From Candidatus Poribacteria bacterium (GTDB lineage Bacteria > Poribacteria > WGA-4E > GCA-2687025), in contig JAPPNK010000004.1 of assembly GCA_028818695.1 (NCBI GenBank), positions 62,001 through 126,000 on the forward strand: a DNA stretch of 64,000 nucleotides, read 5' to 3'. This document shows, in pieces, positions 1-64,000 of this stretch. The translations under genes and the position numbers were made by a program. How positions within the stretch are numbered: the first letter of the stretch is position 1; each line of letters begins with the position of its first letter. Below the pieces are notes generated by a model, which was not told where the DNA came from, searched no databases, and saw only the letters and a list, made by a program, of their open reading frames with translations.

Positions 1-789
1 AAAAGCGACGAGGTAAACGGCAGTGCCGACGTCATCAGGGACGACCTTGAAAAAGGCGTCCGGATATTTGAAGGCAACGCGCGCCTAGACCGCGTCGACA
101 GGACAGGGCATCTCTACGCCGACCGCATCACGATGTTTTACGATCCTGACGACGAATCGGCGCGACCCAACCGAATGCTGGCTGAAGGAAACGTTCAGCT
201 GCGCGAAGGCGACATGAACGCCGAATGCGACGCTGCGGACTTCACCGACGGAATGAACGTCATTGAGCTGACGAACAAGGAAGGCAAGGTGACCGTCCTG
301 CAGGAGAAGGATGAAATGAAGGCGGACAGGTTTCGTTACGACCGGAGGGACGAGTCGCGGCAGGGCTGGAATGTGGATATGCGCCGTCTGGACGATTCGG
401 GGACGTTGAACGCGCGGACGGTGACGATGCGCATAGAAACGGACGAAAACGGCGTCTCGACGGATCGGATGACCGCGGAGGGCGATGTGCGTTTGCGCCA
501 AGAGGACATTCAAGCGACCTGCGACCGCGCCGATTTTCTTGACGAGGGGCAGATCATGGAGCTGACCGGGCGCGTCGTCGTTCTCCAAGAAGGGACGCGG
601 CTCGAAGCGGAGCTGTTTCAATACGACAACCGAGAAGGGCAGAAGAAGCAGATCGCAAAAGGCTCTCCCGCCAAGTTTCGTTTTCGGCTTCCCCCTCCTG
701 AGGAATCTGCGGAGAACGCGGAAGAGCAGACCGAAGAGAACGCTGAGGAACAGACCGAGGAGAACGCGGATGGCGGTTCTTCAGACTGA
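1..789 (+). CDS. OstA/LptA-like LPS transport protein, 3' part
   Basis: The frame is open from the first base, so the N-terminus lies outside the window. The visible 262 residues are repeated OstA-like strands with the recurring pattern 'A.G.V.L....I...D.A.F', for example around MLAEGNVQLREGDMNAECD and MTAEGDVRLRQEDIQATCD. In the LptA/LptC/LptD N-domain family this fold is a periplasmic beta-jellyroll that carries LPS from the inner to the outer membrane. The last 25 residues are a Glu-rich tail with a repeated EEQTEENA unit. The stop lies 20 bp inside lptB, indicating translational coupling in an lptA-lptB-rpoN-hpf order that is common in diderms. Whether this is lptA or an LptC-LptA fusion cannot be told without the start. 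Confidence 0.8.
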   Translation, partial: KSDEVNGSADVIRDDLEKGVRIFEGNARLDRVDRTGHLYADRITMFYDPDDESARPNRMLAEGNVQLREGDMNAECDAADFTDGMNVIELTNKEGKVTVLQEKDEMKADRFRYDRRDESRQGWNVDMRRLDDSGTLNARTVTMRIETDENGVSTDRMTAEGDVRLRQEDIQATCDRADFLDEGQIMELTGRVVVLQEGTRLEAELFQYDNREGQKKQIAKGSPAKFRFRLPPPEESAENAEEQTEENAEEQTEENADGGSSD

Positions 790-1495
790 CGAACTTGTCA
801 AGTCGTACGGCAAGCGCGTCGTTGTCGACAATGTGAGCCTTAAGGTGAACACGGGCGAGATTGTGGGCCTTCTCGGCCCGAACGGCGCGGGCAAGACGCA
901 GACGTTCCGTATGATTGTGGGCTTGACGCGCCCCCGCAGCGGCGAGATCTATCTGGACGGGGAGCCGCTTGTCGGGCTGCCGATGTATCAACGGGCGCGA
1001 AAGGGAATCGCATACCTGCCGCAGGAGCCGTCTATCTTCCGCAAGATGACGGTCGGCGAGAACCTGTTGGCTGTATTGGAAGCGCAGAAAATGTCCAAGA
1101 ACGAGCAGATCAAACGAAAAGACGAGCTGCTGCGCGAGTTTGGGCTGTCGCATCTTGAACATAACAAGGCGTTCACGTTGTCCGGCGGGGAGCAGCGCAG
1201 GGCGGAGATCGCGCGGACGCTCACCATTTCGCCCAAATTTATGCTGCTGGACGAACCGTTTGCGGGCATCGACCCAAAGACGATACAGGACATACAGCAG
1301 GTGGCGGCGCAGCTGCGCGAGCGCGGCATCGGCATTGTGGTGACGGATCATAACGCGGCGGAGACGCTGGAGATCGCCAACCGAGCTTATCTGATTGTGG
1401 ACGGCAAGATCATGCTGGAAGGCGCGCCGAGCGAGCTGTTGAAAAGCGAAGAGGCGCGCCGTTACTACTTCGGCAACGGCAGAGAATTGAGCTGA
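770..1495 (+). CDS. lptB: LPS export ABC transporter ATP-binding protein LptB
   Basis: A 241-residue ABC ATPase, the usual LptB length. LptB powers LPS extraction from the inner membrane together with LptF/LptG. The Walker A motif is GPNGAGKT near residue 35, the signature LSGGEQRRAEIARTL is near residue 135, Walker B is FMLLDEPFAGIDP, and the switch histidine is in VVTDHN. The residue following the catalytic GKT is Gln (GKTQTF), where most LptB proteins have a second Thr. The Mg-binding Thr itself is kept, so activity is expected. The ATG overlaps the upstream OstA-like gene by 20 bp and rpoN follows 2 bp after the stop. Confidence 0.95.
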   Translation: MAVLQTDELVKSYGKRVVVDNVSLKVNTGEIVGLLGPNGAGKTQTFRMIVGLTRPRSGEIYLDGEPLVGLPMYQRARKGIAYLPQEPSIFRKMTVGENLLAVLEAQKMSKNEQIKRKDELLREFGLSHLEHNKAFTLSGGEQRRAEIARTLTISPKFMLLDEPFAGIDPKTIQDIQQVAAQLRERGIGIVVTDHNAAETLEIANRAYLIVDGKIMLEGAPSELLKSEEARRYYFGNGRELS

Positions 1496-1497
1496 GC

Positions 1498-2955
1498 ATG
1501 CGCACCTCCCTCGGAATACGCCAGTCGCAGCGTCAAGCCATCGTCATAACGCCGAAGATGCACCAGTCGATACGCATCATGCAGATGGACAGGCTGGCGC
1601 TGCTGGAGCGCATCGCCGAGGAGATGGAAGAGAACATCCTTCTGGAAGAGGGCGTCGACGCCGACCTTGAAAACGAGTTTGAACGGGAGGCGGAGCCGCT
1701 TGACAGCGAGGATTTGGAGGCGGAGGAGGCGGAAGAGAACTATCCTGAAATCCGCGTTGAGGACTTTATGGACGACAGCCTTCCGCCGATGCGCTCATCG
1801 ATGGAGTATGAGGAGTTTGACGAAGATCGGCGCCCCGATTTTGCTGTCGAAACCACCTTTTTAGACGAGTTGCGGGAGCAGCTGGCGATGAAGCGGCTCC
1901 CCGAAGCCGACCGCAAGGTGTGCGAATGGATACTCGGCAACCTGGACGACGACGGCTTTCTTGCCATTGAGCTGTCCGAGCTGGCTGACCGCGTGGGCAG
2001 GAGCGAAGATGAGGTGGAAGAGATACTGATCTACATTCAAAAAAACTTCGATCCTGTCGGCGCGGCGTCCAGAAACCGCCAGGAGTTTTTCATTCGCCAG
2101 ATGGAAGCGGACGAGTCGTCCGATCCGATTGCGCTGGCGATGGTGCGGGAGCATTACGCCGATCTGCTTCATAACAGGGCGCCGAAGATTGCGAAGGCTC
2201 TGGGCTGTGAAACGGAGCGCGTCCAGGAGGCGAAACAGCGGCTGTCTCACTTGAAACTTTCGCCGGCGAGCGGTTTTTACGAGGGTTATCGGGGGAGCAA
2301 GCGGTATGCGCAGGAGACGTTTGCGATCTCGCCGGATGTGACCGTCTCAAAAGAGAACGGAGAGTATGTCGTGTCGGCGGCGAACGATTCGATTCCGCCG
2401 CTCCGCCTCAACCGCAAGTATCTGAACATGCTGGAGCGCGCGGCAAGCCTTCGCCCGGACGAGCGGGAGTGGCTGGAGCGGTATCGAGAGCGCGCGCTGG
2501 AGCTGATACGGAACATCCATGAGCGCGGCAGGACGATAGAGCTGGTCGCGCGCGAGATCTTTGAGGTTCAGCGCGATTTTTTGGAACAGGGGAAGCGCGC
2601 TTTGAAGCCGCTCGGTTTATGCGACATCGCCGATCGGATCGGAATGCATGAGTCGACCGTGAGCCGCGCGACCAACGGCAAGTACGTCCAGACCCCGCAG
2701 GGCGTGTTTGAGCTGAAGTACTTCTTCTCAAGCGGGCTGCGCCGGCGCGGCGGAGGCAAGGCGTCGTCTGTCAGCGTCCGCGCCGAAATTGAGCGGCTTG
2801 TGGAAAACGAGGACCCCGCAAACCCGCTCAGCGACGAGGCGATCAGTCAGCTTTTGAAAGAGGACGGAACGCAGGTCGCCCGGCGCACGGTCGCAAAATA
2901 CCGCGGCCAACTTGGCATACCTTCGTCCAGTCTACGCAAAACCCAGTGGAAGTGA
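1498..2955 (+). CDS. rpoN: RNA polymerase sigma-54 factor RpoN
   Basis: A 485-residue sigma-54. Region I at the N-terminus is Gln-rich (RQSQRQAIVITPKMHQSIRI), and an acidic region II runs from about residue 45 to 115. The core-binding domain follows. A helix-turn-helix segment reads LCDIADRIGMHESTVSRATN, and the diagnostic RpoN box ARRTVAKYR lies about 16 residues from the C-terminus. Sigma-54 directs transcription from -24/-12 promoters and needs AAA+ activators, none of which is seen in this window. It starts 2 bp after lptB and is followed by the hibernation factor gene, the standard lpt-rpoN-hpf arrangement. Confidence 0.96.
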   Translation: MRTSLGIRQSQRQAIVITPKMHQSIRIMQMDRLALLERIAEEMEENILLEEGVDADLENEFEREAEPLDSEDLEAEEAEENYPEIRVEDFMDDSLPPMRSSMEYEEFDEDRRPDFAVETTFLDELREQLAMKRLPEADRKVCEWILGNLDDDGFLAIELSELADRVGRSEDEVEEILIYIQKNFDPVGAASRNRQEFFIRQMEADESSDPIALAMVREHYADLLHNRAPKIAKALGCETERVQEAKQRLSHLKLSPASGFYEGYRGSKRYAQETFAISPDVTVSKENGEYVVSAANDSIPPLRLNRKYLNMLERAASLRPDEREWLERYRERALELIRNIHERGRTIELVAREIFEVQRDFLEQGKRALKPLGLCDIADRIGMHESTVSRATNGKYVQTPQGVFELKYFFSSGLRRRGGGKASSVSVRAEIERLVENEDPANPLSDEAISQLLKEDGTQVARRTVAKYRGQLGIPSSSLRKTQWK

Positions 2956-3011
2956 CCGCCCGACGGCGGCCGCTTCCGACACACCTCCACAACAAGGAAC
3001 GGAGACCCACG

Positions 3012-3371
3012 ATGCATATCGAAATGCGATCAAGGCCTTTCAATCTTCCAGCGCAGACCCGCGAGGATCTCGCGGAGCGCGTTGAGCGTCTGGCGCTAAT
3101 CGGGATCGGGATCACCGACGCGGCTGTGCATATTGAGGAGCGCGGAGGGAGGTTTGACGCTGAGCTCACCTTGAGCGGCAAGCGCGCTGTGTTCCGCGCC
3201 AGCGCCAGCGGAGCCGGCTCTGTTTCGCAGGCAATCGATGCGGCGATCGCCAAAGCTGAAAAGCAGCTGCGGCGGCATAAAGACCGCATCCGAAACGCGC
3301 GCCGCCGCGCTGTTCAGCCGGAGCCGCTTGAAGGCGGCGACATTCCGCCCATCGTCGACTCGAACTCGTAA
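3012..3371 (+). CDS. hpf: Ribosome hibernation promoting factor (short HPF/RaiA type)
   Basis: A 119-residue protein of the sigma-54 modulation/HPF S30AE family, which binds the 30S decoding region and inactivates ribosomes in stationary phase. The fold pattern is visible: MHIEMRSRPFNLPAQTREDL at the start, then HIEERGGRFDAELTLSGK and the conserved DAAIAKAEKQLRRHKDRIRN helix. It has no C-terminal dimerisation domain, so it is the short type. The frame extends upstream to 2946, but ATG 3012 is chosen because GGAG at 3001-3004 sits correctly before it and the family alignment begins there. It lies directly after rpoN. Confidence 0.9.
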   Translation: MHIEMRSRPFNLPAQTREDLAERVERLALIGIGITDAAVHIEERGGRFDAELTLSGKRAVFRASASGAGSVSQAIDAAIAKAEKQLRRHKDRIRNARRRAVQPEPLEGGDIPPIVDSNS

Positions 3372-3384
3372 ACGGAGAAGGACG

Positions 3385-4191
3385 ATGGAGAACGCGGCTC
3401 TATCGGACAGGCAGCGCCGGCTCTTTGACAAGAACGGGTTTCTCGTTGTCCCAAACGCCCTCTCTGCCGAGGAGATCAAGCGGTATGAGCGGGTAAGCGA
3501 TCGGATGATCGACGCGCTGGACAACAAAGGCAGTTACGTTCAGCTGCGCCCCGGCATCGTCCAAGAGCCGGCGTTCCATCCGCTCTTGACGCATTCGCCC
3601 GCCGTACCTTACATCGCGCAGCTGCTCTCGCCCAACATACAGCTGCACACAACGGCGGTCATCTACAAATACCCGGAACCGGACAGCGAAGAGACGCGCA
3701 TGCGGCGGGGATGGCACCGCGACGCCGGCATCACAGAGGATCTTGGGCATGCGAACCTGCCGCGCGTCGGAATCAAGGCGGCGTACTGCTTGACCGACTT
3801 TCATGAACCGTTGTCAGGAATGACGCTCTTTGCGCCGGGGTCGCATCTGCTTGCGTCTCCGCTGACGATACCGAAAGGCGGGGCGGATCCTGAAGGCGCG
3901 GTTGATCTGCGTCTGAACGCCGGGGACCTTGTCCTGTTTGAAAACCGCGTCTTTCATACGGCGGCGCCGAATCTGTCCGACCGCGTTTCAAAAGCGGCCA
4001 TCTTCGGCTACGCATACCGATGGCTGGGAGGGTATAAGGAGGCGATGCGCTCCGTTCAACCGGACGAGGCGGTGTTGGAGCAGGTCGACCCGATCGGTCA
4101 GCAGATTCTCGGCGCGGGCGACGGACTGGCGCGCTGGGCGGAAGAGCATGGGTATGCGCGCGCCCCGTTTGAGTGGGTGACGGAAGCCTGA
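3385..4191 (+). CDS. Phytanoyl-CoA dioxygenase (PhyH) family protein, canonical HxD
   Basis: A 268-residue non-haem Fe(II)/2-oxoglutarate oxygenase of the PhyH family. The start at 3385 follows AACGGAGAAGG; the open frame extends upstream without support. The metal triad is intact: WHRDAG gives His-x-Asp and FHTAAPNLSDR gives the distal His with the 2-oxoglutarate-binding Arg. The double-stranded beta-helix core includes GMTLFAPGSH. The substrate cannot be inferred from sequence. It lies between hpf and dusB, which starts 5 bp downstream, so all three may be co-transcribed. It contrasts with the two paralogs at 16-17.5 kb, which lack the Asp. Confidence 0.88.
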   Translation: MENAALSDRQRRLFDKNGFLVVPNALSAEEIKRYERVSDRMIDALDNKGSYVQLRPGIVQEPAFHPLLTHSPAVPYIAQLLSPNIQLHTTAVIYKYPEPDSEETRMRRGWHRDAGITEDLGHANLPRVGIKAAYCLTDFHEPLSGMTLFAPGSHLLASPLTIPKGGADPEGAVDLRLNAGDLVLFENRVFHTAAPNLSDRVSKAAIFGYAYRWLGGYKEAMRSVQPDEAVLEQVDPIGQQILGAGDGLARWAEEHGYARAPFEWVTEA

Positions 4192-4196
4192 GCCGC

Positions 4197-5201
4197 ATGC
4201 AGATCGGACATGTGCGCATTGAGGCGGGGGCGATTCTGGCGCCGATGGAGGATGTGACGGATCAGCCGTTTCGCCGGCTGTGTAAGCGCATGGGCGCTTC
4301 GCTGCTTTATACAGAGTTTGCGGCGGCGGAAGCGATCGCGCGCGATGTCGACTCGGCGCTTCAAAAGCTGCAGTTTGGAGAGGACGAAAGGCCCTTTGCC
4401 ATTCAGATCTACGGCAATCGGGTGGAAGCGATGACGCGCGCCGCCGAGAAAGCGGCAGACCTCCAGCCTGACATACTTGACATCAACTTTGGCTGCCCCG
4501 CTAAGAAGGTCGCCTACGGAGGCGAAACGTCATGCGCCGGGTCGGGTCTGTTGCGTTTTCCTGAACGCATGGAGGCGATTACGGCGGCGGTCGTCCAGGC
4601 GATGAAGCCGCGCGGCATTCCTGTCACCGTCAAAACGCGCATCGGGTGGGACGGCGACTCGATCAATGCGCTGGAGACCGTCGAGCGGATGGAGCGGGCG
4701 GGCGCGCAGGCGATCGCCTTCCATGGACGCACCCGCGCGCAGATGTTCAAAGGCTGCGCCGACTGGTCATGGATACGCGCCGCCAAAGAAGCCGCCCGCA
4801 TACCGGTCGTCGGAAACGGAGATGTCGCCGCGCCGGCGGACGCGCTCCGCATGCTGAACGAAACGGGCGTGGACGCCGTCATGATCGGGCGCGGCGCCAT
4901 CGGCAACCCGTGGATATTCGCGCAGACGAAGGCGCTGCTTGAAACAGGCGAAGAGCCGCCCATGCCGACCCCAGAAGAACGCGCCAGCCTGTATCTAGAG
5001 CATCTGGACGTCGTCGCCGAATCGAAAGGCGAACGCGGCGTTCGTCGGCTCCGCCGGCATGTGAAGCGTTACTTGAGCGGTTTTCAGAATGCGGCAGATC
5101 TGCGCGGGCGCATCATGCAGACGACAGACGCGAACGAGATATGCGGCATCGTATGCGGGCAGTTTCCTTCAGCGGAGCGTTTTATTCATAGACGAGAATG
5201 A
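4197..5201 (+). CDS. dusB: tRNA-dihydrouridine synthase, DusB-like
   Basis: A 334-residue FMN enzyme that reduces uridine to dihydrouridine in the tRNA D-loop. Dus landmarks are APMEDVTDQPFR at the N-terminus, INFGCPAKKV, VKTRIGWD, FHGRTRAQMFKG, GNGDV and MIGRGAIGNPWIF. The segment after GCPAKKV reads AYGGETSCAGSGLL, where many DusB proteins have a lysine/leucine-rich NRKLAGSALL, a small local divergence. ATG 4197 (MQIGHVR) is preferred to an in-frame ATG 8 codons upstream because family members begin at this point. The last 20 bp overlap the 3' end of the convergent Ycf48-like gene. Confidence 0.92.
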   Translation: MQIGHVRIEAGAILAPMEDVTDQPFRRLCKRMGASLLYTEFAAAEAIARDVDSALQKLQFGEDERPFAIQIYGNRVEAMTRAAEKAADLQPDILDINFGCPAKKVAYGGETSCAGSGLLRFPERMEAITAAVVQAMKPRGIPVTVKTRIGWDGDSINALETVERMERAGAQAIAFHGRTRAQMFKGCADWSWIRAAKEAARIPVVGNGDVAAPADALRMLNETGVDAVMIGRGAIGNPWIFAQTKALLETGEEPPMPTPEERASLYLEHLDVVAESKGERGVRRLRRHVKRYLSGFQNAADLRGRIMQTTDANEICGIVCGQFPSAERFIHRRE

Positions 5202-7068
5202 TGCCCCATTCGCCGACCGCCCAGACGCGGCCGTCCGGCGCGACAGCGACGCCGTTGAGATCAAGCGTCCGCGTCGGCGTTTCCATGCGCGTCCATGTGA
5301 TGCCGCCGTCGAGCGTGTGAAGCAGCGTCGCCGATTCGCCCGCCGCCCACGCCTCCTTCGCGGAGACCGCCGCAAGCCCGTTGAGACTGACGGCGTCGGC
5401 GTTGCTGATCTGGGCAACCCAGGTTGTTCCGCCGTCTGTAGACCGCAGGATCGTTCCGCCTGTGCCGACAATCCAGCCCGTTTTGCCGTCTGGGGCGAAT
5501 TCGATGTCGTTCAGTTGCTCAAAGACATTGGATTCGATCTTTTCCCAGGTGTCGCCGCCGTCGGTTGTGCGGATGATCGTTCCGGCTAGACCGACCGCCG
5601 CCATATCGGTTTTGGAGAGAACGTCCATCCCGTAAAGCGGGTTGAAAGACGCTTCTTGGGCGTTCGCGGTGTAGGATGTCCATGTGTCGCCGCCGTCTTC
5701 GGTTTTGATCGCCTTCGTGTTTTCTCCGACGAGCCAGCCCGTTTTTCCGTCCGGCAGGAATCCGATGGCGTTGGAGGGCAGCGAAAGTTCCGCCCCGTCG
5801 CTTGTGGCGATGCGCCGTTCTTGTCCGGTTTCGCTTCGCGTGTTTTGGAGCGGCTGCCATGCATTTCCGTCTCTTGTTTCAAAAAAGGTGCGGTTGTCGC
5901 CGACGACAAAGCCTTTTTTAGAGTTGACAGCTGCTAAGCCGAACAGCTGGAAGGGAGCGTTGATTCTCTGAAGTTCCCATGACTCTCCTCCGTCGCGGGT
6001 CGCGTAGATCGCGCCGGCGGCGCCGGCCGCCCAGCCGTTTTTTTCGTCGGCAAACTCGATGGAGTACAGGTCGGGATGGCTGTATATGGTGTCCCAGCTC
6101 TCGCCGGCGTCTGTGGAGCGGAGGAGCGTGCCGTATTCGCCGACAGCGACCAGCGTGTTCGCGTCCAGCCATGAGACGTCGTTGATGCGGGCGAGCGTCG
6201 GGCGCGGTTCAATGCGCGTCCATGTGCCGCCGCCGTCTCTCGTTTTTAAGACGACGCCGAACTCCGCGCCGGCGATGCCGATATTTGCGTTCAAAAACTC
6301 CACTTCCCAGAGCGGCTCCGGCATTCCGTTGGAGTGCGGCACATTCATGTCCATGGCTGTCCATTCTCCGCTTCCGTCGAAGCGCATCCCGGCTCCGTTT
6401 CCGCCGACAGCCCACATCGCGCCGCCGACGGCGCTGACCGTCTTGATGGACATGTTGCCGATGTTTTGGGAGATCCATGTGTCGCCGCCGTCTTCGGTGT
6501 AAAGCGCGGTGCCGGCGTCGCCGACAATGACGCCTTTCACCGGCGTTTCAAAGTACACATCGCGCAGATCGTTGTTTGTCTCGGTGCTGAGCGGCGTCCA
6601 TTTCATTCCGCCGTCCTCCGTTCGAAAGACGGCGCCTCCGTCAGCGGCGATCCACCCTTGCATTTCATCGAGAAAAAAGACCGAGTTCAGCACAGGGCTG
6701 GCTCCGACATTCAGGAGCAGCCAGCTGTCTCCTCCGTCGTCCGTTTTGAAGATCACGCCGTTTTCTCCGCAGACGAAGCCGATCGTCTCGTTCAGCATAA
6801 ACACATGTTTGAGCTCCGAGTTTCTTTTCTCCGGCGAAAGAGAAGCGTTCAACGAGCCGGCGATCCATGTCAAGCCGCCGTCGGTCGTTTTGCCAACCGT
6901 CGCGCGGTTTGCGGCGATGACGCCCAGCTTTGAGTTGGCAAAGTCGACCGCTTGGATATGGCGCGTCATTTGCCATTTGCGCGCATATTTCCATTCAGCG
7001 GCTTCCGTCGCCCCTAAGAAGAGCGCCGTCCAGATCAACGCAACCGCAACAACGTACTTTCGCAACAT
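5182..7068 (-). CDS. Secreted Ycf48/BNR-type beta-propeller protein
   Basis: A 628-residue exported protein made of about twelve repeats of the pattern G-W-x-V-G-x-x-G-x-(hydrophobic)-x-x-T-x-D-G-G-x-T-W, typical of the Ycf48/Hcf136 and BNR sialidase-like propellers. The start MLRKYVVAVALIWTALFLGA is an N-terminal signal peptide. It is chosen over upstream in-frame starts because GGAG lies 6 bases before it. In cyanobacteria Ycf48 assists photosystem II assembly, but similar proteins occur widely in non-phototrophs, where their role is mostly unknown. Nothing else here suggests photosynthesis. The repeats cover the whole mature chain with no extra domain. It is transcribed divergently from the WD40 gene array. 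Confidence 0.85.
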   Translation of the reverse strand: MLRKYVVAVALIWTALFLGATEAAEWKYARKWQMTRHIQAVDFANSKLGVIAANRATVGKTTDGGLTWIAGSLNASLSPEKRNSELKHVFMLNETIGFVCGENGVIFKTDDGGDSWLLLNVGASPVLNSVFFLDEMQGWIAADGGAVFRTEDGGMKWTPLSTETNNDLRDVYFETPVKGVIVGDAGTALYTEDGGDTWISQNIGNMSIKTVSAVGGAMWAVGGNGAGMRFDGSGEWTAMDMNVPHSNGMPEPLWEVEFLNANIGIAGAEFGVVLKTRDGGGTWTRIEPRPTLARINDVSWLDANTLVAVGEYGTLLRSTDAGESWDTIYSHPDLYSIEFADEKNGWAAGAAGAIYATRDGGESWELQRINAPFQLFGLAAVNSKKGFVVGDNRTFFETRDGNAWQPLQNTRSETGQERRIATSDGAELSLPSNAIGFLPDGKTGWLVGENTKAIKTEDGGDTWTSYTANAQEASFNPLYGMDVLSKTDMAAVGLAGTIIRTTDGGDTWEKIESNVFEQLNDIEFAPDGKTGWIVGTGGTILRSTDGGTTWVAQISNADAVSLNGLAAVSAKEAWAAGESATLLHTLDGGITWTRMETPTRTLDLNGVAVAPDGRVWAVGEWGIILVYE

Positions 7069-7116
7069 GATTTTCTCCATAACACAGCCCGCGCAGGGCG
7101 CCCGCATATCAAGATT

Positions 7117-7145
7117 ACTATAAACGTCTTTTGAAGCGATGTCAA
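7117..7145 (-). promoter_or_regulatory. Sigma-70-type promoter for the Ycf48-like gene
   Basis: On the minus strand TTGACA (7140-7145) and TATAGT (7117-7122) are separated by 17 bp. It faces the Ycf48-like gene, whose start codon lies about 50 bp downstream. Match to the housekeeping consensus is very good; no transcription data are available. Confidence 0.65.
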
Positions 7146-7195
7146 CACGCTGAATTCAGGACGGCGTCCTACTATTCCGCCATTCCCGCGCGCCC

Positions 7196-7224
7196 TTGAC
7201 CCTTCCGCCGCTCTCCTTTAAACT
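7196..7224 (+). promoter_or_regulatory. Promoter of WD40 copy 1
   Basis: TTGACC (7196-7201), 17 bp, TAAACT (7219-7224). The same layout is repeated before the other two WD40 genes. AGGAG at 7243-7247 precedes ATG 7254. Confidence 0.6.
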
Positions 7225-7253
7225 AAAGAAACCGACTCAAACAGGAGCCGCGC

Positions 7254-9104
7254 ATGAAACGCCGCTTTCATTGCTTATGCGCTTTCTTGTTGACAGCGTG
7301 CGCGTTCAAGGCGTTCCCGTCGCCGGAGATCTCGCGCCTCAACCTTCCAGAAGGCGCCAAGCTGCGCATCGGCAAAGGTACCATCAACTCGATCGCCTAT
7401 TCTCCAGACGGCAAGCAGCTCGCCGCTGCGGGCAGCGTCGGGGTCTGGATCTACGACGCGCTCTACGGCGGGGAGATCGCGCTGCTTCATGGACACACGG
7501 ACAATGTACATTTGGCGGCGTATTCGCCGAATGGCAAGCGCATCGTCAGCGCAAGCGGCGACAAAACGATTCGCGTCTGGGACGCCGAAACCGGCGAGAC
7601 TCTCAAAACGCTCACTGGACATACCGACGCAGTCTATTCGGCGGCGTATTCTCCTGACGGCAAGCGCATCGTCAGCGCAAGCGAGGACAAGACGGTTCGC
7701 ATCTGGGACGCCGAAACCGGCGGGACGCTCAAAACGATTGAAGGACATACAGAGGCGGTCTATTCGGCGGCGTTTTCGCCGGACGGGACCAAAATTGTCA
7801 GCGCAAGCGGAGATGATACGGTCCGCGTATGGGACGGCGAGACAGGGGCGCTTCTCAACACGCTCAAAGAACATCGAGACAGGGTTATGTCGGCGGCGTA
7901 TTCTCCGGACGGAAAGCGCATCGCCAGCGGGGGATGGGACTCCAATACGCGGATATGGGACGCCGAGACAGGAAATCTTCTCAGTACTCTTGGAAGGGAT
8001 CGGACGAATAGATATCGGATGAAAAACCATCCGGTTGCGTACTCGCCGGACGGGAGAATTCTGGCAGGCGCGGCTCCGCTTCGGCTGCGGCTATGGGCAG
8101 CTGAATCTGGAGCGCCGCTTCCGCCGTTTGACAACAGAAGCGGAGCGAAGGCGTTCGCGTTTTCGCCGGACGGGCATAGCGTCGCAACCGTCGGGGACGA
8201 CAACGCCATCCGCATCTGGAATATCAAGCTTCGCGCTCTGGTCTCTACGATTGATGAACATAAGGGCGGTTTCATGTTTGCCGCGCTGCCGCCGGACGGA
8301 AAGCGTATCGCCGCCGGCCGCGGCGTCCGCATTCAGATATGGGATGCGGAGACAGGCTCCCTCCTCAAAACGCTCAAAGGGCATACAGGTCCGGTCTACT
8401 CGGCGGCGTATTCGTCGGACGGAAAGCGTATCGCCAGCGGGGGCTGGAAAGACGGCGTTCGCATCTGGAACGCGGAGACGGGCGCCCTTCTCAAAACGTT
8501 CTACGCAAATGTCTATTCGGTTGCGTATTCGCCGGACGGCAAGCGGATCGCCAGCGCCAGCGAGAACGGGACCGTGCGCATCTGGGACGCGGGGTCCGGC
8601 AGAGAACTCAAAACGCTCAAAGGACATAGCAAGCCTGTACTCTCGGTTGCGTATTCGCCGGACGGCAAGCGGATCGCCAGCGCCGGCAGCGACCAGACGA
8701 TACGCATCTGGGACGCGGAAACGGGCGCGCGCGTCAAAATGCTCATACATATAAGGGATATCTTTTCGGTCGCATATTCGCCGGACGGAAAGACAATTGT
8801 CAGTTCAGGCTCGTACGACAATGCGCATCTATGGGATGCAGAGACGTTCGTCCATCTCACCGCGCTTGAAGGCGATAAGACCGACATCCATTCGGTTGTC
8901 TATTCGCCGGACGGAAAGACCGTCGCCGGCGCCTGTAAAGACGGGACGGCGCGCATCTGGAACGCGGAGACGGGCGCCCTTCTCAAAACGCTCAAAGGGC
9001 ATTATGAGCCTGTCCGCTGGGCGGAGTATTCGTCAGACGGAAAAATGCTGGCGACCGCAGGCGACGACGGCGCCGTCATCCTTTGGGACGTCTCCGACCT
9101 GTAG
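7254..9104 (+). CDS. WD40-repeat lipoprotein, paralog 1
   Basis: A 616-residue protein with a short export signal ending in a lipobox (LLTAC, Cys16), so probably a lipoprotein outside the cytoplasm. About 14 WD40 units follow, most of the form H-x-x-x-V-x-S-x-A-Y-S-P-D-G-K-R-I-x-S-(A/G)-S...(I/V)-W-D-A-E-T-G. Fourteen units fit two seven-bladed propellers. WD40 propellers are protein-binding scaffolds; no enzymatic domain is visible and the partner is unknown. The central units (about residues 255-340) are more divergent than the rest. This copy is the most distant of the three tandem paralogs. Confidence 0.88.
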   Translation: MKRRFHCLCAFLLTACAFKAFPSPEISRLNLPEGAKLRIGKGTINSIAYSPDGKQLAAAGSVGVWIYDALYGGEIALLHGHTDNVHLAAYSPNGKRIVSASGDKTIRVWDAETGETLKTLTGHTDAVYSAAYSPDGKRIVSASEDKTVRIWDAETGGTLKTIEGHTEAVYSAAFSPDGTKIVSASGDDTVRVWDGETGALLNTLKEHRDRVMSAAYSPDGKRIASGGWDSNTRIWDAETGNLLSTLGRDRTNRYRMKNHPVAYSPDGRILAGAAPLRLRLWAAESGAPLPPFDNRSGAKAFAFSPDGHSVATVGDDNAIRIWNIKLRALVSTIDEHKGGFMFAALPPDGKRIAAGRGVRIQIWDAETGSLLKTLKGHTGPVYSAAYSSDGKRIASGGWKDGVRIWNAETGALLKTFYANVYSVAYSPDGKRIASASENGTVRIWDAGSGRELKTLKGHSKPVLSVAYSPDGKRIASAGSDQTIRIWDAETGARVKMLIHIRDIFSVAYSPDGKTIVSSGSYDNAHLWDAETFVHLTALEGDKTDIHSVVYSPDGKTVAGACKDGTARIWNAETGALLKTLKGHYEPVRWAEYSSDGKMLATAGDDGAVILWDVSDL

Positions 9105-9117
9105 CCGCCCTCCGCCC

Positions 9118-9146
9118 TTGACCCTTCCCCCTCTCTCCTTTAAGCT
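9118..9146 (+). promoter_or_regulatory. Promoter of WD40 copy 2
   Basis: TTGACC (9118-9123), 17 bp, TAAGCT (9141-9146), in a 72-bp intergenic region nearly identical to those before copies 1 and 3. Each paralog therefore seems to be its own transcription unit. Confidence 0.6.
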
Positions 9147-9176
9147 AGAAGAAACCGACTCAAACGGGAGCCGCGC

Positions 9177-11027
9177 ATGAAACGCCGCCTTCATTGCTTA
9201 TGCGTCTGCTTGTTGACAGCGTGCGCGTTCAAGGCGTTCCCGTCGCCGGAGGTCTCGCGCCTCGGCCTTCCAGAAGGCGCCAAGCTGCGCATTGGCAAAG
9301 GTACCATCAACTCGCTCGCCTACTCGCCGGACAGCAGGAGGCTCGCCGCCGCGGGCAGCCTCGGCGTCTGGATCTACGACGCGCTCTACGGGGGCGAGAT
9401 CGCGCTGTTTCAAGGGCATACGCGCGGGGTTTTTTCGGCGGCATATTCCCCAGACGGCAAGAGAATCGTCAGCGCAAGCCGCGACAAAACGGTTCGCATC
9501 TGGGACGCCGAGACCGGCGAAACGCTCAAAACGCTCACTGGACATACCGACGCGGTTTATTCGGCGGCGTATTCTCCTAACGGCAAGCGCATCGCCAGCG
9601 CAAGCGGCGACGCAACGATACGCATCTGGGACGCTGAAACGGGCGCTCTTCTCAAAACGCTGGAAGGGGATGGTTATTCTGCTGTTTATTCAGCGGCGTT
9701 TTCGCCGGAAGGCAAGCGTATCGTCAGCGCGAGCCACCAAAGCGCGATATACATCTGGGACGTCGAGACGGGCGTCCGTCTCAAAACGCTGGAAGGGCAT
9801 ATTTATTCTGTCTATTCGGCGGCGTTTTCGCCGGACGGCAAGCGCATCGCCAGCACAGGCGAAGACGGAAGAGCGCGCATTTGGGACGCTGAGACGGGCG
9901 CCCTTCTCAAAACGCTTAAGCCTCTTATGGCGGGCGGGTTCAATTCGATCGCGTTTTCGCCGGACGGAAAATATCTTGCCGGAGGAGACCGCTCCAACCT
10001 GCAGCTGTGGAACGCCGCCAGCGGCTCGCCTCTTCCGCCGTTTGATCAAAAAGAAAGCGCCTATAGGATCGCATTTTCGCCGGACGGGCATTACATTGCA
10101 AGCGTTCATGGCGATCTCGGCATTCACATTTGGAACATCAAGATACGCGCCCTTGTCCGAGCGATTGAAGGACATACAGATTTCGCCGCGCTCTCACAGG
10201 ACGGCAAGCGAATTGCTGTCGCGTCACAAAGACGCTGGCATATTCAGATACGGGATCTCGACACAGGGGAGCTGCTCAAAACGCTGAAAGGGCAGACGCG
10301 AAGCCAGTCAGCGGCATTTTCGCCGGACGGAAAAGCGATCGTCTGCGCGAGTTTGATGAACTGGACGATTCGCATATGGAATCTTGACACAGGATCGATT
10401 CAAAAATCGCTGACCGGTCATACATCTCCTGTCGCTTCAGCCGCGTATTCTCCAGACGGCAATTGGATCGCCAGCGCGAGTCGGGATAAGACGGTACGCG
10501 TCTGGCATGCCAAAACGGGAATCCTTCTTAAAACGCTGAAAGGGCATACAGGAACCGTCTATTCGGCGTCCTATTCTCCGGACGGCAAACGCATCGCCAG
10601 CGCCAGTTTTGACCAGACGGTACGCGTCTGGGACGCCAAGACAGGCGCGCCTCTCAAAACGCTCAATGGACATACAGGAGGGGTTAAATCTGCCTCATAT
10701 TCTCCGGACAGCAAGCGAATCGTCAGCGCAAGCGACGATAAGACCGTTCGCATTTGGGACGCCGAGACAGGAGCTCTTCTCAAGACGCTCACAGGACATA
10801 CGGAGGATGTTCTTTCAGCGGCGTTTTCGCCGAACGGCAAGCATATTGTCAGCGCGAGCGAGGACGCGACAGCGCGCATCTGGGACGCCGAAACAGGCGC
10901 GCTTCTCAAAACGCTCAAAGGGCATAAAGGATGGGTCGTTTGGGCGGAGTATTTGCCGGACGGAAAGACGCTGGCGACCGCAGGCGGCGACGACGCCGTC
11001 ATCCTTTGGGACGTCTCCGACCTGTAG
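9177..11027 (+). CDS. WD40-repeat lipoprotein, paralog 2
   Basis: Exactly 616 residues like its neighbours, with the same lipobox-type leader (MKRRLHCLCVCLLTAC) and about 14 WD40 units. Bases 9778-10302 are identical, as read, to 11701-12225 in paralog 3. That block encodes the central, least WD40-like units (LNLQLW-type and IQIRDLDTGEL-type strands). Units near the C-terminus differ more between copies. The perfect block inside otherwise diverged genes points to a recent recombination or gene-conversion event. Function unknown; a surface-exposed binding scaffold is the simplest reading. Confidence 0.88.
   Translation: MKRRLHCLCVCLLTACAFKAFPSPEVSRLGLPEGAKLRIGKGTINSLAYSPDSRRLAAAGSLGVWIYDALYGGEIALFQGHTRGVFSAAYSPDGKRIVSASRDKTVRIWDAETGETLKTLTGHTDAVYSAAYSPNGKRIASASGDATIRIWDAETGALLKTLEGDGYSAVYSAAFSPEGKRIVSASHQSAIYIWDVETGVRLKTLEGHIYSVYSAAFSPDGKRIASTGEDGRARIWDAETGALLKTLKPLMAGGFNSIAFSPDGKYLAGGDRSNLQLWNAASGSPLPPFDQKESAYRIAFSPDGHYIASVHGDLGIHIWNIKIRALVRAIEGHTDFAALSQDGKRIAVASQRRWHIQIRDLDTGELLKTLKGQTRSQSAAFSPDGKAIVCASLMNWTIRIWNLDTGSIQKSLTGHTSPVASAAYSPDGNWIASASRDKTVRVWHAKTGILLKTLKGHTGTVYSASYSPDGKRIASASFDQTVRVWDAKTGAPLKTLNGHTGGVKSASYSPDSKRIVSASDDKTVRIWDAETGALLKTLTGHTEDVLSAAFSPNGKHIVSASEDATARIWDAETGALLKTLKGHKGWVVWAEYLPDGKTLATAGGDDAVILWDVSDL
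9778..10302 (+). repeat. 525-bp direct repeat, copy in WD40 paralog 2
   Basis: No difference from 11701-12225 was found when read base by base. The flanks on both sides carry substitutions. The block is internal to the coding sequence and in register (offset 1923 bp). Confidence 0.85.
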
Positions 11028-11040
11028 CCGCCCTCCGCCC

Positions 11041-11069
11041 TTGACCCATCCTCCGCTCTCCTTTAAGCT
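11041..11069 (+). promoter_or_regulatory. Promoter of WD40 copy 3
   Basis: TTGACC (11041-11046), 17 bp, TAAGCT (11064-11069), the third instance of the same promoter in the WD40 array. Confidence 0.6.
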
Positions 11070-11099
11070 AGAAGAAACCGATTCAAACGGGAGCCGCGC

Positions 11100-12950
11100 A
11101 TGAAACGCCGCCTTCATTGCTTATGCGTCTGCTTGTTGACAGCGTGCGCGTTCAAGGCGTTCCCGTCGCCGGAGGTCTCGCGCCTCGGCCTTCCAGAAGG
11201 CGCCAAGCTGCGCATCGGCAAAGGTATCATCAACTCGATCGCCTACTCGCCGGACGGCAAGAGGCTCGCCGCCGCGGGCAGCCTCGGCGTCTGGATCTAC
11301 GACGCGCTTTACGGGGACGAGATCGCACTGCTTCAAGGGCATACGCGCGGGGTCAATTCGGCGGCGTACTCGCCGGACGGGACCAAAATTGTTAGCGCAA
11401 GCAGCGACGCAACGATACGCATCTGGAACGCCGAAACCGGCGAAACGCTCAAAACGCTCACTGGACATACCGACGCGGTCTATTCGGCGGCGTATTCTCC
11501 AGACGGCAAGCGCATCGTCAGCGCAAGCGGCGACGCAACGATACGCATCTGGAACGCCGAAACGGGCGCTCTTCTCAAAACGCTGGAAGGGGATGGTTAT
11601 TCTGCTGTCTATTCAGCGGCGTATTCGCCGGACGGCAAGCGTATCGTCAGCGCGAGCCACCAAAGCGCGATACACATCTGGGACGCCGAAACGGGCGTCC
11701 GTCTCAAAACGCTGGAAGGGCATATTTATTCTGTCTATTCGGCGGCGTTTTCGCCGGACGGCAAGCGCATCGCCAGCACAGGCGAAGACGGAAGAGCGCG
11801 CATTTGGGACGCTGAGACGGGCGCCCTTCTCAAAACGCTTAAGCCTCTTATGGCGGGCGGGTTCAATTCGATCGCGTTTTCGCCGGACGGAAAATATCTT
11901 GCCGGAGGAGACCGCTCCAACCTGCAGCTGTGGAACGCCGCCAGCGGCTCGCCTCTTCCGCCGTTTGATCAAAAAGAAAGCGCCTATAGGATCGCATTTT
12001 CGCCGGACGGGCATTACATTGCAAGCGTTCATGGCGATCTCGGCATTCACATTTGGAACATCAAGATACGCGCCCTTGTCCGAGCGATTGAAGGACATAC
12101 AGATTTCGCCGCGCTCTCACAGGACGGCAAGCGAATTGCTGTCGCGTCACAAAGACGCTGGCATATTCAGATACGGGATCTCGACACAGGGGAGCTGCTC
12201 AAAACGCTGAAAGGGCAGACGCGAAACCAGTCAGCGGCATTTTCGCCGGACGGAAAAGCGATCGTCAGTGCGAGTTGGGGGGACAGGACGATTCGCATAT
12301 GGAATCTTGACACAGGATCGATTCACAAATCGTTGACCGGGCATACATCTTCTGCCGCTTCAGCTGCGTATTCTCCAGACAGCAATTGGATCGCCAGCGC
12401 GAGTTGGGACAAGACGGTACGCGTCTGGCATGCCAAAGCAGGACTCCTTTTCAAAACGCTGGAAGGACATACATGGATCGTCTCTTCGGCGGCGTTTTCG
12501 CCGGACGGCAAACGCATCGTCAGCGCGAGTTGGGACAAGACGGTACGCGTCTGGGACTTCCTGACGGGCGCGCTTCTCAACACGCTCACCGGGCATACAG
12601 AGAACGTCTATTCGGCAGAGTATTCGCCGGACGGCAAACGCATCGCCAGCGCAAGCAGCGACAAAACGGTACGCGTCTGGGATGCCGAAACGGGCGCCCT
12701 TCTCAACACGCTTGCCGGGCATACGGGCTATATCCGCTCGGCCGCGTACTCTCCGGACGGCAAGCATATCGTCAGCGCAAGCGACGACGCGACAGCGCGC
12801 ATCTGGGACGCCGAGACGGGCGCCCTTCTCAAAACGATCAAAGGGCATAAAGAATGGGTCGTTTGGGCGGCGCTTCTGCCGGACGGAAAGACGCTAGCGA
12901 CCGCAAGCCGCGACGGCGTCATCCTCATTTGGGATGTTTCCGACCTTTAA
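11100..12950 (+). CDS. WD40-repeat lipoprotein, paralog 3
   Basis: Third 616-residue paralog, with leader ending in LLTAC and about 14 WD40 units ending in ILIWDVSDL. It shares the 525-bp perfect block with paralog 2. Outside it, the units after residue 400 differ at many surface positions (for example GKAIVSASWGDRTIRIWN against GKAIVCASLMNWTIRIWN). This pattern of conserved framework with changed loop residues would suit a set of binding proteins with different partners, but that is an inference. It is convergent with thiO, 27 bp away. Confidence 0.88.
   Translation: MKRRLHCLCVCLLTACAFKAFPSPEVSRLGLPEGAKLRIGKGIINSIAYSPDGKRLAAAGSLGVWIYDALYGDEIALLQGHTRGVNSAAYSPDGTKIVSASSDATIRIWNAETGETLKTLTGHTDAVYSAAYSPDGKRIVSASGDATIRIWNAETGALLKTLEGDGYSAVYSAAYSPDGKRIVSASHQSAIHIWDAETGVRLKTLEGHIYSVYSAAFSPDGKRIASTGEDGRARIWDAETGALLKTLKPLMAGGFNSIAFSPDGKYLAGGDRSNLQLWNAASGSPLPPFDQKESAYRIAFSPDGHYIASVHGDLGIHIWNIKIRALVRAIEGHTDFAALSQDGKRIAVASQRRWHIQIRDLDTGELLKTLKGQTRNQSAAFSPDGKAIVSASWGDRTIRIWNLDTGSIHKSLTGHTSSAASAAYSPDSNWIASASWDKTVRVWHAKAGLLFKTLEGHTWIVSSAAFSPDGKRIVSASWDKTVRVWDFLTGALLNTLTGHTENVYSAEYSPDGKRIASASSDKTVRVWDAETGALLNTLAGHTGYIRSAAYSPDGKHIVSASDDATARIWDAETGALLKTIKGHKEWVVWAALLPDGKTLATASRDGVILIWDVSDL
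11701..12225 (+). repeat. 525-bp direct repeat, copy in WD40 paralog 3
   Basis: Partner of the block at 9778-10302; identical as read. Confidence 0.85.
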
Positions 12951-12977
12951 CCGAGTTACATGGTAAGAGCCGCTTAT

Positions 12978-14099
12978 TTAACGGTCGCGTTCTGGGTTGA
13001 AGTCGTCCAGCGGGACGGGCGTTTCTCCCGTCAAAATGCCGTCCGCGATGATGCGCGCCGTCGCCGGGGCGAGCAGCCATCCGACCTTGTAATGCCCCGT
13101 TGCGACCCACAGCCCAGGGCGCAGCTCCCCGATATACGGGTAGCGGCGGGCAGGCGCCGGGCGCAGCCCCGCCCATGCCTGTAAGACGCGCCCTCCCTTG
13201 AGACCTGGCGCCGCTCTGAACGCTCCCGTCCGCAGCCGCTCTACGCCCTCCGCTGTGACGCTCTTGTCAAAGCCCGCCTCCTCCACTGTCGCGCCGACGA
13301 TGAACGTTCCGTCCGCGCGCTGCGCTAGATAGGTCTCCTCTGCGCTGACGACGCGCGACAACGCCCCAGGCGGCGCCTCCATGCGCAGAACCTGCCCCCG
13401 CACAGGCCGCGCCGGCAGAAACAATCCCGCCCGCTCCGCCAGCTCTCCCGACCAGCAGCCGGCGGCTAGCAGCGTCGTCTGGGCGCGCCGTTCATGCGTC
13501 TCTGCCTCCGCGCCGACGCAGCGATCCTTCTCAAAAAGCAAGCGGACAGCTGCCTCCCCCAGATGAATCTTCCCCCCAAGCCGTTCAAAAGCGGACGCGA
13601 GCGCTCTCAAAAAACGGGGCGGGCGTATCTGCGCGTCTCCAGGATAAAAACAGCCGCCCAGCGAATTGGGCGTCAAAAGCGGCTCCATCTCCACAACGCC
13701 CCTCGGCTCCATCCACTCAACCGATACGCCGCGCGATTGTTGAAACTCTGCCAGACGGCGCAGCGACTCGCGCGACGCTTCGGTCAACGCGATCTGCAGC
13801 CCGCCGCAAGCGCGGTATTCAGGGTCGATGCCTGAAGCGTCCATCAGCTCCGCCGCCAAGCGCGGATACGCCTGCATGCTGGTCTGGGCGAGCCATCCGT
13901 ACGGGTCGTCCGTTGTGATGCGCTGGCGCAAAAATCCCGCCGCCGCCCATGACGCCTCGCGCCCCGCCTGCGCGTTCCGCTCCATGATATCAACCCGCGC
14001 GCCCCGCTTGGCAGCCTCATACCCCGCCATGAGACCGATGACGCCGGCGCCGACGATGAGAAGGTCGGGCTTTACCGGTGCCAATCGGCGATCTCCCAC
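12978..14099 (-). CDS. thiO: Glycine oxidase ThiO-like FAD oxidoreductase
   Basis: A 373-residue member of the DAAO/ThiO flavoprotein family. The dinucleotide-binding motif LLIVGAGVIGLMAGYEAAKRG is near residue 13, followed by the acidic end of strand 2 (VDIME). WAAAGFL and the C-terminal GLRPAPARRYPYIGEL...GHYKVGWLLAPATARIIAD fit ThiO, which oxidises glycine to iminoglycine for thiazole synthesis. No other thi gene is adjacent, so other D-amino-acid oxidase-like activity is possible. Translation appears to begin at GTG 14099, 28 bp inside the end of the HAD gene, indicating coupling. Confidence 0.82.
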   Translation of the reverse strand: MGDRRLAPVKPDLLIVGAGVIGLMAGYEAAKRGARVDIMERNAQAGREASWAAAGFLRQRITTDDPYGWLAQTSMQAYPRLAAELMDASGIDPEYRACGGLQIALTEASRESLRRLAEFQQSRGVSVEWMEPRGVVEMEPLLTPNSLGGCFYPGDAQIRPPRFLRALASAFERLGGKIHLGEAAVRLLFEKDRCVGAEAETHERRAQTTLLAAGCWSGELAERAGLFLPARPVRGQVLRMEAPPGALSRVVSAEETYLAQRADGTFIVGATVEEAGFDKSVTAEGVERLRTGAFRAAPGLKGGRVLQAWAGLRPAPARRYPYIGELRPGLWVATGHYKVGWLLAPATARIIADGILTGETPVPLDDFNPERDR

Positions 14100-14731
14100 C
14101 CGGCGCGTGAGGCGAACCAGCGCAGGCGCCTCTTCGGCGTCACCGCGACAGGCGTTTGAACGCGCTTCAATAGAGCGGCGTCGGAACGGCGGTCGGCGTA
14201 AGCGGTCGCTTCTGAAAGGCGAAACCCATGTTGAGCCGCCATCTCTTCGGCGATCGTCACCTTATGCCTGCCCATCGGATGCAAAGCGGCGAGCCGCCCT
14301 GTGACGATCCCTTCGGCGGTCTCAAGGACGGAAGCGCGGTATCCGTCCGCGCCGAGATGCGCCGCGATCGGCGCGACCAGCATATCCAGGCTGCCGGACA
14401 GTACGAGAATCAGATCGCCGTCCGCGCGGTGCCGATTGACCGCTTCGTATGCAGCGGCGGAGATGCGCGCTTTCATCTCCGCCTCTATGAACTGCGCCGC
14501 GGCGTCTCGCAGCAGATCGATCGGCTTGCCGCTCAAATACGAGCGGTTCGCTTTGAGGGCGCGGGCGGGGTCGCGCGGCAGGTCTGCCAGCATATGCGCA
14601 AACCAGCGCGCAAGGTCTCTGAACCGAACGACGCCCTGCTCCATGAGATGCGCCGCAAACTTTTTTTCAGACGAGCAGTCGATGACGGTGCCGTCAAGGT
14701 CAAAAATGGCGGCGCGGCGGATTGGAGGCAT
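14072..14731 (-). CDS. HAD-IB family phosphatase (SerB-like)
   Basis: A 219-residue haloacid dehalogenase hydrolase of subfamily IB. Motif I is FDLDGTVID near residue 10 (nucleophile and general-acid Asp). Motif II is VLSGSLD, motif III Lys is in MGRHKVTIAEE, and motif IV is AYADRRSDAALL. The cap is the helical type inserted after motif I (residues about 20-110). Family members remove phosphate from phosphoserine or similar small esters; the substrate is not evident. It is upstream of and overlaps thiO. Confidence 0.8.
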   Translation of the reverse strand: MPPIRRAAIFDLDGTVIDCSSEKKFAAHLMEQGVVRFRDLARWFAHMLADLPRDPARALKANRSYLSGKPIDLLRDAAAQFIEAEMKARISAAAYEAVNRHRADGDLILVLSGSLDMLVAPIAAHLGADGYRASVLETAEGIVTGRLAALHPMGRHKVTIAEEMAAQHGFRLSEATAYADRRSDAALLKRVQTPVAVTPKRRLRWFASRAGWEIADWHR

Positions 14732-14852
14732 ACGCGGCTGGTTTCCGGCGGATTAGATTCGACACATCAGAATACTATGATGCCAGACAGAGCCGATTTC
14801 GTCAAGCGCGGCGCCGGCTGGACGACCTTTAGCCGCCGTCCGCTTCAACGCT

Positions 14853-15680
14853 CTAGCTGCCGCTCGGCGTCTTCAGCATGCCCCATGTGACGGCGGCTCG
14901 ATGAAGCGGATTCACTGAAAAGGACAGGTCCATCCACTGCTTCAATTCGGTCTCGTTCAGCGCGCGGTTGAAGAGCGCGAATTCGTCGAGAAGCCCTTTG
15001 AAATAGGAGCTGTTGTGCGTCCGCCCGCCGATGGAGGAGTCGTTGTCGTTGAAGATGATGGACGGGTTGTCGCCGTTGATCGTCTTGTTGCCCGCTTCGA
15101 CGCCGTTGACATAGATCGCCATCTTGGAGCCGTCGAAGGTCGCCGCCATGTGCGTCCACTGGTTTTCTTGGATGGCGAGGTTCGGCAGCGTCAGACTGTT
15201 GTCCACATCGCCGCCGTCAAACGGTCCCATACGGTCGGCTCCGCCGGGTCCTGAGTTCAGATAGAGGCAGGCGCCGCTTCCGCCGAGCAGGACGAATTCG
15301 ACCGAGTCGTCGCTCGCGCCGGATTTTTGGTAGATCATGTTGCCCCAGTTGTGGCATGTTCCGCCTTCAAAAATTTCAGACGGGTTCACCCACGCCATCG
15401 CGGTCAACTGTTCAACATCCAGTCGGTCGTCGTCCGGCACAACCGCAATGCCCGATTCCAACTCGACGCCGCCTCCGACGCGTCCGTCCGCCCATTTGAA
15501 GTCTCCGTTGATCTTTGCTTCAAAGTTGTTCGGGCTGCTGTCGGCGGCGGTTTCTCCTCTGCCCTCTTCAAAAGCGAGGTAGAGAATGAGCGCATCCTCG
15601 CGCGGCAGTTCGACGGCGGAGGAGAACAAAGGCGCGGCAAAAAGAACGGCGGCAGCGCATATCGTCAAAAAACGTTTCAT
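14853..15680 (-). CDS. Secreted LamG/concanavalin A-like protein
   Basis: A 275-residue exported protein: signal peptide MKRFLTICAAAVLFAAPLFSSA, then one LamG-like jellyroll (DALILYLAFEEGRGETAADS, MAWVNPSE, WTHMAATFDGSKMAIYVNG, GLLDEFALFNRALNETELKQ). This fold binds carbohydrate or protein ligands outside the cell. After the jellyroll is a short tail SVNPLHRAAVTWGMLK that matches the C-terminal tails of three unrelated secreted proteins at 33-34.7 kb (VDPSGKAAAVWASLKAR type). The shared tail is described as a finding. Confidence 0.8.
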   Translation of the reverse strand: MKRFLTICAAAVLFAAPLFSSAVELPREDALILYLAFEEGRGETAADSSPNNFEAKINGDFKWADGRVGGGVELESGIAVVPDDDRLDVEQLTAMAWVNPSEIFEGGTCHNWGNMIYQKSGASDDSVEFVLLGGSGACLYLNSGPGGADRMGPFDGGDVDNSLTLPNLAIQENQWTHMAATFDGSKMAIYVNGVEAGNKTINGDNPSIIFNDNDSSIGGRTHNSSYFKGLLDEFALFNRALNETELKQWMDLSFSVNPLHRAAVTWGMLKTPSGS

Positions 15681-15769
15681 CGTTCAGTCCTTATGCGGCT
15701 ATTCATCTACATTTCAACATCTCTCCGCTTCACGTTAACCGAAATTGTCCTAAAGTTCAATCGTCTGAT

Positions 15770-15918
15770 GGCAGCCTCTACAGACGATGATTTTGATTTT
15801 AGAACTGTTTTGGAAATGTGGAGGCTGTCTGGGAGATCTCTGGATTCCCGCTTTCGCGGGAATAGCGATGTGTCCGATTTGAACAGGATTTTGTATATCC
15901 TCGTTTGTAAAGAATGCC
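15770..15918 (+). repeat. MITE-like inverted-repeat element, copy A (149 bp)
   Basis: Same family as 37223-37373 and 61877-62027. The left end is ggcagcctctacagacgatg and the degenerate right end is its approximate reverse complement. The central palindrome attcccgctttcgcgggaat is at 15844-15863. It occupies most of the 345-bp gap between the LamG gene and the PhyH pair. No clear target duplication is seen for this copy. Confidence 0.7.
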
Positions 15919-16025
15919 GGTCGGAAGGGGAGGTTGAAGAAAACGGCTCCTCGTAGTAATCTGTATATGCAGTTGTATGAACGGGCGTCTCAACAGAATA
16001 TCGGTCACAAAACGATGGAGCGCAT

Positions 16026-16787
16026 ATGACAGCCGAAGAACGCTTTTTGTTTGACCTGCAGGGTTATCTTGTTGTCAAGGGCGTCCTGAGCGGCGGCGAG
16101 CTGAAAACGCTCAACGAGATCGCCGATGAGCGCATCGCAAAAGACGAGAACCCAAACGAGCGGAATTGGCGGCGCAGCCGATGCAGCCTCTGGGCGCAGG
16201 AGTGCGTCGACCTGATTGACCACGAAAAGCTGCTCCCTTACTGGACAAGCCTGCTCGGTCCCTTCTTTCGCCTTGACCATGATTACTGCATCTTCATGCG
16301 GAAAGGAGCCGACGGCGGGCAGCTTCACGGCGGGGCGCATGTAACCCACCGCGCAGGCGACCACTGGTACAAATGCCAAGACGGGGTCATGCGCAACGGT
16401 CTGACCGTCTTCACCTACAACCTTTCCCCCGCCAACAAAGGCGACGGCGGATTCGCATGCGTACCCGCAAGCCATAAGACCAACTTTCTCACAAAAATGC
16501 CCCGCGATGTGCGCGCGTTTCAGCGAGAGGCGCATTATGTCGTTCAGCCGGAGGTGGAGGCGGGCGACGTCGTCATCTTCACCGAGGCGCTCATCCACGG
16601 AACGATGCCATGGACGGCTGATCATCAGCGGCGCGGGCTGCTCTACAAATACAGCCCAGGACACTCCGCATGGTCGCAAAAGGGGTACAGCCTGAACGAA
16701 TTTGAAGGGTTTCAGCTCACCGACCGGCAGAAGCGCATCTTAGAGCCGCCGTGCGTCGGCGGACGGGAACCTGTTCTGCAAAACTAA
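16026..16787 (+). CDS. PhyH-family protein with HxG in place of HxD, paralog 1
   Basis: A 253-residue PhyH-like protein: FFRLDHDYCIFMRKG, then LHGG (His101-Gly-Gly103), then the core strand with GDGGFACVPASHK, the distal ALIHGTMPWTADHQRR (His191, Arg202/203) and YKYSPGHSAW. Alignment with the canonical paralog at 3385 places His101-Gly102-Gly103 where WHRD gives His-x-Asp. The metal-binding carboxylate therefore appears to be Gly. In known Fe/2-oxoglutarate halogenases (SyrB2 HxA, WelO5 HxG) this replacement opens a site for halide. Whether that applies here is unproven. It starts an operon with its paralog (19 bp downstream) and larC. ATG is preceded by GGAG. Confidence 0.82.
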   Translation: MTAEERFLFDLQGYLVVKGVLSGGELKTLNEIADERIAKDENPNERNWRRSRCSLWAQECVDLIDHEKLLPYWTSLLGPFFRLDHDYCIFMRKGADGGQLHGGAHVTHRAGDHWYKCQDGVMRNGLTVFTYNLSPANKGDGGFACVPASHKTNFLTKMPRDVRAFQREAHYVVQPEVEAGDVVIFTEALIHGTMPWTADHQRRGLLYKYSPGHSAWSQKGYSLNEFEGFQLTDRQKRILEPPCVGGREPVLQN

Positions 16788-16806
16788 CGCGGGAAGGAAA
16801 GCGGAC

Positions 16807-17553
16807 ATGACCGACGAAGAAAAATTTGTGTTCGATCTTGAGGGTTATTTTGTCCTCAAAAATGTGTTGAACGAGGATGAGCTGAAGGAGATGAACGCCG
16901 TCGCCGACGAAGCGATGGGTCGAGGCGGAGGGCGGGGCGGGCGAGTCTGCCAGTGGGGACCGCAATTCACCAACCTGATAGACCATCCGCGCATACTTCC
17001 CTACCTGCTGGACCTGTTGGGTTCCAAGTTCCGCCTTGACCATGACTACTGCATCTTCATGCAGAAAGGCGACACGGGCGGCGGGCTTCACGGCGGAACG
17101 GACGGCGGAGCGCACATGGGCGAGGCTGACCACTGGTATAAGTACACGAACGGCGTTATGCGCAACGGGCTTAGCGTCTTCACCTTCTTTTTGACGCCCG
17201 CGCGTCAAGGCGACGGCGGATTCGCATGCATACCCGGCAGCCATAAAAGCAACTTCTACCGAGAGATACCGGGCGAGGTGCGGCAGTTTAAACGCAGACC
17301 GAGCTATGTCGTTCAGCCCGAAGTGGAAGCGGGCGACGCGCTCTTCTTCACCGAGGCGCTTGTGCATGGCACCATGCCATGGACGGCAGACCATCAGCGG
17401 CGCGCCCTGCTGTATAAATACAGCCCCGGACATTCAGCATGGAGCGGCAACTTCTACAACCTAGACGAATTCGACTCGCTCACAGATCAGCAGCGGCGGA
17501 TACTGCAGCCGCCCTCCATCGGCGGAAGGCCGGACGTCGTCGCGCGGACATGA
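16807..17553 (+). CDS. PhyH-family protein with HxG in place of HxD, paralog 2
   Basis: A 248-residue tandem paralog of the preceding gene, similar along its whole length. The same key positions are seen: KFRLDHDYCIFMQKG, LHGG (His95-Gly-Gly97), GDGGFACIPGSHKSNF, EALVHGTMPWTADHQRR (His187, Arg198/199) and YKYSPGHSAW. It has an extra TDGGAHM insertion after LHGG, including an Asp that might act as an alternative ligand; paralog 1 lacks it. The strong conservation of everything except the usual Asp in both copies argues for a functioning enzyme rather than decay. The stop overlaps the larC start by 4 bp (ATGA). Confidence 0.82.
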   Translation: MTDEEKFVFDLEGYFVLKNVLNEDELKEMNAVADEAMGRGGGRGGRVCQWGPQFTNLIDHPRILPYLLDLLGSKFRLDHDYCIFMQKGDTGGGLHGGTDGGAHMGEADHWYKYTNGVMRNGLSVFTFFLTPARQGDGGFACIPGSHKSNFYREIPGEVRQFKRRPSYVVQPEVEAGDALFFTEALVHGTMPWTADHQRRALLYKYSPGHSAWSGNFYNLDEFDSLTDQQRRILQPPSIGGRPDVVART

Positions 17554-18731
17554 AAACGGCCTACTTCGACTGCTTTTCCGGCGCCAGCGGGGACATGATA
17601 CTCGGCGCGCTTGTTGACGCCGGTATGCCTGTTGAGGCTCTTGTCGACGCGCTCAAGACGCTCCCTGCGGACGGATGGGACATTGAGGCGCGTACCGAAC
17701 GGCGGCAAGGCGTCGCCGGTACGCGCGTCGAAGTGAAAACGGAGGCGGAGCCGCATGCGCATCGCCGACTGAACGACATTTTACAGATGATCCAGGAAAG
17801 CGGACTGAACGCGCGCGTTCAACAGAGCGCCGTCCGCGTTTTTCAGCGTCTCGCCGAAGCGGAGGCGAAAGCGCACGGCGTGTCTGTCGATCATATCCAT
17901 TTCCATGAGGTCGGCGCGCTGGACGCGGTGATTGACGTCGTCGGGGCAGCAGTCGCCCTTGACGCGCTCGGCATTGAACATGTCGCCGTTTCGCCGCTGC
18001 CGGTCGGTCGGGGATTCATACGGTGCGAGCATGGCGTCATGCCGAACCCGGCGCCGGGAACGGCTGAACTGCTGCGCGGCGTTCCCGTCATGCCGACGCA
18101 GATCGACATGGAGCTGGTCACGCCGACAGGAGCCGCCGTTTTGACGACGCTTGCCGATTCGTTCGGCGCCGTTCCGCCGATGACGGTTGAGGCGGTCGGG
18201 TACGGAGCGGGGAAGCGCGACTTCAAAGAGCAGCCGAACCTGCTGCGCGTCTATCTCGGCGAGAGCGCGGAGGCGGCGGACGGGTTGAAGCGCGGGCGAA
18301 CCGCCGTCATCGAAACGAACATCGACGATCAGCCTGCTGAAACGCTCGGATACCTCATGGAGCGGCTCATGGAGAACGGCGCTCTGGACGCGTACTTCAC
18401 GCCGATCGTCATGAAAAAAAGCCGCCCCGCGCATCAGCTGTCGGTCATCGCGCATGTGAACGACGCCGATCGGCTGGCGCGTCTGATTTTGCGCGAGTCG
18501 ACGACGCTGGGCGCGCGCGTTTATGAGACCTCCCGAACGACGCTGCCGCGCCGGTCAAAGCGGGTGGAGACGCCGTACGGGTCGGCGCGGGTCGTCGTCG
18601 CCGAGGGGGGAGGCATCCGCAAGGCGGCGCCTGAATATGAAGACTGCCGGCGCCTCGCCGAAGAAACGGGCGCGCCGATACATGACATCTACCGAGCCGC
18701 CGTTCGCGCGCTCATGGAGGCTGAAGAATGA
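17550..18731 (+). CDS. larC: Nickel-pincer cofactor synthase LarC, single-ORF form
   Basis: A 393-residue LarC, the CTP-dependent nickel insertase that completes the nickel-pincer nucleotide of lactate racemase-type enzymes. Landmarks are MKTAYFDCFSGASGDMILGA at the N-terminus, DHIHFHEVGALDAVIDVVG, and VETNIDDQPAET near residue 250, followed by IVMKKSRPAHQLSVI. In some lactobacilli LarC is made by programmed frameshifting from larC1/larC2; here one uninterrupted frame encodes both parts. The start ATG 17550 overlaps the PhyH stop (ATGA), and the next gene overlaps its stop the same way. larA, larB and larE are not seen in this window. Confidence 0.92.
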   Translation: MKTAYFDCFSGASGDMILGALVDAGMPVEALVDALKTLPADGWDIEARTERRQGVAGTRVEVKTEAEPHAHRRLNDILQMIQESGLNARVQQSAVRVFQRLAEAEAKAHGVSVDHIHFHEVGALDAVIDVVGAAVALDALGIEHVAVSPLPVGRGFIRCEHGVMPNPAPGTAELLRGVPVMPTQIDMELVTPTGAAVLTTLADSFGAVPPMTVEAVGYGAGKRDFKEQPNLLRVYLGESAEAADGLKRGRTAVIETNIDDQPAETLGYLMERLMENGALDAYFTPIVMKKSRPAHQLSVIAHVNDADRLARLILRESTTLGARVYETSRTTLPRRSKRVETPYGSARVVVAEGGGIRKAAPEYEDCRRLAEETGAPIHDIYRAAVRALMEAEE

Positions 18732-19783
18732 AACGCGCCGCCCGCATTGCCGCTTTCGCCGTTGTCTGCGCCCTGACGCTGTCCGCCCATGCCGAGGCAT
18801 GGACATTGCGCGTCGTCGGAAACCTGCATTTTGGCAAGAATTGGACAACCTATTTTGAAAAAGAGGGGCCGGAATACCCGTTCGCCCAGATCGCCGAGTT
18901 TCTATCGGACGCGGACTGGACGGTCGGTTTCTTTGAAGGCGTCGCTTCAGGGCGGGAAGGTCTCGCGCCGTTCGTTAACGAGCCGCTGCTTTCCAGTTCC
19001 CTTGCCGCGGAGGCGCTGCGCGTCGCCGGGTTTGACGCGGTCTCGCTCGCCTCTCCGCGCATCATGGATTACGGGCTGACGGGGCTTCAGCAGACCGTCG
19101 GCGCCTTTGACGCGGTCGGGCTTGTTCATTTCGGCGCGGGAGAAAATCTGACGCTTGCGCGGACGCTCGGCACGGCGCGCGTCAACGAACATGAGATCGC
19201 TTTCGCCGCCTTTCTGCATGGCGTCAGCCGCGCCCATGCTGAGCAGCAGACGCCAGGGGCAAACATACTCGCCCCCTCCATTTTGAAAGCGGACATGGCG
19301 AGCGCGGAAGCCGCCTCGGACGCGGTGATTGTCTTCATCCGCTGGGAATACTCGGCGCAGGAACAGGTAACAGGAAAACAGAAGCTGTTGGCGCGTATGG
19401 CGGTGGACGCGGGCGCGGACGCCGTCTTCGGAGTGCGCGGACGGGAGCTGCAGGGCGTGGAAATCTACCGCGACCGTCCCATATTTTACGGTCTTGGAGA
19501 GTTCGTCCGCGGCGTTGATGTGCCGAGAAAACATGGGCGCGTCATGATTCCGACCGTCGCGTTTGACGGCGAATTGCCGATGCGCGTCGATCTAACGCCT
19601 GTGCGGGTCGATACGATCCTGGAGTCTGGGCAGACGCTCCAAACGAAGCTGCAGCCGCGTCTGTTGACGGGGAAGGAAGCCGAACCCCCCGTCAACCTGT
19701 TCACACGGCTATGCGAAGAGCTCGGAACCGCCGTTGAAAAAACGGACGGGGGTCTCCGAATTCAGATACAGGAGCTGCCGTGA
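18728..19783 (+). CDS. Exported CapA-like protein with degenerate metal site
   Basis: A 351-residue exported protein (MKRAARIAAFAVVCALTLSAHAEA signal) whose layout follows the CapA/PGA_cap metallophosphatase fold. VVGNLHFGKN, VGFFEG, ASPRIMDYGLTGLQQT, IRWEYSAQEQ, FGVRGRELQGVEIYRDRPI and YGLGEFV correspond in order to the family's GDx, NLEG, NNHxxDYG, HWGxEY, GHHPHxxQ and YSLGNF. Most metal-binding Asp/His positions are replaced, so it may be a non-catalytic or altered relative. CapA-like proteins act in cell-surface polymer handling. It is coupled to larC by an ATGA overlap and ends 1 bp before the convergent neighbour. Confidence 0.65.
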   Translation: MKRAARIAAFAVVCALTLSAHAEAWTLRVVGNLHFGKNWTTYFEKEGPEYPFAQIAEFLSDADWTVGFFEGVASGREGLAPFVNEPLLSSSLAAEALRVAGFDAVSLASPRIMDYGLTGLQQTVGAFDAVGLVHFGAGENLTLARTLGTARVNEHEIAFAAFLHGVSRAHAEQQTPGANILAPSILKADMASAEAASDAVIVFIRWEYSAQEQVTGKQKLLARMAVDAGADAVFGVRGRELQGVEIYRDRPIFYGLGEFVRGVDVPRKHGRVMIPTVAFDGELPMRVDLTPVRVDTILESGQTLQTKLQPRLLTGKEAEPPVNLFTRLCEELGTAVEKTDGGLRIQIQELP

Positions 19784-19784
19784 C

Positions 19785-21338
19785 CTACTCAAACAGGTAG
19801 GTTTCGACGCGCTCCCGCCGTTTCTCTTCCAGCCGGGCGATGTCCTGGAGATAGAGAACCCCCTCAGCCTCCCACCATTCGAGGATCACCGCGTCGCCAG
19901 GGTCCAGCTCCTTGATCTTGCTTGCCAGGTTGCCCTTCACCGTCCATGTATCGCCGACGCGGACGATCGGCAGCCGCGCCCGCATTTCCTCCTCAATTCC
20001 CTCGATCTGAACGGCGATATAGTCCTCCCCCTTCTCTGTCAACACCCCCTCTATGCGGTTCGCCGGCATATACGGGTTGAAAATGTCGCCGCCCAACGGC
20101 CATGCGCCCGCTCTGGGATCTCCCGGCGCCGTCTGCCGTCGGCTTTCGTAGTCGTACATCGGCATCGGCAGCGCGCCTGACCGCCGATCTCTTTCGCCGC
20201 GCTCCATTCCCTCTTCAGAACGGCGGCGATTTTCCTCCGCCTCGTCCATCTCTCGTTGACGTTCTCTGCGCTCCGCCTCCTTTTCCCGCTCCCCTTCGAC
20301 AGGGATGTCCACCTCGCGCAACACATCCATCGCAATCCGCATCCCATGCCCGCTCGCCATGACAAGCAGCTTGTTGGTGCGCGGATCGACGGCAATGCGC
20401 GTGTTTTTCGGCATGAACGGATCGACCATCTCGGCTGCGTGCTGCGCCGGGATATGCTCTAGATGAAACGCCTCAAAGCGCATGTCGCCGTCGCCCGTTT
20501 GACGGTTCATGCGGTTTATGTTGACCCGCTTGCGCATGTTCCAGCGCGCTGTCCCGCCCATTCGGTTCCTCCGCATGAACATCATCGCGCCCATTCGATT
20601 TGGCTGATCGGTTTCGCCCATGCCTTTGCGCAGCCGATCCCTCAGCTGCTCCATGAAGACCGCGCGCAGCTTCTCCTCCGACATTTCTTTTATTTCTCGA
20701 ATGCGCTTCTCGCCGTCCAGCTCTATTTCATGCCCTTCTTCGGGCGACTTCTCGATCTTTTCGCGCATGGCTTGTTTTGTCTGTTCAATCAGCTGTTCCC
20801 GAAGCTGCTCAGCGGGGACGCGGCGAAGCGCCTCCATACGCTCCCGAATCGCTTCAGCCATTTCGCCTCGTCGGCGCATGTCCTCGTCCACGTCTCCGCG
20901 CTCGTACCTGCGGCGAATGGATTCAAGACGCTCCCGAATCGCTTCAGCCATTTCGCCTCGGCGGCGCATGTCTTCGTCCTCGTCTCCGAGTCCGTAGAAT
21001 TCGCGTAGAAGCGATCCAATATGCTCCCGAAGCGCTTCTGGAGAGCGGATGTCGCTGCGCCTTTCGAATGAACCGGTGCGGCTAATCTCTAAAAGTGAAC
21101 GGACGCGGTCGCGCAACGCTTCGGGCGACTCGTCCCTGTCTCGTTTCGCTTCTTCATGCTCGTCGCCGTTTTCATGTTCCGCTTCGCGCGCTTCTTCTTT
21201 TTCTTCATGTTCTTTTTCAGCCGACTCTTCCGTCTTCTCCGATTCTTCATGCGAATCGGCGTAAGCGGGCAGGCTCAATGCGAACATCCATGCCGCAGCC
21301 ATAGCCGCAGCCGCTAGCGCAAGTCGTCGAATGGTCAT
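19785..21338 (-). CDS. Exported acidic coiled-coil protein with secretin-N-like domain
   Basis: 517 residues. A signal peptide (LALAAAAMAAAWMFALSLPAYA) is followed by a very Glu/Arg-rich stretch to about residue 240, predicted helical or coiled-coil. This contains a tandem 30-residue repeat (DEDMRRRGEMAEAIRERLES and its copy ending ERMEALRR). The middle, FEAFHLEHIPAQHAAEMVDP...IAVDPRTNKLLVMA...VLREVDIPVE, matches the secretin N/NolW domain pattern. A second charged segment leads to a C-terminal beta-rich region (IEGVLTEKGEDYIAVQIEG...GDTWTVKG). No secretin pore domain is visible. It could be a periplasmic partner of a secretin system, but the neighbours give no support for that. Confidence 0.55.
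   Translation of the reverse strand: MTIRRLALAAAAMAAAWMFALSLPAYADSHEESEKTEESAEKEHEEKEEAREAEHENGDEHEEAKRDRDESPEALRDRVRSLLEISRTGSFERRSDIRSPEALREHIGSLLREFYGLGDEDEDMRRRGEMAEAIRERLESIRRRYERGDVDEDMRRRGEMAEAIRERMEALRRVPAEQLREQLIEQTKQAMREKIEKSPEEGHEIELDGEKRIREIKEMSEEKLRAVFMEQLRDRLRKGMGETDQPNRMGAMMFMRRNRMGGTARWNMRKRVNINRMNRQTGDGDMRFEAFHLEHIPAQHAAEMVDPFMPKNTRIAVDPRTNKLLVMASGHGMRIAMDVLREVDIPVEGEREKEAERRERQREMDEAEENRRRSEEGMERGERDRRSGALPMPMYDYESRRQTAPGDPRAGAWPLGGDIFNPYMPANRIEGVLTEKGEDYIAVQIEGIEEEMRARLPIVRVGDTWTVKGNLASKIKELDPGDAVILEWWEAEGVLYLQDIARLEEKRRERVETYLFE
20857..20997 (-). repeat. 90-bp in-frame tandem repeat within the acidic protein gene
   Basis: Two adjacent units encode DEDMRRRGEMAEAIRER followed by linker variants. 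The DNA similarity is high, indicating a fairly recent internal duplication. Confidence 0.6.
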
Positions 21339-21424
21339 CGGGTCTTTCTCCTTGTGTGGCGTCAGCGCGGCTCCCCTTGTGTTCTTCGCCGCTTTTTATT
21401 AGACGATTCTAGCCGCTTTTTTGT

Positions 21425-22360
21425 TTACAAAGCGCGCCGCCGGACGGCTAGCGCCGCTTCCGCAGCCGACTCCGCGCTCGCGTCTTCCGACAGGTCGATC
21501 CATTGAATTCGCAGGTCGGCGCGGAACCATGTCATCTGCCGCTTGGCGTATCGGCGCGTGTTCCGCTTCAACAGCTCCAAAGCCTTTTCAAACGTATGCT
21601 TTCCGTCCAGATAGTCCCACAGCTCGGCGTATCCGAAGCCGTTGAACGCCGGGTCGGAGCGCGCGTATGTTGCCCGCAGCGCCTGCGTTTCTTCAAGCAG
21701 TCCGTCCGCCAGCATGCGTTTCACCCGCGCGTTGATGCGGCGGTTCAGCTGCTCGCGCGGGCGGCGAAGCGCGACGGCGGACGCCTCGTACCTTGGCGGC
21801 TTTCCGCGCCATTCGCGCCGCAGCTCTGAAATCGGACGCCCCGTCAACTCATACACCTCCAACGCGCGAATAAGCCGCATGCGGTCGTTCGGATGAATCC
21901 GCTCCGCCGCTTCCCTGTCCACCTTATATAGGCGCTCCATCAGGCGTTCGTTTCCGCGCGCGTCCGCCTCCGCTTCGAGACGCCGGCGCGCTTCCGTATC
22001 CGCCGATGGACCCTCAAAGAGTCCGTCCACCAGCGCGCGGTAGTACAACCCCGCGCCGCCGACCAGTATCGGCAGCTTTCCGCGCGAACGAATCTCGGCG
22101 ATCGCCGCGTCCGCCTCCTTTTGAAACAGCGCCGCCGAATACTTCTGCGCCGGCGAAACGACATCGATCAGGTGATGACGGGCGGCGGCGCGCTCCGCGG
22201 CGGTCGGCTTTGCCGTCCCGATGTCCAGCTCGCGGTAGATCTGCCGCGAATCGACCGAGACGATCTCGCCGTCCAGCGTCTGCGCAAGACGAATGCCGAC
22301 AGCCGTTTTGCCGGCGGCCGTCGGTCCCAGAACCGCGAATACTTTCCCGCCCGCGCTCAT
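21425..22360 (-). CDS. miaA: tRNA dimethylallyltransferase MiaA
   Basis: A 311-residue enzyme that adds a dimethylallyl group to A37 of tRNAs reading UNN codons. P-loop GPTAAGKTAV is near residue 9. SVDSRQIYRELDIGTAKPT, HHLIDVV, ILVGGAGLYYRALVDGL and the C-terminal RNTRRYAKRQMTWFR are all family hallmarks. The frame stays open for 75 codons upstream, but ATG 22360 (MSAGGKVFAVLG) is chosen because the P-loop then has its normal position. This ATG overlaps the stop of the upstream PhyH gene (ATGA), so the two are probably translated together. Confidence 0.94.
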   Translation of the reverse strand: MSAGGKVFAVLGPTAAGKTAVGIRLAQTLDGEIVSVDSRQIYRELDIGTAKPTAAERAAARHHLIDVVSPAQKYSAALFQKEADAAIAEIRSRGKLPILVGGAGLYYRALVDGLFEGPSADTEARRRLEAEADARGNERLMERLYKVDREAAERIHPNDRMRLIRALEVYELTGRPISELRREWRGKPPRYEASAVALRRPREQLNRRINARVKRMLADGLLEETQALRATYARSDPAFNGFGYAELWDYLDGKHTFEKALELLKRNTRRYAKRQMTWFRADLRIQWIDLSEDASAESAAEAALAVRRRAL

Positions 22361-23151
22361 CCAGCGGTCTGATACACCAGCGGAAACGACTCGCCCTCTA
22401 GCCGCGCGCCTTTTTCCACCTCCACATACGGATCCATCACATGCCCGCCGACAGGGTCGTAGCGCGTGTGGGACGGCATATAATGCACCGCGACGGCAGG
22501 GCGCGGACGCTCTGAGCGGTTGTGCGGGCTGCCGTGCCAGGTTAGGCAGTGATGGAGATGGCATTCGCCCTTCATCACCTCGCATGCGACCGCTTCAAGA
22601 GAGGCGCTGTCCGGCAGCTCGGTCGGGTCGCGGTGAATCGGCTGAAACGGCTCGCGCGTGCCGAGAAACCGCTGCTGGTTGCCCCACTTGTGGCTCCCCG
22701 GCACCATCCACATGCAGCCGTTTTCGATGGTCGCGTCTTCAAACGGCGTCCATGAGGAGATCAGGTCGGCCGGTTGAATCGTCGGCCAGAGCGGGTGGTC
22801 TTGATGCCATCCTGTCGGTCCGCCGGCGCGCGGCGGTTTATATTGCGCCTGGTCATGCCAGATGCGCAGCTCGCTCGTTTCGCACAGCTGCGCAACCGCC
22901 TCGGCGATCGGCTTTTTCCGCGCGTGGTCTAGATACATGTCGCTTGCCATCCACATGTTGACAATCTGGACGACCGGCGTCTGCTGGTTGCCGCCCAGGT
23001 TGCGGTTCAGGACAGGCTTCTTCTCCGTCTCGTCGCGCATGATGCGGAACAGCTCCTCGCGCAGCTCCTCGCATTCCTCGTCGGTGTACACTTTTCCGAT
23101 GTTCAGAAAACCGTTTTGGTGAAATTGCGCCGCTTGGGCGTCTGTCAGCAT
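22357..23151 (-). CDS. Phytanoyl-CoA dioxygenase (PhyH) family protein, canonical HxD
   Basis: A 264-residue Fe(II)/2-oxoglutarate oxygenase: FHQNGFLNIGKVYTDEE at the N-terminus, GWHQDHPLWPT giving His-x-Asp, NGCMWMVPGSH, and the distal TWHGSPHNRSERPRPAVAVHY giving His and Arg. All metal and cosubstrate residues look intact. ATG 23151 (MLTDAQAA) is chosen because GGAG stands 6 bases before it; a further in-frame ATG lies four codons upstream. It is coupled to miaA through an ATGA overlap. The substrate is unknown. Confidence 0.87.
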   Translation of the reverse strand: MLTDAQAAQFHQNGFLNIGKVYTDEECEELREELFRIMRDETEKKPVLNRNLGGNQQTPVVQIVNMWMASDMYLDHARKKPIAEAVAQLCETSELRIWHDQAQYKPPRAGGPTGWHQDHPLWPTIQPADLISSWTPFEDATIENGCMWMVPGSHKWGNQQRFLGTREPFQPIHRDPTELPDSASLEAVACEVMKGECHLHHCLTWHGSPHNRSERPRPAVAVHYMPSHTRYDPVGGHVMDPYVEVEKGARLEGESFPLVYQTAG

Positions 23152-23163
23152 CGTTTTCTCCAT

Positions 23164-23708
23164 TGTTTTGACAGCTCAAACTGCGAATCATCCGCCGCCT
23201 ATCGTATCGTCATTTCCGCTCTTCCGCGGGAATCCAAAATCCTGGCAGAAACCGCTCGCTTTCGTCCGCCGGCATGTCCAACTCAAGCCAAGGTCGGATT
23301 AAGTATTGACCCGTCAGGCGTTTCAGTATATGATTATACCGAAACGCAGGCGTTTTGTCAGCGTATCTGTTAGAGAAAGCGGAAATGCGCCTTCTTTTTC
23401 CGCCGTTCTCCCTTGATGTATGGGTCAAAACGGGCGATTCGGCGGGCGTTGAATAAAGAAAACACTATCTTCATCGTTTGTAGAGTTAATAAAACAGCTT
23501 TCGATGGACAGCGCCCGCCGTTCCATGATATGATACCTGTATGGAAGAGAGGATTGAATTGATTGGCGCAGGCAGCGTTTGAACATCGACGGCGCAGAAA
23601 CGCGCGAGGGTAAGGATGCGCCAAGCCCAGCAACGCCGTTGGACGAACTGAACGCTGCAAGATACGACGACACGGATCGTGAACACAGAGAAGAAGAGGA
23701 GACCCCGC
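23164..23708 (+). other. 545-bp intergenic region with hairpin and leader
   Basis: No convincing gene on either strand. It holds a fragment of the dispersed attcccgc-type repeat near 23210-23235. A hairpin with 13-bp arms (one mismatch) and a TGAT loop lies at 23318-23347 and has no U-tract. A sigma-70-like promoter lies at 23505-23534. From about 23579 (TTG) a short acidic frame of some 45 codons runs to 23716, overlapping the DUF1501 start. Confidence 0.5.
23505..23534 (+). promoter_or_regulatory. Probable promoter of the DUF1501 gene
   Basis: TGGACA (23505-23510), 18 bp, TATGAT (23529-23534). The -10 lies within a TTCCAT...ATGGAA inverted repeat (23521-23546) that could be an operator. 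The leader to ATG 23709 would be about 165 bases. Confidence 0.45.
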
Positions 23709-25040
23709 ATGGCTGACGAAATTCGAAACGAATTTGCGCAACCGTCCGGCGAATCAGACGCGGAGCATATGCTCGGCAAGCATCTGGAGCGCCGTTCCTT
23801 CTTGAAAGCAGGCATTTACGGACTGTTCGGCTCCATTTTCATGAACGACCTTCTGAAAGCAGGTCAAACGCTGCCGACGCAGTTCGCGCCGACCGCCAAA
23901 AGCTGCATTGTGCTGTTTATGAACGGCGGCCCGTCTCAAACCGACACCTTCGACCCGAAGCCGAATCACAAAAACGGCGGGACTTTCAAGACGATCAACA
24001 CCAGCGCACCCGCCATTCAGCTGACCGACCGTCTGCCGATGGTCGCCGAGCAGGCAAAACACATGACCCTGATCCGTTCGATGGCAACGCGCGAAGGCAA
24101 CCACAGCCGCGCCCGTTACCTGATGCACACGGGTTACGCGCCGACAAACTCGGTGAACCATCCGCCGTTTGCGTCGATCCTATCGGCTGAAGTCGGCTCC
24201 AGCGATTTTGCGCTTCCGAACGCGGTCGCGCTCAACTCGCCTGTCTTTGACGCCGCCTACCTCGGCGCGGAACATGACCCGTTCTTCGTTCCGAATCCGT
24301 CCGAAGGCGTTGACAACATCTCCTACGCGAACACCGACCTGTACCGCAACCGCTTCGATGCGCGGCGCAGCTACATCACCTTCCTGAACGAGCATTTCGC
24401 CAAGCGCACCACCGACGAGGTTCTGAACCGCGAGGCGATCTACGAAAAAGCGGACACGATGATCCATTCCGATCTGACGAAAGCTTTTGAGCTTGAGCAT
24501 GAGCCGAAGGCGATCCGCGAGGCGTACGGAATGAACAACTTCGGGCAGGGATGCCTCATGGCGCGTCGGCTTGTGGAAGCCGGCGTCAAATGCGTTGAAG
24601 TCTCGCTCGGCGGCTGGGACACGCACAACAACAACTTCGACCGAGTCGACAACCTGCTCGGCAGGGTGGACCCGGCGATGGGAATGCTCATCAAGGACCT
24701 GGACGACCGGGACCTGCTGAACGACACGCTTGTTGTCTGGATGGGCGAATTTGGACGCACGCCGAGGATCAACGACAACGACGGACGCGACCACTGGCCG
24801 AACGGGTGGACGGTCGCGCTCGCCGGCGGCGGCCTTGTCGGCGGACGAGTCATCGGCGCGACGAACGAAGGCGGAACGAAGATCGTCGACAACCCGGTGA
24901 ATGTCCAGGACTTTTACTTCTCGCTCTGCCAACTGTTCGGAGTGGACCCCGCAAAGGTGAACTACTCTCGAATCGGCAGACCGATGAAAATCGTCGATGG
25001 CGGGAAAGTCATTCCTGACTTCTTGCCGATCGCCGGATAA
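23709..25040 (+). CDS. Tat-exported DUF1501 (sulfatase-like) protein
   Basis: A 443-residue DUF1501 protein of the alkaline phosphatase/sulfatase superfamily, abundant in Planctomycetes, Verrucomicrobia and Poribacteria. A twin-arginine motif RRSFLKAGIYGLFGSIF (Arg28-Arg29) suggests Tat export. Landmarks are CIVLFMNGGPSQTDTFDPKP, GNHSRARYLMHTGY, YGMNNFGQGCLMARRLVEAG, VSLGGWDTHNNNF, VVWMGEFGRTPRIN and GRDHWPNGW. The usual partner DUF1549/DUF1553 cytochrome-like gene is not adjacent. AGAGGAG at 23695-23701 sets ATG 23709. The enzymatic activity of the family is not established. Confidence 0.88.
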   Translation: MADEIRNEFAQPSGESDAEHMLGKHLERRSFLKAGIYGLFGSIFMNDLLKAGQTLPTQFAPTAKSCIVLFMNGGPSQTDTFDPKPNHKNGGTFKTINTSAPAIQLTDRLPMVAEQAKHMTLIRSMATREGNHSRARYLMHTGYAPTNSVNHPPFASILSAEVGSSDFALPNAVALNSPVFDAAYLGAEHDPFFVPNPSEGVDNISYANTDLYRNRFDARRSYITFLNEHFAKRTTDEVLNREAIYEKADTMIHSDLTKAFELEHEPKAIREAYGMNNFGQGCLMARRLVEAGVKCVEVSLGGWDTHNNNFDRVDNLLGRVDPAMGMLIKDLDDRDLLNDTLVVWMGEFGRTPRINDNDGRDHWPNGWTVALAGGGLVGGRVIGATNEGGTKIVDNPVNVQDFYFSLCQLFGVDPAKVNYSRIGRPMKIVDGGKVIPDFLPIAG

Positions 25041-25050
25041 ACATTCAACG

Positions 25051-25085
25051 TCGTTCGGGCGGTTGGGCTTCAGCCGCCCGAACGA
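25051..25085 (+). terminator. Perfect 12-bp stem-loop between convergent genes
   Basis: TCGTTCGGGCGG (25051-25062) pairs with CCGCCCGAACGA (25074-25085) around an 11-base loop. It sits between the DUF1501 stop and the end of the opposing CPBP-like gene, a position suited to a bidirectional terminator. U-tracts are weak on both sides. Confidence 0.6.
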
Positions 25086-25096
25086 CTCTCTCCCGC

Positions 25097-25696
25097 TCAG
25101 GCAGCGATCATAGCGATGGTGGGCAGCACATTCCTTAGCCCATGCGAGACGAAGGTCACCCACCAGGCTGTCGCAGGCGATCCGCGCTGCCAATAAGCGA
25201 AAGCGAACCCTAGATAGAGACCGCCCGGAATTCCAGCGGCAAATCCAGATAGAATCGAGTTTGGATTTGTAAAGTGCCCTGCTGCGAACAACGTCCCCGA
25301 AATCAAAACCTGCATCCCAAGCTGCGCCTTAAACTTTCGCGCAATAATAATCGGCAGCGCTTGCAGCGTCAGCGTCTCTAAAACGGGACCTATCGCGATC
25401 ATATACGATACTAAGACGATCATCCCTAACAACTCTGCCGAACCGCCATGCTCAGACGGCTGCCCATCGCTGCCATACTCAAACGACTGGTCGTCTTCGA
25501 AAAGGGGTATGCCGAGAACAGCATACGCGCCCGCGATAAATAATCCGATGAGAATCGCGGCGGCATACTGCTCCAGCGTGATGCGCCAGCAGAAGTTCCA
25601 AGGCGACCGCCCTTCATACCGCCGCAGAAGCCATCGAATCGTCCAGGCGCCGCGCCCGTCGTTTCGGTTTTCAAATAGCCTATCGTCATACTGCAT
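25097..25696 (-). CDS. CPBP/CAAX-protease-like membrane protein
   Basis: A 199-residue protein with about four to five hydrophobic segments after a charged N-terminus. The C-terminal half resembles the ABI/CPBP glutamic protease family. VLETLTLQ (Glu107) takes the place of the EExxxR motif, AAGHFTNP (His141) matches motif 2, and FVSHGLRN (His185) matches motif 3. The first motif has only one Glu, so catalysis is uncertain. CPBP proteins cleave prenylated or membrane substrates, and some act in bacterial immunity or anti-sigma processing. It is the last gene of an operon with an ECF sigma factor, and its start overlaps the peptidase gene by 11 bp. Confidence 0.65.
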   Translation of the reverse strand: MQYDDRLFENRNDGRGAWTIRWLLRRYEGRSPWNFCWRITLEQYAAAILIGLFIAGAYAVLGIPLFEDDQSFEYGSDGQPSEHGGSAELLGMIVLVSYMIAIGPVLETLTLQALPIIIARKFKAQLGMQVLISGTLFAAGHFTNPNSILSGFAAGIPGGLYLGFAFAYWQRGSPATAWWVTFVSHGLRNVLPTIAMIAA

Positions 25697-26669
25697 GGGA
25701 GCTCTCCTTCTTGATCTCGTCTAACAGCTCGGAGATGGAGCGGCCGAACGCCGTATGGACAATCCGCCCCGCCTCTTCGCCTTGGCGCAACCCCTCTAAC
25801 AGCCGCGCCGGCATTTCGGCGTCCCCGCCGCGCAGGAGCATATCCCCCAGCGCCGCGCACTGCCGATACGCCGCTTTCGCCTCGCCGCGCGGGAGCGTCA
25901 TGAGCGGAAGGGACAGCTCCTCAAACGGGCGAAGACGCCCCTGCGCCGCGTCCTCCGCCAGCAGCTTCCGCTCCCACGCCATCATCGGTTTGGCAAACGC
26001 CTCGGCAAGCGCCTCCTCCAACCATGGCGGACAGCGTCCAGGCGCCGCCTCGTTCAACGCCGCATGGACAAACTCATGGCGGAGAAGCGAGACGAGCATG
26101 CCGATGTCCGGGTCGGCTCCGTGTAGAAAAAGAGCGACGCGGTTTCCGCGCGTCAAGCCCGCCGCCCAGATCGGAAGGTCCGCCCGGGAGGGCGACCGCG
26201 CCGGCGCCAGCTGAACGCGAAGTCCGCCTTGAACGCGGTATCCAAACGCGGCGGCAAAATCGCCCCATGCCAGACGCAGCGCATGCCGCGCCGTTTGCGC
26301 CAACTCAAGCGAGACGCCCGCCTCTGCGGACGCATGATAACTGGGAGCTTCGGAAGGGGCGGGTCGATCTAGGCTGCGGGCGAGAGATTCAAACGCCGCC
26401 TTCTCTTGAGAGACGCGGGCGTAACGGCGCAGAGCGGTCGGGTTGTTCGGCATGAGATCGAGCGCTTTGCGGAGAGCGTCCAGCGCGCCTCCCCATTCGC
26501 CGAGAATTTCCAGCGGCTTGGCAAGGTCAAGATAGGCGTTCAGGGGAGGATGTTCGCAGCGAAGAATCGCCGCCTGATAGGCCTCGGCGCTGCGCCGGTA
26601 TCTGCCCTGCCGATACGCCGAGGCCGCTTCGTTGAAAAGTTGCGCCGCTTCCGGATCAATCCCGCGCAA
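25686..26669 (-). CDS. TPR protein with HExxH (peptidase MA-like) domain
   Basis: 327 residues without a signal peptide. TPR-like helices occupy about residues 8-95 (FNEAASAYRQGRYRRSAEAY, LGEWGGALDALRKALDLMPN). The C-terminal half carries a zincin site RHEFVHAALNE (His198, Glu199, His202) followed by PPWLEEALAEAF, whose Glu is well placed as the third zinc ligand. This fits the peptidase MA family. Translation seems to start at TTG 26669, inside the end of the FHA gene by 14 bp, and no in-frame ATG lies near. It is the third gene of the sigma-FHA-peptidase-CPBP operon, suggesting a proteolytic signalling role. Confidence 0.7.
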   Translation of the reverse strand: MRGIDPEAAQLFNEAASAYRQGRYRRSAEAYQAAILRCEHPPLNAYLDLAKPLEILGEWGGALDALRKALDLMPNNPTALRRYARVSQEKAAFESLARSLDRPAPSEAPSYHASAEAGVSLELAQTARHALRLAWGDFAAAFGYRVQGGLRVQLAPARSPSRADLPIWAAGLTRGNRVALFLHGADPDIGMLVSLLRHEFVHAALNEAAPGRCPPWLEEALAEAFAKPMMAWERKLLAEDAAQGRLRPFEELSLPLMTLPRGEAKAAYRQCAALGDMLLRGGDAEMPARLLEGLRQGEEAGRIVHTAFGRSISELLDEIKKESSHAV

Positions 26670-27720
26670 TGCCGACGACGCGCAGTTTTGCTCCGCCCAT
26701 CTGAATCACCATTTCAGGGTCCAGCGCGATGGAGCCTTCGATGCGCTCCCCGTTCACAATGGAGCCGTTCCTGCTGTTCAGGTCGGTCAAATACACCTGC
26801 CCGTCCGACAGGTCGAAGCGGGCGTGCCGGCGCGACATGCGGTCGGAGCTGTCTTCTATGGGCATGGTCGACTGCGTTCGGCTTCTGCCGACGACCGCTT
26901 CGCTCAGATCGACGCAGTAACGGTCGCCATGCTCCGAGCTGAAGACGACGCGGGCGTATCCACGCATTTCCGATTCGATCTGCTCAACCCTCAGCTGCGT
27001 CCGCCCCATTCCGATGATATAGCCGACATCCAGCTGCGTCGGTTCATTGACCTGAACGCCGTTGACGGAGGTGCCGTTCTGGCTTCCGATGTCGGAGATG
27101 ACGGGTGAGCCGTCCAGCAGGAGGACGCGCGCGTGCCGTCTCGAAACCTGCGGGTCTCCCTCAATGAGCAGGGAGGAGGGGAAGGCTCGCCCGAAGACCG
27201 CCTCGTGGAGAATGATCTCCATTTCATGCGGCTCCATTCCGTCAAAGACCTCCAGCTGAATCGAGACCCGTTCCGAGCGGGCTGTCGAGGACGGGGAGTC
27301 GACCGCCGTTCCCGGCCGCGCGAAGGCGGAGGGATTGTCGATTGGCGGCGCGTCGGGGTAGGAGGTTTGCGCCAGCTCGCTGTCGGCGCCTGCGGGCATT
27401 GGAGCCGCGGCTTCGGCGAGACCCCATGCAGAGCGCTGCGCTTGCCGGTATCTGCGGAACTGCTCCAGAAGATAGACGCGCATCCGTTCATCGCGTTCAG
27501 CCGGCATGCCCTCTCCGTTCGATTCCGCTTTTACAGCGCGGTGGAGCAGCAGGACGGTTCGTTTCATCTCTTCAAACTCATGCTCGCCCGTCCATTTTTC
27601 AAGAGCGCTGCGTTCTTCGCGCGTCAATTCCGCGCCGGATAGATGGCGGGTGTACGCTTCGATAGCGTCCGCCATTTCTCGCTCTCTAAAATTCTGCGGG
27701 CGGTTATTCTTCATCTTCAT
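26656..27720 (-). CDS. Tandem-FHA protein, putative anti-sigma/regulatory partner
   Basis: 354 residues. The N-terminal 95 residues are helical (IEAYTRHLSGAELTREERSA, RMRVYLLEQFRRYRQ) and resemble in layout the sigma-binding helices of anti-sigma factors, although no zinc motif or membrane segment is present. A low-complexity linker follows. Two FHA domains come next: about 150-248 with GRAF, SRRH (193-196) and QNGTSVNG, and about 258-352 with GRSR, SRRH (296-299) and RNGSIVNG. Both keep the Arg/Ser/His/Asn residues that bind phosphothreonine. It is 83 bp downstream of the ECF sigma gene. A phospho-dependent control of sigma activity is inferred from context. Confidence 0.75.
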   Translation of the reverse strand: MKMKNNRPQNFREREMADAIEAYTRHLSGAELTREERSALEKWTGEHEFEEMKRTVLLLHRAVKAESNGEGMPAERDERMRVYLLEQFRRYRQAQRSAWGLAEAAAPMPAGADSELAQTSYPDAPPIDNPSAFARPGTAVDSPSSTARSERVSIQLEVFDGMEPHEMEIILHEAVFGRAFPSSLLIEGDPQVSRRHARVLLLDGSPVISDIGSQNGTSVNGVQVNEPTQLDVGYIIGMGRTQLRVEQIESEMRGYARVVFSSEHGDRYCVDLSEAVVGRSRTQSTMPIEDSSDRMSRRHARFDLSDGQVYLTDLNSRNGSIVNGERIEGSIALDPEMVIQMGGAKLRVVGIARD

Positions 27721-27803
27721 CGTCTCCCTCCATATCTCGTTTGCCGGAGAGTTTCTGCGTTCCGATAAACTTTAATGAGGCAACTCTTCAAAATTGACAA
27801 CTC

Positions 27804-28460
27804 CTAGATATCGTTCGGGCTTAATCCTCGGCGGCGCAGTATTTTCTGCCACTCAGCCAGCCCGCGGTGTATCCACACCTTGACCGTATTTTCTTTTTGA
27901 CCCATCGCCTCCGCTATTTCGGCGATGCTCATCTCTTTCAAATGACGCAGCTTCACCGCTTCCCGATGATTTTCTTTCTGCACCATCTCAAGCGATTCGA
28001 CGATCAAGTTCATGCGCTCCTCCGCTTCAAGCAGCTCGTCCGGGAGGGGGCGTTCGTCCGGATATCGATGCAGCATCTCTTCGCCGTCTTCGTCTCCGTA
28101 GGCAAGGCGCTCGCGCGAACGCAGCTTCGTGTTTTTGCGAAGAATATCCAGAGCCGCGTTGGTCGCAATTTTGCTAATCCAGGACGAAAACTTGCCGATG
28201 CGCGGGTCCCAAAGATGGCTCCTTTGCCAGATGCGCATGAACGTGTTTTGCGAAGCCTCCTCGGCGTCCTCATGATTCTTCAAGACCTGATACACGCGCG
28301 AATAAATTTGCCGCCGATAGCGCTCATAAACATAGTTGAAGCCGGCCTCGTCGCCATTCTGCAGAGCCTGAAGCCACCAAAGATCCTCCTCTTCCTGGGT
28401 AGGATTGGAAGGTTGCTCTTTCATTGAAACGCCCGATACGGATGAAGATTTAGCCGACAT
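27804..28460 (-). CDS. ECF-type RNA polymerase sigma factor
   Basis: A 218-residue sigma-70 family protein. Region 2 runs from about residue 40 to 110 (YERYRRQIYSRVYQVLKNHE, DAEEASQNTFMRIWQRS, FSSWISKIATNAALDILRK), and region 4 from about 150 to 210 (REAVKLRHLKEMSIAEIAEA, KENTVKVWIHRGLAEWQKIL). There is no region 3. It heads a minus-strand operon with the FHA, peptidase and CPBP genes. ATG 28460 is preceded by AGGAAAGGG. A candidate ECF promoter lies immediately upstream, so autoregulation is plausible. It is divergent from a TPR lipoprotein gene 100 bp away. Confidence 0.9.
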   Translation of the reverse strand: MSAKSSSVSGVSMKEQPSNPTQEEEDLWWLQALQNGDEAGFNYVYERYRRQIYSRVYQVLKNHEDAEEASQNTFMRIWQRSHLWDPRIGKFSSWISKIATNAALDILRKNTKLRSRERLAYGDEDGEEMLHRYPDERPLPDELLEAEERMNLIVESLEMVQKENHREAVKLRHLKEMSIAEIAEAMGQKENTVKVWIHRGLAEWQKILRRRGLSPNDI

Positions 28461-28483
28461 AAGATACCCTTTCCTGATGTCTA

Positions 28484-28512
28484 TAGAACGCCTTTGCCCC
28501 CGCGCAAGTTAC
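28484..28512 (-). promoter_or_regulatory. Candidate ECF-type promoter of the sigma/FHA operon
   Basis: On the minus strand GTAACTT (28506-28512) and GTTCTA (28484-28489) are 16 bp apart, close to the general ECF pattern GGAACTT-N16/17-GTCTA. It would give a leader of about 17 bases, consistent with self-activation by the sigma factor. Confidence 0.45.
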
Positions 28513-28560
28513 GTCGAATCATACCTCGACCGGTTGCGCCGCGCAAAGATTGGAGGCACC

Positions 28561-29271
28561 ATGAAAGCCCGTATTGTTCACGCTTCCACTTCGAGCGACG
28601 CGATGAAAAACGCCGTTCATAGACATGCCGCTGCGCTTCTGGCGATTCTGTTGGCTCCGCTGTTTGCGTCGGGCTGCGGAGACGCTTATCAACATGCGAA
28701 GCAAGGCGCCGAACGGTATCAAAAAGGGGAGTACGCCGCCGCCGCCGACCAGTATCAGCGCGCCGTAAATGAAACGAAGCTCGGCTCCAGCGCCGAAATA
28801 CAGACGCGGTATAATCTTGGGACGGCTCGACTGGCAAATAAAAACGCGCGGCAGGCAGCCGAGGCGCTCTCCTACGCCGCGCGGCGAGCCGACCATCCCG
28901 TCAGCCCCCATGCGCGGTATAACCTTGGAAACGCGCTCTACGCCATGCGCAGATACGCCGACGCGGTTGACGCCTACGCCGCCTATCTCAAGCAGCGTCC
29001 AGACGACCGGGACGCCAAACACAACCTGGAACTCGCCCTGAAACAGCTGGAGCAGCCTTCTTCTGTCGGCGATCAACCGAACGACCGAAGCCCCAGACCC
29101 GACATGAGCGAAACGGCGCGCGACCGGCCGGCGCCTCTTCGGGACGGCAACCTTGACCGCCAGGAGGCGCGCCGCCTGCTGCAGATGCTCGGGCAGGACA
29201 GCCCTGGACAGCAGGCAAGGCGCCTGCGGAGCATGGTTCCCCCCAGACGGTTCGTTGAAAAGGACTGGTGA
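28561..29271 (+). CDS. TPR lipoprotein, BatC-like
   Basis: A 236-residue protein. A long n-region is followed by HRHAAALLAILLAPLFASGC, a lipoprotein signal with lipobox ASGC. Three to four TPR-like units follow (YQKGEYAAAADQYQRAVNET, YNLGTARLANKNARQAAEAL, YNLGNALYAMRRYADAVDAY, DDRDAKHNLELALKQLE). The C-terminus is polar and ends QARRLRSMVPPRRFVEKDW. TPR proteins of the Bat (aerotolerance) clusters end similarly with an EKDW-type tail; the other bat genes are not here. GGAGG before ATG 28561 sets the start. The next gene starts in a TGATG overlap. Confidence 0.68.
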   Translation: MKARIVHASTSSDAMKNAVHRHAAALLAILLAPLFASGCGDAYQHAKQGAERYQKGEYAAAADQYQRAVNETKLGSSAEIQTRYNLGTARLANKNARQAAEALSYAARRADHPVSPHARYNLGNALYAMRRYADAVDAYAAYLKQRPDDRDAKHNLELALKQLEQPSSVGDQPNDRSPRPDMSETARDRPAPLRDGNLDRQEARRLLQMLGQDSPGQQARRLRSMVPPRRFVEKDW

Positions 29272-30281
29272 TGCGCGCCGGGGCTTGCGGGCTTCTTTGG
29301 GCGGCTCTCGTCTGCTTTCTTGGCTGTCATGAGGAGGCGCCGTCGCGGACGGTCGGCGTACTTTCCTTCACGCGCGAAAGTCCTGTGAACGCGGCTGTTG
29401 AACGGGAGTTGATCAAATACGCGGAGGAGCAAGACGTCCGCGCCGTCTGGATCGACGAGGACGATTTTGAGCCTGATTTGACGCGCGAACAGAGCGTCCG
29501 GCGCGCCCTTCATAAGATGCTCAATAAGGAGCAGATTGAGGCGCTCATTTTGCGCCAAGCGGATCCAAAATATGCGGAGCGTATACTACAGACTTGCGGG
29601 AGCGACATGCCCGTTCTTTTTTTAGACACGCTTCCGCCCGATCTGGCTGTGGACGGATTTGTGACGGTCGATTACAGGTCGGCGGGGCGGGAGGCGGCTG
29701 AGTACGCTCTTCAACAGGCGCATCGGCGGCGCAAAGTTGAACGGATTCTGAACGCTGTCGTTGTGGAGGGTCCGCGCGGCAACCAAGAGGATCGGCTCGC
29801 GGCGGCCGGCATCTACAGCGTTCTGGACGACGACCCGAATGTGCGCATTGTGGCGCGGTATTCGCCGAAAGATCCGTCGGACGCCTTCAGGTTCGTCAGT
29901 TATGAGCTTCAGAAATACGCGGACAACATCCAGATTCTGCTGTCCGCCGATCCGGAGTTTGGGTCTGCCGCCGTGTTTGCGGCGGCCGCGCGCGGCTCCG
30001 CCAACGCTATCGAATCGGCAAGCGTCGGCTCCAGCCGAGAGACGAGTCGGCGTATTCGGTCGGGCGAACATGATCTAGACATCGACACGATGCCTGCAGC
30101 CGCGGCGCAGCGCGCGCTGGAGATCGCGCTCCAGCTTGTTAACGATGAAAGTCCGCCCCCGGACGCCTTCACGCGCCAAGGTCCGCTGTTGACGGCGACC
30201 TACTACGCGCCGCGCCGGCGCATCACCATCGACAACGTCTCGGAAATGTTCGCTATCTGGCCGAATCTGTCGGAGGAGTAG
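29271..30281 (+). CDS. Sugar-type periplasmic binding lipoprotein
   Basis: A 336-residue lipoprotein (ACGLLWAALVCFLGC lipobox) with the type I periplasmic-binding fold: TVGVLSFTRESPVNAAVERELIK, MLNKEQIEALILRQADP, MPVLFLDT, VDYRSAGREAAEYALQQA, GPRGNQEDRLAAAGIYSVLD and DNIQILLSADPEFG. This order matches the Peripla_BP/RbsB family, which binds sugars or related small ligands. No ABC permease is adjacent, so it may be a sensor. The last 29 bp overlap the convergent TauE/SafE gene. The start may be ATG 29271 or GTG 29268. Confidence 0.72.
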   Translation: MRAGACGLLWAALVCFLGCHEEAPSRTVGVLSFTRESPVNAAVERELIKYAEEQDVRAVWIDEDDFEPDLTREQSVRRALHKMLNKEQIEALILRQADPKYAERILQTCGSDMPVLFLDTLPPDLAVDGFVTVDYRSAGREAAEYALQQAHRRRKVERILNAVVVEGPRGNQEDRLAAAGIYSVLDDDPNVRIVARYSPKDPSDAFRFVSYELQKYADNIQILLSADPEFGSAAVFAAAARGSANAIESASVGSSRETSRRIRSGEHDLDIDTMPAAAAQRALEIALQLVNDESPPPDAFTRQGPLLTATYYAPRRRITIDNVSEMFAIWPNLSEE

Positions 30282-31086
30282 CGGCGGGCGCCGGTTTTGG
30301 AGAACGTACCAGCTTCCAGCCCATTGCCGCGACCGCTATCAACGACGCCAGAATGAACCCGTCCACCCTGTCGCCGCCGAGCGCCGCATTGACCCCCTTT
30401 CCCGCCAAGAGTCCCAGCGCGAGCGTCGGCAGCATGCGCGGTATGAGCCGCATCGTTTCGCGCGTCATCAGCCCCGCCTGCCGGTAGGTTCCCATTTTGA
30501 GCGCGTTCAGGCAGAGGAACAGGATCGTCATGGTGCCGACCAGCGCCGTGTTCATGTTCTCTTTTGGGAGAACGGCGAGAAAGTAGATTGTGGAGACGAC
30601 CCCGCCCACATGCCCGATGGTTGAAAACACGCCGACAGCAAACCCGACGACCAGCCCGATCAGCGCGGACGACCAGCCCCATGCGAGCGCTCCCGGCGCC
30701 CATTCCGGCCAGATCAGCTGCTGCGCCAGCTGCGCCGGGGCGAATGTGAGGGCGAGGATTCCGAGCGTTTTTTTCACCCAGTAATCCGAGAGGCGCGCGA
30801 GCGCGCGCGTCGCCATGAAGGTCCCGACAACGCCGCCGGGCAGCAGCCAGAGGCCCGCCGTCAAATCCCACATTCCCCAATACATGCCGATATTGACGAT
30901 GTCGGTTATCAGCAGGAGCGGCAGCGCGAGCGCGACGCTGCGCTTTGCCGGCATGACAAGCGCGAGCAGCGGCGTCGCAACGAGGCCGACCGCGCCGCCG
31001 AAGCCCGCCTTCGCAAAGCCGATATAAAACGCGGCGCCCCATAGCACAGCGCGCCGTTTCGCGTCCTGTTTCAAGCCCGCCGTCAA
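30253..31086 (-). CDS. TauE/SafE family sulfite/organic-anion exporter
   Basis: A 277-residue membrane protein with about eight hydrophobic helices and the two-fold TauE pattern: FYIGFAKAGFGGAVGLVATPLLAL near the N-terminus and GFAVGVFSTIGHVGGVVSTIYFLA near the middle. Members move sulfite, sulfoacetate or similar anions. Translation probably begins at TTG 31086, overlapping the SDR stop (TTGA). It ends a three-gene operon with the TIM-barrel and SDR genes, which suggests export or uptake of the small acid those enzymes handle, but no substrate is evident. Confidence 0.82.
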   Translation of the reverse strand: MTAGLKQDAKRRAVLWGAAFYIGFAKAGFGGAVGLVATPLLALVMPAKRSVALALPLLLITDIVNIGMYWGMWDLTAGLWLLPGGVVGTFMATRALARLSDYWVKKTLGILALTFAPAQLAQQLIWPEWAPGALAWGWSSALIGLVVGFAVGVFSTIGHVGGVVSTIYFLAVLPKENMNTALVGTMTILFLCLNALKMGTYRQAGLMTRETMRLIPRMLPTLALGLLAGKGVNAALGGDRVDGFILASLIAVAAMGWKLVRSPKPAPAATPPTDSAR

Positions 31087-31874
31087 AGAAGCGATTTCAC
31101 GGCGCCGCCGTCCACCTGTATCGTCGCGCCGGTGATGTAGCTCGCCGCCTCGGACGCCAAAAAGACGGCGGCGTTCGCAAACTCGGCAGGCTCGCCGAGG
31201 CGCCCCATCGGGATGGTCGCCTTGAGCGCCTCCGCCTCTTCTTCAGGGCTGGTTCCGTTGGCGGCGGCGCGCGCCTGCGTCAATTCAACGATGCGGTCGG
31301 TGTAGATAATGCCGGGGCAGAGATTGTTGACCGTGACGTTGTACGGCGCGAGCGCGGTCGCAGCCGTCTTGGCGAAGGCGACGACCGCCGCGCGCGCCGT
31401 GTTCGACAAGATCAGATTGTCCATCGGCTGCTTGACGGAAAGGGAGGTCATGTTGACGATGCGCCCCCATCGCCGTTCCTTCATTTCAGGCGCGGCGTCC
31501 CGTATCAGGTTGACGGCGCTCATCAATGTCAGGCGGTGGGCGAGGTCGTAGCTTTCCGCGGGCGTTTCGTCGAACCCGCCTGGGGGCGGTCCGCCGGCGT
31601 TTGTCACGAGGATGTCGATCTGTCCGAAGGCGGCGCGCGTTTCAGCTAGAAAGCGGCGCGCGTCTTCTGGGACGGACACATCCGCCGCGGTCGCGTGGAC
31701 GGGCGCGCCTGTTTCGCGGGCGATCTCCTCCGCGGCGGCGCGTATGTTCTCTTCGCTGCGCGAGCAGACCGCCACCTGCGCGCCCTCTTGAGCCAAGCCG
31801 AAAGCGACGGCGCGCCCCAAGCCTCGGCTGGACGCGCAGACCGCCGCCGTTTTGCCGTTCAATCCAAGATACAA
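31083..31874 (-). CDS. Short-chain dehydrogenase/reductase lacking the YxxxK pair
   Basis: A 263-residue SDR. Cofactor loop CASSRGLGRAVAFGLA replaces the usual TGxxxGxG start. ILVTNAGGPPPGGF covers the NNAG position, VNMTSLSVKQPMDNLILSNTARAAV covers the active-site Ser region, and VNNLCPGIIYTD and ITGATIQVDGG close the fold. The usual Tyr-x-x-x-Lys is replaced by Leu/Asn...Arg (LILSNTARA), a feature of an atypical FabG-like SDR subgroup. Catalysis by the standard mechanism is therefore doubtful. The start is read as TTG 31874 with GGAG upstream. It lies 4 bp after the TIM-barrel gene. Confidence 0.78.
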   Translation of the reverse strand: MYLGLNGKTAAVCASSRGLGRAVAFGLAQEGAQVAVCSRSEENIRAAAEEIARETGAPVHATAADVSVPEDARRFLAETRAAFGQIDILVTNAGGPPPGGFDETPAESYDLAHRLTLMSAVNLIRDAAPEMKERRWGRIVNMTSLSVKQPMDNLILSNTARAAVVAFAKTAATALAPYNVTVNNLCPGIIYTDRIVELTQARAAANGTSPEEEAEALKATIPMGRLGEPAEFANAAVFLASEAASYITGATIQVDGGAVKSLL

Positions 31875-31878
31875 CGCT

Positions 31879-32724
31879 TCACTCCATCAACGCCTTTTTG
31901 AGATAATCGCCGCTCAACAGAAAACCGAGCGGACGCCGATCGCCGCTGAACGAGCTGTCCTCATGCTCAATGACGATGTTGCCGTCCCAGCCGAGCTCAT
32001 AAAACAGGGCGAAGAAGCCTTGCCAGTCGAACCGCGCGAAGCCTGGCAGGCGGTAGCGCCACCAGCCGCGCCCCCATGTCCCAGAACGCTTGACCCGTTC
32101 CTCGTTGATCTCGGTGTCTTTGGCGTGGATGATGTGGATGCGGTCGATGAACTCGCGCGCGGCGGCGAAGCTGTCGATGCCCTGCCAGATGAAATGGGAC
32201 GGGTCAAACTCAAGACCGATGCGCTTCGACGGAACCGCTTCCAGCATGAGCGCGATCGATTCGGCGGTGACGGCTAGGTTTCCGCCGTCGCCGTAAGGTC
32301 CGCGTCCGCCCGGCCAGTTTTCAAAGGCGATGTTGACCCCCTTCTGCTCGGCGATGTCGGCGACGGGGCTGTACACTTCCTTGAACATGGCGACATTCGC
32401 TTCAAGGCTCTGGGACGGGTCGTATCCCATCGGCGCCGCGCCGGTCAGGACGGCTCCGTCAAACTGCAGCGCCATGTCCATGAGCCGCGACATTTTATCC
32501 AGCTCCGCCGGCATCTGCTCCTTCGCCGTCCGTATGGAGGGACCGAGAACCATGAAGGAGGAGGCGAACAGGCTGTATTCGTCTAGAAGCGCCTTCGCTT
32601 GTTTGCGCTGCTCAGGGTCGTCGATCCATCCCGCCGCGCCGCCGATTTCGAGACATTCAAACGGTCCCTGTTTGGCGAGTTTGAGCGCGTCTTCCGAAAA
32701 CGGCGTCAAAAATCCGAGCTTCAT
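31879..32724 (-). CDS. Xylose isomerase-like TIM-barrel sugar isomerase/epimerase
   Basis: A 281-residue AP-endonuclease-2-like TIM barrel: MKLGFLTPFSEDALKLA, FECLEIGG, NIAFENWPGG, IGLEFDPSHFIWQGID, IHIIHAKDTEIN and GNIVIEHEDSSF. The Glu/Asp/His/Glu metal site is recognisable at ENWP, FDPSH, HAKD and IEHED. Such enzymes isomerise or epimerise keto-sugars and inositol derivatives. It is first in the operon with the SDR and the TauE/SafE transporter. The exact substrate cannot be assigned. Confidence 0.82.
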   Translation of the reverse strand: MKLGFLTPFSEDALKLAKQGPFECLEIGGAAGWIDDPEQRKQAKALLDEYSLFASSFMVLGPSIRTAKEQMPAELDKMSRLMDMALQFDGAVLTGAAPMGYDPSQSLEANVAMFKEVYSPVADIAEQKGVNIAFENWPGGRGPYGDGGNLAVTAESIALMLEAVPSKRIGLEFDPSHFIWQGIDSFAAAREFIDRIHIIHAKDTEINEERVKRSGTWGRGWWRYRLPGFARFDWQGFFALFYELGWDGNIVIEHEDSSFSGDRRPLGFLLSGDYLKKALME

Positions 32725-32852
32725 ACGATCATTCTCCAGATGAAATTATGCCTCCAAATCTTACCGCAGCGCAGTTGCCTTTGCAACCAAACGCCGCTAT
32801 ACTTCATCATGGTTTAACCGCCAATGAACGGTATGAAATGAGAGGATGCCCG

Positions 32853-33470
32853 ATGCGTCATTCATGGAGAATTGCAGCGGCCGTTGTTGCCGTATGTCTC
32901 GTTTTTGCTTCTGCCGCAACGGCTCAGGATCCGGTTAATATGATCGAGAACCCTGGCTTTGAGGACGGCGTTCTGCTGCCGTGGAACAAATACGGGGCTG
33001 ACGCCACAACGACCATCGTCGGAAGGCCGGATGTCCATACGGGCAGACACGCGCTCAAAATCGATGTCGCCGGTCCGGGCGAGAATTTCTGGAGCGCAGG
33101 GCTGCAGTATAAGCCTGTCGGCGTTGTCTTTGAAGAAGGCGTCCTTTACACATGGGCGTTCTTCGCCAAGTCGGACCCGCCGGTGGAGATCAACATCAAA
33201 CCGGAGCTGGCGCAGGACCCGTGGACGGCATACGGGGCAAAACGCGCATTTCTCGTTGAAGAGTACCAGGAGTATTGGACAGAATGGACGGCTCCGATCG
33301 ATGTGAATCCTGCGTCGCTCACGCTGCATATTCAGTTCGATAAATCGACGATCTGGATCGACGACGCGCGCTGGTATGAGGGAGATTATGTACCCTTCGA
33401 CGGAGAGCCGCAGTCGGTCGATCCGAGCGGCAAGGCGGCGGCCGTCTGGGCGTCGCTCAAAGCGCGGTAA
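32853..33470 (+). CDS. Secreted CBM4/9-like protein, paralog 1
   Basis: A 205-residue exported protein: signal peptide ending FASAATAQ, then one carbohydrate-binding-module 4/9-like jellyroll beginning NMIENPGFEDGVLLPWNKYG with the conserved YTWAFFAKSDPPVEINIKPE core. The C-terminal tail is VDPSGKAAAVWASLKAR. CBM4/9 modules bind glucans or other polysaccharides; here the module stands alone with no catalytic domain. First of three tandem paralogs with strong Shine-Dalgarno sequences and short gaps, likely one operon. ATG 32853 is chosen over an upstream ATG because the signal peptide starts there. Confidence 0.78.
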   Translation: MRHSWRIAAAVVAVCLVFASAATAQDPVNMIENPGFEDGVLLPWNKYGADATTTIVGRPDVHTGRHALKIDVAGPGENFWSAGLQYKPVGVVFEEGVLYTWAFFAKSDPPVEINIKPELAQDPWTAYGAKRAFLVEEYQEYWTEWTAPIDVNPASLTLHIQFDKSTIWIDDARWYEGDYVPFDGEPQSVDPSGKAAAVWASLKAR

Positions 33471-33509
33471 ACTTGCATTCAACTCAAACAAAACCTCAGG
33501 AAGGAGCAT

Positions 33510-34103
33510 ATGCGGCATTTCAAACTCATCGCTTTGGCGGCTTTTGTCGTCGCAGGAACCGCTTTTGCGCAGGAAAATATGATTGAAAACGCGGGCTTTG
33601 AAGACGGCGTCATGGAGCCTTGGAGCGTATACGGCGCCGCCGCAGCCAACATCGTTAAAAACGATGCCCATAGCGGCGACTATGCCTTGAAAATCGACAT
33701 CCCAGCTCCCGGCGCCAATTTCTGGGACTCGGGGCTGCAGTACAAGCCCGCAGGCGTCATCTTTGAAGACGGCATCGACTACACATGGGCGTTCTTCGCT
33801 AAATCGGACCCGCCGGTGGAGATCAACATCAAACCGGAGCTGGCGGTCGATCCGTGGACGGCACACGGCGAAAAACGCGCCTTTCTCACCGAAGAGTATC
33901 AGGAGTTCTGGACCGAATGGACGGTTCCGGCGCCTGTGAATCCCGCCTCCCTCACCCTTCATATCCAATTTGATCAAGCGTCGCTCTGGTTCGATGACGC
34001 GCGCTGGTATGAAGGCGCGTACGAACCTTTCGGCGGAGAGCCGCAATCCGTCGACCCGAACGGCAAAGCTGCGGCAACATGGGCGTCTTTGAAAGCCCAA
34101 TAA
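33510..34103 (+). CDS. Secreted CBM4/9-like protein, paralog 2
   Basis: 197 residues, close to paralog 1 throughout: signal MRHFKLIALAAFVVAGTAFA, ENMIENAGFEDGVMEPWSVY, YTWAFFAKSDPPVEINIKPE, LTLHIQFDQASLWFDDARWY and tail VDPNGKAAATWASLKAQ. AGGAAGGAG stands before the ATG. The three copies keep the aromatic and acidic positions that line CBM4/9 grooves but vary in the first 60 residues, so ligand preference may differ. Confidence 0.78.
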   Translation: MRHFKLIALAAFVVAGTAFAQENMIENAGFEDGVMEPWSVYGAAAANIVKNDAHSGDYALKIDIPAPGANFWDSGLQYKPAGVIFEDGIDYTWAFFAKSDPPVEINIKPELAVDPWTAHGEKRAFLTEEYQEFWTEWTVPAPVNPASLTLHIQFDQASLWFDDARWYEGAYEPFGGEPQSVDPNGKAAATWASLKAQ

Positions 34104-34124
34104 TCGTGACAACCTGGAGAACAT

Positions 34125-34715
34125 ATGCTGCGTAAAATACTACTCATCGCGACGGCCGCGCTCATGATCGCCGGAACGGCCGCCGCGCAGGACAACATGC
34201 TTGACAACCCAAGCTTTGAGGACGGGTTTGACCCGTGGACAGGGTACGGAACGGCGACCCTTTCCATCGACAATGAACGCGCCTATGAAGGCTCCGCCAG
34301 TCTGCGCGCTGTCGTCGCCGAAGCGGGGGCAAACTTCTGGGACTCCGGCATTCAATACAAACCGGAAGGCCTCTCCTTCGATGCGGGGACGCTCCACACC
34401 TGGGCGTTCTTTGCGCAGTCGGACCCGCCGGTCGAGATCAACATCAAGCCTGAAAAAGCGGCGGATCCTTGGACGGGCTACGGCGCCAAGGTCGTCAATC
34501 TCACCGCCGATTGGATGGAATACTGGGTCGAATACACGCCGGACGAAGATGTGTCGCCCGCCTCGCTCACGCTGCATGTCGCGTTTGAGCCGTCCACCAT
34601 CTGGCTTGACCATGTGCGCTGGTACCACGGCGAATACGTCTCCGGCGAACTTCAAACCAATGTGGAGCCGCAAGGCAAAGCGGCTGCCGTCTGGGGAAGC
34701 CTCAAAGCGCGCTAA
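34125..34715 (+). CDS. Secreted CBM4/9-like protein, paralog 3
   Basis: 196 residues, the most diverged of the three: signal ILLIATAALMIAGTAAAQ, DNMLDNPSFEDGFDPWTGYG, HTWAFFAQSDPPVEINIKPE, LTLHVAFEPSTIWLDHVRWY and tail VEPQGKAAAVWGSLKAR. It closes the tandem group and is followed at once by a stem-loop terminator. Constant tail, constant core strand and variable N-terminal loops are shared with its neighbours. Confidence 0.78.
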   Translation: MLRKILLIATAALMIAGTAAAQDNMLDNPSFEDGFDPWTGYGTATLSIDNERAYEGSASLRAVVAEAGANFWDSGIQYKPEGLSFDAGTLHTWAFFAQSDPPVEINIKPEKAADPWTGYGAKVVNLTADWMEYWVEYTPDEDVSPASLTLHVAFEPSTIWLDHVRWYHGEYVSGELQTNVEPQGKAAAVWGSLKAR

Positions 34716-34723
34716 CCGCTTAC

Positions 34724-34751
34724 AACCTCTCCGTTTTCGGACGGAGAGGTT
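34724..34751 (+). terminator. Stem-loop terminator after the CBM4/9 genes
   Basis: AACCTCTCCGT (34724-34734) pairs perfectly with ACGGAGAGGTT (34741-34751) around a 6-base loop. It lies 9 bp after the third CBM gene and 6 bp before the end of the convergent DUF971 gene, so it may serve both. Confidence 0.7.
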
Positions 34752-34756
34752 CCCCT

Positions 34757-35086
34757 TCATTTCTCCGCCGGCGGCTCCTTCTCCAAAAGAAACGTATACG
34801 AGTAGATGCCCGATCCGTGGCCGTCGCTGAATTGAAAACTGAGCGCGTAATGCCCGACCTTTTTCGCCCCCACGATATGCAGATCGTCGGGAAGCGTCAA
34901 GTCCGCCTGGACAATGCGCAGCGGATCGCTTGATCCTTCCCGCAGGTCTCGGCAGACGGCGCAAGGGCAGATCTGACGCAGCCATGCAATCGGATAGACG
35001 CTCTGCGACCCGTCCTTCCATGTAACGGTCAGGGCGCGTTGCCGGTCAACCGCGATTTTAAGGGGAGGAAGTTTCGACTCGCGCAT
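34757..35086 (-). CDS. DUF971 (GBBH-like N-terminal domain) protein
   Basis: A 109-residue stand-alone DUF971 protein. The pattern WKDGSQSVYPIAWLRQICPCAVC, then HIVGAKKVGHYALSFQFSDG and HGSGIYSYTFLL, matches the N-terminal domain of gamma-butyrobetaine hydroxylase, also found free or fused to Mrp-type Fe-S carriers. The three Cys of CPCAVC could bind a metal. Its first 29 bp overlap the end of the SCO-like gene, so the two are co-translated. The precise role of single-domain members is unknown. Confidence 0.82.
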   Translation of the reverse strand: MRESKLPPLKIAVDRQRALTVTWKDGSQSVYPIAWLRQICPCAVCRDLREGSSDPLRIVQADLTLPDDLHIVGAKKVGHYALSFQFSDGHGSGIYSYTFLLEKEPPAEK

Positions 35087-35732
35087 CTGCCGCCTCCATT
35101 TCAGATTGTTTTAACAGCTGGCGCAGCGACTCAACCGCCTCCTTCGGATCCCAAAAGCCGCTCAACAGCGCCTCTATGATTTTCCCGTCCCCGTCTATCA
35201 GGACGGTGACAGGGTTGTGGCTGAATCCGTCGGCTGACGGTTCCGCCCAGGCGAGGCTTTTGGTCATGACCGCCTTCACATCTTCCGCCGTTCCGCGCCA
35301 GAATTCCCAGCATTCAAAGTCGGCTCCGTACGCTTCGCCGTATTTTTTCAAGACGGCCGCCGTGTCAAACTCCGGGTCGAACGTCATGCTGATCAGTTTG
35401 ACGCGCTTGCGTTCCGCTTCGGTCAGCTCCGCCTGCGCCTCAGCCATGCGCTGCGTCATCGCGGGACACATATTCGGCATTCCGCAGCGGGTGAAGATGA
35501 ACGAAAGCAGCGCGGGCGACCCTTCCAAGCCGCTCAAGCGGACCGGCTCGCCGTCCTGATTTTCAAACGGCAGCTCGCCGATCGGAATGGACGCCGCCTC
35601 GTTCTGTATCGGCTCCGTCGACTCCACAACCGTCGACCCGTAAAAACGAATCGGCGGCTCCTGCTCTTTTTTTTGACAACCGATCAGCGCCAGAACCGCC
35701 AGCGCCGCCGCCGTTCCCATGCGAACACCCAT
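35058..35732 (-). CDS. SCO1/SenC-type copper chaperone lipoprotein
   Basis: A 224-residue lipoprotein (AALAVLALIGC, Cys19) with the thioredoxin-like SCO fold: LSGLEGSPALLSFIFTRCGMPNMCPAMT, KLISMTFDPEFDT, and FSHNPVTVLIDGDGKI carrying the metal-binding His. The Cys pair is spaced CxxxxxC rather than CxxxC, a variant seen in many environmental SCO proteins. SCO proteins deliver copper to cytochrome c oxidase CuA or act as thiol reductases; no oxidase genes are adjacent. It overlaps DUF971 downstream. Confidence 0.85.
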   Translation of the reverse strand: MGVRMGTAAALAVLALIGCQKKEQEPPIRFYGSTVVESTEPIQNEAASIPIGELPFENQDGEPVRLSGLEGSPALLSFIFTRCGMPNMCPAMTQRMAEAQAELTEAERKRVKLISMTFDPEFDTAAVLKKYGEAYGADFECWEFWRGTAEDVKAVMTKSLAWAEPSADGFSHNPVTVLIDGDGKIIEALLSGFWDPKEAVESLRQLLKQSEMEAADARVETSSP

Positions 35733-35746
35733 ACTGTTCCTCTCCT

Positions 35747-35910
35747 TGACCTTCCGCCTGAAGTTGGGACATTTGAACGAACAAAGCCTTTATTGATGGG
35801 AAACGGGCTTCGCCACCCAGATCGTCATTCCCGCGAAAGCGGGAATCCAGAGTCAACAGGCGACGTCCACATTTGCATGCCTACATGTCCCGACTAAAGC
35901 CTTAAGGTTA
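35747..35910 (+). repeat. Second inverted-repeat element family (about 164 bp)
   Basis: Imperfect terminal inverted repeats of about 24 bp: left ACCTTccGcCTgaAGTtGGGACAT (35749 on) and right end cattt...atgtcccgactaaagccttaaggtta read in reverse. A central palindrome attcccgcgaaagcgggaat lies at 35827-35846. It fills the gap between the SCO-like gene and purN. A solo end of the same family lies at 41552-41586. Confidence 0.55.
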
Positions 35911-35997
35911 ATTCCTCTCCGCCTTGATGCGTCTGCGCTATCATAGTAGCATGCGGATTGCCGCGGGGCGAGTCGGGGGGTTTCATGGAGCGCTGTC

Positions 35998-36639
35998 ATG
36001 TCTAAGGTCAAACTGGCTGTGTTTGCGTCCGGCAACGGCTCAAATTTGCAGGCGTTGATGGACGCGGCGCGGAGCCGCCCCGGCGCTCCTGTTGAGATCG
36101 CGCTTGTCGTGAGCGACCGGCGGAACGCGCGCGCGCTCGAACGCGCCCGAGACGCGGGGGTGGACGCCGTCTATATCAGCCCGAAGCGCGCCGGCGGACG
36201 CGCCGAGTTTGACGCCGCCGCCGTCCGAGAACTGGAGGCGCGCGGCGTTCAGCTGATCGCGCTTGCCGGTTTTATGCGCATACTCGGCGCCGATTTTGTG
36301 CGCCGGTATGAAAACCGCATCCTGAACATCCACCCGTCGCTGCTGCCGGCGTTCCCAGGGACGCGCGCCATCCAGGACGCATGGGAGCATGGCGTCAAGA
36401 CGACCGGCGTCACGGTTCATTATGTGGACGAGGGGGTCGACACCGGTCCGATCGCCGCCCAATGTCCAACGCTGATCCGTCCGAACGACACCATAGAAAC
36501 GCTGACGGCGAAAATCCATGCGGTTGAGCATGCGCTGTATCCGCAGGTAGTGTTTGCGGCGGCGGAGGGGCGCGTCCGCGTCCATGGGCGCCTTGTGACG
36601 ATCAAACCGCCGGCGATACAGCTTCCGCCTGTTCGTTAA
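35998..36639 (+). CDS. purN: Phosphoribosylglycinamide formyltransferase PurN
   Basis: A 213-residue GAR transformylase, the third step of purine synthesis using 10-formyl-THF. FASGNGSNLQALMDA at the N-terminus, LAGFMRILGADFVRRY, ILNIHPSLLPAFPG (catalytic Asn and His), GVTVHYVDEGVDTGPI (catalytic Asp) are all present. Length is normal. Other pur genes are not nearby. It is convergent with the YqiJ-like gene, 5 bp away. Confidence 0.95.
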   Translation: MSKVKLAVFASGNGSNLQALMDAARSRPGAPVEIALVVSDRRNARALERARDAGVDAVYISPKRAGGRAEFDAAAVRELEARGVQLIALAGFMRILGADFVRRYENRILNIHPSLLPAFPGTRAIQDAWEHGVKTTGVTVHYVDEGVDTGPIAAQCPTLIRPNDTIETLTAKIHAVEHALYPQVVFAAAEGRVRVHGRLVTIKPPAIQLPPVR

Positions 36640-36644
36640 TCGAG

Positions 36645-37202
36645 TCAAAACACGTCGAAGGTGTTCGTCTCTTCGTCGTAGGCGGCGAGCATGACGACGG
36701 CGCCTTCAGGGGGAAACTCGCCGTCGCCGATGTTTTTACAAAAAACAGTGATGGAGCCGCCGCTTGGGAGATGCACGCGCGCGCGGCCGAGGTCGCCTGA
36801 GACGGGCGGGTCAAGTATCGTCGCCGATTCTCCGATCAGGTCGGCTCGGCGGGGGCGCTTCGCTTCGGATGGGAAGATCAGGTCGATGAGCAGCGTTCCG
36901 CTGTAGGAGATGCCCCAGCTGGCTGCCAGCGCGGCGGCGGCGATGAGCAGATGCGTCGGCCATGCGGCTCCCGATCCTGCGGCTATGTTGAGCGAGAGTC
37001 CAGTCGCCGACCAGACCGCGATGAATAAAGCGGCCGTCAAGCCGCGCAGATCGGGGCGCGGAAAGAGCAGCTGTTTCCAGCCAGCGTCTCTATTGTCCAT
37101 GTAGCCCAGCGCATCGATCTCAATGCCAAAAACATAAAGCCCCGCTATCACAAAAAGGCAAAAAAGCGGGATCCAGTAAATAGCGGCGGATAGATCGAAC
37201 AT
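36645..37202 (-). CDS. YqiJ/NfeD-like membrane protein with OB-fold tail
   Basis: A 185-residue protein with three hydrophobic segments (about residues 8-30, 52-75 and 82-105) and a soluble C-terminal beta-domain beginning DLIGESATILDPPVSGDLGR, typical of the YqiJ/NfeD OB-fold (aGxvGE.A.. / G.a.V...G). Such proteins sit next to flotillins and influence membrane microdomains, but no flotillin gene is adjacent. Assignment rests on layout and a short motif. Confidence 0.55.
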   Translation of the reverse strand: MFDLSAAIYWIPLFCLFVIAGLYVFGIEIDALGYMDNRDAGWKQLLFPRPDLRGLTAALFIAVWSATGLSLNIAAGSGAAWPTHLLIAAAALAASWGISYSGTLLIDLIFPSEAKRPRRADLIGESATILDPPVSGDLGRARVHLPSGGSITVFCKNIGDGEFPPEGAVVMLAAYDEETNTFDVF

Positions 37203-37222
37203 AGCGAAGCCTCTCTCTGCTT

Positions 37223-37373
37223 GGCAGTCTCTATAGGCGATGATTTTGATTTTAAAGAGCCGCTTTAGAATGCGGAGGCTGTCTGGGAGAACTCTAGATT
37301 CCCGCTTTCGCGGGAATGACGATCTGCCCGATTTGAACAGGATTTTCGTACATCATCGCCTGTAGAGGTTACC
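37223..37373 (+). repeat. MITE-like inverted-repeat element, copy B (151 bp)
   Basis: Left end ggcagtctctataggcgatg, right end catcgcctgtagaggttacc, nearly perfect inverted repeats of about 22 bp. The central palindrome is at 37298-37317. A TGCTT pentamer precedes the element (37218-37222) and recurs three bases after the right end (37377-37381). It lies between the YqiJ-like gene and the fucD-like promoter. Confidence 0.75.
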
Positions 37374-37452
37374 TACTGCTTATAGTATGGCATTTTTCTG
37401 CGCGTTTGTCATCTGCGCAGGAATGGGTTGCGCCGCCAGGTCCGTTGAGCCG

Positions 37453-37481
37453 TTGACAAGCGGCGGAAAAGGCGGCATGAT
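37453..37481 (+). promoter_or_regulatory. Promoter of the fucD-like operon
   Basis: TTGACA (37453-37458), 17 bp, CATGAT (37476-37481). Transcription would begin after the upstream in-frame ATGs, which supports ATG 37528 as the real start. Confidence 0.5.
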
Positions 37482-37527
37482 ACGCTCATCAACCAGAACC
37501 GACGCTACATCTTTTAGACAGGCGCGC

Positions 37528-38844
37528 ATGTCCATCGCAATCGTTGATCTGACCGCCCGCGACATCCGTTTTCCGACCTCGCTCAACCTCGCCGGTTCAG
37601 ACGCCATGAACCCCGACCCCGACTACTCCGCCGCCTATGTCGTTCTTAAAACAGACGGCGCGGACGGGCTGGAGGGGCATGGCTTAACCTTCACCATCGG
37701 GCGCGGCAACGACCTGTGCGCCGAAGCGATCCGCATGACGAAGCGGCTGCTGGTCGGGCTGCGTCTGGACGAGATCGCAGCCGATATGGCAGGCTTCTGG
37801 CGGCGCGTCACAGGCGACAGCCAGATGCGCTGGCTCGGTCCCGACAAGGGCGTCGTACACCTCGCGGCGGGCGCCGTCGTGAACGCCGTATGGGACCTGC
37901 TCGCCAAACGGGAGCGCAAACCTGTCTGGAAACTGCTCGTCGACATGACGCCCGAAGAGCTGGTCGCATGCATCGACTTTCGCTATATTGAGGACGCGCT
38001 CTCGCCCGAAGAGGCGCTGGACATCCTGCGCGAAGCGGAGCCGTATAAAGCGGCGCGCGAAGCGGAGATGCGCGCGGACGGCTACCCCGCCTACAACACC
38101 TCCGCCGGCTGGATCGGCTACTCCGAAGAGAAACTGCGCGAAGGCTGCCGTCAGGCGGTCGCGGAGGGCTGGGACCGCCTGAAGATGAAGGTTGGGCGCG
38201 GCATAGACGAGGACATCCGCAGAGCGCAGATCATCCGCGAGGAGATCGGATGGAGCCGGCAGCTCATGATGGACGCGAATCAGGTCTGGGGCGTCCATGA
38301 GGCGATTGAGAACATGAAGCGGCTCGCCCGTTTCAAGCCGACATGGATCGAAGAGCCGACCAGCCCAGACGACGTCTTAGGCCACGCCGCCATCCGCCGG
38401 GCGCTGTATCCGATCGGCGTCGCGACGGGCGAAATGTGCCAGAACCGCATCCTTTTTAAGCAGCTGTTTCAGGCGGAGGCGATCGACGTTTGCCAGATCG
38501 ACGCGGCGCGTCTGGGCGGCGTGAACGAGGCGCTCGCGGTGATCTTAATGGCGGCGAAATTCGGCGTTCCCGTCTGTCCGCATGCGGGCGGCGTCGGCCT
38601 GTGCGAGTATGTGCAGCACCTCGGCATGTTCGATTTCATCGCCGTGTCCGGCTCCCTGCGCAACCGCGTCATTGAGTATGTTGAGCATCTGCATGAGCAT
38701 TTTAAATATCCCGTTCAACTCAAAAACGGACGGTATATGCCTCCCAACGATCCTGGATACAGCATCGAAATGAAAACCGAATCGTTGGACGCGCATGAGT
38801 ATCCTGCCGGTCAGGTCTGGCGGGAGCTGTTGAAGACCCACTAG
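37528..38844 (+). CDS. L-fuconate dehydratase-like enolase superfamily enzyme
   Basis: A 438-residue enolase-superfamily dehydratase, very like L-fuconate dehydratase (FucD/ENOSF1, about 440 residues). DLTARDIRFPTSLNLAGSDA with MNPDPDYSAAYVVLKTD is the FucD capping-domain start. The barrel has DRLKMKVGRGID (acid/base Lys), MMDANQVW, WIEEPTSPDD and ATGEMCQNR (metal ligands Asp, Glu, Glu), and CPHAGGVGLCEYVQHL (catalytic His). It converts L-fuconate to 2-keto-3-deoxy-L-fuconate in L-fucose breakdown. The upstream extension of 47 codons is rejected for lack of homology and because it precedes the promoter. The Gfo/Idh/MocA gene follows after 9 bp. Confidence 0.88.
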   Translation: MSIAIVDLTARDIRFPTSLNLAGSDAMNPDPDYSAAYVVLKTDGADGLEGHGLTFTIGRGNDLCAEAIRMTKRLLVGLRLDEIAADMAGFWRRVTGDSQMRWLGPDKGVVHLAAGAVVNAVWDLLAKRERKPVWKLLVDMTPEELVACIDFRYIEDALSPEEALDILREAEPYKAAREAEMRADGYPAYNTSAGWIGYSEEKLREGCRQAVAEGWDRLKMKVGRGIDEDIRRAQIIREEIGWSRQLMMDANQVWGVHEAIENMKRLARFKPTWIEEPTSPDDVLGHAAIRRALYPIGVATGEMCQNRILFKQLFQAEAIDVCQIDAARLGGVNEALAVILMAAKFGVPVCPHAGGVGLCEYVQHLGMFDFIAVSGSLRNRVIEYVEHLHEHFKYPVQLKNGRYMPPNDPGYSIEMKTESLDAHEYPAGQVWRELLKTH

Positions 38845-38853
38845 GAGCATCGA

Positions 38854-39909
38854 ATGGAACCTGTGAGAGTAGGCGTGGTCGGGTGCGGCGTCATCGGGAC
38901 GAACCATATGGGCATAGCGACGTCGTCGCCGGGGCTGGAACTGGCGGCGGCGGCAGACCTGGTTGAGTCGTACCGAACGCGCGCCCAAGAGCGTTTCAAA
39001 CCTGCGGCGATGTACGAAAGCGGCGAGGAGCTGTTTGACGACCCGAATGTGGAGCTGGTTGTGCTGGCGTTCCCGACGCGCTACCGGTTTGAGATGGGAA
39101 TGAAGGCGCTGGCGAAGGGCAAGCATCTGCTGACGGAGAAGCCGGTCGCCATGAACGCGGACGAGGTGCGTTCGTTGATTGCGGCGCGCGGCGAGCTGAA
39201 AGCGGCGTGCTGCTCGTCGCGGTACCGCTTCACAGACGGCGCCCGCAAGGCGACCGAGATTGTGCGCTCCGGCGCGCTGGGCGACCTGCGCATCCTGCGC
39301 CACCGCAACATCAATCCCGCCGGCAAGAAACCTGGCTCGCCGCGCCCTGAATGGCGGCTCAAAAAACATTTGAACGGCGGCGGATACCTTGTCAACTGGG
39401 GCTGCTACGATCTGGACTATCTGCTCGGCTTGACGGAATGGACGCTGAAACCGACCTCCGTCTTCGCGCAGATCTGGACGATCCCGTCGATCTTTGTGGA
39501 GCATGCGGCGCCGAATTCGGACGCGGAGACGCATTACATGGCGCTGATCCAGTGCGAAGGCGGAGCGGTTCTGAGCCTAGAGCGGAGCGAATACACGGCG
39601 GCGTCGCGCGAGGAGGCGTGGGCGGTCATCGGCTCGGAAGGGTCGCTGCGGCTGCATATGCTTGCGTCGCGCCCGAACCGCATCGTCATGGACAAGGGCG
39701 ACTCGGAGGCGGGCGTCTCGTCCGAGACGGTCTGGGAGCAGAACGAATCGTCCGGCGGACATCACCGCGGCCCGTTAACGGACATCGCGGCAGCTATCCG
39801 AGAGGACAGGGAGCCGATGACATCCCTGGAACGCGCGCTCGTCATGCAGCAGATCACCGACGCGATCTACGAATCCGCTGAGACGGGCAGGTCCGTTTCC
39901 ATTGACTGA
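38854..39909 (+). CDS. Gfo/Idh/MocA family oxidoreductase
   Basis: A 351-residue NAD(P)-dependent sugar or cyclitol dehydrogenase. N-terminal Rossmann motif VGVVGCGVIGTNHMGIA, then HLLTEKPVAMNADE with the catalytic Lys of EKP, and GGGYLVNWGCYDLDYLLGL where the family has the GGG...D..H segment. It is in an operon with the fuconate dehydratase-like gene, so a role in fucose or deoxysugar metabolism is likely. A GC-rich stem (39926-39931 with 39942-39947) just after the stop may end the transcript. Confidence 0.87.
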   Translation: MEPVRVGVVGCGVIGTNHMGIATSSPGLELAAAADLVESYRTRAQERFKPAAMYESGEELFDDPNVELVVLAFPTRYRFEMGMKALAKGKHLLTEKPVAMNADEVRSLIAARGELKAACCSSRYRFTDGARKATEIVRSGALGDLRILRHRNINPAGKKPGSPRPEWRLKKHLNGGGYLVNWGCYDLDYLLGLTEWTLKPTSVFAQIWTIPSIFVEHAAPNSDAETHYMALIQCEGGAVLSLERSEYTAASREEAWAVIGSEGSLRLHMLASRPNRIVMDKGDSEAGVSSETVWEQNESSGGHHRGPLTDIAAAIREDREPMTSLERALVMQQITDAIYESAETGRSVSID

Positions 39910-39989
39910 AGGGTATGAAGAGGTAGGGGGATGCGGCGGCGTCCCCCATGCCTCTCCCCTGCGGGGATCAACGATTGCCTTTTGCGCTC

Positions 39990-40008
39990 ATATGGCGTAT
40001 TGCCATAT
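39990..40008. promoter_or_regulatory. 19-bp palindrome upstream of the TlpA-like gene
   Basis: ATATGGC-gtatt-GCCATAT, a perfect inverted repeat with 7-bp arms, about 55 bp before the TlpA-like start codon. It could be an operator; no cognate regulator is adjacent. Confidence 0.35.
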
Positions 40009-40063
40009 ATAGCGGGACAGCGACGATCCCTTACACTGGGACAAACTACAAGGAGAAGAGCAA

Positions 40064-40651
40064 ATGAACGCGAGACTGAACATGGGCTGGAATTACGCGC
40101 GCGGGGGAATTGCCGTCCTTATCTTGGCTGCGCTGTTCGGCTGCGGCGGGGATGACAGCGAGCGCCCTTCGCGGTTGACAGGCGCTTTTCCTCTGACAGA
40201 GCCGTCCCCTGGGTCGCCGGGGGTTTTACCTTCCGCTGTTGTGGGTCAACCCGCCCCCAACTTCACTCTGAAAACGATGGACGGCGATACTGTGTCGCTC
40301 TCTGATTACAGAGGCGCGCCGGTGTTGGTGGAGTTCTGGGCGTCATGGTGTGGGCCCTGTCATACGAGCGCCCCCAAGATGCAGGAGCTCTTTGAACGAT
40401 TCGAGGATGACGGCTTGACGATACTGGGCATCTCGGTGGACAACCCGTTTGAGCCGGCAGGGCGTCTTTTTGTGGAGCGGTATCAGTGGACATTTCCCGT
40501 TCTCTTGACGTCCAACGCCGTTTCGGAGGCATACGATGTCCGGGCGATTCCTGTCACGTTCGTTGTGGACTCCGAGGGCATTCTCGTTCGAGAACTGATC
40601 GGCGCCCGCCCACTCAACGAGATGGTCAACATCGTTCAGGGTCTCCTCTAA
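40064..40651 (+). CDS. TlpA/ResA-like thioredoxin lipoprotein
   Basis: A 195-residue protein with a lipoprotein signal (IAVLILAALFGC) and a TlpA-type thioredoxin domain: PAPNFTLKTMDGDTVSLSDY, FWASWCGPCHTSAPKMQELF with the CGPC redox pair, ILGISVDNPFEPAGRLFVER and the cis-Pro AIPVTFVVDSEG. Such membrane-tethered thiol reductases work in cytochrome c maturation or general periplasmic disulfide control. AAGGAGAAGAG precedes the ATG. The ATP-PPase gene starts 22 bp later. Confidence 0.9.
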   Translation: MNARLNMGWNYARGGIAVLILAALFGCGGDDSERPSRLTGAFPLTEPSPGSPGVLPSAVVGQPAPNFTLKTMDGDTVSLSDYRGAPVLVEFWASWCGPCHTSAPKMQELFERFEDDGLTILGISVDNPFEPAGRLFVERYQWTFPVLLTSNAVSEAYDVRAIPVTFVVDSEGILVRELIGARPLNEMVNIVQGLL

Positions 40652-40673
40652 GACGGATAAATAGCGTCGGTGG

Positions 40674-41459
40674 ATGAACGAAGCGGAAAAAATGACAACC
40701 CAAACAAGTGAGACAGAGCCTATCCCGGTTCTGGTTTCTTGGTCTTCTGGCAAGGATTCTGCTTGGGCGCTTCACACGTTGCGCCAGCAGCCTGCCCGCT
40801 ACGATGTGCGGGGCATTTTTACTACTCTCACAAAGACGTTTAATCGCGTTTCTATCCACTCCACGCCGGCGTGGGCGCTGAAACAGCAAGCGGAGAAACT
40901 CGGCGCGCCGTTGTACGAGATACCCATTCCCTATCCGTGTTCCAATGCTGTCTATGAGGCTGCTATGCGAAAGTTCTTCTCTGAAGTGGAAGCGCTGCCT
41001 GAACATTTAGGCGCGTCGCATCTCGCGTTCGGCGATCTCTTCTTGGAAGATATTCGTCAGTACCGCATAGATCAGCTCAAGGGGACCGGTTTCACGCCGA
41101 TTTTTCCGATATGGGGAGAGGACACAACGCTGCTCGCCGAAAAGCTGATCGCTTCCGGCATGCGCGCGATCGTTACCGCCCTCAATCCTGCCAAACTCCC
41201 CGCCGACTTCGCAGGACGATGGTTTGACGCTGCGTTCCTCGCAGATTTACCGGCTGGCGTGGATCCGCTCGGTGAAAATGGGGAGTTCCATACATGCGTC
41301 GTTGATGGGCCGATGTTCAGTTCGCCGATTGCCGCAAAACCTGGAGAAGTCGTTCAGAGGCGCATTGTTTCTAAAACAGACGACAACGACAAAATTCATA
41401 CGAGAAGCAGCGCCTCGCCGACTTATGTCTATGCGGATGTCGTACCTCTGGACGCATAA
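40674..41459 (+). CDS. Dph6-like (diphthine-ammonia ligase family) ATP-PPase
   Basis: A 261-residue adenine-nucleotide alpha-hydrolase of the Dph6/DUF71 group. The PP-loop is VSWSSGKDSAWALH (Ser24-Ser29). LTKTFNRVSIHSTPAWALKQ, HLAFGDLFLEDIRQYR, GFTPIFPIWGEDT and the family signature PLGENGEFHTCVVDGPMF are present. Eukaryotic Dph6 amidates diphthine, which bacteria lack, so the bacterial members must have another amide-forming role, not yet defined. Probably co-transcribed with the TlpA-like gene. Confidence 0.85.
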   Translation: MNEAEKMTTQTSETEPIPVLVSWSSGKDSAWALHTLRQQPARYDVRGIFTTLTKTFNRVSIHSTPAWALKQQAEKLGAPLYEIPIPYPCSNAVYEAAMRKFFSEVEALPEHLGASHLAFGDLFLEDIRQYRIDQLKGTGFTPIFPIWGEDTTLLAEKLIASGMRAIVTALNPAKLPADFAGRWFDAAFLADLPAGVDPLGENGEFHTCVVDGPMFSSPIAAKPGEVVQRRIVSKTDDNDKIHTRSSASPTYVYADVVPLDA

Positions 41460-41551
41460 TTGCGGCTGTGTCATTTCGATGGGAACGGGTTCTGCATAGT
41501 TGACGCCGGCGCTCTTTGTTGGTTGATCAAGGGAACCGCGATCAGGCGTTC

Positions 41552-41586
41552 CCATGCCGAAATGTCCCAACTAAAACTCAAGGTTA
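41552..41586 (-). repeat. Solo end of the second inverted-repeat family
   Basis: Read on the minus strand it gives TAACCTTgAGttTTAGTtGG then GACAT and GGCATG, matching the right end of the 35747-35910 element at most positions. Confidence 0.5.
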
Positions 41587-41639
41587 GAACTGCCGCTTGA
41601 AGTCTGTTCTAATCAGCGCTATTCTGTTGTTATGGAAAT

Positions 41640-41775
41640 CGTTTCGTCAAGATAGTCGAGGCGGCGCGCATGCTGGGAACGACCCCCTACATGCTCGGAA
41701 GTGGAAGTTGACGCGCAAGCCGCGCGGCGGATCCCGTTCTTCAAGGGCGTCAAGTTCAGACTGGAAGAGGAATGA
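41640..41775 (+). pseudogene. Frameshifted excisionase/HTH_17-like gene remnant
   Basis: Frame starting 41640 reads RFVKIVEAARMLGTTPYMLG and hits TGA at 41709. From 41710 in another frame it continues DAQAARRIPFFKGVKFRLEE to TGA 41773. Joined, these resemble the short excisionase-family HTH domain (helix VEAARMLGTTPYML, then a wing with IPFFKGVKFRLEE). No intact start or frame exists now. Confidence 0.4.
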
Positions 41776-41796
41776 ACGTACATTGGAGGCGGGAGC

Positions 41797-42516
41797 ATGA
41801 ACACAACTGCTGCTGAGACTCAAAAAGCGCCGAAGCGAAAAACATACCAATCGTCAAGCGAAACGCGCGCATACGCTATCCATCTTTACAAACAAGGGCT
41901 GTCGTTGAAAGAAGTCGGCGCTGCTGTCGGCTTCTCACACGAGGCGGTGCGCAAATGGATGCCTACGAACCTGAAACGCAAGAAAACAATCAAATCCATA
42001 GGCGCCCGCACCCTGACAATAGAAACCGCACGCGAAATTGCGGAGCTGCTACAGCAGGGCATTGCCTTAGTAAAAGTCGCCGAGAAAGTCGGTGCGAAAC
42101 CTCCAACCCTATACACATGGGCTGTCAAAGGCGGCGACTCGCGCGCCGAAGAAAAGCTGCGCATCATTCACAATGCCTACCCCTTTACATACCGCGGCTC
42201 CGACGAAAAGACAAGACAACGCGCAATAGCCATGCGCAAGAGCGGCATGACGTATTTTAACATCGCCAAAGCGACAGGATACTGCGAGTACACAATACGC
42301 CGATGGATGCCTAAAGGCATCACGATTTCAGCCAACGCCGCGCCCCATAATCTGCGCAAGCGCCACAGCACTCCAAAGGAGCGCGCATACGCCTTAAAGA
42401 TGATCAAAAACGGGGCGACGTTTAGACAAACATCTCTTGCAACTGGATTTACGAAAGACACGATCCATAGATGGGTTCGCCAAGCGACCAATCTCAAAAG
42501 AAAGGATGCGCCATAA
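41797..42516 (+). CDS. Protein of four tandem helix-turn-helix units
   Basis: A 239-residue basic protein that is almost entirely HTH repeats: residues about 25-58 (AYAIHLYKQGLSLKEVGAAV...VRKWM), 78-113 (EIAELLQQGIALVKVAEKVG...LYTWA), 140-174 (RAIAMRKSGMTYFNIAKATG...IRRWM) and 195-230 (YALKMIKNGATFRQTSLATG...IHRWV). Each has a terminal Trp (54, 108, 170, 226). The units resemble the homeodomain-like HTH of transposases and resolvases, but there is no catalytic domain. GGAGGCGGGAGC precedes the ATG. It lies between two imperfect direct repeats and beside a broken excisionase-like gene, suggesting a mobile or accessory origin. Function unknown beyond probable DNA binding. Confidence 0.75.
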   Translation: MNTTAAETQKAPKRKTYQSSSETRAYAIHLYKQGLSLKEVGAAVGFSHEAVRKWMPTNLKRKKTIKSIGARTLTIETAREIAELLQQGIALVKVAEKVGAKPPTLYTWAVKGGDSRAEEKLRIIHNAYPFTYRGSDEKTRQRAIAMRKSGMTYFNIAKATGYCEYTIRRWMPKGITISANAAPHNLRKRHSTPKERAYALKMIKNGATFRQTSLATGFTKDTIHRWVRQATNLKRKDAP

Positions 42517-42693
42517 CAACAGAGTAAGGGCGGGTCGGGTCATCTCGACAACCTGCAGCTGTTGTGCGGCGCATACAACTCAACGAGGGGAGCCGCGATC
42601 AGCGTTCCTGGCGCCGAGCTTCGGCGCAACGGCATTCTTTGACGACAGTTTATCCGCTGTCTATCATGCCTCATCCTGCTAGGCGCGCCCTGT

Positions 42694-44838
42694 TTATTCT
42701 TCAATAACAGGCGGGGGGTCGGTCTCCAGAGCCATGCGCGGCGCGGCGAGAACGCGCGTGAAGACGGCGTCCAGCAGCTTCGCTTTCAGCTCCTCTTCCA
42801 AACCGAACGTCTCAAAGAAACGGTCAATATGCGGGGCGAGAACCTCTATATCCTCCTCGTCCAGCGGAGCCTCCCGCACGATGAGCGGCATCCGGTATTT
42901 GCTGTCGTAGAGCCGCCGGACGCGCAGAATCGCTTCTTCTTCCAGCAACGGCTCCATCAGGTCCAGCGTCAGCGCGGGCAGCGCCATGATCTGCCGCAGC
43001 GCGCCGTCCGCGATCAGCCCATCGATCTGGAGCGTCTCAAGATAGCTCTCGACATCGACTCGGTTCGGCACATAGCCGACGCATCCGCGGTCCACTTTCC
43101 CGCGGATGTAGATGCGCCCGCCGAGCATCCCTGGGGCGACAAAATCGCCCACAATCTGCGCGTCCGAGCCGCATTCCAGTTCGGCGAGTCCCAGAACGGC
43201 GATCGTCCCTCCCGACATATATTCGCCGAGATAGTTGCCCGCGCGCCCGCCCGCCATGATGACCGGCCGCCTGTCCACATACTGGCGCATGAGGATCCCT
43301 GCGCGGTTGCCGATGTCGCCGCGCACATAGATTCGCCCGCCTTGAAGCGCCTGTCCCAGGACGTCGCGCGCGCTGCCGTGTATCGTGATGCTGCCGTCAT
43401 GCATGGTGTCGGCGGTATCGTCGGCGGCGTTGCCCCACACGGAGATGTGCGCGCCCTCGTTGAAGTTGGCGAGGCAGTTGCCGGGCGCGCCATGCAGCGT
43501 CAAATGCGTTTCGGGCGGCAGGTTGACGGCAAGGTAACGCTGCCCCCTTACCCGCAGGATGTGGATGTTTTTCGCGCCGTCTTCGGAGACCTTGCGTATC
43601 TCGCGGTTGAGCGTCTCATATTCCATTCCTGTCGCGTCAATGACGGCGTCCGGCGTGGATTTGTCCGCAGGCCGCTTGAGGTTGGTGAACTCAAACATGA
43701 CGCGGTTTGGCGCAAGCCCGCGCTCAATGAACCCTTCTTTTCCGCTTGCCAGGACATATCTCCCAGGGTCGCATCCCCACACCGCCGCATTGGGCGACAA
43801 GACTCGTATTTCGCACTCTTCGGAGGCGAGATAGATGCGGTCTTCGTCTTCGCCCACAACGAACGGGCGAAACTTCAAGCGGTCAATGATGCCGAGCATA
43901 TGCACATCCTCATCGTCCGCATGCCCCGCGACGACAGCGAAGGGACCGTCCAGATGCGACCCGACATAGTTCATGGCGAGCTGCTGTAACCGCTGTTCGT
44001 CGATGCCTTCGTCCGCTTCGATGCGCTTCCACCAGCGCTCGTAAGGGGAGGTGAGCGTGAGCGCAGCCTCCGGCAGGGAGAGCTGTTCGACGCGCGTCAG
44101 ATAATCGATGAGGCAGCAGATCAGCTCGCTGTCATTTCCGACGACGCTTTCAACGCCGGCGGAGCGCATGAACGGTATATTTCCGCCAAAGGAGGAAACG
44201 TCGCCGTTATGGACAATAGACCATTCCATGAGCGAGAACGGATGCGACCAGATCGGATAGGCGCCGGGCGAGTTGGTCGGCTGGCGCGTGTGGGCGATCC
44301 ACATGCGCGCGGAGAGCGCCGGGTCCAACATGCCGTACTCTTCGGCGACGTCGCTCGGGTATCCGACGCCTTTGAAAGTGACGTGGTGTTTGGCTGAAGA
44401 ATAGACGCGCGCTCGGAAAACGCCGTCCGCCTCCAGTCGCGCGTTGATCTCCATTGCGGCGTTGAAGAGTATCTCGTCGTCCGCGAGAACGTACGCCTCC
44501 CAGGTCGCCATGGTGGAGGCGCTGGCGAAGTCAGGCGGCGTTTCGTGAACGATCTGCAAGCCCTCCGGCGCGAACGATTCGAGCGTTTTTCGCGCTTCGG
44601 CGTACGCTTCGTTGTTTAGCACAAACGTGCGGAGGGTGACATATTTTTCGGGGAAGGCGTCGATTTTAAAGCCTGTGAAGCCCGCCCCGAACTTGCTGCC
44701 TCTAAAACGGGCGCATTCAATCGCGGTGAGCGTTTCGTCGCTGCGGATGGGCGGGGCGTGCGACTTGGCGAGAATGCCGAGAACCCCGCATCCGTCATGG
44801 TGGATTGGTATCTTGTCGTGTCGAAATCGCGCTGGCAT
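42694..44838 (-). CDS. Glutamate synthase-type GATase plus GXGXG protein
   Basis: 714 residues combining a class II glutamine amidotransferase domain (about 14-420) and a GltB C-terminal GXGXG beta-helix (about 430-640). DGCGVLGIL has the would-be nucleophile Cys17, and MWIAHTRQPTNSPGAYPIWS and EWSIVHNGDVSSFGGN are GATase motifs. The GXGXG part shows repeated GGxIxVxG turns (HDGSITIHGSARDVLGQALQ, GGRIYVRGDIGNRAGI, SGGTIAVLGLAELECG). Because Cys17 must become N-terminal, removal of a 16-residue propeptide is implied. It is a split glutamate synthase with the FMN-domain gene 15 bp upstream in the same operon. Confidence 0.85.
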   Translation of the reverse strand: MPARFRHDKIPIHHDGCGVLGILAKSHAPPIRSDETLTAIECARFRGSKFGAGFTGFKIDAFPEKYVTLRTFVLNNEAYAEARKTLESFAPEGLQIVHETPPDFASASTMATWEAYVLADDEILFNAAMEINARLEADGVFRARVYSSAKHHVTFKGVGYPSDVAEEYGMLDPALSARMWIAHTRQPTNSPGAYPIWSHPFSLMEWSIVHNGDVSSFGGNIPFMRSAGVESVVGNDSELICCLIDYLTRVEQLSLPEAALTLTSPYERWWKRIEADEGIDEQRLQQLAMNYVGSHLDGPFAVVAGHADDEDVHMLGIIDRLKFRPFVVGEDEDRIYLASEECEIRVLSPNAAVWGCDPGRYVLASGKEGFIERGLAPNRVMFEFTNLKRPADKSTPDAVIDATGMEYETLNREIRKVSEDGAKNIHILRVRGQRYLAVNLPPETHLTLHGAPGNCLANFNEGAHISVWGNAADDTADTMHDGSITIHGSARDVLGQALQGGRIYVRGDIGNRAGILMRQYVDRRPVIMAGGRAGNYLGEYMSGGTIAVLGLAELECGSDAQIVGDFVAPGMLGGRIYIRGKVDRGCVGYVPNRVDVESYLETLQIDGLIADGALRQIMALPALTLDLMEPLLEEEAILRVRRLYDSKYRMPLIVREAPLDEEDIEVLAPHIDRFFETFGLEEELKAKLLDAVFTRVLAAPRMALETDPPPVIEE

Positions 44839-44853
44839 ATTCTTCCAGCCCTC

Positions 44854-47292
44854 CTATCGCCCTGCCGGTTTGACGTCAAGCAGTTCTCTCGCGTTCGGGT
44901 CAAGATCGACGGAACGCAGCAGCTCGCGGCTTCCGAGCAGCGTTGTGACGCTGGATGTCCCGGCGGCTCCTAAGAGCAGTTTCAATTCTTTTTGCGTCGC
45001 CCAGTAATAGTTTTCCAGCCGAATGGGAGCGTCCGGCGATTCAAAGTCGACCTCGTCGTCCAGATCGCCGCCGGCGCGCCCGACAGCCGCAATCAGCGCC
45101 GCGTCCCCGATGCCCGCCGCGTCCGCGCCGAGAGCGATCAGCTTGAAGATGTCGTCCGCTCCGCGCAGCCGCTCCGACGACGCGAGCAGGTTCACACGGC
45201 ACCGCGCTGCCGTTTCCCCGTTTTCAGAAAAACGCATCGCCATATCGGCAATCGAGAGCGCAATCTCCAGCGGATAATGCTGATCGGACGACAGGTCGGA
45301 GACCACCTCGCCCGTTTCGGCGTTCACTTCGTCCCGTATGATGATCGCGTCCACATGGGCGTCCGCCAGCCGTTTCACTCGGCGGTGGATGTTGCGGATC
45401 GGCGGCGTGCGGACAAAAACGGGCTTCCCGTAGGCGCGTTTGAGCGACTCGACGCGCAGCGGCAGCCTGTCCCGGTCGGCGCGGTCTTCAATGAGAAACG
45501 CGGCAACCTGTTCGCCCATCCCCGCAGGCGGCGCGTCTTCAGACATCAGATCAAGCGCGACGGCGCGCCCGTACCGCGCGATGCGCTCATCCATGACATC
45601 CATCGAAACGACGGCAAGCGCACCGACCGCCGACGCCGTTCGCGCGATGAGCGCATGCGCCTCAGGCTCAAGACGGTCGTATCGGGACAGATCGAAGAAG
45701 CAGGGGGAGGCAAGCCGCGTCTTCCCGCCGGCGAGATAGACGCTCGTCTCAATCTCTTCGCGGTACGGGTCAACGCTCGGCCGTGTGACCTGCGCGCCGT
45801 CGGAACGCAGCCAGTCGCAGATGACGCGCGGCGGCTCAACAAACGGCGGCGACTGGCTTCCCATGCTCGTGATGAGCGCCTCGCCTGTGTCGGCGTTCGC
45901 TTTGATATGGTTGATGCGCCAGGGCGTCCAGAAGTCGGGCGCCTCCGTCGGTTCGTCCGTTTCCGTTCGGCTTTTGGGCGCGGAACGGCCGCCGGCGCGT
46001 TCCAGCCCCAGTATTTCAAGCGTTTCGTCGTTCAAATTGATCGCTTTGAGCGCGTTCCGGTTCCCGATCAGCTGATTCATCGAGTCGTATCCGAGCTCGT
46101 CCAGAAGCAGCTCTATCTCTTCTTTGAGGCCGTTCACAAACTGAATGCACCGCTCGGTCGCCCAGTCGATATCCAGCAGACGGTGCGGTTTTTGAGTGGC
46201 GAGCGCCGTTGGACATTTGCCGGTATGGCAGCGATGCACCATGACGCACCCCATGGCGATGAGCGGGCCCGTACCCATCATAGAGGCGTCGGCGCCGAGC
46301 GCTGCCAGTTTCAGCATGTCGGTCGAACTGGTGACTCCTCCGCCGGCGATGATGGAGACGCGGTTCCGCAGCGGTTCGCCGTCCATCATCTGTTCGCGCA
46401 GCATCTGGTCGCTCGCGGCGACGGCGATCTCAATCGGTATGCCGACATTGTCGCGTATCACCTCCGGCGTCGCGCCCGTCCCGGCGAGATGCCCGTCGAT
46501 GACGACGCCGTCCCCGCCCATCCGCGCGATCCCGCATGCGACATACGGCACATAGTTCGTTGCGGCGACCTTCACATAAACGGGCTGCCCTGTCGCCAGT
46601 TTGAGCGCCCAGATGCGCTGCCCCAGGTCTTCGATGGAGTAGATGTCGTGGTGCGGCGCCGGCGAGATGGCGTCCCGCCCTTCCGGTATGCGGCGCGTGG
46701 ACGGTATGTCGCCGACAACTTTCATGCCGGGCAGGTGTCCGCCGATGCCCGGTTTCGCCCCCTGCCCGATCTTGATGAAGATGGCGGAGCCGGATTTGAG
46801 CGTTTCAAGGTCGACGCCGAACCGAGCGGACGCCCATTGCACGTTGAACCGTTTGAGATGGCGTATGTCGGGATGGAGGCCGCCTTCGCCGGTTCCGGAG
46901 AGAATGCCGGTCGCTTCGGCGGAGCGCACCAGCGCCTTGACCGCCTCGGCATGTATCGCGCCGAACGACATGTCGCCCCAAACAAGCGGCGCGGCGAGCG
47001 GTATCGGTTTCGTTCCGTTGAAGCCGTTCAGTTGGACGCTGATGTCGGGCTGCGGACGTTCGCCGCGTCCATTTTCGGCTGGAGAGAGACGGATGCGGTC
47101 TCTCAGGGAGCGGGAGTTGGCGGCGTATTGGGCGGCGTCGTCCAGGCTGCGGATCGCCGCTTTTCCCGTTTCGGACAGCTGGCGCATATATTCGATTCGG
47201 TCGGGCGACCAGAATTCGCCCCGCGCAACGCCTTTCGGGGTCGGAATTCGAAGGTAGGAGTTGATCGTTTTGACAGCGCGTATTTTTTTCAA
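44854..47292 (-). CDS. Glutamate synthase FMN-domain protein with a degenerate second copy
   Basis: 812 residues. The first half (about 25-430) is a glutamate synthase FMN TIM barrel: LVWGDMSFGAIHAEAVKALV, GEGGLHPDI, IKIGQGAKPGIGGHLPG, HHDIYSIEDLGQRIWALK, VIDGHLAGTGATPEV, and the 3Fe-4S cysteines in GCVMVHRCHTGKCP (349, 355, 360). The second half (about 453-812) starts FWTPWRINHIKANADTGEAL, echoing FWSPDRIEYMRQLSETGKAA at residue 27. It ends like the first half (LLGSRELLRSVDLDPNAREL against IGNRNALKAINLNDETLEIL) but has lost the Fe-S cysteines and flavin motifs. Translation appears to start at TTG 47292. It pairs with the downstream GATase-GXGXG gene. Confidence 0.85.
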   Translation of the reverse strand: MKKIRAVKTINSYLRIPTPKGVARGEFWSPDRIEYMRQLSETGKAAIRSLDDAAQYAANSRSLRDRIRLSPAENGRGERPQPDISVQLNGFNGTKPIPLAAPLVWGDMSFGAIHAEAVKALVRSAEATGILSGTGEGGLHPDIRHLKRFNVQWASARFGVDLETLKSGSAIFIKIGQGAKPGIGGHLPGMKVVGDIPSTRRIPEGRDAISPAPHHDIYSIEDLGQRIWALKLATGQPVYVKVAATNYVPYVACGIARMGGDGVVIDGHLAGTGATPEVIRDNVGIPIEIAVAASDQMLREQMMDGEPLRNRVSIIAGGGVTSSTDMLKLAALGADASMMGTGPLIAMGCVMVHRCHTGKCPTALATQKPHRLLDIDWATERCIQFVNGLKEEIELLLDELGYDSMNQLIGNRNALKAINLNDETLEILGLERAGGRSAPKSRTETDEPTEAPDFWTPWRINHIKANADTGEALITSMGSQSPPFVEPPRVICDWLRSDGAQVTRPSVDPYREEIETSVYLAGGKTRLASPCFFDLSRYDRLEPEAHALIARTASAVGALAVVSMDVMDERIARYGRAVALDLMSEDAPPAGMGEQVAAFLIEDRADRDRLPLRVESLKRAYGKPVFVRTPPIRNIHRRVKRLADAHVDAIIIRDEVNAETGEVVSDLSSDQHYPLEIALSIADMAMRFSENGETAARCRVNLLASSERLRGADDIFKLIALGADAAGIGDAALIAAVGRAGGDLDDEVDFESPDAPIRLENYYWATQKELKLLLGAAGTSSVTTLLGSRELLRSVDLDPNARELLDVKPAGR

Positions 47293-47332
47293 GGCGGCGC
47301 CTCATGTTGGCAGTTCTGTTAATCCAACCTGT

Positions 47333-47360
47333 ATGATAGCAGAACGATTGGCAAAGTCAA
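47333..47360 (-). promoter_or_regulatory. Promoter of the glutamate synthase operon
   Basis: On the minus strand TTGACT (47355-47360) and TATCAT (47333-47338) are 16 bp apart, about 40 bp upstream of the TTG start. Confidence 0.5.
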
Positions 47361-47513
47361 GTCGATACGCCGACTTCACGCATAAAGTCGGGGCGTCATG
47401 ACGCGCGAACCGAGATGACCGACGGAAAAGCCTCCGCCCCTACACGCTCAAAAACTCTCCAAACCCTCCTTGTCGAGGGGGCTTCCATTCAAAAATGCGG
47501 TTGCGTTCGCCGT

Positions 47514-47547
47514 CGTATCGGCGTACCATGCGCCTGTTGAACCGATA
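47514..47547 (+). promoter_or_regulatory. Possible promoter/operator of ridA
   Basis: TTGCGT (47500-47505), 17 bp, TACCAT (47523-47528). The -10 lies inside an inverted repeat GTATCGG (47514-47520) / CCGATAC (47541-47547). The rest of the 281-bp gap back to the glutamate synthase start shows no gene. Confidence 0.3.
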
Positions 47548-47573
47548 CCGTCATTCGTAGAAAGGGCGTCAGG

Positions 47574-47969
47574 ATGCGCGAAATCATCGCCACCAACAAG
47601 GCAGGACCGCCGGCAGGAGCCTACTCGCAAGCGGTCAAGGTCGGAAACCTTGTCTTCACCGCCGGCATGGGTCCCAACGATCCGTCGACAGGCAAACTCG
47701 TCCACGCAGACGACATCTACAAGCAAACGATTCGCACGCTGGAAAATCTGCAAGCCGCGCTCGAAGCCGCTGGAACCTCGCTGGAACATGCCGTTCGGTG
47801 CGGCGTCTTTATCCACGACATCGGCGAATGGCTCACCTTCAATGAAGCGTACCGCTCCTTCTTTTCCCGCTTCGACGCGCCCCCGCCCGCTCGGACGACC
47901 ATCTCTGTCGGCGGGTTCCCAGAAGGGATGACCGTCGAAATCGATGTCATCGCGGTCGTTCCCGATTAA
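47574..47969 (+). CDS. ridA: RidA family enamine/imine deaminase
   Basis: A 131-residue RidA/YjgF protein, which hydrolyses reactive 2-aminoacrylate formed by PLP enzymes. AGPPAGAYSQAVKVGNLVFT, QTIRTLENLQAALEAAGTSL, VRCGVFIHDIGEW, FNEAYRSFF and PPARTTISVGGFPEG with the catalytic Arg are all in place. Length is normal. It overlaps the end of convergent corA by 4 bp. Confidence 0.92.
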   Translation: MREIIATNKAGPPAGAYSQAVKVGNLVFTAGMGPNDPSTGKLVHADDIYKQTIRTLENLQAALEAAGTSLEHAVRCGVFIHDIGEWLTFNEAYRSFFSRFDAPPPARTTISVGGFPEGMTVEIDVIAVVPD

Positions 47970-48910
47970 AGCTTATGCTTACGCTTCAACCATATCAGCG
48001 CTCCTCCGCTCAACAGAGCCGAAAGGCACAGGATGAGCGCAAACCCGTACGGCGACTCCTGCAGCGGCAGACGCACGTTCATTCCAAACAGCCCGGCAAG
48101 CAGCGTCGGTATGGTGAGAACGAGCGTTACAACCGCCAAAAAGCGCATGACGGCGTTCAGGTTGTTGGAAACGATTGAGTTGAAGGCGCTCATCGTCTGA
48201 TTGAGAAAATCGGCGGCGGTCTCCGCCATTTTCGCCGCCAGCCGCGTCTCGCTGATCGCGTCCTCAAGCAGGGCGCGGTCCTCCTCCGGGATGGCGCGGA
48301 GCAGCTGCGTCCGCCGAAGCCGTTCCAGAACCGCCTCGTTGCCCTGCAGCGCCTTGATGTAGTAGGCGAGCCGCTTTTGCAGGTTGAGCAGCGCGATGGC
48401 GTCCTCGTTCCGCTGCGACTCCTCAAACATCGCCTCCACATCTTCAAACTCGCGGTAAAGAGCGCGCACCCGCTCAATGAACTGACGGGCGGCGATCAGG
48501 AAAATGCGGAGCGCCAATTGGCTTGGGTAGTCGGTCGAATAGATCTGCCAGTTGCTGTTGACGATTTCGGAGGCGACGCCCGTGTCGACAGGCGAGATCG
48601 TCACAACATGCTCCCTCGGACTGACGGCGATGGCGAACGGCATGGTGTTCTGACGCGGCGACAGATGCGGCGATTCAAGGCTGGGGACGCGCAAGACGAC
48701 AAGCAGCGCGCCTTCGGGGTCGTACCGCTGAACGTAGGGTCTTGTTTCTAGGTTGAGCGGCGCGGCTGCGCACTCTTCGGGTATGTCAAGCGTTTTGTGG
48801 ATGGCGGCGATTTCGTCGGGGGTCGGGCAAACGGCGTGTATCCATCTGCCGCCGCACAGCTCCTCTGTTTCGTTCAGGACGCCGGCGACAGATTGAAAAA
48901 CGCGGATCAT
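47966..48910 (-). CDS. corA: CorA-type magnesium/cobalt transporter
   Basis: A 314-residue CorA. A large cytoplasmic alpha/beta domain, a long stalk helix rich in charged residues (RVRALYREFEDVEAMFEESQ onward) and two C-terminal transmembrane helices are separated by the selectivity loop. The first helix ends in the diagnostic GMN (LLAGLFGMNVRLP), followed by FALILCLSALLSGGALIWL and the basic tail KRKHKL. CorA pentamers import Mg2+ along the membrane potential. It stands alone. Confidence 0.92.
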   Translation of the reverse strand: MIRVFQSVAGVLNETEELCGGRWIHAVCPTPDEIAAIHKTLDIPEECAAAPLNLETRPYVQRYDPEGALLVVLRVPSLESPHLSPRQNTMPFAIAVSPREHVVTISPVDTGVASEIVNSNWQIYSTDYPSQLALRIFLIAARQFIERVRALYREFEDVEAMFEESQRNEDAIALLNLQKRLAYYIKALQGNEAVLERLRRTQLLRAIPEEDRALLEDAISETRLAAKMAETAADFLNQTMSAFNSIVSNNLNAVMRFLAVVTLVLTIPTLLAGLFGMNVRLPLQESPYGFALILCLSALLSGGALIWLKRKHKL

Positions 48911-48995
48911 CGGCTCATCCAGTAGGCATTGACGGGTCTCCCTTAGAATAGTAGCATGGAGAGCGGCGCAAACAGGTTGAAAACAGCGCTTCCTT

Positions 48996-50897
48996 ATGGT
49001 TGAGACATTGGATTGGATACGGCGTTTCTATTTGTGGATAAGGCGTTGCCTGCCGGGTCGTCATTCCCGCAAAGGCGGGAATCCAGAATCCCGACAGAAA
49101 TCGCCCGCGTTCCCACATAGACAGGACCCAACTCACCCACCAAGATTTAACAACACGCCGCCCCGCGCAAGCGAGAATCCAGAAGCGTCCGGCGAGGCCG
49201 TCATTCCCGCGCAACAGGTCCCAATTCACGCGCCGAGGTTCAACAACACGCCGCTCATCCATGAAGAAAACGGAAATGTCTATCGACCTGGCGAGTCTCT
49301 CGAACTCCTGTTTGAAGACGCCGTCTTGCGTCCGCTGAGAGCGCAACTGCCTGACTTAGCAGGCAACCTGGGAAGACCCGATATAAACAGGCGCGTCCGA
49401 GAGAATGTTTTGGGTCGCGGGCGTACAGATTTCTGTCAGTCTTATGAGGGTTCTTCTCCTTTGGACGGCGCGCCGGTCTGCTATTCGCCTGAGCAGAAGA
49501 CTCTGCTTTACTGCGCCTTTTATATGCCGATGCATCTTTACAGCTCCTACCATGTCTATCGGCGGCATCTTAAGCCGCCCAAGGGGAAGATTCTGTTTAT
49601 CGACTTCGGCTGCGGACCGTTGACGTCGGGCATCGCCTACCACGCCTTTCTCAACGATGCCTGTGCCATTGAATATATTGGCATTGACCGCTCAATAGAG
49701 ATGCGCAAAAAAGAGATGCGCAAAAAGGCGGAGGAGGTGAACACGATCGGGCTGTCTAGCCGAAATCGAATCTACAACCGCTGTTGCATCATGAACAGCT
49801 GGGAACGGCTGCCGCTTTATCTTGACAGCATTTTGAGAGGCGATCAAACGGAGATCGTCTTCAACTTCTGCTATTTTCTTGCAAGCCAAACGCTGAATGT
49901 GAACGATATGACCGAAAAGCTGCAGTGTCTTATCAAAAGATACCAAATGCATCCGATACGCGCGGTGTATCAAAATCCTCCCGTTAATCCTCTTCGCTGT
50001 AACTGGAACGCTTTGAAGGCTTGTTTGATGCAACACGGGTTCCAATCAAGCGAGTTGAACAAGGAGCTGTTCAGCTATCCCCGCCTCACGGACGGAAACC
50101 TTCATCGAGACGTTCGCGTGGAGTGCGAAACCCTTTACAGACCGTCATCGAGACGTTCGCGTGGAGTGCGAAACGCTTTACAAACCGCCTGTTTGACAGC
50201 ATATTCATGCCAAGGAGACGAGACCATGGAGCAGCAAGGCCTTTTTTTGGATGCGCCGAAACCGCCAAATCCCGACAACAAAGATGTTGAGGCTCTGATC
50301 AACGGGCTAACGTATGTCAGGGACTATATCAACGAAGAGCAGCATGACCGGCTCTTGAAGCGCATTGACGCGAACGATCAACGGTGGATGAACGACCTGA
50401 AGCGGCGCGTTCAGCATTACGGCTATCGATACGACTACAAGGCGCGGCGCGTTGACAACAGCGACCGTCTCGGCGAGCTGCCGATCTGGCTCCAGCGGCT
50501 TTGCCAAAAGTTGCGCGCGGACGGGCATCTGCCGGAGCTGCCTGATCAGGTCATCGTGAATGAATACGAGCCAGGGCAGGGAATCGCGAGCCATATCGAT
50601 TGCGAGCCATGTTTTAAGAACGCGATCGCTTCGTTGAGTTTAGGCTCCGCCTGCATCATGGAGTTCAAAAAGAAGGGGGAAGAGAAAACGACAAAGACGG
50701 AAGCCTGGCTCGCCCCTAGAAGCCTTGTCGTCTTGAAAGGCGCCGCGCGGTATGAGTGGAAACACGGCATCCCGCCCAGAAAAAGCGACGTGTGGGAGGG
50801 CGTGAAGCATTCGCGGGGGCGGCGCGTCTCGCTCACCTTTCGGAAGGTCATCGTCGATGGAATCGACGGGCGAGCGGAGTATAAGTCATCCGGATAA
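48996..50897 (+). CDS. Fused reading frame: methyltransferase-like protein joined to AlkB-like oxygenase
   Basis: One uninterrupted 633-codon frame. Codons 1-90 mostly translate intergenic repeats (the GRHSRKGGNPES stretch is the dispersed palindrome), so the true start is probably near 49.2 kb. Residues about 95-390 form a Rossmann methyltransferase-like domain with KGKILFIDFGCGPLTSGIA and CAIEYIGIDRS as SAM-binding motifs. The frame then crosses a 43-bp tandem duplication (50103-50188) and runs into the AlkB-like domain. Reading the second repeat unit in the first unit's frame gives VECETLYKPPV and TGA at 50194-50196. The ancestral methyltransferase therefore ended there and was separate from AlkB. 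Whether the fusion is expressed or AlkB is still made from its own start is unknown. Confidence 0.7.
   Translation: MVETLDWIRRFYLWIRRCLPGRHSRKGGNPESRQKSPAFPHRQDPTHPPRFNNTPPRASENPEASGEAVIPAQQVPIHAPRFNNTPLIHEENGNVYRPGESLELLFEDAVLRPLRAQLPDLAGNLGRPDINRRVRENVLGRGRTDFCQSYEGSSPLDGAPVCYSPEQKTLLYCAFYMPMHLYSSYHVYRRHLKPPKGKILFIDFGCGPLTSGIAYHAFLNDACAIEYIGIDRSIEMRKKEMRKKAEEVNTIGLSSRNRIYNRCCIMNSWERLPLYLDSILRGDQTEIVFNFCYFLASQTLNVNDMTEKLQCLIKRYQMHPIRAVYQNPPVNPLRCNWNALKACLMQHGFQSSELNKELFSYPRLTDGNLHRDVRVECETLYRPSSRRSRGVRNALQTACLTAYSCQGDETMEQQGLFLDAPKPPNPDNKDVEALINGLTYVRDYINEEQHDRLLKRIDANDQRWMNDLKRRVQHYGYRYDYKARRVDNSDRLGELPIWLQRLCQKLRADGHLPELPDQVIVNEYEPGQGIASHIDCEPCFKNAIASLSLGSACIMEFKKKGEEKTTKTEAWLAPRSLVVLKGAARYEWKHGIPPRKSDVWEGVKHSRGRRVSLTFRKVIVDGIDGRAEYKSSG
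49063..49082. repeat. Dispersed palindrome attcccgc...gcgggaat
   Basis: A solo copy of the central hairpin of the intergenic repeat family, attcccgcaaaggcgggaat. Here it lies inside the nominal 5' end of the methyltransferase frame. Confidence 0.6.
49122..49254 (+). repeat. Pair of 40-bp direct repeats before the methyltransferase domain
   Basis: 49122-49161 and 49215-49254 match at most positions (both end acaacacgccgc) and are 93 bp apart, which preserves frame and yields a repeated RFNNTP in translation. A further repeat fragment lies between them. Confidence 0.55.
50103..50188 (+). repeat. 43-bp tandem duplication that removes a stop codon
   Basis: Units 50103-50145 and 50146-50188 differ at three positions or fewer. 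As 43 is not a multiple of 3, the second unit is read in a shifted frame, bypassing the TGA at 50194-50196. Confidence 0.88.
50226..50897 (+). CDS. AlkB-like Fe(II)/2-oxoglutarate dioxygenase
   Basis: A 223-residue AlkB-family protein if started at ATG 50226, which has AAGGAGACGAGACC before it. IVNEYEPGQGIASHIDCEPC gives His123-x-Asp125, YEWKHGIPP gives His180, and RRVSLTFRK (Arg200...Arg206) is the 2-oxoglutarate and substrate Arg pair. YNYxxG-like VNEYEPGQGI and SLSLGSACIMEF match the family closely. AlkB proteins oxidatively remove methyl groups from nucleic acid bases, or modify tRNA when paired with a methyltransferase, as in ALKBH8. The adjacent methyltransferase makes a tRNA role possible but not shown. 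It is in frame with that upstream gene. Confidence 0.88.
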   Translation: MEQQGLFLDAPKPPNPDNKDVEALINGLTYVRDYINEEQHDRLLKRIDANDQRWMNDLKRRVQHYGYRYDYKARRVDNSDRLGELPIWLQRLCQKLRADGHLPELPDQVIVNEYEPGQGIASHIDCEPCFKNAIASLSLGSACIMEFKKKGEEKTTKTEAWLAPRSLVVLKGAARYEWKHGIPPRKSDVWEGVKHSRGRRVSLTFRKVIVDGIDGRAEYKSSG

Positions 50898-50909
50898 GGA
50901 GGGCGCTCC

Positions 50910-50945
50910 ATGATCGTTTATTTCGAGGCGGCGGTTTCGTTTTAG
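50910..50945 (+). other. 11-codon micro-ORF with strong Shine-Dalgarno
   Basis: AAGGAGGG (50896-50903) precedes ATG 50910, encoding MIVYFEAAVSF and stopping at TAG. It could be a gene remnant or leader between AlkB and sucC. No homology can be judged. Confidence 0.2.
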
Positions 50946-51002
50946 CAGCCTCCGCCGACAGCCTAGCCTGCGTTTTTTGCGCCATACCCCGCCGGCGTTC
51001 GC

Positions 51003-51008
51003 TATAAT
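51003..51008 (+). promoter_or_regulatory. -10 element of the sucCD promoter
   Basis: A perfect TATAAT 43 bases before the sucC start. No good -35 at standard spacing was found (TTGCGC is 20 bp upstream), so activator help or another sigma is possible. Confidence 0.45.
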
Positions 51009-51050
51009 TACCCAAAACAAGAGCCTAACGCCAGCAAAGAAAACGCAGAT

Positions 51051-52211
51051 ATGAATGTTCACGAATACCAAGCGAAAGAGATTCTGAGCCGTTATGGAGT
51101 TCCTATTCTGGGCGGCGAAGCCGTCTCGTCCGTTGAAGACGCGGTCGAAGCGGCGAAGCGGCTCAACGTCGAAAAGTTTGTCGTCAAGGCGCAGATCTAC
51201 GCCGGCGGACGCGGCAAGGGCGGCGGCGTCAAACTGGCGCATTCCATCAAAGAGGTGGAAGAAATCGCCGCCAATATGCTCGGAATGAACCTTGTCACCC
51301 ATCAAACAGGTCCGGAAGGCAGGCGCGTTGACAAGATACTCATCACTGAAGCGGCGGACATCCAGCGGGAGCTGTATCTCGGCTTGACGCTTGACCGCGC
51401 CGCCTCGCGCATCGGCGTCATCGCGTGCGCCGAGGGCGGCGTTGAAATTGAAAAGATCGCGGAGGAGAACCCGGACGCGATCATTGAGGAGCTGATTGAT
51501 CCCGTTGCCGGGTTGATGCCGTTCCAAGCGAACCGCATCGCCTATGCGCTCGAACTTCCGCCTGAACAGGCGCGCCAGTTTGTCAACATCGCCTTGAAGA
51601 TCGCAACGGCGTTCATCGCCACAGACGCTTCGTTGATTGAGATCAATCCGCTCGCGGCGGTGAACAACGGCGAGCTGCTCGCCCTGGACGCAAAGATGAG
51701 CTTTGACGACAACGCCCTTTTTCGGCAAAAAGAGATCGCCGAAATGCGCGACCCTGCCGAAGAGGACCCGCGCGAATTGGAAGCGAAACGGCATGAGCTG
51801 AGCTATGTGAGCCTAGACGGAAACATCGGATGCATGGTGAACGGCGCGGGGCTGGCGATGGCGACGATGGACATCATTCAGCATTACGGCGCAAAACCCG
51901 CCAACTTTCTAGATGTCGGCGGAAGGGCGAACGCGGAACGGGTCGCGGCGGCGTTCAACCTAATCCTCTCGGATGAAAATGTGAAGGCGATACTTGTCAA
52001 CATCTTCGGAGGCATCGTCCACTGCGACCTGATCGCCGAGGGCATTTTGAGCGCAGCGGCGCAGACGAACCTGCAGCTGCCGCTCATCGTGCGGCTCGAA
52101 GGCACAAATGTCGAAGAAGGGCGCGCGCTCTTGGAGCGGTCGGGGCTGGACATCATCGCGGCGAACAGCCTAGACGAAGCGGCGCAAAAAGCGGTTGCCG
52201 CGCGCGCCTAA
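51051..52211 (+). CDS. sucC: Succinyl-CoA synthetase (ADP-forming) beta subunit
   Basis: A 386-residue SucC with the invariant start [21 protein letters not shown]-grasp motifs [43 protein letters not shown], and the C-terminal ligase part [26 protein letters not shown] and [20 protein letters not shown]. It couples succinyl-CoA cleavage to nucleotide synthesis in the TCA cycle. It is followed 24 bp later by sucD. Nucleotide preference (ADP or GDP) is not certain from sequence. Confidence 0.97.
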
Positions 52212-52235
52212 ACACAGGAAACAGGACTTCTCAAC

Positions 52236-53120
52236 ATGAGCATTCTCGTTGATCGAAACACGCGCGTTATTGTGCAGGGCGTCACGGGCGCGATGGGATC
52301 GCTCCACGCCGAGCAGATGCTGAAATATGGAACGCAGGTCGTCGGAGGGACGCGCCCAGGGCTGGGCGGAACGACCGTTTCGCTCGCCGGCGCCGATCTG
52401 CCTGTCTTCAACGCCGTATCGGACGCTGTGGAGGCTACAGGCGCGGACGCCTCCGTCATCTATGTTCCCGCGCCCTTCGCCGCGGACGCTGCGATGGAGG
52501 CGGCAGAAGCCGGTTTGCGCCTCATCGTTCTCATCACCGAAGGCATCCCGATCTTGGATATGGTGAAAGTGAAGCGGTATCTGGAGGGGCGGCAGTCGCG
52601 GCTTGTGGGACCGAACTGCCCCGGCGTCATCACGCCAGGGCAGTGCAAGATCGGCATCATGCCGGGGTATATTCATTCGCCTGGGAGAGTCGGCGTCGTC
52701 TCGCGCAGCGGCACGCTCACCTACGAAGCCGTTTACCAGACGACGCAGGCGGGACTCGGCCAATCGACCTGCGTCGGCATCGGCGGCGACCCTGTGAACG
52801 GAACCAGCTTTGTCGATCTGCTGGAGATGTTTCAAGAAGACGATGGAACGGAAGCGGTCGTTCTCATCGGGGAGATTGGCGGCTCGGCAGAAGAGGAGGC
52901 GGCGCAGTTTGTGAAGGAGCATATGACGAAGCCGGTCGTCGGGTTCATCGCGGGGGCGTCCGCGCCGAAGGGCAAACGGATGGGGCATGCGGGGGCGGTC
53001 ATCGCCGGCGGATCGGGAGCCGCGGCAGACAAGATCAAGGCGTTCAAAGAGGCGGGCATCGCCGTCTGTCCGACCGCGTCGACGATCGGCGCCGAGACGG
53101 TCAAGGCGCTCGGCGGATAA
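52236..53120 (+). CDS. sucD: Succinyl-CoA synthetase alpha subunit
   Basis: A 294-residue Suc[21 protein letters not shown] with the CoA-binding Rossmann start, [86 protein letters not shown] and [16 protein letters not shown], in which the His is the phosphorylated residue. Forms the alpha2beta2 or alpha-beta enzyme with SucC. A zinc peptidase-like deacylase gene follows 2 bp after the stop. Confidence 0.97.
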
Positions 53121-53122
53121 CG

Positions 53123-53881
53123 ATGCGTGACTACGGCGAGGTTGTCCAGCGAATTCAACAGAACGAAAGCGCCGAGATCGTCGGAAACGCCGACGGGTTT
53201 TCCATCTATTCGGCGGAGATTGGGCATGCGGACGGGTTCCCGCGCCTGCTTGCGATTGGCGGAACGCACGGGGACGAGCCGGCGGGCGTCGAGGCGGCGC
53301 TGCGGATTCTGGAAGCCGAGCCGCTCCTCTCAACCGAAGCGCGCATACAGGTTCTGCCGTGCGTCAACCCGTATGGATACACGCGCAACGAACGGCTCAA
53401 CCGCGCAGGAATCGACCTGAACTGGTCGTTTCATTGTCCGGAGTTGCCGGAGATTGCCGCCGTTCGGCGGGCTATCGACGGGCGGCGGTATGACGCTGTT
53501 ATCGATCTGCATGAGGACTGGGAAAGCCCAGGGTTTTACATGTACGAGGTGTCGCGGCGGGGCTATATCGGCGAGGCGGTCGCGCGCGCCGTTTCAAAAG
53601 TGTGTCCGATCAACCAGAGCGCTGTGATTGAGGGAGACGCGGCGAGCGGCGGCATTCTGCGTCCAGACCCGCGCGCGCCGAGGCGGGAAGCGCGCGGGTA
53701 CGGCATTCCCATCGCGCTGTACGATCTGCACACCGACCTTTACATCACGACCGAGACGCCGACCGGGGCGGCGATGGAGATTCGCGTCGAGGCGCATCTG
53801 CGCGCCGCGCGGGCGGTTCTTCAGGAGCTCTCAAAAGAGCGGGCGGAGCGCAAAAAGGGCGGCGACGGCGGCGATCGCTAA
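53123..53881 (+). CDS. Succinylglutamate desuccinylase/aspartoacylase (M14) family protein
   Basis: A 252-residue zinc hydrolase of the AstE/AspA M14 group: AIGGTHGDEPAGVEAALRIL holds the HxxE zinc motif, VNPYGYTRNERLNRAGIDLNW gives the conserved Asn-Arg and substrate-binding segment, and AVIDLHEDWESPGFYMYE supplies the third zinc His. A late Glu is available in TTETPTGAAMEIRVEAHL. Members remove acyl groups from N-acyl amino acids or trim peptides. It lies 2 bp after sucD, so it may share the transcript. The final 51 bp overlap the opposing methyltransferase gene. Confidence 0.82.
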   Translation: MRDYGEVVQRIQQNESAEIVGNADGFSIYSAEIGHADGFPRLLAIGGTHGDEPAGVEAALRILEAEPLLSTEARIQVLPCVNPYGYTRNERLNRAGIDLNWSFHCPELPEIAAVRRAIDGRRYDAVIDLHEDWESPGFYMYEVSRRGYIGEAVARAVSKVCPINQSAVIEGDAASGGILRPDPRAPRREARGYGIPIALYDLHTDLYITTETPTGAAMEIRVEAHLRAARAVLQELSKERAERKKGGDGGDR

Positions 53882-54415
53882 AAACGTCCGCCTTTCGGCG
53901 TAGAGCGCGCGGCGCAGGGACGGCTTCACGCGCTCGGCGTTCTGCGGCGGCTTGGCGAAACGCGGAAGCCAGCGCGGCGTTCGGGCGCAGTACTGCTCGT
54001 ACGCCCCGCCGAATGCGCCGCGCAGGCGGGACTCCTCCCAGCGGACGACAGGGATATACTGCGCGGCAAACAGGGCCGCGGCAGCCGCCAAGAGCCAGAG
54101 CCGTCCGCTCATCCATGCCGCGCCGAGCGTCAAAAACAGGTTGCCGGCGTAAAGCGGGTTGCGCATATAAGCGAACGGACCGGAGACGATGAGCCGCGCC
54201 CCGGGCTGGTCGCCGCGCGTCCTTGAGACTCCGCCGATGTGCGCGTTCGCCCAGATGCGAATCGCCTCGCCGAAGCACATCAGGGCGGCGCCTGTCAGCA
54301 AGGAGGCGGCGGTCGGACGCGCGAGCAGCAGAAAAAGCAGGATCGGCGGCCATGGCGTCCAGCTGCGTCGGCGGAAGAGAAATCCGCCGACGGTTTCGGC
54401 TAAGGCGGGAGGCAT
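53831..54415 (-). CDS. Isoprenylcysteine carboxyl methyltransferase-like membrane protein
   Basis: A 194-residue integral membrane methyltransferase of the ICMT/PEMT family. Hydrophobic helices lie at about 18-34, 36-50 and 95-115, with the SAM-binding region at SGPFAYMRNPLYAGNLFLTLG and RWEESRLRGAFGGAYEQYCA. This is the usual GPYxxxRHPxY...EExxLxxxFGxxYxxY pattern with small changes. ATG 54415 (MPPALAETVGG) is chosen; the frame continues upstream only through tandem repeats. The substrate is unknown. Confidence 0.8.
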   Translation of the reverse strand: MPPALAETVGGFLFRRRSWTPWPPILLFLLLARPTAASLLTGAALMCFGEAIRIWANAHIGGVSRTRGDQPGARLIVSGPFAYMRNPLYAGNLFLTLGAAWMSGRLWLLAAAAALFAAQYIPVVRWEESRLRGAFGGAYEQYCARTPRWLPRFAKPPQNAERVKPSLRRALYAERRTFLAIAAVAALFALRPLF

Positions 54416-54510
54416 TCGGACAGCTCCGTTTTTTAGATACAATAAATGTAGCGCGCCGAACGCTGAAGGCAAACCCGCTTTGCGCTGACATTCCCGCTCC
54501 CTCTCCTCTC

Positions 54511-54576
54511 CGTCATTCCGCGCCCCACCCTCCGCCATTCCGCGCCCCACCCTCCGTCATTCCGCTCCCCACCCTC
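54511..54576 (+). repeat. Three tandem 22-bp repeats
   Basis: Units at 54511, 54533 and 54555 of the form cgtcattccgcgccccaccc-tc with one or two changes each. They run straight into a truncated copy of the MITE-like element, whose first bases (cgtcatt) match the repeat start. Confidence 0.75.
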
Positions 54577-54672
54577 CGTCATTCTCGCGAAAGCGGGAAT
54601 CCAGAGTTTTCCAGGCAGCCTTCGCATTCCAAAACGGTTTTCTAAAATCAACCATCGCCTATAGAGGCAGCC
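54577..54672 (-). repeat. MITE-like element, truncated copy D
   Basis: Keeps the central palindrome (54581-54600), the inner segment ccagagttttccaggcagcc and the right terminal repeat ending ctatagaggcagcc. The left half is missing, replaced by the 22-bp tandem repeats. Same orientation as the 61.9-kb copy. Confidence 0.65.
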
Positions 54673-54758
54673 TGAAAAAAAATCCCATGCGGTGCAACGT
54701 TAAAGCGATTTATTTCTCTAACGTTATAAATCTTGAGAGCGATAGATTTCGGAGCTGG

Positions 54759-55355
54759 ATGTCTGAAGCATCGCTAGCGCAGAAGGTGGAGCTCATGATG
54801 GAGCGCAAGGAAATTATTTGCCATATCGGAAGCGCAATGCTTCTGCGATACGGATTTGACCACTCCATTTTGGACGATCTTGTTCAAGAGACCTACGCGC
54901 GCACGCTTCCAAAACTCGACTCAATACGCAGCGTGGAAAAAGTACCTGCATATACGGACAAAGTAGCGCGGAGCGTCGCCCGCGAATGGATCCGTAAGCG
55001 GAAAGAAGAAATAAGCATCGAAGACGCGCCGGAGCCGATAGACCCGAAAACGCCTATCGACATTCTCATGGTGACGGAAGAGGAACGGGAACTCGTATAT
55101 GCGGCGATCGAGTTTCTCAAGCCGAAACCCCGCGAGGCGGTCCGCGCGCGTCTAAATGGCGATACGTTCGCAGAGATTGCGAAACGACTTAAAATAAAAG
55201 AGACAACGGCAAGGTCTTACATCCACCGATCGACTCCGCGCCTCCAAAAACTGATCAAAGAACATGGCCGCGCTCTCATTTCAATGGCGCGCGAGGAACG
55301 GGAACAGCGGTTGAAGCGCGAACGCAGCGCCGGCAAGAAAGGGAGCAGATCATGA
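54759..55355 (+). CDS. ECF-type RNA polymerase sigma factor (second)
   Basis: A 198-residue sigma-70 family protein. Region 2: LRYGFDHSILDDLVQETYAR, VPAYTDKVARSVAREWIRKR. Region 4: ERELVYAAIEFLKPKPREAV, NGDTFAEIAKRLKIKETTAR. The C-terminus is a long basic tail. ATG 54759 is set by GGAG at 54751-54754; an in-frame ATG 24 codons upstream has no ribosome site. A TATAAA lies at 54725-54730, and a direct repeat of AACGTTA (54697-54703 and 54720-54726) is upstream. It leads an operon of membrane and envelope proteins and overlaps the next gene by 4 bp (ATGA). Confidence 0.85.
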   Translation: MSEASLAQKVELMMERKEIICHIGSAMLLRYGFDHSILDDLVQETYARTLPKLDSIRSVEKVPAYTDKVARSVAREWIRKRKEEISIEDAPEPIDPKTPIDILMVTEEERELVYAAIEFLKPKPREAVRARLNGDTFAEIAKRLKIKETTARSYIHRSTPRLQKLIKEHGRALISMAREEREQRLKRERSAGKKGSRS

Positions 55356-55753
55356 CATCGGCATGGGCTCGGTTGAACGCGTTGACTCTCCTGTCGGTCT
55401 TGGTTATGCTAGGCGCGCTGGCGTCCGGTTGCGGTGGAAGCGCCGACGCCGAAGCAGAAAACGACGACAGCTGCGGATGCTATACCAGCGGCGGACAGCG
55501 GTATGGGACCGCCGAAGGCAAAGAGACTTTGAAGAGCTTTCTGATCGACAGAGCGGCGAGGCATCCCGAAGGGTCCGAAATGCAAAAGGCGTATCGTCGG
55601 GCGTTGGCGCGCTTCTCGGAACTGGAAGCCTACTACGCAGATTCCTCCCTCTCGCCCGACGACCGATGGACTAAGGTCTACGAAAAATTGACCGAACTGA
55701 TGCAGCCAACAACGAGCAACGAATCGACTCAAAACACAACAACTGGAGACTAA
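55352..55753 (+). CDS. Small lipoprotein of the sigma-led operon
   Basis: A 133-residue predicted lipoprotein: TLLSVLVMLGALASGC signal with lipobox, then an acidic mature chain starting GGSADAEAENDDSCGCYTSG with a CGC pair, a helical middle (ETLKSFLIDRAARHPEGSEM, AYRRALARFSELEAYYADSS) and a Thr/Asn/Ser-rich end. No family recognised. Its stop is 2 bp before the next gene and its start overlaps the sigma gene. It may be an envelope-side component controlled with the sigma factor. Confidence 0.7.
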   Translation: MTSAWARLNALTLLSVLVMLGALASGCGGSADAEAENDDSCGCYTSGGQRYGTAEGKETLKSFLIDRAARHPEGSEMQKAYRRALARFSELEAYYADSSLSPDDRWTKVYEKLTELMQPTTSNESTQNTTTGD

Positions 55754-55755
55754 CC

Positions 55756-56454
55756 ATGAAATTCTCAACAGATCGGACATCTCAACAAGCGACGGATCGG
55801 ACGCCTCAACAAACGAAAGGGCTAGACATCATGAACACAAACGCGACGCGCACATCCACAGTCGAACGCGTCAAGCGCGGACTCAAGAACATTGCCGCCA
55901 CTCTGTTCATTGTTGCTGCGGCATTAGGGTTCTCCATGACTCTGGTACCGAATACATCGCTGCTGCGCGCTGGACTTTTTCACCATCCTGGCTCCTCAGA
56001 CCCCTGCAAAGCTGAAAAAGATGCGCTTGACAAAGCGATAGACGCCAAGAATAAAGCGGAGCGCGAGTACAAAGAAGCGCAAGCAGAGTATGTAATGAAG
56101 AATACGGCTTATGAGGAACAGAAAGACTCTTGGGACGCGCTATATTTGACAGTGATGTCCGTAATCGCCACAGCCACCGCGGGATCAGCGGCTGGTTGCA
56201 CAGTCGTCTGGCCGATCGTCGGCACCATTACTTGCGGGGCTGCGGCAGCGGTTATCGCAGCTATCGGCAGTCTTGGGTTTTTTATAATAGAACATTTGAA
56301 GACAAAGAGCGCAGAGCGAAAAAAGAACAAAGCTGAGAAGAAGCGGGATAAGAAGGGCGAGAAACTAGATGCCAAGAACAAGGATTTGACGGAAGCTAAG
56401 CGAGACCTCAACGATTGTTTGGAAAGAAACAGGAAAGGGTGGCTTGGATTATGA
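55756..56454 (+). CDS. Membrane protein with coiled coils and Gly/Ala-rich hydrophobic hairpin
   Basis: 232 residues, family not recognised. A polar N-terminus is followed by one hydrophobic helix (about 44-66). A charged coiled-coil segment (84-125, PCKAEKDALDKAIDAKNKAE onward) leads to a long Gly/Ala/Ile-rich hydrophobic stretch (about 128-180) that could form a membrane hairpin, then a Lys/Glu coiled coil to the end. This coil-hairpin-coil layout recalls pore-forming or membrane-scaffolding proteins, by shape only. It overlaps the next gene by ATGA. The N-terminus has a near-repeated DRT-x-QQ unit; M26 is an alternative start. Confidence 0.65.
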   Translation: MKFSTDRTSQQATDRTPQQTKGLDIMNTNATRTSTVERVKRGLKNIAATLFIVAAALGFSMTLVPNTSLLRAGLFHHPGSSDPCKAEKDALDKAIDAKNKAEREYKEAQAEYVMKNTAYEEQKDSWDALYLTVMSVIATATAGSAAGCTVVWPIVGTITCGAAAAVIAAIGSLGFFIIEHLKTKSAERKKNKAEKKRDKKGEKLDAKNKDLTEAKRDLNDCLERNRKGWLGL

Positions 56455-57722
56455 AAAATCGGCGGCGGGGCGTTCTTCTTTTGGCTATAGCGGCGGCGGT
56501 CGTTGGCGCGGTCGTTCTGTTCTGGGCGCGCCGTCATTGGGAATTGTCGCCGGGCGTGTTGGAATCTCGATTGTCGGAGCTGGACATCTCGGAGGAGGCG
56601 ATGAAGCGTCTTTCGGAGGATTTATCGGACCTATCAGACGAGGAGCGGGCGCAATTTGCCGACGATTTAGGAATGGATCCTCTGGAAATGGAATGGTGCG
56701 AAATCGCTCTCCGAGTCATCCGTAATGAGTCCAAGCCAGGCGACATGGAGCGCCTGAAGAAGCTGAACGACCTGCTCTTCCCAGGTTATGACGACATTGT
56801 CAAGGAGTGGCTAGAGGAACAGACGCCGGAAGGCAAAGCGAAAAAACGCGCTGAACACGAAGATTTTGTGAAATCGGCGAAGAGACAGCTGGAAAATGCA
56901 ATTGAAATGGAGGAAATGTTGGCTGGCGAGCCAGGCGGCGCGGAGCGGATAGAAGCGATCAAAGCGGCGGAGAGACATCTCAAAGCGGTTGAAAAACGGA
57001 TGTCGGTGGCTCTGGACGAAAACGCAAGCCCGCTTGATCTAACGGCCGCCGAAAAAGAAGCGGTGAAGCAGTATAATTTAATGTCCGACGCAAAAGGGGT
57101 CGCATGGGAGACCCGCGAGCTAGCCCATGCTCGCAAGGCGATTGAACAGCTCCAGCATTGGGAGAGAAACTCGATCGGGGAAGATGATCGGGCGGCCGCC
57201 GCCAAAGCGCTGAAGGCGACGGAAGCATGGGCGGCCGCGTCGGAGGATTATTTGGATATTATGCAGCGCAAGAGGGAGCAGGGCGACGATCAATACTCTA
57301 AAGAAGCGAGCGCCGCAAGCTTAAAGGCGTCTGAAGCCATGCTTGTCGCATATCGGGCTCAACGGAAGTGGGATGAGGTCTATAGAGCCGCGAAGCATTT
57401 GGCGCTGGAGCTTGAGCCTCCGTCAGAAAAAAGCGGCGGCGGCTCCCCTCGTCCAGAGCTTCGCGAGGTTGTGGAAACCCATGCCGCAGAGCTTCAAACG
57501 AAAACGGGCAAGCGGTATGAGCTCCCGCCGCCGTCTCCGCGCTCACCGGACGCCGACGCAAAGAGCAGCCTGAACGCGATGGTTCGCATTGCGAAGGAGT
57601 ATGAGCGGTCGGGCTTCTCCGCAGAGGCGAAGGCGGCGTATGAGCGCGCGCTGGAGTATTTCACCAAAGAAGAGGTTGAGGAAGCGCTCCGCCGCATCAA
57701 CGAAAGCGCAGACCGCCGCTAG
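56451..57722 (+). CDS. Single-pass membrane protein, tandem paralog A
   Basis: 423 residues, family not recognised. RRRGVLLLAIAAAVVGAVVLFW (about 5-26) is an N-terminal anchor. The rest is acidic, helical and probably periplasmic, with LESRLSELDISEEAMKRLSE near the start, Ala-rich helices in the middle and a TPR-like C-terminus (LNAMVRIAKEYERSGFSAEA, KAAYERALEYFTKEEVEEAL). Bases 56463-56830 and 57351-57736 are identical to the matching parts of paralog B, while the middle (56831-57350) is diverged. It overlaps the preceding membrane gene by 4 bp and so belongs to the sigma-led operon. Confidence 0.72.
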   Translation: MKNRRRGVLLLAIAAAVVGAVVLFWARRHWELSPGVLESRLSELDISEEAMKRLSEDLSDLSDEERAQFADDLGMDPLEMEWCEIALRVIRNESKPGDMERLKKLNDLLFPGYDDIVKEWLEEQTPEGKAKKRAEHEDFVKSAKRQLENAIEMEEMLAGEPGGAERIEAIKAAERHLKAVEKRMSVALDENASPLDLTAAEKEAVKQYNLMSDAKGVAWETRELAHARKAIEQLQHWERNSIGEDDRAAAAKALKATEAWAAASEDYLDIMQRKREQGDDQYSKEASAASLKASEAMLVAYRAQRKWDEVYRAAKHLALELEPPSEKSGGGSPRPELREVVETHAAELQTKTGKRYELPPPSPRSPDADAKSSLNAMVRIAKEYERSGFSAEAKAAYERALEYFTKEEVEEALRRINESADRR

Positions 57723-57752
57723 GCGATGCCGATATAAAGGATGGCTTAGATT

Positions 57753-59036
57753 ATGAAAAATCGTCGGCGGGGCGTTCTTCTTTTGGCTATAGCGGCGGCG
57801 GTCGTTGGCGCGGTCGTTCTGTTCTGGGCGCGCCGTCATTGGGAATTGTCGCCGGGCGTGTTGGAATCTCGATTGTCGGAGCTGGACATCTCGGAGGAGG
57901 CGATGAAGCGTCTTTCGGAGGATTTATCGGACCTATCAGACGAGGAGCGGGCGCAATTTGCCGACGATTTAGGAATGGATCCTCTGGAAATGGAATGGTG
58001 CGAAATCGCTCTCCGAGTCATCCGTAATGAGTCCAAGCCAGGCGACATGGAGCGCCTGAAGAAGCTGAACGACCTGCTCTTCCCAGGTTATGACGACATT
58101 GTCAAGGAGTGGCTAGAGGAACAGACGCCGGAGGGCAAAGCGAAGAAACGCGCTGAATACGAAGAGCATATAACGATGGCAAAAGATAGCTTGGAAAATG
58201 CAATTGAAATGGAGGCAATGTTGGCTGGCGAGCCAGGCGGCGCGGAGCGGATAGAAGTGATCAAAGCGGCGGAGCGGCACCTCGCAGCCGTCGAGAAGTG
58301 GGTATCGATAGAGCTGAACGAAAACTCAAACCCGCTTGATCACTCGTTTAATCTAAAGGACGCCATAATTGAAGTGGAGAAGCAGGATGTTTTAATGTCC
58401 GATGCATATAGCGTCGCATGGGAGACCCGCGAGCTAGCCCATGCTCGCAAGGCAATTGAACAGCTCCAGCATTGGGAGAAAAACTCGATCGGGGAAGAAG
58501 ATCGGACGGCAGCTGCCAAAGCGCTGAAGGCGGCGGAAGCATGGGCGGCCGCGTCGGAGGAATTTTTGGATATTATGCGGCGCAAGAGAGAGCAGGACAA
58601 CTATCGTTTCTCTGAAGAAGCGAGCGCCGCAAAATTAAAGGCGTCTGACGCCATGCTTGTCGCGTATCGGGCTCAACGGAAGTGGGATGAGGTCTATAGA
58701 GCCGCGAAGCATTTGGCGCTGGAGCTTGAGCCTCCGTCAGAAAAAAGCGGCGGCGGCTCCCCTCGTCCAGAGCTTCGCGAGGTTGTGGAAACCCATGCCG
58801 CAGAGCTTCAAACGAAAACGGGCAAGCGGTATGAGCTCCCGCCGCCGTCTCCGCGCTCACCGGACGCCGACGCAAAGAGCAGCCTGAACGCGATGGTTCG
58901 CATTGCGAAGGAGTATGAGCGGTCGGGCTTCTCCGCAGAGGCGAAGGCGGCGTATGAGCGCGCGCTGGAGTATTTCACCAAAGAAGAGGTTGAGGAAGCG
59001 CTCCGCCGCATCAACGAAAGCGCAGACCGCCGCTAG
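57753..59036 (+). CDS. Single-pass membrane protein, tandem paralog B
   Basis: 427 residues, same anchor, acidic helical body and TPR-like end as paralog A, starting 30 bp after it. The first 368 bp after codon 4 and the last 372 coding bases, plus 14 bases after the stop, are identical to paralog A. The middle 532 bp differ by many substitutions and four extra codons (for example EEHITMAKDSLENAIEMEAM against EDFVKSAKRQLENAIEMEEM). Function unknown. Identical termini could let the two proteins co-assemble while the middles differ in binding. Confidence 0.72.
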   Translation: MKNRRRGVLLLAIAAAVVGAVVLFWARRHWELSPGVLESRLSELDISEEAMKRLSEDLSDLSDEERAQFADDLGMDPLEMEWCEIALRVIRNESKPGDMERLKKLNDLLFPGYDDIVKEWLEEQTPEGKAKKRAEYEEHITMAKDSLENAIEMEAMLAGEPGGAERIEVIKAAERHLAAVEKWVSIELNENSNPLDHSFNLKDAIIEVEKQDVLMSDAYSVAWETRELAHARKAIEQLQHWEKNSIGEEDRTAAAKALKAAEAWAAASEEFLDIMRRKREQDNYRFSEEASAAKLKASDAMLVAYRAQRKWDEVYRAAKHLALELEPPSEKSGGGSPRPELREVVETHAAELQTKTGKRYELPPPSPRSPDADAKSSLNAMVRIAKEYERSGFSAEAKAAYERALEYFTKEEVEEALRRINESADRR

Positions 59037-59072
59037 GCGATGCCGATATAGTTGACTCTGAACACAGGTACT

Positions 59073-59160
59073 CCCTCGAAGCATGTCCCCGTGAAGCATG
59101 TCCCCGTGAAAACGGGGAACGGGGAGCGGGAATCCAGAATCCAACAGACGCCGCCCGCAT
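59073..59160 (+). repeat. Intergenic direct repeat, copy 1
   Basis: Starts with gaagcatgtccccgt repeated twice, then a CCCCGT-gaaa-ACGGGG hairpin, aacggggagcgggaatccag and aacagacgccg. It precedes the 59228 gene. The partner is at 59634-59718. The gcgggaatccaga part is shared with the dispersed palindrome family. Confidence 0.75.
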
Positions 59161-59162
59161 TC

Positions 59163-59191
59163 TTGACAGCGCCCCGCATTTGTTTTATGTT
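59163..59191 (+). promoter_or_regulatory. Promoter of the 125-residue membrane protein gene
   Basis: TTGACA (59163-59168), 17 bp, TATGTT (59186-59191), followed by AAAGC. The same hexamers, spacing and AAAGC follow-on occur before the 59860 gene. Confidence 0.65.
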
Positions 59192-59227
59192 AAAGCGTCC
59201 GCAGGCTCTTTCTTGGGAGGCGCATGG

Positions 59228-59605
59228 ATGTCTGACCAGAACAACCTTGATATCTACAAGCAGCGGTACGACACGTTTCGGCATCTAGACCGCCTTCGCT
59301 GGCAGATGTTCCAGATCGCTGTCGGCGCGGCGGCGTTGATTCTAGGAATTGGAGGAACGCTGACCAATTTGAGATGGGTCAGCTGGGTCGTCATCGGCTT
59401 GGTCTTCTTCTGTTTAGGATTTGCGAAGTTGAAAATCGGGAATAAGGTCGTCATGAATTCGAAGATTTTAAGGGAATTTGGAACGGCGGTCGGCGATGTG
59501 GACATCCCTGAAGCGACCAAAAAAGACATATCGTTCCGGATTGCCCGCATCTTGATGGTCTTGGGCGTCATCTGCTTTATATGCGGGATTGCCGCCGCCG
59601 AATGA
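59228..59605 (+). CDS. Two-helix membrane protein with YKQRY-RHLDRLRW motif
   Basis: 125 residues: cytoplasmic motif NLDIYKQRYDTFRHLDRLRW (residues 6-25), two adjacent hydrophobic helices (about 28-45 and 51-66), then GFAKLKIGNK and a third hydrophobic helix at the C-terminus. GGGAGG at 59215-59220 sets ATG 59228. The N-terminal motif recurs almost unchanged in the 59860 protein. Small membrane proteins with a charged Tyr/Arg-rich motif before a helix pair are found among effector-type proteins such as SLATT, but no family assignment is secure. It is flanked on both sides by the 88-bp direct repeat. Confidence 0.7.
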   Translation: MSDQNNLDIYKQRYDTFRHLDRLRWQMFQIAVGAAALILGIGGTLTNLRWVSWVVIGLVFFCLGFAKLKIGNKVVMNSKILREFGTAVGDVDIPEATKKDISFRIARILMVLGVICFICGIAAAE

Positions 59606-59633
59606 ATTCGGGCTATCGTCATTCCCTCGAAGC

Positions 59634-59718
59634 ATGTCCCCGTGAAGCATGTCCCCGTGAAAACGGGGAACGGGGAACGGGGAGGGGGAATCCAGAGTCC
59701 AACAGACGCCGTCCGCGT
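59634..59718 (+). repeat. Intergenic direct repeat, copy 2
   Basis: Near-identical to 59073-59160, with an extra cggggaa unit after the hairpin. The pair brackets the 59228 gene. Confidence 0.75.
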
Positions 59719-59795
59719 TGGCATTCAGACACGCCGAACTCAAAAGCCAACATCTCATGAAATAACGGCTGCGGCGTTCAAAACGAGAGCGCTTT

Positions 59796-59824
59796 TTGAC
59801 ACAACCGCAATCCCGAAGTATGTT
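59796..59824 (+). promoter_or_regulatory. Promoter of the six-helix membrane protein gene
   Basis: TTGACA (59796-59801), 17 bp, TATGTT (59819-59824), then AAAGC; matches the promoter at 59163-59191 in both hexamers and spacing. Confidence 0.65.
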
Positions 59825-59859
59825 AAAGCAAACGCGGCAGATGAGCGAAAGGCGCGCAG

Positions 59860-60729
59860 ATGGCGGATCAGAACGATCTAGAAATCTACAAGCAGCGGTA
59901 TGAAACCTACCGCCATTTAGACCGCCTGCGCTGGCTCATGTTTTTGGCGGCGGTCGGCGTTGCGCTGCTTTATCTGCTGTTGGGCGGCTTCCGGTTTGGA
60001 AGCGCCGGCTGGCTTGTTCTGGGCGTTTTGCTGTTGAGCCTCGGCGCGGCGAAGCTGCGCATCGGGCAAAAAGCGGCGGAGTTTGCCGAGGCGCTGGCGG
60101 CGTTTGCGCAGTCGTCTGAAAACGCCGAAAACCTGCCCGAAACCCCGCAGCAAGGCGCCTCCTTCTGGTTTGGACGCATACTGGCGGCTTTTGGCGTCGG
60201 CTGTTTCCCTGCGGCGCTCATCTTCTACATAGACGATCTCGCCGGCTCGGACGGACATTTCATATGGAGCTGGAACGTCTGGGCGGTCGCCGGCGTTTTT
60301 CTGATATGCTCTGGACTGGCGAAGCTGCGCATCGGAAACCCAAACGCGGAGGTTCTGAAGCTGGCGCGCAAAGGTTGGAATTACTGGGTTGTCGTCGGTC
60401 TAGCGGCGGCCGGGTGTCTCCTCATCGGATATATCCTCTTTATTTTTCCTGCAAAGATTAAGGATGCGCCCGATGAGCTTCTGAAGTCGCTTCCGTATAT
60501 CGCCTTTTTTGCGGTCATGGGTGCTTCGCTGACAGCCCCATGGCTTGCAAGGCGGCGGTTTGGATATAGGCGCCTCGTCCGCTCCAAGTTGCTGCGAAGG
60601 TTTTGGGAGGAGGTCGGCGGGATGGACGCTCCGACAGGCGCTCCGTTCTGGCTCGCTTACTATATGACGGTTGCCGGCGTTGTTAGTTTGGCGTTTGCGG
60701 CGGTATCTTTCTTTACTGATTGGAAGTAA
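59860..60729 (+). CDS. Membrane protein built of repeated two-helix modules
   Basis: 289 residues with about seven hydrophobic segments. It opens with DLEIYKQRYETYRHLDRLRW, the same motif as the 59228 protein, followed by a helix pair and LGAAKLRIGQK. A second helix pair ends SGLAKLRIGNPN, and a third module (about 175-289) ends the chain. The AKLRIG signature after successive helix pairs shows internal duplication of the smaller protein's module. No enzymatic motif is present. It has its own promoter matching that of the smaller paralog, so joint expression is likely. Confidence 0.7.
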   Translation: MADQNDLEIYKQRYETYRHLDRLRWLMFLAAVGVALLYLLLGGFRFGSAGWLVLGVLLLSLGAAKLRIGQKAAEFAEALAAFAQSSENAENLPETPQQGASFWFGRILAAFGVGCFPAALIFYIDDLAGSDGHFIWSWNVWAVAGVFLICSGLAKLRIGNPNAEVLKLARKGWNYWVVVGLAAAGCLLIGYILFIFPAKIKDAPDELLKSLPYIAFFAVMGASLTAPWLARRRFGYRRLVRSKLLRRFWEEVGGMDAPTGAPFWLAYYMTVAGVVSLAFAAVSFFTDWK

Positions 60730-60743
60730 AACAGCATCAGCCC

Positions 60744-60771
60744 TTGACAAAAACGACAAACGCCCTATGAT
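60744..60771 (+). promoter_or_regulatory. Promoter of the 60798 gene
   Basis: TTGACA (60744-60749), 16 bp, TATGAT (60766-60771), 26 bp before ATG 60798. Confidence 0.6.
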
Positions 60772-60797
60772 CAACCAGACAAACGCGGGAGAAACCG

Positions 60798-61754
60798 ATG
60801 AATATAGAGGAGCGGAACGACAAGACGGGCGAAAACGAAACGGCAGACGCGGTCGTCGTCATTGAAAGTCCCGATCAGATTGATCAGCGGGACGATCAGG
60901 AGATTGTCCAGATGATGACGGGGCAGGCGATCGACGCCTATGTGTATTCGTTTCGGTCCGGCGGCAAGACGGTTGAGGGGCTGACGTTGGCGGGCGTCAA
61001 CGAGGCGGCGAATCGGCGCGGAGGCATACAGGTCGAAGAGGCGCAGTACGAGGATCGGGAGAATTCCTGGATCGCCGTTGTGAAGGCGACCGACACGTTG
61101 ACGGGCAATTCCCGCTACGGCGCCTGCGAGCAGCCGAAAAAACAGGGCGGGCGCGACGATCCGTATGCGTTCACAAAGGCGGTTCACAAGGCGCAGCGCA
61201 ACGCTGTCAAGCAGCTGCTGCCGACGCCGGTCATTCAGGAGGTGATCAGTTTTTATCTGCAGGCGAAGGGGCGGAGGAGCCGTCCAATCCAGGCGCCGCC
61301 GAAGAAGCCTTTGAACGACAAGATCACGAATCATCAGAAAGCGGCGTTTGCGGCGGCGCAAAAGCTGCGCAGCCGTTTTGAGAACGAAGGGGTGTCGCAG
61401 GACGATTTTTGGAACTATGTGCGCCGGCGGTTTCATGTGGAATCGCGCAACGACATGCGGGAGGATCACTGGGCACAGCTGGCGGCGGAGCTGTCGGCGG
61501 CGTCTCGGGATGCGGGTCTGTTTAAGGAGCTGGCGGCGAAGACGCGGCAGATACTGCGCGCGCAAGAGGAAACAGGCGGCGCGTCCAAGCCGAAAGAAAC
61601 GACTCCCGAAACGCCCGCTTCTCATAACAAGTCGGAGGAGTCGGATACATCGAACGAAGCGGCGGCCGCCAACATGAAGGCGGAAGCGGTCGATATGTCC
61701 GCCTCCGCTCCGTCAGAGAACGGCGCCGTTCCAAAACGGGACCTTCTCTTTTAA
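60798..61754 (+). CDS. Uncharacterised protein, possible ssDNA-annealing (ERF/Rad52-like) type
   Basis: 318 residues, no signal or membrane segment. Residues about 30-165 have the order VYSFRSGGKTVEGLTLAGVN, WIAVVKATDTLTGNSRYGAC, YAFTKAVHKAQRNAVKQLLP. This resembles, by eye, phage and plasmid proteins proposed as single-strand annealing or DNA-metabolism factors (G-x-S/T-x-x-x-x-N-E core, KAxxKAQRNAxxxLLP helix). The C-terminal third is Ala/Glu/Ser/Thr-rich and ends VPKRDLLF, like the short acidic-aromatic tails that bind SSB-type partners. The assignment is tentative. Confidence 0.5.
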   Translation: MNIEERNDKTGENETADAVVVIESPDQIDQRDDQEIVQMMTGQAIDAYVYSFRSGGKTVEGLTLAGVNEAANRRGGIQVEEAQYEDRENSWIAVVKATDTLTGNSRYGACEQPKKQGGRDDPYAFTKAVHKAQRNAVKQLLPTPVIQEVISFYLQAKGRRSRPIQAPPKKPLNDKITNHQKAAFAAAQKLRSRFENEGVSQDDFWNYVRRRFHVESRNDMREDHWAQLAAELSAASRDAGLFKELAAKTRQILRAQEETGGASKPKETTPETPASHNKSEESDTSNEAAAANMKAEAVDMSASAPSENGAVPKRDLLF

Positions 61755-61876
61755 GCGGCGCAGAGGCGGCTCCCCTCTTCATCTGCCGTTATTCCGCGTA
61801 AGCGGGAATCTTAACGCGGCATCAGGCTTTTAGCATGGCGGAGAGCTAAAGCTTTCTCCAAAATGAACGCCGCCTG

Positions 61877-62027
61877 GGTAGTCTCTACAGGCGATGATAT
61901 ACGAAAATCCTGTTCAAATCGGGCAGGTCGTCATTCCCGCGAAAGCGGGAATCCAGAGTTTTCCCAGACAGCCTCCGCATTCTAAAACGGTTCTTTAAAA
62001 TCAAAATCGTCGCCTATAGAGACTGCC
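61877..62027 (-). mobile_element. MITE-like element with terminal inverted repeats and 5-bp target duplication, copy C
   Basis: 151 bp. Left end ggtagtctctacaggcgatg and right end catcgcc-type inverted repeat (cgtcgcctatagagactgcc) match over 22 bases with three or four changes. The central palindrome is at 61933-61952. GCCTG occurs exactly on both sides (61872-61876 and 62028-62032), consistent with a target-site duplication. It is in opposite orientation to the 37.2-kb copy. No coding capacity, so movement would need a transposase supplied elsewhere. Confidence 0.75.
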
Positions 62028-62060
62028 GCCTGTAGGCGCATCGAACGGACGGTGCATCTG

Positions 62061-62069
62061 TGTTAGAAT
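62061..62069 (+). promoter_or_regulatory. Extended -10 promoter of the HEPN-UDG gene
   Basis: TG-t-TAGAAT, an extended -10 with no clear -35. Transcription would start near 62076, downstream of the in-frame ATG at 62068 and upstream of ATG 62104. Confidence 0.45.
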
Positions 62070-62103
62070 GGGCGAAGGCGCCTCGACGGTCTTGGAGAGA
62101 GCC

Positions 62104-63231
62104 ATGCCGCAAACGCCCAACATCGCCGTTCTGCATGACGCCCTTGCTGTGTACCGAAACGAAATGCGCGTCTTTATCCCAAAAGCGCTCAAGCGGGTCA
62201 AGGGGCGCGGCAACCTGCAAACGCTCGTCAGCGATGCGATGCATCGAGACCGCGTGAGCCAATTCAACCGAGAGCTGCTTCAAAACGGCGGAAATGTCGG
62301 CGCCGCGCTTGACATCGGCGATTTTCCCGACATTATTCGAACCTACTGGCGCGATGCGTTTGAGAACGACTTCGGCTCCGACCGCATGTTCCAAAGCTTG
62401 ACCTATCTCATCCGCTCGGCGCGAAACGCCGCCGCCCACCCAGGCGACAGCGATATGGACAAAGAGCGGTCGCGGTCGCATTTAACATTGATCGCGCAAG
62501 CCTTGGGCATGATCGGCGTGGAGAACGCTCGGCGCGAAGTGGAGTCGATCCGAAACCGCTCCTTTCCGCTGCGCGACTCTCCGTACACTCTCGGCGCCGA
62601 GATTCCGTTCGCGGGCATGGACCTGTCCGATCTGGCTGAAGAGGCAAGCGGCTGCCGGCGCTGCCGGCTTCATTTTGACCGAAAGCATGTCGTTTTTGGC
62701 GAAGGTCCCCCCGACGCCGACCTCATGCTGATCGGGCTGGCGCCTGAAGAAGCGGAGGACCGAAAAGGCAAGCCGTATCAGATGCCGGAGCCGAAAACGC
62801 GCTTGGAGAGCCTGATCGCAGCGGCGGACCTGCGCCGAGAGGATGTGTATGTCGCTTATCTGTTGAAATGCCGCTTGTCGGCAGACGGGCGCGCGTTTTG
62901 GCGGGAGACGGAGCGGTGCCGTCCGTATCTGCTTCGGCAGATTGAGCGCATTCAGCCGCGGGTGATTGTCGCGCTGGGCGAGGAGGCTGCGTCGGCGCTG
63001 ATAGAGGCGGAGTTTGCTCTCGGCGCTTTTTCGGATGTCGACGGCATCCGCGTCATGCCGACGCATCCGCTGGAAGGTCCGCCGTCCAGCGCGTTTCAAC
63101 GGCGCGTCACAGCGGCAGACGGGAGCCAGCTCATGATGGATCTGGACGCGCCAATCAACGCCCGAGCGCGCATGGACAGAGAGGGAAAAACGCATATGGC
63201 GCTTGTCAAAACGGAACTGGAACGCGCCTGA
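62104..63231 (+). CDS. HEPN-uracil-DNA glycosylase fusion protein
   Basis: 375 residues. The N-terminal half (about 8-140) is helical, with IRSARNAAAHPGD carrying Arg107-Asn108-x3-His112, the RN(x3)H motif of HEPN RNase domains, in a Swt1-HEPN-like setting (DIIRTYWRDAFENDFG before it). The C-terminal half (about 172-345) follows family-4 uracil-DNA glycosylase. Cys184, Cys187, Cys256 and Cys272 match the four Fe-S ligands. VVFGEGPPDADLMLIGLAPE is motif A with AP-E in place of APG, EDVYVAYLLKCR and RPYLLRQIERIQPRVIVALG follow, and THPLEG stands where HPS is usual. GGAG at 62094-62097 sets ATG 62104. priA begins directly at its stop. Such a fusion is not one I recognise from characterised proteins. 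Confidence 0.75.
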   Translation: MPQTPNIAVLHDALAVYRNEMRVFIPKALKRVKGRGNLQTLVSDAMHRDRVSQFNRELLQNGGNVGAALDIGDFPDIIRTYWRDAFENDFGSDRMFQSLTYLIRSARNAAAHPGDSDMDKERSRSHLTLIAQALGMIGVENARREVESIRNRSFPLRDSPYTLGAEIPFAGMDLSDLAEEASGCRRCRLHFDRKHVVFGEGPPDADLMLIGLAPEEAEDRKGKPYQMPEPKTRLESLIAAADLRREDVYVAYLLKCRLSADGRAFWRETERCRPYLLRQIERIQPRVIVALGEEAASALIEAEFALGAFSDVDGIRVMPTHPLEGPPSSAFQRRVTAADGSQLMMDLDAPINARARMDREGKTHMALVKTELERA

Positions 63232-64000
63232 ATGTCGGAACTTTACGCCGCTGTCGCGTTTCCGACGCCTGTGGACAAGCTGTTTTCCTACCGCGTTCCG
63301 GAGGAGCTGGTCGGCGCGGTTCAGCCTGGATGCCGCGTGACCGCTTCGCTGCGCGGCAGGCGTTTGGAGGGGGTCGCGGCGGAATTGCGGACGGAGGCGG
63401 GCGTGGAGGCTCCGCGCGTGCTGCCGTTGTTGAGCTGTCTGGACGAGTCGCCCTTTTTCTCGCGGGAGATGCTGGAACTGTGCCGCTGGGTCGGCGACTA
63501 CTATCTCTGTTCATGGGGGGAGGCGCTTGCCGCGGCGTCCCCGTCGAGCGCGCGGCGCAAACCGAGGCGCCCCCTCGGCATACGGCTCGCCGTTTCATCT
63601 GAACAGGCGCTGGAGCAGGCGGAACTCAAACAAAAAAAAGCGCCGAAGCAAGCCGCGCTGCTGGAGTACCTATGCAGGCAGTTTGAGCCGATTCCCGCCG
63701 CGTCTGCGGTTCAGGCGGCGAATGCGTCCTATGCGACGGCGCGCGCTCTGCAGGCGCAGGGGCTGGCAATTGTGGAGCCTTTGCCGGAAGAAAGCGCCCT
63801 TCCGCCAGAGCAGAGCGCGTCGTTTGAATTGAGCGACTCCCCGCTTCAGCTGAACCCGGAGCAGGCTGCCGCGTATAAAGCGCTGCGCGCCGCTGTCCTG
63901 TCGGAGACGGCGTCCCGCTTCCTGCTCTACGGGGTAACGGGCAGCGGCAAAACGGAGGTGTATATGCAGGCGATGCAGGAGGCGGTCGCGCGGGGGCGTT
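63232..64000 (+). CDS. priA: Primosomal helicase PriA, N-terminal part
   Basis: The first 256 residues of PriA, cut by the window edge. It starts MSELYAAVAFPTPVDKLFSY, the 3'-DNA-binding domain with the typical VxVPxPLxxxFxY pattern, continues through PGCRVTASLRGRRLEGVAAE and the winged-helix region, and reaches the helicase P-loop LLYGVTGSGKTEVYMQAMQE near residue 240. PriA restarts stalled replication forks. ATG 63232 directly follows the TGA of the HEPN-UDG gene, so the two are probably co-translated. Confidence 0.93.
   Translation, partial: MSELYAAVAFPTPVDKLFSYRVPEELVGAVQPGCRVTASLRGRRLEGVAAELRTEAGVEAPRVLPLLSCLDESPFFSREMLELCRWVGDYYLCSWGEALAAASPSSARRKPRRPLGIRLAVSSEQALEQAELKQKKAPKQAALLEYLCRQFEPIPAASAVQAANASYATARALQAQGLAIVEPLPEESALPPEQSASFELSDSPLQLNPEQAAAYKALRAAVLSETASRFLLYGVTGSGKTEVYMQAMQEAVARGR

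Follow-up and report, generated by a model that had tools for sequence, protein, structure and literature searches.

The 64,000-nucleotide segment of Candidatus Poribacteria DNA analysed here, referred to below as the window, carries near its end a gene (62104–63231, plus strand) for a 375-residue protein in which a Swt1-like HEPN domain is joined to a family-4 uracil-DNA glycosylase (UDG) domain, a fusion that originated at the udg-priA locus. A HEPN RNase combined with a sensor module is a common pattern in phage defence, and the architecture of this protein suggests a DNA-sensing switch that cuts RNA. Our reading of it as a single-chain sensor-effector derived from a duplicated udg, in which a catalytically dead UDG fold would read DNA or a partner protein and gate the HEPN RNase, stands in our judgement about an even chance of being correct. 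If this model holds, it shows how a repair enzyme with a housekeeping role can be turned into a DNA sensor while giving up its chemistry, and the fusion offers a small two-domain protein for direct tests of base sensing and RNA cleavage.

Domain composition of the fusion protein

The reading frame at 62104–63231 contains no internal stop codon and includes its own at the end. A Shine-Dalgarno sequence (GGAGAG, 62094–62099) precedes the start at 62104, which agrees with the N termini of homologues, and the stop codon directly abuts the ATG of priA (63232–63999, plus strand, running past the window end; PriA_3primeBD, E 2.7e-25). A frame or assembly artefact can be discarded as the source of the fusion: no stop interrupts the frame, a second contig shows HEPN and UDG in the same order, each of the two fusions is internal to a long contig, and the codon-position GC of the window gene is normal and like that of the neighbouring genes.

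The two halves of the protein were modelled separately with AlphaFold. The Swt1-like HEPN domain occupies residues 13–136 (62140–62511), and the model of this half is a confident, all-helical bundle (pLDDT 90.1). When residues 1–167 alone are the query, Pfam HEPN_Swt1 (PF18731) is matched with E 1e-6 and 29.4 bits against a curated cut-off of 27.5, while the whole protein scores 26.8 bits, just under that value. The active-site motif R107-N108-A-A-A-H112 (62422–62439) lies where the initial annotation had placed it. In the aligned family, comprising the window protein and 32 relatives, 31 of the 33 members match PF18731; R107 is found in 32/33, N108 in 28/33 and H112 in 33/33, giving the near-invariant R and H of the Rx4-6H motif that characterises Swt1-like HEPN domains. 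A profile search against PDB sequences returned nothing significant, and in a PDB fold search with the model the top probability among the matches listed went to yeast Swt1 (4pqz, 0.41), with a non-significant E of 1.7. Since no fold match reached significance, it is the profile, the conserved motif and the homologues that carry the HEPN assignment. With the motif kept in these homologues and the model confidently all-helical, the HEPN bundle that had first been proposed is not contradicted and remains probable, and this half of the protein is a predicted RNase.

The C-terminal half (residues 162–375, 62587–63228, with the Pfam UDG match, PF03167, at 198–319, E 7e-21) is derived from a family-4 UDG. 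Its model (pLDDT 83.7) adopts the family-4 fold, the best PDB match being Thermus UDGa (1ui0, E 9.5e-17). For comparison we used 30 canonical UDGs, made up of relatives and the canonical copy of the source genome itself. Much of the UDG core is retained, as are all four Fe-S cysteines, in agreement with the initial annotation: C184 and C187 (CxxC, 62653–62664) are invariant across this canonical set and in either fusion of the genome, the second of which is described below, and C256 and C272 (62869–62919) lie around a lost PPxNRxP loop. In Thermus (Tth) numbering, E41, G44, N80 and N89 are all changed. Motif 1, canonically GEAPGxxED, reads GLAPEEAED (62734–62760), with L212 for the Glu and E215 for the Gly in the alignment to 1ui0, so that the change from APG to APE reported earlier is real. 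The uracil-reading Asn (N80), present in 30/30 canonical UDGs, is Tyr in both fusions (Y252, 62857–62859), and N89 has become D261; these two replacements and the disappearance of two loops, FVGRAG and PPxNRxP, go beyond what had been noted before, as do the second fusion and the ancestral udg-priA order described below. In motif 2 the His-Pro pair is kept (H321, P322; 63064–63069) and the HPAYLLRN-type loop that follows it is lost. The change here had been described as HPS to HPL, which is right for the window protein, where Leu follows the HP, but not for its starting point, the canonical form in this phylum being HPAYLLRN. All three loops are mostly changed, and among the active-site residues E41, N80, N89 and H155 the motif-2 His is the only one left; E47 and an aromatic residue at F54 are kept as well (Tyr, a substitution that Tth UDGa tolerates as F54Y; PMC5387724). 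Losses in the window protein are concentrated in the catalytic and DNA-contact motifs, a set picked post hoc from the alignment, where they amount to 23/31 against 8/44 elsewhere (Fisher p ~1e-6). The protein scores 102.1 bits with TIGR00758 (E 2.6e-29), below the cut-off of 125.3 and compared with 220.3 for the genome’s canonical UDG, and it is no UdgX by TIGR03914 (77.4 against a cut-off of 189.95).

The consequences of such changes have been measured in Tth UDGa, where E41Q costs ~890-fold in activity and showed no binding of uracil-DNA, N80A costs >40-fold and N89A ~7-fold (PMC5387724). Since single mutants at the matching positions thus lose ~7- to 890-fold, no useful uracil excision is predicted for the fusion, and the combined changes at E41, G44, N80, N89 and in the loops make uracil excision by the UDG half very unlikely.

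Origin at the udg-priA locus

A second HEPN-UDG fusion is encoded on another contig of the same genome (L009:5374–7548, minus strand). It is 724 residues long and consists of three HEPN-like repeats and a degenerate UDG; R and H occur only in the first repeat, repeats 2 and 3 being degenerate. Most of the same UDG motif positions have been lost, with replacements that mostly differ from those of the window protein apart from the shared Tyr, while parts of the FVGRAG region are kept along with the Fe-S cysteines and the core. The gene is flanked by the canonical udg and by an apparent dCTP deaminase gene, recognised by eye from the sequence. In the UDG tree the two fusions are sisters (95/88), and the HEPN tree groups them as well. 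Their branches in the UDG tree are nevertheless very long, which makes their placement risky. The end branch of the window protein measures 2.47 for its UDG in the UDG tree and a short 0.34 for its HEPN domain in the HEPN tree. The canonical udg of this genome passes TIGR00758, and its persistence would have freed the fusion copies from repair.

In 19 of 22 relatives canonical udg is the gene directly upstream of priA, in the same orientation, and in the other three the udg and priA matches fall on separate contigs. The fullest ancestral run reads rseP-ispG-...-udg-priA-HAD phosphatase. In the source genome it is split between two contigs, as rseP-ispG-udg-(HEPN3-UDG) and (HEPN-UDG)-priA-HAD, and a HEPN-UDG flanks the break on either side. 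The simplest history is a tandem duplication of udg, fusion of one copy to HEPN, a further duplication and then a break between the copies. Because an ordinary udg precedes priA in so many relatives, the adjacency of the fusion to priA is inherited. The initial annotation had seen the priA link as part of a new kind of system; this is not borne out, and coupling to priA as a system is rejected on the grounds of the ancestral synteny.

Distribution of the fusion and of its HEPN module

Only this genome is known to carry the fusion, in two copies. A search for homologues with the same arrangement recovered the second copy and, at the cut-off applied, no further example in 85 genomes from the rest of the phylum, nor in sampled contigs of named genomes, nor among plasmids, phages and viral contigs, where the full-protein scan of viral sequences relied on short exact peptides. 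In seven further genomes HEPN and UDG are present only apart, and a search with the HEPN alignment found a UDG within the HEPN protein at 0/33 HEPN loci from named genomes. Horizontal transfer via phage or plasmid was dropped as an explanation after searches of both yielded no fusion. Among open-licence papers we did not find a report of a UDG fold as a HEPN partner, and the main survey of HEPN domains mentions neither uracil, UDG nor glycosylase (PMC3710099). The source genome also encodes a third UDG-superfamily protein (L012:3847–4449, minus strand) with the motif GQAPS, related copies of which seem to be present across the phylum.

The Swt1-like HEPN domain itself is found at or near the N terminus of many proteins of Poribacteria, where it is often attached to phage-defence proteins, and also in Latescibacterota and Chloroflexota. 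Its Pfam-named partners are DUF499 (called HmaC by PADLOC), DndB, DUF4268, Mrr_N, HTH, the DprA winged helix and Helicase_C, and at two Latescibacterota loci a HEPN-HmaC lies near HmaB. The source genome has a HEPN-DUF499/HmaC ATPase of its own (L010:2743–6108, minus strand), and the 12 kb around it show no evident partner of the methylase or helicase type. Fusion of the domain to HmaC, DndB-like, DUF4268, Mrr_N, HTH and helicase-type modules, with HmaC near HmaB, indicates that sensor-plus-HEPN is a habit of the family. Published surveys (PMC3710099, PMC12839542) count HEPN-DUF499 among the parts of defence systems, its HEPN domain being proposed as a back-up suicide effector. At two loci in Latescibacterota and Chloroflexota (L079:4956–6551 and L089:5001–6605), this HEPN domain is joined to a DndB-like protein, and a second DndB-like gene follows.

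Discussion

Our working model for the origin and action of the fusion is as follows. A housekeeping family-4 udg in front of priA was duplicated, and a Swt1-like HEPN domain was added at the N terminus of one copy. Its UDG portion then shed the residues that read and excise uracil while retaining the Fe-S fold. This catalytically dead fold may bind DNA, whether damaged, single-stranded or modified, or else a partner protein, and such binding would let HEPN domains pair and cut RNA, halting growth under phage attack or severe DNA damage. The analysis establishes the fusion, its family context, the intact HEPN motif, the degraded UDG site, the second copy and the origin at the udg-priA locus; binding of DNA or a partner by the UDG fold, RNA cleavage by the HEPN domain, control of the latter by the former and a role in defence or the stress response are putative. 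For defence the support is only indirect: known defence proteins carry this HEPN module. Against it counts the setting of both copies among housekeeping genes: neither lies in a recognisable defence island, one being beside priA and the other beside udg and the dCTP deaminase-like gene. The more specific proposition, that a non-catalytic DNA sensor directly gates a HEPN RNase within one chain and that this DNA-to-RNA suicide switch arose in place at the housekeeping udg-priA locus, we regard as possible but doubtful.

Individual features of the fusion are found in several known systems. The closest parallel for the HEPN half is the HEPN-DUF499 ATPase of Hma and Type-1 BREX-related (BR) systems, which carries the same N-terminal Swt1-like HEPN domain on a DNA-associated module (PMC3710099, PMC12839542). 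There, however, the partner is an AAA+ ATPase accompanied by a methylase and a helicase, whereas here it is a single-domain UDG relative, and no Hma or Type-1 BR set of DUF499 ATPase, methylase and helicase is found among the ORFs around either fusion, the nearest neighbours of which were profile-searched. With the family-4 UDGa enzymes of Thermus, Thermotoga and Sulfolobus the fusion has in common the fold, the four Fe-S cysteines and a conserved core, and with the UDGa of its own phylum the position upstream of priA; it differs from them in lacking the catalytic and base-reading residues and the DNA-contact loops, and in having a HEPN domain added in front. The CBS-HEPN protein DS-11 likewise combines, in one chain, a HEPN RNase and a sensor domain thought to control it (PMC13092281). 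Its sensor is a CBS domain with an adenine-type ligand and its antiphage activity has been shown, while our protein has a UDG fold in that place.

Brig1 and Brig3 (PMC11078745, PMC13160076) are antiphage glycosylases whose substrates are modified bases, and they too are members of the UDG superfamily that were diverted from repair with a change in base recognition. By analogy, the UDG half of the fusion could be a glycosylase for another, modified phage base, with the HEPN domain as a back-up suicide effector, and the motif-2 His, E47 and aromatic residue at F54 (Tyr) that the window protein retains would be in keeping with this. Yet the Brig proteins are active excision enzymes for which no HEPN domain has been reported, whereas the UDG half of the fusion looks inactive: the motif-1 Glu, the water-positioning Asn and the DNA-contact loops have gone from both copies, E47 is also lost in the second, and the pocket may be occupied by the Tyr that replaces the base-reading Asn. 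We therefore consider Brig-type excision of modified bases unlikely, and likewise this reading of the protein.

The gapless junction between the fusion stop and the priA start would suit a protein that acts with PriA as an accessory of repair or replication restart, its HEPN domain serving only for dimerisation or RNA binding, all the more as the HEPN domain of eukaryotic Swt1 is thought to be inactive (PMC3710099). Such a role appears improbable, given that Rx4H is almost invariant in the bacterial HEPN family, that the adjacency to priA was inherited from udg and that only one of the two copies adjoins priA.

The very long UDG branches also weigh against a sensor-effector, being equally expected from decay. 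Together with the restriction to one genome and the degeneracy of HEPN repeats 2 and 3 in the other copy, they could mark the fusion as a decaying duplicate with no selected function. Against this, neither frame is interrupted (375 and 724 residues), the two proteins preserve the Fe-S cysteines and the UDG core although they have diverged deeply, the losses cluster in the catalytic motifs, and the window HEPN domain is slow-changing in a gene of normal codon-position GC, all of which leaves decay a slim chance. Finally, a remodelled UDG pocket that switches HEPN by sensing a nucleotide (dUTP or dUMP, as a nucleotide-pool alarm) instead of DNA is very improbable: the second copy does adjoin a dCTP deaminase-like gene and canonical udg, and an adenine derivative is the presumed gating ligand of the CBS-HEPN defence protein (PMC13092281), but what UDG folds read is bases in DNA, the Asn that reads uracil has gone, and the identity of the dcd gene rests on recognition by eye.

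Other genes of the window

The gene upstream of the fusion (60798–61754) encodes a 318-residue protein with no match in Pfam or PHROG. As a dedicated partner of the fusion it was rejected, being present in 36 of the 40 Poribacteria genomes searched, all of which but the source genome lack the fusion. Two tandem genes at 56415–59036 encode near-identical proteins of 435 and 427 residues, the second of which was scanned and gave no Pfam match. At 7254–12950, the window holds three tandem 616-residue proteins with WD40-like repeats that are mutually very similar.
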